Source of the DNA: a virus
Reading direction: 5' to 3' (one strand)
DNA length: 21,497 nucleotides
Virus record (IMG/VR): IMGVR_UViG_3300020470_001503
Span: 1-21,497 of that record
Part shown: one piece after another, positions 1 through 21,497 of the stretch
How the letters are laid out: each line of letters opens with the position of its first letter
Position numbering within the stretch: the first letter of the stretch is position 1
The notes under the pieces: generated by a model
Seen by the model: the letters and a program-made list of their open reading frames with translations, nothing else
Told to the model about the DNA's origin: nothing
Database searches by the model: none
Translations under genes and position numbers: made by a program

Positions 1-413
1 AAGGACAGTTTTCTGACAAGCCCAACCATTTCTGGTTGGTCTGTTTCATCGAGAGGAAGTGGAAATTCTGGGTCTTGTACGAATCGTCGTTTGGCGTGGT
101 GGTCGGCTTGTCCGTCACGATGTGTGTCGTAGTGGCCGCCTTCGAAGTATTGGGTGACTTGTACTTGTTCGGGGTAGGAGATGTCGAGCCACCATCCTGC
201 GTTTCTGTTGGCTTCATATATCAGTGACGTGGCGATTTGGAGGGTGCGGGGATCGTTACACCATGCGACTTCTGACAAACGTTTTTCGGCGTCTTCTCCC
301 ATGTGTATTCCTGGCAGGGTGGATTGGAGGTGCTGGTGGGCCACCTCTCGCAAGTAGTTGAGTTCGTGGGTTGTTAATGCTTGCGGGTAATGCCAGTAAG
401 GATTTTTATACAT
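1..413 (-). CDS. 2-oxoglutarate/Fe(II)-dependent oxygenase, prolyl-hydroxylase-like, partial (N-terminal 137 residues)
   Basis: The frame is open from an ATG on the minus strand (complement of 411-413) to the left edge, so the gene is cut by the window. The N-terminus (MYKNPYWHYPQALTTHE) resembles the start of phage P4H/PKHD-type hydroxylases. Residues 89-100 (YFEGGHYDTHRD) carry the expected core strand and the first two iron ligands of the HxD motif, His98 and Asp100. The distal His and the 2-oxoglutarate-binding Arg would lie outside the window. Family members hydroxylate prolyl, lysyl or other side chains using Fe(II), oxygen and 2-oxoglutarate; the substrate here is unknown. An AAGG ribosome-binding match lies six bases upstream of the start, inside the terminase gene. 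The start codon shares two bases with the divergent terminase start. I am confident of the family, not of the target. Confidence 0.82.
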   Translation of the reverse strand, partial: MYKNPYWHYPQALTTHELNYLREVAHQHLQSTLPGIHMGEDAEKRLSEVAWCNDPRTLQIATSLIYEANRNAGWWLDISYPEQVQVTQYFEGGHYDTHRDGQADHHAKRRFVQDPEFPLPLDETDQPEMVGLVRKLS

Positions 414-1305
414 GAGTCGCCTTGCCGAATTGAAGCAGGAAGTTGAATGGCGTCGCTGTGTTGCTGATGAAGCATATTTTTTGCGGAATTATTGGCACAT
501 TCAGCATCCTGCTCATGGAAAAATTCTTTTCGATTTAAGGGAAGCGCAGTCCCATGCGTTGAATGAGTGGCGGTTGCATCGTTATTCGTTGACGTTGAAG
601 GCTCGTCAGATTGGGTGGACGACGTTGGTGGCTGCGCACCAGTTTTGGTTGGCGTTTTTTACGCCTGACCAAAACATTATTGATCTTTCTCGTACTGAGA
701 GGGAAGCCGTCTTGCTTTTGAAGAAGACGAAATATGGGTTCCAGCATCTTCCGCGGTGGATGACGGAAAGAGGCCCGAAATCACTTGCGGATCATCAACA
801 AAGGATGCAATTTGACAATGGTTCAACGATTACTTCAATGCCTAGCGCCGCCGATCCAGCCCGAGGTGAGTCAGCCACGCTTGTGGTTGTGGATGAATGG
901 GCATTTTTGCCCAACGCTGAAGAGGCTTGGGCGTCGATAGAACCTGTCGCTGACGTTGGAGGGCGGATCATTGGGTTGAGTACAGCTCGCGGTTCGGGAA
1001 ATTTCTTTCACGAACTGTGGGTTGGTGCGAGTACAGGTGCGAACAAGTTTTCGCCCATGTTTTTTCCTTGGTCTGCGGGGGACCAGGATCGTGGTGACGC
1101 ATGGTACGAAGAGAAGAAACGGTCGATGCAGCCGTGGCAGCTTGCTCAGGAGTATCCGACGACTCCAGAAGAAGCGTTCATTAAGTCTGGGCAAGCTGTT
1201 TTTGATCTTGATGTACTCGAAGAACTGGAGCAGGAATGCCGTCGAGGAGTCGAGGGTTACCTCGACCGTCGAGGCAACGCCATCGAATTTAAGAAGGCTT
1301 CCTGA
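412..1305 (+). CDS. terL: Terminase large subunit, ATPase half
   Basis: This 297-residue protein is the packaging motor ATPase. A Walker-A-like segment lies at residues 63-70 (KARQIGWT), the adenine-binding region just before it, and Walker B at about 156-162 (TLVVVDEW, Asp161 and catalytic Glu162). The coupling motif is Ser-Thr-Ala at 190-192. The C-terminal stretch at about 240-263 (pattern MQPWQLAQEYPTTPEEAF) is typical of the end of the terminase ATPase domain. No nuclease domain is present: the frame stops at 1303-1305 and the RNase H-like part is a separate gene starting on the same A. AAGGA at 398-402 is the ribosome-binding site, nine bases before the ATG. In most tailed phages both domains sit in one chain of about 450-600 residues. 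The protein would hydrolyse ATP to push DNA through the portal. Confidence 0.9.
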   Translation: MSRLAELKQEVEWRRCVADEAYFLRNYWHIQHPAHGKILFDLREAQSHALNEWRLHRYSLTLKARQIGWTTLVAAHQFWLAFFTPDQNIIDLSRTEREAVLLLKKTKYGFQHLPRWMTERGPKSLADHQQRMQFDNGSTITSMPSAADPARGESATLVVVDEWAFLPNAEEAWASIEPVADVGGRIIGLSTARGSGNFFHELWVGASTGANKFSPMFFPWSAGDQDRGDAWYEEKKRSMQPWQLAQEYPTTPEEAFIKSGQAVFDLDVLEELEQECRRGVEGYLDRRGNAIEFKKAS

Positions 1306-1976
1306 TGTATACGCAATGGACTGCACCTGAACTGGATCATGCATATGTGATGGGAGTTGACACTGCGGAGGGGCTTGCGCATGGTGACTATTCGGTTATT
1401 CAGGTGCTTGATGTTAATACTGGGGAACAAGTGGCTATTTGGCATGGTCACATTGCTCCTGATTTGCTTGCTGAAGAGGTGTATTCGGTGGGGTTGTGGT
1501 TCAACTCAGCATTGTGCTGCGTTGAATCCAACAACCACGGATTGACAACGATCACTGAGCTTCGCCATTTGGGGTATCCGCGTTTGTATCGGCGCAGGTC
1601 GTTGAACTCTGTGTCGAACAGGATGTCTCAGGAATACGGCTGGAAGACCACCCGCACTTCCAAACCACTTTTAATCGATGACCTCTCTAGTGCGTTGCGC
1701 AACGACGAGCTAGTTATCAGAGATAAGAACACGATTGCGGAGTTGCGCACGTTTGTGCGTAACGAACGGGGCTCTATGAACGGTTCACCGTTCGATGATC
1801 GTGTTATTGCTTTGGCTTTAGCTAATCAGATGCGCAAGTTTGCTTATTCGCCCGAGTATGCGCCAGATAACAAACCTCAGTATTGGACGTTGGATTGGTT
1901 TGCGGAGATGGTGCAGAAACCGACAGTTGGGGATGGGTTCACTATTGGTCAACACACGGTGCGTGGGACACCCTGA
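1305..1976 (+). CDS. Terminase large subunit, nuclease half (RNase H-like)
   Basis: This 223-residue protein matches the C-terminal nuclease domain of large terminases. Acidic metal-binding positions are visible: Asp19 in GVDTAEG, Glu74 in CVESNN, and Asp164/Asp165 in FDDRVIALALA. The segment around 111-150 (YGWKTTRTSKPLLIDDL onward) is also characteristic. It would cut concatemeric DNA at the start and end of packaging. The ATG overlaps the stop of the ATPase gene (TGATG). AAGG at 1294-1297 lies seven bases upstream of the ATG, so re-initiation on the same message is plausible. Upstream of this ATG the frame is open only back to 1293, so a frameshifted fusion would have to occur in the last ten bases of the ATPase gene, where I see no canonical slippery heptamer. 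A one-base sequencing error cannot be excluded. Confidence 0.87.
   Translation: MYTQWTAPELDHAYVMGVDTAEGLAHGDYSVIQVLDVNTGEQVAIWHGHIAPDLLAEEVYSVGLWFNSALCCVESNNHGLTTITELRHLGYPRLYRRRSLNSVSNRMSQEYGWKTTRTSKPLLIDDLSSALRNDELVIRDKNTIAELRTFVRNERGSMNGSPFDDRVIALALANQMRKFAYSPEYAPDNKPQYWTLDWFAEMVQKPTVGDGFTIGQHTVRGTP
1964..1974 (+). repeat. TGGGACACCCT element, copy 1
   Basis: The 11-mer TGGGACACCCT ends directly at the stop codon of the terminase nuclease gene and lies 38 bases before the ATG of the next gene at 2012. An identical copy lies at 4448-4458 and a ten-base match at 21406-21415, all on the same strand. A promoter, RNA-processing signal or other leader element is possible; the function is unknown. 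Confidence 0.45.
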
Positions 1977-2011
1977 AACCACTCATTGAACCTCTGTTTT
2001 CAGGAGATCTA

Positions 2012-2296
2012 ATGGCACGAAATGTCGCACACACATCAGCAAAGCGCTCGGTGGATGGTGCTAACCAAGGTAAGAACAATGTTATGGAACGTGGTGGCAG
2101 CGTTAGCGCTAATCCAGTTTGGAGCCCAGGCGGAGCACAAAGTCCTACACAGCGTATGGATGCAGGCAAATATGCGAATCAGACAGGTGGCTATGGGGAA
2201 ACCTCGCCACGGATGACTCCAAAGAACCAACACGGTACAACTGGTGAAGTTGAGCATGTCGCCAAGCAACCGAATCTCGGTGGCTCCGACGCATAG
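2012..2296 (+). CDS. Small hydrophilic protein of unknown function (94 aa)
   Basis: I do not recognise a family. The frame is open from 1883, but the ATG at 2012 is the better start because AGGAGAT at 2002-2008 lies just upstream and the longer version would overlap the terminase gene by about 90 bases. The protein is rich in Gly, Asn, Pro and Gln, has no membrane segment or Cys, and looks largely disordered. It sits between terminase and portal. That position often holds small head-associated or packaging accessory proteins, but nothing in the sequence proves such a role. The preceding TGGGACACCCT element may belong to its leader. Confidence 0.72.
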   Translation: MARNVAHTSAKRSVDGANQGKNNVMERGGSVSANPVWSPGGAQSPTQRMDAGKYANQTGGYGETSPRMTPKNQHGTTGEVEHVAKQPNLGGSDA

Positions 2297-2298
2297 TT

Positions 2299-2571
2299 AT
2301 GGCCGTCCTACCAGATGGGGCGACTTTTGAAGAGTTCACCGAGTACGTCGTTGAACGGCGTGGTCAGGTTCCTCTTCTTGAACTCCAAGAACTATATGAA
2401 CGGCGTATTCGACTGAAGTCGATCAGCGTCAACCAAGGCAATGGAATCGATTCAACTTTGCCTCCTGATGAACGGGGGCTTACGAAGCGTGAACGCGAGG
2501 CAAAGGTTTTTGCTGAAGCTAAATCGCAGGGTCGAAACATAGAGAAACTTCCTGAGAAAGCGACGTTCTGA
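2299..2571 (+). CDS. Small charged protein of unknown function (90 aa)
   Basis: The ATG is two bases after the previous stop, and the gene ends by a TGATG overlap with the portal gene, so it belongs to the same message. The protein is helical and charged: an acidic N-terminal half (FEEFTEYVVERRGQVPLLEL) and a Lys/Arg/Glu-rich C-terminus (LTKREREAKVFAEAKSQG). No catalytic motif, signal peptide or membrane helix is visible. Its ribosome-binding site is weak, which fits coupling to the upstream gene. Size and position would suit a packaging or head accessory protein, possibly even a diverged small terminase, but I cannot support a specific function. Confidence 0.7.
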   Translation: MAVLPDGATFEEFTEYVVERRGQVPLLELQELYERRIRLKSISVNQGNGIDSTLPPDERGLTKREREAKVFAEAKSQGRNIEKLPEKATF

Positions 2572-4445
2572 TGGCGAGAGTGAGTAAGGCCGACAAGCTG
2601 AAAACATATAAGCAGCGGCTTGCTCGCACTCGTCGCTGGCGTTCCGATCAAGGCTACGACGACACTTGGCGTCGAATGATTGATCTTTACAGAGGGAAGC
2701 ATTGGCCCAAAGGTTCAATGAACAATCAAGATTTGATTGTTGTGAACATGGCGTTCTCGCTTATCAATGTGGTTGCCCCATCAGTTTCAGTGAATCATCC
2801 AAAAGTTTTGGTTCGTGCGAACAGCCCAGAAAACGAAGATCGTGCCGCTTTCGTTGAGGCTGTTACCAACCATTTGTGGCGTCACCATGATTTCCGTACA
2901 CCGTTTCGGCGTGCGGTTAAAGACTTCCTGATTATTGGTCATGGCTGGTTAAAAGTTGGTTGGGCGTTCAAAGAGGTCGAAGTTTCGTTGAGTGAAACTG
3001 AACGCCTCGAAATGGCTGAACGTCAGATGATGGAAGCAGACATGTTTGCTGCTGAAGCACCAGAACTTGCTGCTGATCTGCCATCTGATGAAGATATTGC
3101 AGCGATGATTCCTACGACTGACATGGCTGTCGTCGAGGACCAGCCGTTCGTAGAACGGATTTCTCCGTTCGACATTTTTGTTGACCCTGAAGCTACCTGT
3201 ATGGATGACGCTAGCTGGATGGCTCAACGCATTATTCGTCCGTTGTCTGATGTTCAAGACGACAAGCGTTATAAGCCTTCAACTCGTAAAACGGTTGCTC
3301 CTGATTCTGGAACTAACAGCGTTTACTCGGATGCTCCTCCTCAGAGAGAAGAAGCTAACGACTACACGATGACTGAAGAGCTTTGCACTGTTTGGGAGTA
3401 CTACGACATTAAGAACAACACGTTGTGTGTGTTTGCGCAGAACAGTGACGGATATTTGGTAGATCCAATGCCAATGCCGTACGCATCTGGTGTGCCGTTC
3501 GTGATGCTCCGCAACTATGACGTGCCTGACCAGTTCATGCCGATGGGTGATTTGGAGTCCATTGAGTCGATGCAATTAGAGCTTGATAAGACTCGTACCC
3601 AGTTGATGAACGACAGGAAACGTTACGCACGTAAATACCTGTATTTCGAACGGTCGTTTGATGGTGCGGGACGTGAAGCTCTTGAATCTGAAGATGATGG
3701 ACGCATGGTTCCTGTGGTCGATGAGAACAGGCCGTTGCAGGACGTGGTTCAACCTATGCCGCAGGTTCCTGTTAGTCCTGAGATCTATTCGTACTCGAAC
3801 ATTATTTCGTCTGACATTAATCAGGTGTCAGGTGTCAGCGAGTACGCACAAGGCGGTCTTCCTGAGACTCGACGCACAGCAACTGAAGCGAGCATTATTG
3901 CGGATGCGCAAAATGCGCGAGCTGCGGACAAACTGGCGATTGTTGAGATCGCTATTAGTCATGTAGCTCGTCGAGTTGTTCAGTTGTTGCAGCAGTTTAT
4001 GACTGGTGAGCAGATGGCTCGGATGACTAAAGCTGATGGTGCTGATCTTTGGATTCCGTATTCTCGTGAGGACATTACTGGCGAGTACGACTTCACTGTT
4101 GAGGCTGGGTCTACTCAGCCGATGAACGACACTGTTCGTAAGCAGCAGGCAATCAGTTTGTTGAACGCTGTTGCTCCGCTGGTGGGTCAAGTTATTGACC
4201 CTCAGCAGCTTGCTCGTCATGTTCTTCAAAGCGGGTTCGGTATTCCTGATCCCGAGAAATTTCTTATGGCTCCGCCGCAAGCTCCCGACAGTCCTGAGAA
4301 TGCGGGCATGGCAGGTGTGCCACCCGAAGCGGCTGAAGGTTTGATGCCTGCGGCGGGGCAACCAAACGCTCCGATGGGTGGCGTTCCCCCTGAAATGGTG
4401 GAACAGCTACAAAATCAGATGGGTATGACTCTGCCGTCTTCTTAA
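2571..4445 (+). CDS. Portal protein
   Basis: At 624 residues this is the expected size for a podovirus-type portal, which forms the dodecameric ring at the capsid vertex through which DNA enters and leaves. The N-terminus is basic and helical (residues 1-50). The segment at 111-132 (FRRAVKDFLIIGHGWLKVGW) is the typical portal core signature of a helix followed by a glycine turn and a beta strand. The middle part (about 330-480) holds the long helices and a DxxR/RRTATEAS-type segment usual for the crown and stem. The last 60 residues are a Pro/Gly/Met-rich tail, probably disordered. The gene lies after terminase and before scaffold and capsid, the canonical portal position. It overlaps the previous gene by one base (TGATG). 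Confidence 0.88.
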   Translation: MARVSKADKLKTYKQRLARTRRWRSDQGYDDTWRRMIDLYRGKHWPKGSMNNQDLIVVNMAFSLINVVAPSVSVNHPKVLVRANSPENEDRAAFVEAVTNHLWRHHDFRTPFRRAVKDFLIIGHGWLKVGWAFKEVEVSLSETERLEMAERQMMEADMFAAEAPELAADLPSDEDIAAMIPTTDMAVVEDQPFVERISPFDIFVDPEATCMDDASWMAQRIIRPLSDVQDDKRYKPSTRKTVAPDSGTNSVYSDAPPQREEANDYTMTEELCTVWEYYDIKNNTLCVFAQNSDGYLVDPMPMPYASGVPFVMLRNYDVPDQFMPMGDLESIESMQLELDKTRTQLMNDRKRYARKYLYFERSFDGAGREALESEDDGRMVPVVDENRPLQDVVQPMPQVPVSPEIYSYSNIISSDINQVSGVSEYAQGGLPETRRTATEASIIADAQNARAADKLAIVEIAISHVARRVVQLLQQFMTGEQMARMTKADGADLWIPYSREDITGEYDFTVEAGSTQPMNDTVRKQQAISLLNAVAPLVGQVIDPQQLARHVLQSGFGIPDPEKFLMAPPQAPDSPENAGMAGVPPEAAEGLMPAAGQPNAPMGGVPPEMVEQLQNQMGMTLPSS

Positions 4446-4447
4446 AG

Positions 4448-4458
4448 TGGGACACCCT
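4448..4458 (+). repeat. TGGGACACCCT element, copy 2
   Basis: This is identical to the copy at 1964-1974. It starts two bases after the portal stop codon and 57 bases before the scaffold start at 4505. Downstream, TTGA and TTTT blocks occur at nearly the same distances as after copy 1. This short intergenic stretch is one of the few in the structural block with room for a promoter. Confidence 0.45.
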
Positions 4459-4504
4459 ACGGGCCTCTAGTTGAGCAACCTTTTGGACTCAAATGGAGGG
4501 CCAT

Positions 4505-5242
4505 ATGGCCGAAGAAGAAGTCGCGGTGGAACCCAGTGAGATGGATACTCCTGAAGCGGCTGTAACAGAGGAAGTTTCAGAGGAACCTGGAGAGCTTTAT
4601 ACCATCAAGATTGATGGTGAGGAGCAGCAGGTCAGTCTCGAAGAACTTCAGGCGGGTTACCAACGTCAAGGCGATTACACGCGGAAGACGCAGGAACTTG
4701 CTGACGAACGCAGGCGTTTAGCGCAAGCTGAATCCATCGTTGCCGCTTTGGAGAATGATCCTGAGGCGACTATCGGTGCTTTGGCTCGCACGTTTGATGT
4801 GGATACGGGCAACCGTGGCGTTTCATCTATTGACGATAGTTACGAAATGGATGAGGACTTGGACCCGAATGCACGCAAGATCGCTGAACTTGAAGCTCGT
4901 TTAGAGCAGCAGGATCGGTTTCAACGCCAGCAACAAATTGAGAAAACGGTTTCTGATTTACAGGACAAGTACGGAGACTTTGATTCAACCGAACTGCTTC
5001 AACATGCCGTTAAGAACGGTATAGACAACCTTGAAGCTGCTTTGACTCATATGCGTTACAGCGCTGTTGAGCAGGAGCGGGCGAAACTCAAATCTGAGTT
5101 GGATGTTTATGAGAAGAAGCGGGAAGCCTCAACTATTGAGGCGGGTGGATCGAAGCAACCTTCTGCTGTTCCTGATGTGAAGGAAGCTCCTTCGTCTATT
5201 CGGGAAGCGTTTGCTCAGGCTCTTAAACAGCACGCTGAATAA
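4505..5242 (+). CDS. Capsid scaffolding protein
   Basis: This 245-residue protein has the usual scaffold character: a very acidic N-terminus (about 1-30), then a conserved segment at 31-66 (YTIKIDGEEQQVSLEELQ, then a Tyr-Gln-Arg-Gln-x-Asp-Tyr-Thr-Arg-Lys motif), then long Lys/Glu/Gln-rich helices at about 60-85 and 120-155. It ends in a short amphipathic helix (SSIREAFAQALKQ), where scaffolds commonly contact the coat protein. An earlier in-frame ATG exists at 4493, but GGAGGG at 4495-4500 is ideally spaced for the ATG at 4505, so I chose that start. The gene lies directly before the major capsid gene. It would direct procapsid assembly and leave before DNA packaging. Confidence 0.85.
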   Translation: MAEEEVAVEPSEMDTPEAAVTEEVSEEPGELYTIKIDGEEQQVSLEELQAGYQRQGDYTRKTQELADERRRLAQAESIVAALENDPEATIGALARTFDVDTGNRGVSSIDDSYEMDEDLDPNARKIAELEARLEQQDRFQRQQQIEKTVSDLQDKYGDFDSTELLQHAVKNGIDNLEAALTHMRYSAVEQERAKLKSELDVYEKKREASTIEAGGSKQPSAVPDVKEAPSSIREAFAQALKQHAE

Positions 5243-5268
5243 GCACTAACAACAGGAGAAACAGCTAA

Positions 5269-6249
5269 ATGGCTGGTAACACCAATTTTGATGAGATTCT
5301 GTCTACGACTCTCAACAACTATGTGCCGAAGCTGACTGATAACGTCTTTTCCGCTCGACCACTTTTCTATGCGTTGACTAACGGTCAAACTATGAGAACA
5401 GTGTCTGGTGGCGCGAAGATTGTTGTTCCAGTTATCTACGGCAAGAATGACACCGCAGGTTCATACGCAGGGGCTGAATCAATTCCCGTCACAGGGCAAG
5501 AGGGCATCTCTGCTGCTGAATATGACTGGAAACAGTATGCAGCAACAGTGACTATCACTGGCATTGAAGAAGCGAAGAACAACGGTGAGGCTCAAATAAT
5601 TGACCTGCTGGAAGGCAAGATTTTCCAGACACAGGAAACAATTATCGAGAACCTCAACACCATGTTGTATGCCGATGGCGCTGGCAACAGCGGCAAAGAC
5701 ATGCTTGGCCTCAAAAAGATTGTTGATGGCTCGGCTCTGACTGCTAACGCAATGGCTGGCATTGACCCTTCAGTAACAGGTAACGACTTCTGGAAAGCAC
5801 AGGAAGCCACTGGAACTGGTGTCGCTAACTTAACGGTTGCGGCTATGGCAACGATGTACAACGACTGCTCGAATGGTAACGATCAGCCGACAATCATCAT
5901 TGGATCACAGCAAGCCTATGAGAAGTATGAAAGCCTTCTGACATCAAACATTCGGTACACCGATACCGATATGGCTGATGCAGGTTTCCAGAACCTCATG
6001 TTCAAAGGCGCACCAATTACCTTTGATGCAGCGATATCAACGGGTGCAACAGGATATGACGCTGGCGATCAGCCTCTGTACTTCCTGAACACCAAGTACC
6101 TGCAACTTGTCCGTCACTCGGACACTTGGTTCAAAGCAACTCCGTTTGTGCGACCCAACAACATAGATGCGGTATATAGCCAAATACTTTGCTACGGCGC
6201 AATGACTTGCTCAAACCGAGCACGTCAGGGCGTAATCACTGACCTCTAG
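5269..6249 (+). CDS. Major capsid protein (HK97-fold type)
   Basis: This 326-residue protein follows the scaffold gene and is preceded by a strong ribosome-binding site (ACAGGAGAAA), as expected for the most abundant virion protein. Visible features include an N-terminal helix (NFDEILSTTLNNYVPKL) and a strand-rich segment ending YDWKQYAATVTITGIEEAK, resembling the extended loop and spine region of HK97-type coats. A central segment (about 131-150) carries a YADGAGNSGKDMLGL pattern common to phage coat proteins, and the C-terminal half is a beta-rich axial domain. No N-terminal prohead protease delta domain is evident, consistent with a separate scaffold. A strong hairpin terminator follows the stop codon. 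Confidence 0.9.
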   Translation: MAGNTNFDEILSTTLNNYVPKLTDNVFSARPLFYALTNGQTMRTVSGGAKIVVPVIYGKNDTAGSYAGAESIPVTGQEGISAAEYDWKQYAATVTITGIEEAKNNGEAQIIDLLEGKIFQTQETIIENLNTMLYADGAGNSGKDMLGLKKIVDGSALTANAMAGIDPSVTGNDFWKAQEATGTGVANLTVAAMATMYNDCSNGNDQPTIIIGSQQAYEKYESLLTSNIRYTDTDMADAGFQNLMFKGAPITFDAAISTGATGYDAGDQPLYFLNTKYLQLVRHSDTWFKATPFVRPNNIDAVYSQILCYGAMTCSNRARQGVITDL

Positions 6250-6268
6250 GTCATAGCTAGCTGACAAG

Positions 6269-6290
6269 GTGGGGGGCTTCGGCCCCCCAC
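6269..6290 (+). terminator. UUCG-loop hairpin after the capsid gene
   Basis: A perfect nine-base-pair stem (GTGGGGGGC with GCCCCCCAC) encloses a TTCG tetraloop, giving the very stable cUUCGg form. It starts 20 bases after the capsid stop. A short T run (CCTTTTG) follows about ten bases further on rather than immediately, so it may terminate only part of the transcripts or protect the 3' end of the capsid message. Confidence 0.8.
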
Positions 6291-6311
6291 AAAGTCACCT
6301 TTTGAGGATTT

Positions 6312-6572
6312 ATGCGAAACGTCGGTAGAACAAATCGAACCCACCAGTTGAGTTACTCAAAGAACGCTCGGCTTTACGGTGACCCAGGAGAAGGAAGCAG
6401 AGAAGTCGCTTCGAGGCTTGATCGCCCTACGGGAAATCGCAACGTTGTAGCAGTGGAGCCGATGGCTTCGATTGTCGAGATCGCAGGTTGTTTAGCGACA
6501 ACCAAAGCGGGCGATCCATGTAAGGCCCGTCCCGCTGAAGGAGAAACCTTCTGTACTTTCCACAAGGAGTAG
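6312..6572 (+). CDS. Small protein with C-terminal Cys/His zinc-binding motif (86 aa)
   Basis: The N-terminal 50 residues are basic and look disordered. The C-terminus has a clear metal-site pattern, Cys60-x9-Cys70-x10-Cys81-x2-His84 (GCLATTKAGDPCKARP and FCTFHKE). This resembles the short treble-clef-like zinc motif common in small phage and bacterial proteins (DUF5763-like: a Gly-x-x-Cys turn and a terminal Cys-x-x-His). The function of such proteins is not established; nucleic-acid binding or structural roles are possible. GAGGA at 6304-6308 is the ribosome-binding site, at short spacing. The gene lies between the capsid hairpin and the adaptor gene, a position that often holds minor head proteins. 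Confidence 0.72.
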   Translation: MRNVGRTNRTHQLSYSKNARLYGDPGEGSREVASRLDRPTGNRNVVAVEPMASIVEIAGCLATTKAGDPCKARPAEGETFCTFHKE

Positions 6573-6575
6573 CTA

Positions 6576-7265
6576 GTGGATATTGCAACGATGAGGACCT
6601 ATATCCAGTCGGTTGTAGAAATTGACTCCTCGGATATAAGTGACGACACCCTGAACAGATTTATTGGTGAAGCGTACGATCAGGTTGTTTACGGGGAAGC
6701 TCGTTGGCCTTGGTACGAAGTAAGCGGAACTTTCACTACCGTTTCGGGAACATCTGATTATTCGAAAGCCACGGTAGGTGGAGCAATCACTGGCGGTTTG
6801 CGAACCATCGCTGCTCTACGCACTGACGATGATGTACTCGCCTTTATCGGTATTGACGAAGGCGACGAGCAGTATTCGTTGAGTTCGGCAAGTACAGGTG
6901 ATCCCTGTTATTGGAGTTTCTGGGGAGACAACGTTCGGTTATATCCCACTCCGTCGTCAGCTTTGACGATCAACGTTCGTGGGTTTAAGAACCCGACCGC
7001 TTTCGGGGCGGGTTCCCTCGACGCAACGGAGCCTTCTGATTTTCCTGAGCCGTTCCACATTCTGTTTGCCACTTACGGAATTGCGAGGGCATATGAACAG
7101 CAAGAAGACCCTGGCATGGCGGCTCAGTATCTCGCCATTTTCAATAATGAGCTTGATAATTTGCGGGCTCGATATTTGGCGACACCAGCGGCGCAGCCAA
7201 TCACGTTAAACAAAAACAAGGTGCGGTCGTTTGCTCCTAATCGTCTTCGCTACGCATGGGAGTAG
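6576..7265 (+). CDS. Head-tail adaptor protein (podovirus gp4/gp11-like)
   Basis: This 229-residue protein resembles the adaptor ring that docks under the portal in podoviruses (T7 gp11, P22 gp4, SU10-type adaptor). The N-terminus (ISDDTLNRFIGEAYDQVV followed by RWPWYE) matches the helical adaptor start. Next come strand-rich segments that hold a TVSGTSDY turn and a LYPTPSSALTINVRG pattern usual for this family, then a long C-terminal helix (about 185-205) that would insert along the portal. I chose GTG at 6576 because AAGGAG at 6564-6569 sits six bases upstream; an ATG at 6591 is the alternative. Its place between the capsid block and the tail hub candidate fits. Assignment is by pattern and context, not by an alignment. 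Confidence 0.65.
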   Translation: MDIATMRTYIQSVVEIDSSDISDDTLNRFIGEAYDQVVYGEARWPWYEVSGTFTTVSGTSDYSKATVGGAITGGLRTIAALRTDDDVLAFIGIDEGDEQYSLSSASTGDPCYWSFWGDNVRLYPTPSSALTINVRGFKNPTAFGAGSLDATEPSDFPEPFHILFATYGIARAYEQQEDPGMAAQYLAIFNNELDNLRARYLATPAAQPITLNKNKVRSFAPNRLRYAWE

Positions 7266-7268
7266 CTG

Positions 7269-8858
7269 ATGGCGAAGTCTGATTTCAAGCTGGAAATGCT
7301 TCAAGACTTCAGTGGTGGTCTGAACTTGCGTTCGGATCAGTTCAATTTGGCTCCAACTGAAAGCCCTGCAATGTTGAATGTTGATGTTGACCCTCGGGGC
7401 GGCATCAAGATGCGTAATGGTGTGACGGCTCGCAATAGCACTGCGTTGCAGTCTGATGTGACTGGGCTTTCCCAGTTCACACCTGACGGTGGGGTTTCGA
7501 AAATTATTTGTTCGTACGGCACAACTGTGGCGCAGTCAGCGACTGGTGATTTCACAACGATAAACGGTGTTTCTGTTGGTAACGGCGACCGTTTGTATGG
7601 GCAAACAACTAACAACAAGTTTTATGGGGTGTCGGGCACAGCGCCGTCGTTTGTTTATGACGGTTCGACTGCTTCGAACCTTGCAGCGAACTTGAATGGT
7701 TCAGCAGGTAACTATCCAGTAGCGAAATACACCTGTCATTGGAATAACTTCGCTTGGACTGGATCGTCCACTGAGGGCGGCACTGAATTTAAGAATCGGG
7801 TTCGCTGGTCGAAACTTAATGATCCTGAGTCGTGGGTCGAATACGACTATGTGGATGTCAACGTGGGGGAACGAGGCGACGAAGTGTCGGCGCTTGTTCC
7901 GTTTGCTGACAGGTTGCTGATCTTTAAGACAAACAGCATTCACGCTATTTATGGTTCGGGCACTGATTCGTTTCAGCTTGTTCCTTTAACGCAAGACGTT
8001 GGTTCTGTCAGCATGTCTTCTCCAGTGTCAACGCCTTATGGCGTTTACTTCTGGTACGACAGGCAAGGTGTGTGGCTGTTCGACGGCCAACAATTTGTGT
8101 GGGTGTTCGAGAAACTGCAACCAGCTATTGATGACGGCAGATTGCAATTCAATCGTCCGCCACAGCTCGCGTGGTTTAAGAACAGGCTGTATGTCTCTGT
8201 TGATTGGTCCGATAACTCGTCATCTAACACTGCTCGTCGTGTCTTGATCTTCGATCCGACCCTCGGAATGGGCGGGGCGTGGACGATGACGGATATTGAT
8301 GCGGACACGATGTTGACGTATGCGCCTCCGAATGCGCAGCAAAATTTGATGGCTGCCTGTCAAGAAAACACTGGGCGGGTAGTGGTTTTAGAGCAAAGTC
8401 GGGAGAACGACTTCTATGGCGGGTCCTCAACTACTCATATCGACAGTTCGTACACAACGTCGTGGCTGGTGGGGAAGAACCCTATTGTTAGGAAGCGTTG
8501 GGGTAAACCTCGCGTTGTTACTAGCTCTGATTCGTCGGTTGCGCTGAACGCAGACTTGTACGTCGATTACGACGGGGGTACTACAAAGAAATCGATGACG
8601 TTTGGTGTGCAAACGGGACCGTTGACGCACGCTACTTGGGATAACCCGAATACTCCTTGGAGTCCTGATCCTGAGGATGGTCCCCCTACATCGTTTTGGG
8701 CTGGTGATCCCAACACAAACATCACACAAATTGAGCGTTTACCCACGCTTGGGACAGCTAAGGCCATACAGATGAAGATAACTGGTCCTACAAACACCGA
8801 TGAGGCTTGGGAAGTAAACGCAATGGCATTCACATATCTGCATAGGAGATTGCGGTAA
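7269..8858 (+). CDS. Tail hub / stabilisation protein candidate (529 aa)
   Basis: The N-terminus (FSGGLNLRSDQFNLAPTESP, then a PRGGIKMRNGV turn) is the pattern seen at the start of tail nozzle or hub proteins in many podovirus-like phages, where a beta-propeller-like protein caps the adaptor (roles like P22 gp10 or T7 gp12). The body is almost entirely short beta strands with aromatic and Gly-Asp turns, including a segment near 190-300 (RWSKLNDPESWVEYDYVDV, DRLLIFKTNSIHAIYGSG, YFWYDRQGVWLFDGQ) that looks like repeated propeller blades. There is no membrane segment or protease motif. GGGAG at 7258-7262 precedes the start. Next comes the fibre gene, by a TAATG overlap. Virion structural role is near certain; the exact hub role is inferred. 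Confidence 0.62.
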   Translation: MAKSDFKLEMLQDFSGGLNLRSDQFNLAPTESPAMLNVDVDPRGGIKMRNGVTARNSTALQSDVTGLSQFTPDGGVSKIICSYGTTVAQSATGDFTTINGVSVGNGDRLYGQTTNNKFYGVSGTAPSFVYDGSTASNLAANLNGSAGNYPVAKYTCHWNNFAWTGSSTEGGTEFKNRVRWSKLNDPESWVEYDYVDVNVGERGDEVSALVPFADRLLIFKTNSIHAIYGSGTDSFQLVPLTQDVGSVSMSSPVSTPYGVYFWYDRQGVWLFDGQQFVWVFEKLQPAIDDGRLQFNRPPQLAWFKNRLYVSVDWSDNSSSNTARRVLIFDPTLGMGGAWTMTDIDADTMLTYAPPNAQQNLMAACQENTGRVVVLEQSRENDFYGGSSTTHIDSSYTTSWLVGKNPIVRKRWGKPRVVTSSDSSVALNADLYVDYDGGTTKKSMTFGVQTGPLTHATWDNPNTPWSPDPEDGPPTSFWAGDPNTNITQIERLPTLGTAKAIQMKITGPTNTDEAWEVNAMAFTYLHRRLR

Positions 8859-10144
8859 TGGTCGCTTATACCATCCCCAACGAAGCCGAAGCAGGTGACG
8901 CAATTTTGGCTTCGGAATACAACTGGAATTGGATGTACTTAAAGCAGTGGCTTGAAGGCGTCGTTGGGCAAACAAACACTTACCCAGGAGTAATCCAAAA
9001 ATCGGGTGGGGCTATCACAGGCAACCTGACTGTTTCAGGGCATGTTTCGACTGGCACGTTGACAGCTACGGGCACGTCGAGCTTTGGAACGGTTACTAAT
9101 AACGCTGGGGCGATGTACTTGAACTCTTCTCAGCATGACGTTGTTGGTTTGAGCACTGGACAAAACATCAACGGTGAAACTGCTGGCAACTGGTTACTCG
9201 AACATCAGTATCGTGCTGGGTTTACAGCTACTGGGCCAGGAAACAACACTCACGAGTTGTCATATCCAAATGATGTTGCTTCTGGTGCTTTCGCAGGAAA
9301 CTACGACACTGAGAAACACCGTTACTCGGTGTATTCGAATCGTGCTGGCGAAGGATACGCTGGATCGCCTGAAGCCCGACCCGAATCCGAATACCGTCTT
9401 GTCATTAACGGTTCGATGGCGATTCGTGGCGACATTATTGGTTATTCCAACAAAAACGAGAGCGTGCCTGGAACGTCAAGTGATTATGGGCTTGGGTTAG
9501 GTACCCGTATCGATTGCCAGTGGCTGAATGTTGGGGCGAACGTAGATATCGGTGGGGAGCTTCGAGTACAAACTCGATTTGATTATGCCCGTATCTACAT
9601 GGGTAATGATTACTCTGGTTCGGATCACGATTATTTAGAGTGGAAAGACAATCTTCCAGTAACCAACCTTCCTGGTTTCCAATTTGTTCACAACAACAAC
9701 GCTCATTTAACAATTTCTGAATCAGGTCCTGTAGGCAGCACAGTTCTTGACTTACGGGCTCAAAATGGTTGGCCTACGCTTGCTTCAACTACCACTGCTG
9801 GTATCACCACGACTGGTTCTCACCAGTTGGGAATTGTTTCTTCTTCGGAAAGATACAAAGAAGATATAGCTGATGTTGATTTGGAGACTGCCAAAACAAA
9901 GATTGCGGCACTGACCCCACGAACATTCAAGTGGGATGCTGAGGTTTCCACAGCTTCAGGGATTGATTACCAAAATCAAACTCCCGAAACTGGGTTTATC
10001 GCTGAGGAAGTCGCTGATGTGGCTCCCGATTGGGTTTCATACGATTCATCTGATTTACCGCAAACGTGGCGGCATCAGTCAGTTGTTTCTGCGCTCGTGG
10101 CTGTAGTCCAAGACCTTGAAAATCGTGTGGGAGCGCTTGAATGA
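8858..10144 (+). CDS. Tail fibre/spike with C-terminal S74 intramolecular chaperone
   Basis: This 428-residue protein has an N-terminal attachment part (1-50), a Gly/Thr/Ser-rich shaft start ([12 protein letters not shown] and following), a beta-rich middle, and a C-terminal peptidase S74 chaperone domain. The domain begins at SSERYKEDI: Ser329 and Lys334 match the Ser-x4-Lys spacing of the catalytic dyad. [19 protein letters not shown] motif typical of S74 follows at about 379-396, then a terminal coiled coil ([12 protein letters not shown]). In this family the domain trimerises the fibre and then cuts itself off; here that would release the last 100 residues between Ser328 and Ser329. AGGAG at 8844-8848 is the ribosome-binding site. 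The gene overlaps both neighbours (TAATG and ATGA). It is a good candidate for host recognition. Confidence 0.85.
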
Positions 10145-10788
10145 GTACAGGAACAACGTATGTAAATGACGTTGGAAGAGGGCAGAACCTTATTTCCTAT
10201 GCTGACGGTTTCCGTTATCAGGGACAATGGTCGTCTGGTACCTCTTATTCCATTGGGGATGTCGTCGAGTACAGCGGAGGCTCGTATGTAGCGAGAACCG
10301 CGCACTCGGGGCAAACCCCATATTCGGGTAGCGGTTATTGGCAGGTTGTTTCGACTCCTGGTACGGCTGGCGGTCCTGGCCCTGCTGGTGCTGCGGGACC
10401 GCAAGGTCCGCAAGGTATTGCTGGTCCACCAGGTGCAACTGTTTTGAACGGTGCTGGTGATCCGCAAGGGATCACTGGTGTTGACGGTGACTTCTATTTG
10501 AATGTTCTCAATAACTATTTCTTTGGACCTAAAGCGAATGGTGCTTGGCCTCCTGGGTTCAGTCTTATTGGGCCGCAAGGCAGCACTGGCCCGACTGGGC
10601 CGATTGGCCCAACGGGGCCGCTTGGTCCTCCTGGTGGTCCTCCTGGGCCCGTGGGTCCGTTGGGACCCGTAGGTCCGACGGGTGCTGCGGGACAGGCCAG
10701 CGGTTTAGTGAACGGTGGAACTGCTGACAGCAACAGCAACGGAGATTACGGCGGCGTCACACCGATTGACGCAGGAGGAGTGACCTGA
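10141..10788 (+). CDS. Collagen-like tail protein with N-terminal carbohydrate-binding-like module
   Basis: The 215-residue protein has three parts. Residues 23-70 ([20 protein letters not shown] to YWQVV) resemble the small CBM5/12-type module with aromatic residues and a Gly-Asp-x-Val turn. Collagen-like Gly-X-Y blocks occupy about 74-99 and 144-184, separated by a [16 protein letters not shown] segment that commonly accompanies collagen repeats in phage and bacterial proteins. The second block is mostly Gly-Pro-X with a one-residue interruption at 168. The C-terminus ([20 protein letters not shown]) recurs in similar form in the next gene. Such proteins form trimeric shafts; surface binding or fibre extension is likely. 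It starts by an ATGA overlap with the S74 fibre gene and ends by a TGATG overlap. Confidence 0.8.
10360..10437 (+). repeat. Collagen-like Gly-X-Y repeat, block 1
   Basis: This stretch encodes residues 74-99 of the collagen-like tail protein, read as [24 protein letters not shown] and similar triplets. The DNA is an imperfect nine-base-like repeat rich in GGT/GGA-CCN codons. Confidence 0.75.
10570..10692 (+). repeat. Collagen-like Gly-Pro-X repeat, block 2
   Basis: This stretch encodes residues 144-184, thirteen Gly-X-Y triplets with one extra Pro at residue 168. Proline is mostly at the X position ([12 protein letters not shown]); only GPP and GGP place it at Y. Codons vary, so the DNA repeat is diverged rather than freshly expanded. 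Confidence 0.8.
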
Positions 10789-11090
10789 TGCCTATTCAGA
10801 TTCAGTTCAGGAGAGGAACTTACTCCCAGTGGGTGGCAGCTGACCCTGTTTTAGCGGCAGGAGAGTTGGCTATTCAGACTGATGCGGGTGGCGGTGAGCA
10901 AGCCATGACTTTGAAGATTGGTGATGGTGCTACGGCTTGGAGTTCTTTGCCATATGGCGGTTTACGTGGACCTGTTGGTCCAACGGGGCCACACGGCACT
11001 TCTGTCAACAACCTAGATGGTGGGGAAGCGGCAACTAATTATGGAGGCATCGGAGCTACGGCTACTGGTGGAAACGCACAAGGAATATAA
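10788..11090 (+). CDS. Mtd-N-like tail protein with short collagen-like tail (100 aa)
   Basis: Residues 1-60 match the small N-terminal domain first described in the Bordetella phage major tropism determinant and found at the base of many fibres: IQFRRGTYSQWVAADPVLA, GELAIQTD, then LKIGDGATAWSSLPYGG. It is followed by a short Gly-Pro stretch (GPVGPTGPHG) and a C-terminus (LDGGEAATNYGGIGA) similar to the end of the preceding collagen-like protein. The domain usually fixes a fibre to its neighbour. Without a long receptor-binding part, this small protein may act as an adaptor or trimerising cap. The start overlaps the previous stop (TGATG). It is a paralogue of the next gene. Confidence 0.75.
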   Translation: MPIQIQFRRGTYSQWVAADPVLAAGELAIQTDAGGGEQAMTLKIGDGATAWSSLPYGGLRGPVGPTGPHGTSVNNLDGGEAATNYGGIGATATGGNAQGI

Positions 11091-11570
11091 ATGGCTGTAC
11101 AGATACAACTTCGACGAGATACCAGCACCAACTGGACTACCGCTAACCCTGTTTTGGCTTTGGGGGAACTAGGGCTCGAAACTGATGGTTACTTGTACAA
11201 GATCGGTGACGGCGCTACTGCGTGGCAATCTTTGGGTTACGCACAGCTAGCTGGTACCGACAAGTTCACGATTAACGAGCAGACAGGTACCGCTTATACG
11301 TTGGTCGCTGCTGATGCTGGCAAGCTCATCAAGGCGAACAATGCTGCGGTGAACACCATAACGGTGCCGCCGTCTTCGAGCGTGAACTTTGACATTGGAA
11401 CAACGATCAACGTTGTCCAATATGGTGCAGGTCAAACACAATTTGTTCAGGGTTCTGGTGTAACGATTTATTCGTACAACGCTGCGCTGAACATTACGGG
11501 CCAGTACGGTCAAGCTGTTTTAACAAAGTGCGACACTGACCTTTGGGTCTTGGCGGGGCTTCTGAGCTAA
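11091..11570 (+). CDS. Mtd-N-like tail protein with distal beta domain (159 aa)
   Basis: Residues 1-55 repeat the Mtd-N-like pattern of the preceding gene: VQIQLRRDTSTNWTTANPVL, GELGLETD, then YKIGDGATAWQSLGY. Residues 60-159 form a separate beta domain (FTINEQTGTAYTLVAADAGK, then NTITVPPSSSVNFDIGTTIN, ending TDLWVLAGLLS). That pattern is common in distal knob domains of phage fibres, with a YTL-ADAG-LI-NN start and a ValThrValPro-like strand. A host-contact or fibre-tip role is likely. The gene begins directly after the preceding TAA and ends in a TAATG overlap with the next. It is probably a tandem duplicate of the upstream Mtd-N gene that kept or gained a distal domain. Confidence 0.75.
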   Translation: MAVQIQLRRDTSTNWTTANPVLALGELGLETDGYLYKIGDGATAWQSLGYAQLAGTDKFTINEQTGTAYTLVAADAGKLIKANNAAVNTITVPPSSSVNFDIGTTINVVQYGAGQTQFVQGSGVTIYSYNAALNITGQYGQAVLTKCDTDLWVLAGLLS

Positions 11571-12166
11571 TGGCTGGTGTAACGACTGCGGCGAGAATGG
11601 CTTTCGGGGCTGTTACTTCTTCGGAAGCTATGAACCCTCAGAAGGATTGGTCCCATTTTGTTTCTCTTGAAGCAACTAGTTACCAAGGGGTTTACAACCT
11701 TCCGCAGACTCACAAGCATTTGCGTATCTTTGCTCATAACTCTCAGCAGTCAAACTGGTATGGGACGGGTTATTTTAACTTCAACTCGGGCAGTGGCAGC
11801 GGTAGTACACCCTCGAATACCGCTGGTTCTTATTCATATTTTAATGATGGATGGTCCCAAGGAGATAGCGCGAACTATACGACTAATAGCAGCACGACTA
11901 TTTATGACGGCACTGGTTTCTCAAATTATGGGCACCTCATAACGATAGATATTTACAACTATGCATCTTCGACGGTGATTAAAGCCTGGAGGTATCAATC
12001 AACTAGCTCGAATGCCAACCAAACTTCTTACCCATCGTCTGGTGCAGGCGGCGGCTATTTACAAGCTGGTCAACCAATCACGAATTTCAATATGTACACA
12101 AACTACGGCAACGGGAATTCTGGTTATAACCGTATTTCGGTGTACGGATGGGGCGGATTAGTCTAA
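11570..12166 (+). CDS. Tail-fibre-associated beta protein, copy 1 of a tandem family (198 aa)
   Basis: I chose the ATG that overlaps the previous stop (TAATG), although the frame is open slightly further upstream from a TTG. The body resembles a widespread phage tail protein type: a strand with a LPQTHKHLRIFAHNS motif, a Gly/Ser/Tyr/Asn-rich variable middle, a GHLITIDIYNYASST strand, and a C-terminal ITNFNMYT to RISVYGWG ending. Such proteins are placed at fibre tips or baseplates; a receptor-binding or decoration role is inferred. No signal, membrane or catalytic motif is seen. The next two genes have the same layout. Confidence 0.65.
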   Translation: MAGVTTAARMAFGAVTSSEAMNPQKDWSHFVSLEATSYQGVYNLPQTHKHLRIFAHNSQQSNWYGTGYFNFNSGSGSGSTPSNTAGSYSYFNDGWSQGDSANYTTNSSTTIYDGTGFSNYGHLITIDIYNYASSTVIKAWRYQSTSSNANQTSYPSSGAGGGYLQAGQPITNFNMYTNYGNGNSGYNRISVYGWGGLV

Positions 12167-12831
12167 TGAGCAACAATCATTGTTACATCCTCGGTCAATA
12201 CACTGTTCCAGCAACGGACAGTGTAAGCAGCTTTACTTTTGACTCTATCCCTACGGGATATGACGTGATCGAAATTGTTGTCGCAGGTAGCTTCACTAAA
12301 GACGACGCAGGCAGCGGTCAAGTCCAATACATGAGGTGCTCAATTCAAGACACTCACGTCCCGAGTTCTACTGGCTATACCGCTGATGTATCCCGAATGT
12401 ATATGAGTGCCTACGGTTCTTGGTATGGCAACAACAAATACGGTTATGGGTGGCGAGGAAGCAGTAGTAGCCCTATCTATTACGGTTACATCCCATTAAG
12501 TCCCGACAACAACATCGACGACACTTACGACAAGGCTTTTGGGGTCAGGATGCAGTTGATGGGGCCAAATAGCCAGTGCCCTAAACAAGTGTTTTTTACA
12601 GGAACAATGGCCGATAACTACACAGGTTCTAACACTCGTTTCTTTAGCGGAGCGTTCGGGTTAGATATTCAAAGAAATGCGACTGTACGTGACTGGGGCA
12701 AAGGCCCGTGGCGAAGCATGAATATGAGCTTGGTCTATTACGGGACATATAACAACACGACTTCTCCGACGTACACCGAAGGAACCGAGTTCACGATGCT
12801 CGGATACAAAGGCACAGGAGATGGTTGGTAA
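12166..12831 (+). CDS. Tail-fibre-associated beta protein, copy 2 of a tandem family (221 aa)
   Basis: The ATG overlaps the previous TAA (TAATG); an in-frame upstream ATG at 12148 is less likely. The protein begins with a strand pair (FTFDSIPTGYDVIEIVVAG) that aligns by eye with the HLRIFAH strand of copy 1, followed by a Tyr/Gly/Ser/Asn-rich loop region (SAYGSWYGNNKYGYGWRG), two longer strands, and a C-terminal EFTMLGYKG strand. Sequence identity with its neighbours is low, so they are diverged paralogues at best. Receptor binding or virion decoration is plausible from position downstream of fibre genes. No enzyme motif is visible. Confidence 0.6.
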   Translation: MSNNHCYILGQYTVPATDSVSSFTFDSIPTGYDVIEIVVAGSFTKDDAGSGQVQYMRCSIQDTHVPSSTGYTADVSRMYMSAYGSWYGNNKYGYGWRGSSSSPIYYGYIPLSPDNNIDDTYDKAFGVRMQLMGPNSQCPKQVFFTGTMADNYTGSNTRFFSGAFGLDIQRNATVRDWGKGPWRSMNMSLVYYGTYNNTTSPTYTEGTEFTMLGYKGTGDGW

Positions 12832-13559
12832 TGGGTGTTAAAACTCCCCTCAGGCATATCGGCACCATAAAGGTTACGAATGTTACTTCGACGGTTACCT
12901 TTTCCAACGTCAATTCTGCCGCATCGGGTTACAACATCGATCTCAGTCCGAGTGGGACTAACGCTTCGGATACCAATTACTCAGGCACTTGGCGTCTGAA
13001 TTTTCGGATCTATTTCAGGGCGTTAGGTAACGGCAACGGGAATAGCAACTATTACGGCTCATATCCGTACATTTATGCTGACAATCAGAGTTACAACTGG
13101 GATCGCAGTGGCTTCTACTACCAAGCTACTTCGGCAAGCACGAACACAACGATTAATGGTTGGAACTCCAGCCCTAGTTACACCTATTCGGGAGGCAATT
13201 TCGGTAGCCCAGATCTGGGAGCAATAGGATCTAGTTATTGGTTGTATAACTACTCGACTCAAAATGTTTCGATGTCTTTAGCGGAAAGTGATTCTCAGTG
13301 GGATCACGGCTACATCGACTACAACTTTGGATATCAAACTATGGGTTGCATGAACGCTCATAGTTTCTCTATACGCCCAAGCAACTACGACACTGCAAGC
13401 AACGCTCCTCTCGCTATCAACGACAACACCTCATTAGGTGCTGGAATGAACGCTTCTACTAATGGGCCATACAACATTCATCTTTATAACGGAACTAACT
13501 GGGCGGCTGGTTCAACGTTTGTTTGTTATGCGTGGGACTCGAAAGATATTAATGAATAA
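12831..13559 (+). CDS. Tail-fibre-associated beta protein, copy 3 of a tandem family (242 aa)
   Basis: It starts by a third successive TAATG overlap; AGGAG at 12816-12820 may help. It repeats the general layout of the two upstream genes: an N-terminal strand (STVTFSNVNSAASGYNIDL), then a strand LNFRIYFRALG, a Tyr/Asn/Gly/Ser-rich region (NGNGNSNYYGSYPYIYADNQ), further strands, and a closing TFVCYAWDSKD strand. Composition is extreme for Tyr, Asn, Ser and Gly with few charged residues, typical of exposed beta-solenoid or knob proteins. The function is inferred from context as a tail or receptor-binding component. Confidence 0.6.
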   Translation: MGVKTPLRHIGTIKVTNVTSTVTFSNVNSAASGYNIDLSPSGTNASDTNYSGTWRLNFRIYFRALGNGNGNSNYYGSYPYIYADNQSYNWDRSGFYYQATSASTNTTINGWNSSPSYTYSGGNFGSPDLGAIGSSYWLYNYSTQNVSMSLAESDSQWDHGYIDYNFGYQTMGCMNAHSFSIRPSNYDTASNAPLAINDNTSLGAGMNASTNGPYNIHLYNGTNWAAGSTFVCYAWDSKDINE

Positions 13560-13570
13560 AGGAAATAGCT

Positions 13571-13852
13571 ATGTCTGAAGAAGAAAGACCTTTAGTAGTT
13601 GAATTTGATTGTGCGACTCAAATTCAAACTGAGCGTCTAATGACTGACGAAGAGTTTGAAGAACACAAGGCTCGTGTTGCCCAAGCTCAACAAGATATAG
13701 ATGCTGAACATGCTGTGAGGGTTGCGGAACGAGAGAAAGCGCTTTCTGGTCGCCAGAAGCTAGCTGATCTCGGGTTAGATGAAGCAGAGATTGATGCTTT
13801 GGTTGGTGCTGCACCCGCAGAGGTGCAACCAGTTCCAGAACCGACAGCATGA
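13571..13852 (+). CDS. Small acidic helical protein (93 aa), possible fibre assembly factor
   Basis: I recognise no family for certain. The protein is acidic and largely helical: residues 20-70 (LMTDEEFEEHKARVAQAQQD onward) look like a coiled coil, and the end is a Pro/Glu tail. AAGGA at 13559-13563, directly after the last tail gene, is a good ribosome-binding site, and the stop overlaps the next small gene (ATGA). Small coiled-coil proteins just after tail-fibre genes are often assembly chaperones, but the sequence alone does not show it. Confidence 0.7.
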   Translation: MSEEERPLVVEFDCATQIQTERLMTDEEFEEHKARVAQAQQDIDAEHAVRVAEREKALSGRQKLADLGLDEAEIDALVGAAPAEVQPVPEPTA

Positions 13853-14004
13853 GCGCTGACGTAGGTATCGAAGAAGTGTTGGCTTCTTTGAGTGAGCGTG
13901 GAAAGTTGGAATGGGAAATCGCTTTGATGCGAGTACATATCGCTCAACTTGAAGCGCAATCTTGTACTTGTGACTGTTGTTGTGGGACAGCAGACGAAGA
14001 ATAG
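13849..14004 (+). CDS. Cys-rich 51-residue protein of unknown function
   Basis: A short open frame starts at an ATGA overlap with the preceding gene and fills the otherwise empty stretch before the 163-residue protein. Residues 7-37 form a likely amphipathic helix (GKLEWEIALMRVHIAQLEAQ), followed by five Cys in seven residues (Cys39, 41, 43, 44, 45; CTCDCCC) and an acidic end. The cluster could bind metal or form disulphides. No family is known to me. It is supported by coupling to the upstream gene and by gene-like amino-acid composition, not by homology. Confidence 0.62.
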   Translation: MSADVGIEEVLASLSERGKLEWEIALMRVHIAQLEAQSCTCDCCCGTADEE

Positions 14005-14022
14005 GTAGACGGACGGTGGGTT

Positions 14023-14514
14023 ATGGCTCTCAACTATTGGACTGCTCGCCCGAATAGCGAGGCGAACATAGCGGCTTCAACATTTGGTGCGTTAGCGGGA
14101 GCTAATGCGCCAGGAAGTTCTTATTTCGGTGGCATGGTTGGGAAACCTGCCGCCAATTATGGTCGTGCGCTTGCTGCGCAAGAGTACGGTCAGTCTGGTT
14201 TGCGACGGCAGTCAAAGATCGGGAAAATGGATTTGCAGCGTGCGTTTGATAAACGCATGGAAGCTATGCCTCAGACGTTTAATCGTCGAGGCATGATTGA
14301 TTCTGGAACGTTTAAGCGTGACACGGGTCGAGCGTATGGCGATCAGCTTCGCAACCTTGGTCGGTTAGAGCTTGCGTTGCAGGATGCGTTGGCTGGTTCG
14401 GAGTTCAATATTCAGGGTGCTGGTCGAACGATGGATCAGTCGGTTTTTGATGGTTTGTTGTCTGCCGCGGAGAGGCGTGCTCAGTTGGCTTCTCAGATTA
14501 AGGCGGCAAGCTAA
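14023..14514 (+). CDS. Virion protein of unknown function (163 aa), possible small internal/ejection protein
   Basis: The protein has an Ala/Gly-rich N-terminal third (IAASTFGALAGANAPG), then helical charged segments with many Arg, Gln and Leu, ending in an amphipathic helix (LLSAAERRAQLASQIKAAS). There is no signal peptide or clear membrane helix. It is followed by two larger proteins in the order small, medium, giant, matching the arrangement of T7 ejection proteins gp14, gp15 and gp16. A similar role as an internal virion protein released into the host is inferred from this order only. GGACGG at 14011-14016 is a weak ribosome-binding site. The gene ends in a TAATG overlap. Confidence 0.65.
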   Translation: MALNYWTARPNSEANIAASTFGALAGANAPGSSYFGGMVGKPAANYGRALAAQEYGQSGLRRQSKIGKMDLQRAFDKRMEAMPQTFNRRGMIDSGTFKRDTGRAYGDQLRNLGRLELALQDALAGSEFNIQGAGRTMDQSVFDGLLSAAERRAQLASQIKAAS

Positions 14515-15893
14515 TGGCTGACCCGTACGCAACAGGTAAAGATCTTTCGGACCCTACGACTTTCAAAGGCGGATCTAATCCGTTAAGCCCAATTATTGGT
14601 TTTCTTGCTGATGAAATGTTCAAGTACGAACATCAGAAGCAGAGTCCTCGCCCACCTTTAATGGGTGGCCCAAATCCTGCTGGTGCTGCTGCGCGAGGAA
14701 CGGCTTCTTTGAATCCTGCTGCTTTGGCTGCGTTACAAGGAACTCCTGCTCCGATTCCTGCTGCAAGGACGCCACGGTCGTTAGGCCCAGATTTGGGTGC
14801 CTTAGAATTTGCTCCGAACACGGAACGAGATTGGGCGAATCAGGCGTCGCTTACTGCTGCTGATTTTGCTGAAGCGATAAGAGATGCTTCTAATGCAGCG
14901 TACGAAGAACATGGTGGAAGTTTCCCTGGAGGGAAAACTGGAAGCAGCAACGACAATGATGGCCCTAGTGGTCCTAGTGGTCCTAGCGGCCCTAGCGGTC
15001 CTTCTAGTGAGGACAACTTCTGGAGCGATTTCTTAGCTTCACGCACCGAACGCATGGACGCTGACCTGCTTGCTGCTTTAACTCAGCTAGGCGTTCTCGA
15101 AGATCGCCGTCGTACTCGCCAAGATGAAGACTTAGCGGCTTTGAACGAAATGATTCTTGACCGCAATAGAGCAGCTACTGGAACGAACTACGACTTCTCC
15201 CAAGATTTAAGAGGACAGGGCATAGATCCTTCCGATTTCTTGCAAGGCCCGAATCGAGAGATTCTTGGGTTGCTAGCTGATTCAGGTAACGCTGCTAACA
15301 GGTTCACGAATCGCATGTTTGGGATCGATGATTGGGCGTCAACAGATCGTGAAATGGCTCTTCGTTCAAACGCTGTTGAAAACTTACGCGAGCTGCAAGA
15401 CAACGTTCTCTTTGGTGAGCGAGCAGAACAGAAAGCCGCTGAAGCGGCTCAGGCTTCGGCGGCAGCTAAGTCGCTGGCACATCAGCGTGCTTTAGAAAAG
15501 ATTATGTTGGCGGCTCAACAAGATCGATTGTCTGATGCGTACTCGTCACAAATGGATCAGGTGATGACTCAACTTGCGAACGAAGCGTTTGCTCGCAACA
15601 TGGGGCTCGAAGGTCTTGGTGATTTCGGATCGATGACTTCCAATATGTGGGACGACTATCTACGTCACACCATGTTGACTCCGAAAGATCAATACGACAT
15701 TGACTTGAAGAACGAACGTCTTGATTTAGATACCCGCAAGTGGCTCTCAGGCATGGGACTTGAATCTCAGATTGGGCAGATGAAAGAAGCTGGTATCGAT
15801 ATCGCTGATCTTGTCGATTACATGGTGGCTCGGGGTATCACGGTTGATCCGTCGCTCGGTGCTGAAGGATTCCTGTCGGACGCACGAGGTTAA
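14514..15893 (+). CDS. Internal virion protein candidate (459 aa) with Gly-Pro-Ser repeats
   Basis: The N-terminal third is Pro/Gly/Ala-rich and probably disordered, ending in five tandem Gly-Pro-Ser-type triplets at residues 150-164. The rest is strongly helical: an Arg/Asp/Leu-rich segment (about 175-215), an Ala/Glu/Gln helix around 300-345 (ERAEQKAAEAAQASAAAKSL), and a C-terminal domain (from TMLTPKDQYDIDLKNERLDL) with a Gly-Met-Gly turn and a final MVARGITVDPSLG segment. No catalytic motif is visible. Between the 163- and 1689-residue genes it occupies the place of T7 gp15. Ejection or internal core function is inferred. It starts by a TAATG overlap. Confidence 0.62.
   Translation: MADPYATGKDLSDPTTFKGGSNPLSPIIGFLADEMFKYEHQKQSPRPPLMGGPNPAGAAARGTASLNPAALAALQGTPAPIPAARTPRSLGPDLGALEFAPNTERDWANQASLTAADFAEAIRDASNAAYEEHGGSFPGGKTGSSNDNDGPSGPSGPSGPSGPSSEDNFWSDFLASRTERMDADLLAALTQLGVLEDRRRTRQDEDLAALNEMILDRNRAATGTNYDFSQDLRGQGIDPSDFLQGPNREILGLLADSGNAANRFTNRMFGIDDWASTDREMALRSNAVENLRELQDNVLFGERAEQKAAEAAQASAAAKSLAHQRALEKIMLAAQQDRLSDAYSSQMDQVMTQLANEAFARNMGLEGLGDFGSMTSNMWDDYLRHTMLTPKDQYDIDLKNERLDLDTRKWLSGMGLESQIGQMKEAGIDIADLVDYMVARGITVDPSLGAEGFLSDARG
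14961..15005 (+). repeat. Five 9-base repeats encoding Gly-Pro-Ser
   Basis: Five consecutive units of the form GGNCCTAGN (the last is GGTCCTTCT) encode residues 150-164 of the 459-residue protein. Units are nearly identical in DNA, so copy number may vary by slippage. It is likely a flexible or short collagen-like linker. Confidence 0.85.
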
Positions 15894-15896
15894 ATT

Positions 15897-18800
15897 GTGG
15901 CGACCTCGGATGAGTTACTGAGGGCGTTAGGTCAAACTCCCGCCAATCAACAGGTAGGGAAGCCTACGAGTCGAGACAAGTTGGAGAGCGCTATTAACGC
16001 GCCTGCTCCTAGTTCTGATTTCAGTGAACGATTGGCTCGTATTCAAGCGGAGCTTGAATCGAGCAACCTATCCACGATTGATTGGACACCACCTGAGGGT
16101 GGCTGGAACCGTGTCATGGCTCGTGACGACGATTCAGGTGCGATAGGTAAGTTGTTTAAGACGTTGGCTAGACCTATTGCGTTTACTGCTTCAACAGCGA
16201 TGGAAACTGCTGATCTGGTTACTGGTGAAGGCGCAAGTCTTCGTGAGTGGTGGGATCAGTTTGCGGGTGCTGACCCTATTCATTGGGGTGATGTTCGACG
16301 CAAACACGAAGATATTTACAAGTACATGATCCCGTTTACGTTCGGGTTGTCTGCGTTACCTGCTGCGTTTGAATCGTTGGCGGATGTAACTGGGCAAGAT
16401 TGGCTTGATAGTGCAGCCGACTTTTCTGCGAACTTGATCTTTGATCCGTTGAACTTGGCTGGTGGTATCGGCAAACTTGCGTCGCTTAGAGGAGCGAAGC
16501 AAGTTGCTGCGAACATGTCGAGGGTCGCTAATGCCCGTAACACGGGCTATTTAGTTGACGGTATCCAGTACACCGATGATGTGATTGACGCTGCGAAGGT
16601 TGCTAGCGACGCAATGGTTAATGGCCGTTCGTTGTCTGCTGGTATTCGTGAGCTTCGTAAACTTGGTCCTGCTGGACAGAAATTGCTTGACGATTTTGGT
16701 TTGGATGCTGGGTTGCGGATTCGTCTTCCTGGCGGTGGCACGTTTGGTCGGATGGCTCGTTTTGATCGGATTCCTGGTGTTGCTCATGTTGTGAACAAGG
16801 CGAGAGCTTCAAACGTCAAGCTCATTGATAGAGCGGCTGCTGGTTTAACAATGAGTGCCGATGACACGACAAGGCTTGCTCAACGCATCAGAGAAGTTCG
16901 AGCGGCTGGCGGCAAGATCGCAGTCGAGGAAGGCGACAAGTTAGGTCAGCTTGCTGTAGCTGCTTCTAAAACTCCCGTCGAGGTGTTGTTGCCGAAAGGT
17001 TTACGAGCCACAGCGTTGACGTTGAACGTAATGGACGCCCCTATTAGGGGTTGGACAAAGTTCATGCGTTCACCAGGTGCAGCAGCAAATGTGGTGAGAA
17101 ATTCGCTGATTGGGTCAACGTTTAATCCTGCGCAACACATGGACCCTTTCTTAACGCATCCTGATCCTGCTGTTTCTGCTGCGTTCCACAGGATTCACAC
17201 TGACACTCGGGGTCCAACTTGGATTTCGAGAATGTTCCAAGAGGACATTGCTAATAACACTCGGGATGCAGTGAACAGGGCTTTGTTGCACAAGATTTCG
17301 ATGGAAGATTTGCATGAGCTTGCAAGTTTCCAAAACCTTGAAGACGTTCTTGTTGATGGTGTGTTGCATCCCAACATGCCTGAATCGCTGAAGGCTTTAA
17401 GTGATGAAGAGTTAGTGATTTTGCATCAGAAAGCGACTGCTACCGCTAACGCTTCGATGTCAACACAACTTCCTCATAGGTCTGGTTCGTTCGCTGATGG
17501 CGTTAATGATGTTCTGGATACCGAAGGGGGTTACGTTCCAAGAAACGTAACCGCTGAAGGAAGAGAACTGCTGGGGTTTGATGACGGTATTCCGCTTGTT
17601 GACGAGTGGAGACAGTTAGCGCCTGAGGGTCGTCGTAGCGCAGCGAACTTGATGGATCGGAAGATCAGAGTTGGGCAACCTGTCGATGTGACGGTCCCGC
17701 AGGGCTACAAAGTTCCAGAGGGTGTTACTCGTCGGGTTGGTTTAGATCGTCAACAAGGCAGAGTCAGGCTGCGTTTAGTTGACGAAGTTCAAGACCCAAG
17801 AGTTGTTGGTAAATCAGTTGCTCGACAACTAAATGAAGCAGCAGAAGAGTTGGGTCTGCCTCAGATTTATGACGCTAACTATGGTGAAGCATGGATTAGG
17901 TATGGCAACACTGTTGGCACTGACTTCCGTATGCGCCTCATTGAGAATGTGTTTGCAAGGTATGGGGTGCTGGTCGATTTAGAAGACTTGGGGTTACACA
18001 ATTCTTTAGAAACTCTGTTCGCTCAAACTGACAAGGCTTCAAGACTCGTAACGTCTATTAACAAAGCTAGAGCTAACGCTTCGAAGTTGCGGCAAGGAGC
18101 GATTGACGCTGGTGTGGCTCGACGTAAGGCGTATCAGTCTGCGTCGAGGACCAAGATCTTAGGTACGACTCGACCTACCAATGTTGGTAGCGACGAGATT
18201 CTGCAAGACGCACTCAAATTTGAGGATGCGTTTGATGTCACAAACAGTCATCTGGTTGAGGCATCCATTATTGCTAACGAAATAGATGTTGTGGTTGCTC
18301 GACTTGATGAGCTTGCACGCACTCGACCCAGGAACGGGTCGATTCGCAGCAAAGAATACGAAGACACTGTGCAGCGGTTAATGGAGCTAACAGCTCGCGC
18401 TGAACAAATTCGACTTCAGCAGGAAGCCACTGATGGTGTTGTGGACATTCTGAAAAGAATGATCGACATTGAAGAAACTGGGTTGCCAGCAGGTGAGCCA
18501 CCTGAAGCTCGTGTTCTTGCTAGCGCTTTCAGAGGTGGCCGTGACAAAGGTCAACCTGTCGCTATGTATGACGAAGTTCGGGATGAGCTTGCGGATGTAC
18601 TCGACTTTATTGAAAGCGATGTCATTCCTGGTATCGAGCGAATTGTTGCTCGGTATGCAAACGAGTCACCTGAGATTAAACAGTTGCAGGAACTCGTGAA
18701 AGCTGCTCGGGGTACGTTGCGTGGTTCGAAGTCCACGTTGAATACGAATCGGGCTGCGTCGAAACGTATCGAAGAGTTCGATAAGACAATTAAGAAATTT

Positions 18801-20966
18801 AAGGAAGCTGACGAAGCTGTTGGTGGTCACGAGCAGCGAGTACAGACTGCTAATCCTTCTGAGCCTGCTCAACAGTTACAAGAGGTTGCTGAGTCTTTGG
18901 AACGGCAAACTCGTTGGGTTGAGCAACAGTATGCGGCGTTAGCTGCTGACGAGGATTTGGTTCGCGCTGGGCAGGTGCTTCCCGAAGAAGCACTGCCAGG
19001 TGTTCGTGAGGGGGCAAGAGTTGTTCCTCGTGAGGGTGACCGTATTGGGTTAGAAGGACCAGATGTTGTTCTGACTGAAGAAGAGGCTTTGCGGAGAGTT
19101 AAAACGGTTTTGGGTGAGCAGCGTTCGGTTGCGTTGCAGAACTTTGCTGAAGCGAACGCTCAGTCGCAAAGACTGTTTAACGATTTGCAGGAGCGGGTCG
19201 CTCGGTTTGATAGAGCGATAGCTGCTGGTGATCGTGCGGATGCGATCTATCAGCGGAACATAATTAGGGCTGGTCACGCTGAAGATGCTGCAAACAAAAT
19301 GGAATTTGAGCAGCTTCAACCGATCTATGAAGAGTTCGAACGTTTGCTGCGGATGGCTACCGTTCGGTTGAGTCGGGCTCAAAGTCTTCGAGGGCAAGAA
19401 GGCTTAGGTGACGCTGCTGGTCTTGACCGCATTGTCGAACAGCTGGATGAACTGATTGAACGGTTCCGAGTACATGAGGCTCAACCTATGAGTCTTTCTA
19501 AAGAGAATCTGGACACAGCAAAACAGATCCTTGCGGAAGACATGCAGCATTGGGGGCCGTGGACCGTTTTGGGTAATGAGCAAACCACTGCTGTTGAAGT
19601 AGTCAAACTCCTTGATGGTTACGGCAAAGCAATGGACACCGTAGCGTTGAAGGGTTTCGGAAAGAAGTACAACCGTTTACATAATCTCATTAAGTCTCAT
19701 CAGTTGACCTCGTTTGGTTTCGTTTCAAGAAACGTGATGGGTGCGATGATGGCGATGTGGTTGGAGGGTGTGCCTCCAACCATGCTGTTCCGCACTAGAA
19801 GTTTGATGAACAAAGCAGCGAAGATCGGTGAGGGTGATCTGGTTCGAGGGATTGACACCATTCTTGCTGACCCTGCAAGCAAATTGGCTCAGAACAAAGA
19901 GTTCGGATATATGAAGACTCTCATCGAGATGGGTGTTCTTCGCTCTGGTCAAGGTGCAACGTCGCTCGATACGAAAGTTGCGGTAAGTCTGAACCGAACT
20001 GCACGAATTTTGAAGAACCGTAATCCTCGGTCAGCACGTAAAGGGGAATACAGTCGAGTTGAGTTTGCGCCTTGGCGGTCTGACAACATTTTGTCGAAGA
20101 ACATTCAGACGTTGAACAACAACTGGGAAGACGCAATCAGGTTGTCTACTGGAATGCATTTCATGTCAATGGGTGCTGACGCAGGCACAGCGTTGAATGC
20201 GATAGCTCGAAGCCAGTTCGATTATGGGGAACTCACCAGAAACGAACGGGCCGTCAAAATGGTTATCCCGTTCTACACATGGACAAGGAAGAACATTCCG
20301 TATCAGTTCAGTCAGCTTTGGCGACAGCCAGGAAAATACAATTCGCTGTACTCGGCCAAACGAGTTCTTGAAGACAGATCCGAAGAAGAGAACTGGGTGC
20401 CTTCATATTTCATGGCTCCGTTCGGAGTGAGATTGCCGTTCGCTCCTGGGGGAAACAAAATGTATTTTGTTCCCGATCTTCCGTTCGTTGACTTGTTTAA
20501 GTTCCGCAGCGACGACGGCAACTTTGGTGTTGATCTTGGTCGTCAAGTGTTGACGGAAACGACACCGATCTTGAAAGCTCCGTTGGAGTTGATTTCGGGT
20601 AAGCAGTTCTTTAAGGGTCTTCCGATTTCTGACAAGTACGAGAAGGTGCCGTACAACTGGGCAAACATTCCTGGGTTGAGCCAAGCGTTGACTTCGTTTG
20701 GTTTGTTGAAGAACGGGAAGATGCGCAGACATAACCAGTATGTGATTGAGCAGTTCGTTCCGTTCTACAGCAGGTTCATTCGTATGGCTGGGGACGATAA
20801 ACGGCATGAGGGTTACCGTCAGCTTCAGAACAACTTGTCGTTCTGGCTTGGTTTGCCGTTGAAGTTCAACACGACGGATATGCAGCGGTCTGCGATTATG
20901 CAGTATCAGCGTGAACTGGCTGCGGAGCGTCGGGACTTTAGGGATTTACGAAATCCGAATCGGTAA
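15897..20966 (+). CDS. Giant internal virion / ejection-type protein (1689 aa)
   Basis: This single gene fills almost a quarter of the window. Residues 80-210 contain helices with a DPLNLAGGIGKL motif often seen in large phage virion proteins. A middle region (about 690-1220) is very rich in Glu, Gln, Arg and Ala and probably forms long coiled coils. A hydrophobic helix lies near 1275-1292 (NVMGAMMAMWLEGV). A conserved-looking segment at 1441-1475 (FDYGELTRNERAVKMVIPFY, then TWTRKNIPYQ) recalls the tail end of large polyvalent or internal proteins in other phages. I see no lytic transglycosylase or peptidase site. GTG at 15897 follows GAGG at 15886-15889. Position after two smaller genes suggests a T7 gp16-like DNA-ejection role; a minor capsid or polyvalent protein is the alternative. 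Confidence 0.72.
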   Translation: MATSDELLRALGQTPANQQVGKPTSRDKLESAINAPAPSSDFSERLARIQAELESSNLSTIDWTPPEGGWNRVMARDDDSGAIGKLFKTLARPIAFTASTAMETADLVTGEGASLREWWDQFAGADPIHWGDVRRKHEDIYKYMIPFTFGLSALPAAFESLADVTGQDWLDSAADFSANLIFDPLNLAGGIGKLASLRGAKQVAANMSRVANARNTGYLVDGIQYTDDVIDAAKVASDAMVNGRSLSAGIRELRKLGPAGQKLLDDFGLDAGLRIRLPGGGTFGRMARFDRIPGVAHVVNKARASNVKLIDRAAAGLTMSADDTTRLAQRIREVRAAGGKIAVEEGDKLGQLAVAASKTPVEVLLPKGLRATALTLNVMDAPIRGWTKFMRSPGAAANVVRNSLIGSTFNPAQHMDPFLTHPDPAVSAAFHRIHTDTRGPTWISRMFQEDIANNTRDAVNRALLHKISMEDLHELASFQNLEDVLVDGVLHPNMPESLKALSDEELVILHQKATATANASMSTQLPHRSGSFADGVNDVLDTEGGYVPRNVTAEGRELLGFDDGIPLVDEWRQLAPEGRRSAANLMDRKIRVGQPVDVTVPQGYKVPEGVTRRVGLDRQQGRVRLRLVDEVQDPRVVGKSVARQLNEAAEELGLPQIYDANYGEAWIRYGNTVGTDFRMRLIENVFARYGVLVDLEDLGLHNSLETLFAQTDKASRLVTSINKARANASKLRQGAIDAGVARRKAYQSASRTKILGTTRPTNVGSDEILQDALKFEDAFDVTNSHLVEASIIANEIDVVVARLDELARTRPRNGSIRSKEYEDTVQRLMELTARAEQIRLQQEATDGVVDILKRMIDIEETGLPAGEPPEARVLASAFRGGRDKGQPVAMYDEVRDELADVLDFIESDVIPGIERIVARYANESPEIKQLQELVKAARGTLRGSKSTLNTNRAASKRIEEFDKTIKKFKEADEAVGGHEQRVQTANPSEPAQQLQEVAESLERQTRWVEQQYAALAADEDLVRAGQVLPEEALPGVREGARVVPREGDRIGLEGPDVVLTEEEALRRVKTVLGEQRSVALQNFAEANAQSQRLFNDLQERVARFDRAIAAGDRADAIYQRNIIRAGHAEDAANKMEFEQLQPIYEEFERLLRMATVRLSRAQSLRGQEGLGDAAGLDRIVEQLDELIERFRVHEAQPMSLSKENLDTAKQILAEDMQHWGPWTVLGNEQTTAVEVVKLLDGYGKAMDTVALKGFGKKYNRLHNLIKSHQLTSFGFVSRNVMGAMMAMWLEGVPPTMLFRTRSLMNKAAKIGEGDLVRGIDTILADPASKLAQNKEFGYMKTLIEMGVLRSGQGATSLDTKVAVSLNRTARILKNRNPRSARKGEYSRVEFAPWRSDNILSKNIQTLNNNWEDAIRLSTGMHFMSMGADAGTALNAIARSQFDYGELTRNERAVKMVIPFYTWTRKNIPYQFSQLWRQPGKYNSLYSAKRVLEDRSEEENWVPSYFMAPFGVRLPFAPGGNKMYFVPDLPFVDLFKFRSDDGNFGVDLGRQVLTETTPILKAPLELISGKQFFKGLPISDKYEKVPYNWANIPGLSQALTSFGLLKNGKMRRHNQYVIEQFVPFYSRFIRMAGDDKRHEGYRQLQNNLSFWLGLPLKFNTTDMQRSAIMQYQRELAAERRDFRDLRNPNR

Positions 20967-20974
20967 AAAAGAAA

Positions 20975-21002
20975 GAACCCCCCAGCCGTAGCTGAGGGGT
21001 TC
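20975..21002 (-). terminator. Intrinsic terminator oriented for the minus strand
   Basis: GAACCCC-C-CAGC pairs with GCTG-A-GGGGTTC around a CGTA loop: eleven pairs with one C/A mismatch. On the plus strand an A tract precedes it; read on the minus strand the hairpin is followed by CTTTCTTTTTT, a good terminator. It therefore ends the 97-residue minus-strand gene. It may also stop plus-strand transcription, but no T run follows on that side. Confidence 0.85.
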
Positions 21003-21015
21003 ACTCCTCGACTAG

Positions 21016-21309
21016 TTAGTAAACCTGTACCTCGTCATTAGGCTGGAGGCGTTCCCACCCCACCCTGTACTCTAAAGCCTCTCGCTGTCTGGGATTTTTG
21101 AAGTTGCGTAGAAAATCAGTTCCTTCAACAAAAGTAAATTTGATGCTGTCGATGCTTTCCCATTCAACTTTTTCGACTACTCCGCCAATGTGACCCTTCT
21201 GATGTTTGAAACCCGCTCCAGGGTTGAAGAGGTCCATAGTCGTTCTGACAATTTGATACCTGCGGAACTTGTCCCCAGGTTTCAGGTGTCTAGCTAGTTT
21301 CGTTTCCAT
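21016..21309 (-). CDS. Small protein of unknown function (97 aa), minus strand
   Basis: An ATG at 21309 has a clear AGGAG (complement of 21316-21320) six bases upstream, and a terminator lies just beyond the stop, so this is a convincing single-gene unit. The protein begins METKLARHLKPGDKF, a Pro-Gly-Asp turn often seen in small SH3-like barrel domains, and continues with short strands (GHIGGVVEKVEWESI, IKFTFVEGTDF), ending LQPNDEVQVY. It has no Cys, signal or membrane segment. Its function is unknown. It converges on the structural block and probably belongs to a different transcription class. Confidence 0.8.
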   Translation of the reverse strand: METKLARHLKPGDKFRRYQIVRTTMDLFNPGAGFKHQKGHIGGVVEKVEWESIDSIKFTFVEGTDFLRNFKNPRQREALEYRVGWERLQPNDEVQVY

Positions 21310-21497
21310 TGTTTTCTCCTAATTTGATTTGTTTTTCCCTGACACCAAAAACGTCAATTCGTGATGTCGCAAAACATATTAACATACTTGTCAAGTCACT
21401 CTTTTTGGGACACCCCCCGATAATGGGTAGTGAAGATCGTTTACAGGTCCGATTGGGGCGCGCAGCCACCTAGAGGCAAATTTCGTGCATTGAACCC
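21310..21497. promoter_or_regulatory. Non-coding right end; leader of the minus-strand gene
   Basis: No credible gene is found here; the longest plus frame from 21423 is 16 codons. The first 100 bases are AT-rich and hold a TTGACA match on the minus strand (complement of 21389-21394), a weaker TTGACG (complement of 21352-21357), and a direct AACATA repeat at 21373-21378 and 21381-21386. I find no well-spaced -10 box, so the promoter is only suspected. The third TGGGACACCC copy is at 21406-21415. The last 75 bases are GC-richer and show nothing recognisable. Confidence 0.4.
21406..21415 (+). repeat. TGGGACACCC element, copy 3
   Basis: A ten-base match to the element at 1964-1974 and 4448-4458 sits in non-coding DNA. 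It is followed by CCCCGATAAT. As in the other copies, a TGA- and TTT-containing stretch occurs about 14 and 23 bases further on, though less exactly. Confidence 0.35.

Follow-up and report, generated by a model that had tools for sequence, protein, structure and literature searches.

Tailed phages are described as universally having a two-domain large terminase (TerL), which serves as a phylogenetic marker. In T4, translocation is reported to need a hinge within one chain (PMC9958956). Precedents for a split TerL exist. The authors of the Parabacteroides phage phiPDS1 genome reported TerL domains split in two CDS and suspected a code or assembly issue (PMC10773633). The other precedents are terL genes split by introns or inteins, and in some Jug phages the splicing was shown by RNA reads (PMC12363816). 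Searches of the open-access literature found no description of the split clade reported here, and phiPDS1 was the one case found there in which two CDS encode the TerL domains; a prior description outside that literature is possible. The "two separate genes" of Arthrobacter cluster AN were rejected as a terminase precedent because the phrase concerns lysis genes.

Here we analyzed a viral DNA stretch of 21,497 nt (IMG/VR record IMGVR_UViG_3300020470_001503; hereafter, the window) in which the two TerL domains are encoded by separate, overlapping genes.

Gene pair and terminase motifs

The features of the pair are as follows.

412–1305, + strand: TerL ATPase half, 297 aa, ATG start (Pfam PF03237 and PHROG TerL matches)
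535–549, + strand: Q motif (Q46), ATPase ORF
595–624, + strand: deviant Walker A LKARQIGWTT, ATPase ORF
880–897, + strand: Walker B LVVVDE, residues 157–162, ATPase ORF
976–1011, + strand: motif III LSTARGSGNFFH, ATPase ORF
1219–1302, + strand: ATPase C-terminal tail, residues 270–297, ending ..AIEFKKAS (alignment with single-chain linkers)
1291–1297, + strand: AAGAAGG, weak putative ribosome-binding site of the nuclease gene (sequence; SD enrichment at homologous starts)
1303–1307, + strand: TGATG stop/start overlap of the ATPase and nuclease genes, one base shared (sequence)
1305–1976, + strand: TerL nuclease half, RNase H-like, 223 aa, ATG start (Pfam PF17289)
1305–1343, + strand: nuclease N-terminal strand MYTQWTAPELDHA (alignment; LEVWExP in most relatives)
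1359–1361, + strand: acidic D19, nuclease ORF
1524–1526, + strand: acidic E74, nuclease ORF
1794–1799, + strand: acidic D164/D165, nuclease ORF
2571–4445, + strand: portal gene (Pfam SU10_portal, P22_portal), with a TGATG overlap with the gene upstream

The coordinates of both reading frames, the TGATG overlap, and the AAGG at 1294–1297, 7 nt 5′ of the nuclease ATG, are as given in the original prediction. The ATPase ORF matched Pfam Terminase_6N (PF03237) with 34.9 bits (cut-off 22), and the nuclease ORF matched Terminase_6C (PF17289) with 23.3 bits (cut-off 22.6) and also PHROG terminase families. Against the PDB, the ATPase half matched T4 gp17 (E = 5e-26) and the nuclease half matched the RB49 and T4 gp17 nucleases (E = 6e-9 to 5e-7), so that, judged by sequence only, the gp17 ATPase and nuclease of T4 and RB49 are the solved structures closest to the pair.

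The original prediction had assigned Walker A, Walker B, and the coupling motif to the first frame and the RNase H-like acidic residues to the second. Walker B and motif III are both in the ATPase ORF, and D19, E74, and D164/D165 are in the nuclease ORF, where the four residues were invariant in a 12-member alignment; in alignments of the clade, the catalytic residues were invariant in the ATPase as well as the nuclease half. Walker A is also located in the first frame, and only its nature had to be corrected, since the motif is deviant and has no P-loop lysine. A Trp occupied the position of this lysine in 98 of the 98 split members examined, in which an invariant Lys63 stands six residues upstream of the Trp; single-chain relatives had Phe or other residues at the lysine position. 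This arrangement resembles that of lambda gpA. In HK97 TerL, too, an upstream lysine is critical, but at a different distance (PMC9410871). The canonical Walker A is absent as judged from the alignments, and this deviation alone is no ground for exclusion from TerL. By its domains and motifs, the gene pair is a T4 gp17-type large terminase, for which ATP-driven DNA packaging and headful cutting are predicted.

Genome context

Downstream of the TerL pair are genes for the portal, scaffold, and major capsid proteins (Pfam/PHROG). Divergent to the ATPase gene, a minus-strand gene at 3–413 is cut by the window edge; its full-length relatives are 2OG-Fe(II) oxygenases (PF13640, phrog_61), which in two relatives lie between a TerS-like gene and TerL (L050:4385–4999 and L054:4388–4996). 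This TerS-like gene, a conserved gene of ~150 aa with weak TerS PHROG matches, is a candidate small terminase (L050:3142–3594, L054:3500–3946, and L061:1281–1724); it is upstream of the oxygenase gene and would fall outside the window. Given its presence upstream in relatives, the motor seems otherwise ordinary. At 15897–20966, the window encodes a 1689-aa protein, which had no Pfam or PHROG match and is probably a large protein of the virion or one that is ejected.

Split across the clade

IMG/VR was scanned with each half, a nuclease alignment, and a mixed alignment, and GTDB was scanned once. Loci were sorted by ORF structure and counted only where both domains were in view. Each scan covered its best 80 matches, a depth at which single-chain members of low frequency may escape notice. 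Within this depth, the junction was readable in 231 related loci, and every one of them was split, with 156 distinct junctions; the split loci comprised 154 of L001–L157, 74 of L190–L265, and both loci from metagenome-assembled genomes (MAGs). The split is not due to chance, because the same split occurs in 231 loci. A search for a single-chain member of the clade found none among the best 80 matches per scan, and the 129 relatives outside the clade with both domains in view, taken from the same best 80 matches, were all single-chain. Close relatives with an uninterrupted frame, which the original prediction had named as its refutation, did not appear among these matches; uninterrupted frames were seen only outside the clade.

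In both the ATPase and the nuclease tree (127 dereplicated rows), the split group was on one branch, requiring one change, with support 100. The best explanation of these phylogenies is that the ancestor of a large phage clade underwent one split of its originally single terL gene.

The two MAG contigs with a split terminase, L266 and L267, were binned in Acidimicrobiaceae TMED189 and Euryarchaeota SAT11, which is either a host clue or mis-binning. The bins were not accepted as a host assignment because they may be mis-binned.

Position of the cut

The alignment with single-chain relatives confirmed that the break lies in the inter-domain linker. A single-chain linker reads ..GYLHKGMGKGVYEFREDGGELAVWEFPE..YVIGADVAEGL, and one from the split clade reads ..GYLHRNGSAIEFRT before the cut and MSFEVWEPPESRSAYVMGVDTAEGL after it; the cut aligns with the Asp-Gly-Gly turn (DGG) of the single-chain linkers. 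Linker length was 44–46 residues in most split members and 50 in one subclade, and 44–48 residues in nearly all single chains. In the aligned window, the tail at 1219–1302, with its conserved (V/I)EF(R/K) strand, is identified as the first part of the former linker, and the nuclease strand at 1305–1343 as the second.

AlphaFold2 (AF2) models were made for a single chain (L343) and for L044, the one junction at which the two genes are in frame, read through its TAG. The L343 model has a strand YEFRE, a turn DGGE, and a strand LAV. The L044 model is a confident two-domain TerL (pLDDT 90.9, pTM 0.81) whose top PDB match was T4 gp17 3cpe; each domain matches, the rmsd over both domains is 14.7, and the domain arrangement differs from that of 3cpe. 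It has a single continuous inter-domain strand at 291–301, which is suggestive only, as the chain modeled was an artificial read-through product. A simple broken beta-hairpin at the cut is therefore not firm, since L343 has a turn and L044 one continuous strand. The claim is limited to a cut that falls within the linker sheet, where single chains have DGG.

Asp-Gly was written GATGG, which contains an out-of-frame ATG, in 50 of the 71 single-chain sequences with a DG turn. We hypothesize that a small indel at GATGG could have made the two-gene form in few steps.

Translation of the nuclease gene

Stop and start overlapped or abutted in 150 of the 156 distinct junctions. The overlap was NTGA in 85, a 20-nt overlap (ATG..TGA) in the other frame in 57, and TGATG or TAATG in seven; one junction (L044) was TAGATG, in frame, and a complete gene lay between the ATPase and nuclease genes in the remaining six. 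The TGATG form of the window was also found in L001, L002/L081, and L082, and the other overlaps elsewhere in the clade. TGATG or TAATG also joins other gene pairs of the window genome, for example at 2571, 8858, and 10788.

SD-like 4-mers were present 5′ of 73% of the nuclease starts versus 12.7% of the positions of the same phase within the ATPase genes, and the anti-SD duplex energy was −5.2 at the nuclease starts versus −2.6 in the background; the sequences are related and not independent, so p-values overstate the evidence, and the effect is large. In the dereplicated set, 36 of 47 nuclease starts had SD-like 4-mers (background, 13.8%). The Glu codon containing the GGAG of GTGGAGTTT had a GAG ratio of 121:26, compared with 1337:1311 for other Glu codons. 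The window's own SD is weak (AAGAAGG).

The sequences establish two genes throughout the clade, the nuclease gene having a start codon of its own and, in most members, a ribosome-binding site. From these junction sequences, the production of two polypeptides via coupled re-initiation is well supported. The overlapping starts and ribosome-binding sites favor the preference, already expressed in the original prediction, for a natural two-gene split with re-initiation over an indel or a frameshift.

Proposed assembly of the motor and alternative readings

We consider it highly probable that this is a T4 gp17-type TerL that was split once in its linker, is produced by coupled re-initiation, and is reassembled non-covalently into a motor. 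Ribosomes finishing the ATPase gene would re-initiate at the overlapping start and translate the nuclease, which would give roughly equal amounts of both proteins. The two would then join non-covalently, with the ATPase lid and VEFR tail strand against the nuclease LEVW strand in the linker sheet, in addition to the domain interface, and the joined halves would form a portal-docked ring that translocates and cuts DNA. We infer, then, that the halves come together again at the broken linker to form a motor. This step is the chief uncertainty, because the T4 domains, when separated, are reported to keep their activities and lose translocation if the hinge is absent (PMC9958956); a non-covalent motor is therefore not guaranteed to work.

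A rival reading is a motor that is physically and functionally uncoupled, in which an ATPase-only ring translocates and a separate nuclease is recruited transiently for the cuts at the start and end. Such a motor would agree with two independent proteins, with other genes sitting between the halves without fusing them, and with T4 nuclease-active-site mutants that still package pre-cut linear DNA (PMC9958956). However, the linker strands at both new ends, which flank the cut (VEFR and LEVW), are conserved, with the E of VEF kept in 100% and the W of LEVW in 93%, and the linker length is kept. The genes are also adjacent and overlapping in nearly all loci, and the T4 nuclease domain is required for translocation (PMC9958956). 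We regard the uncoupled motor as unlikely; if true, it would contradict the view from T4, by which translocation depends on having the two domains in a single chain.

Programmed frameshifting or stop readthrough, yielding one fused chain, is very unlikely. In its favor, the overlap of the two frames is a few bases long, an ATG follows the in-frame TAG in L044, and the read-through chain of L044 folds well in AF2. Against this, the relative frame of the nuclease gene varied (+2 in 92 junctions, +1 in 57, and 0 in one), a canonical in-phase X_XXY_YYZ slippery heptamer occurred in only two of 150 junctions, and the nuclease starts have ribosome-binding sites. In the window, the stretch shared by the two frames is only ~10 nt, and no slippery site was found in it. 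Whole genes also lie between the halves in some relatives:

L020:4177–4449, ferredoxin-like insert (Pfam Fer4_15), between the TerL halves
L040:1112–1393, ferredoxin-like insert (Pfam Fer4_15), between the TerL halves
L024:2626–3459, PAPS-reductase-like insert (phrog_424), between the TerL halves
L057:5873–6721, PAPS-reductase-like insert (phrog_424), between the TerL halves

These four have their own starts and stops, with ATGA joins to the ATPase gene and a short overlap to the nuclease gene. Two further inserts are known from spacing alone, which in L148 is that of the ferredoxin-like loci and in L133 that of the PAPS-reductase-like loci. Such changes of frame and overlap, like genes between the halves, would destroy a recoding device but not independent initiation; the variable frame, the two heptamers in 150 junctions, and the intervening genes rule out frameshifting as a clade-wide mechanism. 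An extra, rare frameshift or readthrough product may accompany the two chains, for example at the in-frame TAG of L044.

As a separate observation, the split junction is a landing site for cargo genes (ferredoxin-like and PAPS-reductase-like).

A sequencing or assembly indel that broke one gene has a negligible probability: one base would restore the window frame, but the 156 distinct split junctions in 231 loci come from many assemblies, and this, with no single-chain clade member among the best 80 matches per scan, refutes it. Just as improbable is a self-splicing intron or intein between the halves, since, although such terL interruptions are known (PMC12363816, PMC3322345), the gap is zero or negative in most loci, which leaves no sequence to be spliced out, the inserts are complete ferredoxin- or PAPS-reductase-like genes, and an Rfam search of the window and the six loci with an inserted gene matched no intron.

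Comparison with known terminases

In the Jug phages (PMC12363816) and Campylobacter phage IBB_35 (PMC3322345), terL is also in several pieces, but there group I introns or inteins separate them, which is not the case here. In phiPDS1 (MN929097, L387), as here, the TerL domains are in two CDS (23502–24515 and 24608–25054), with a 92-nt gap instead of the overlap of this clade; the likeness concerns the description and the CDS layout only. No Rfam intron was found in its terL (L387:23502–25054), and its two-CDS TerL may stem from a separate fission event. Vibrio phages douglas 12A4 and 252E42.2 and MW202692, which matched the nuclease, were rejected as split cases because all are single-chain.

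The nearest annotated phage is the uncultured podovirus MW202803 (ct52p938), with 53% identity in the ATPase, 49% in the nuclease, and 43% in the portal. Its TerL is one uninterrupted chain of 560 aa, with a linker about as long as in the split clade. L159 and L307–L386 are also single chains, and at the site of the split clade's stop and start most of them have a DGG-type turn. The split may explain half-terminases in virome gene calls and marker-gene surveys.

The clade shares with T4 gp17 (Terminase_6N and Terminase_6C; PDB 3CPE) the same domains, order, motifs, and fold, with portal and scaffold genes downstream. It differs in having two polypeptides where T4 has one, and in its Walker A, which has Trp in place of Lys and a Lys further upstream. 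The hinge that T4 is reported to need for packaging is cut in a whole clade, which offers a natural system in which to ask whether ATPase and nuclease have to be linked covalently and how translocation is coordinated with cutting.
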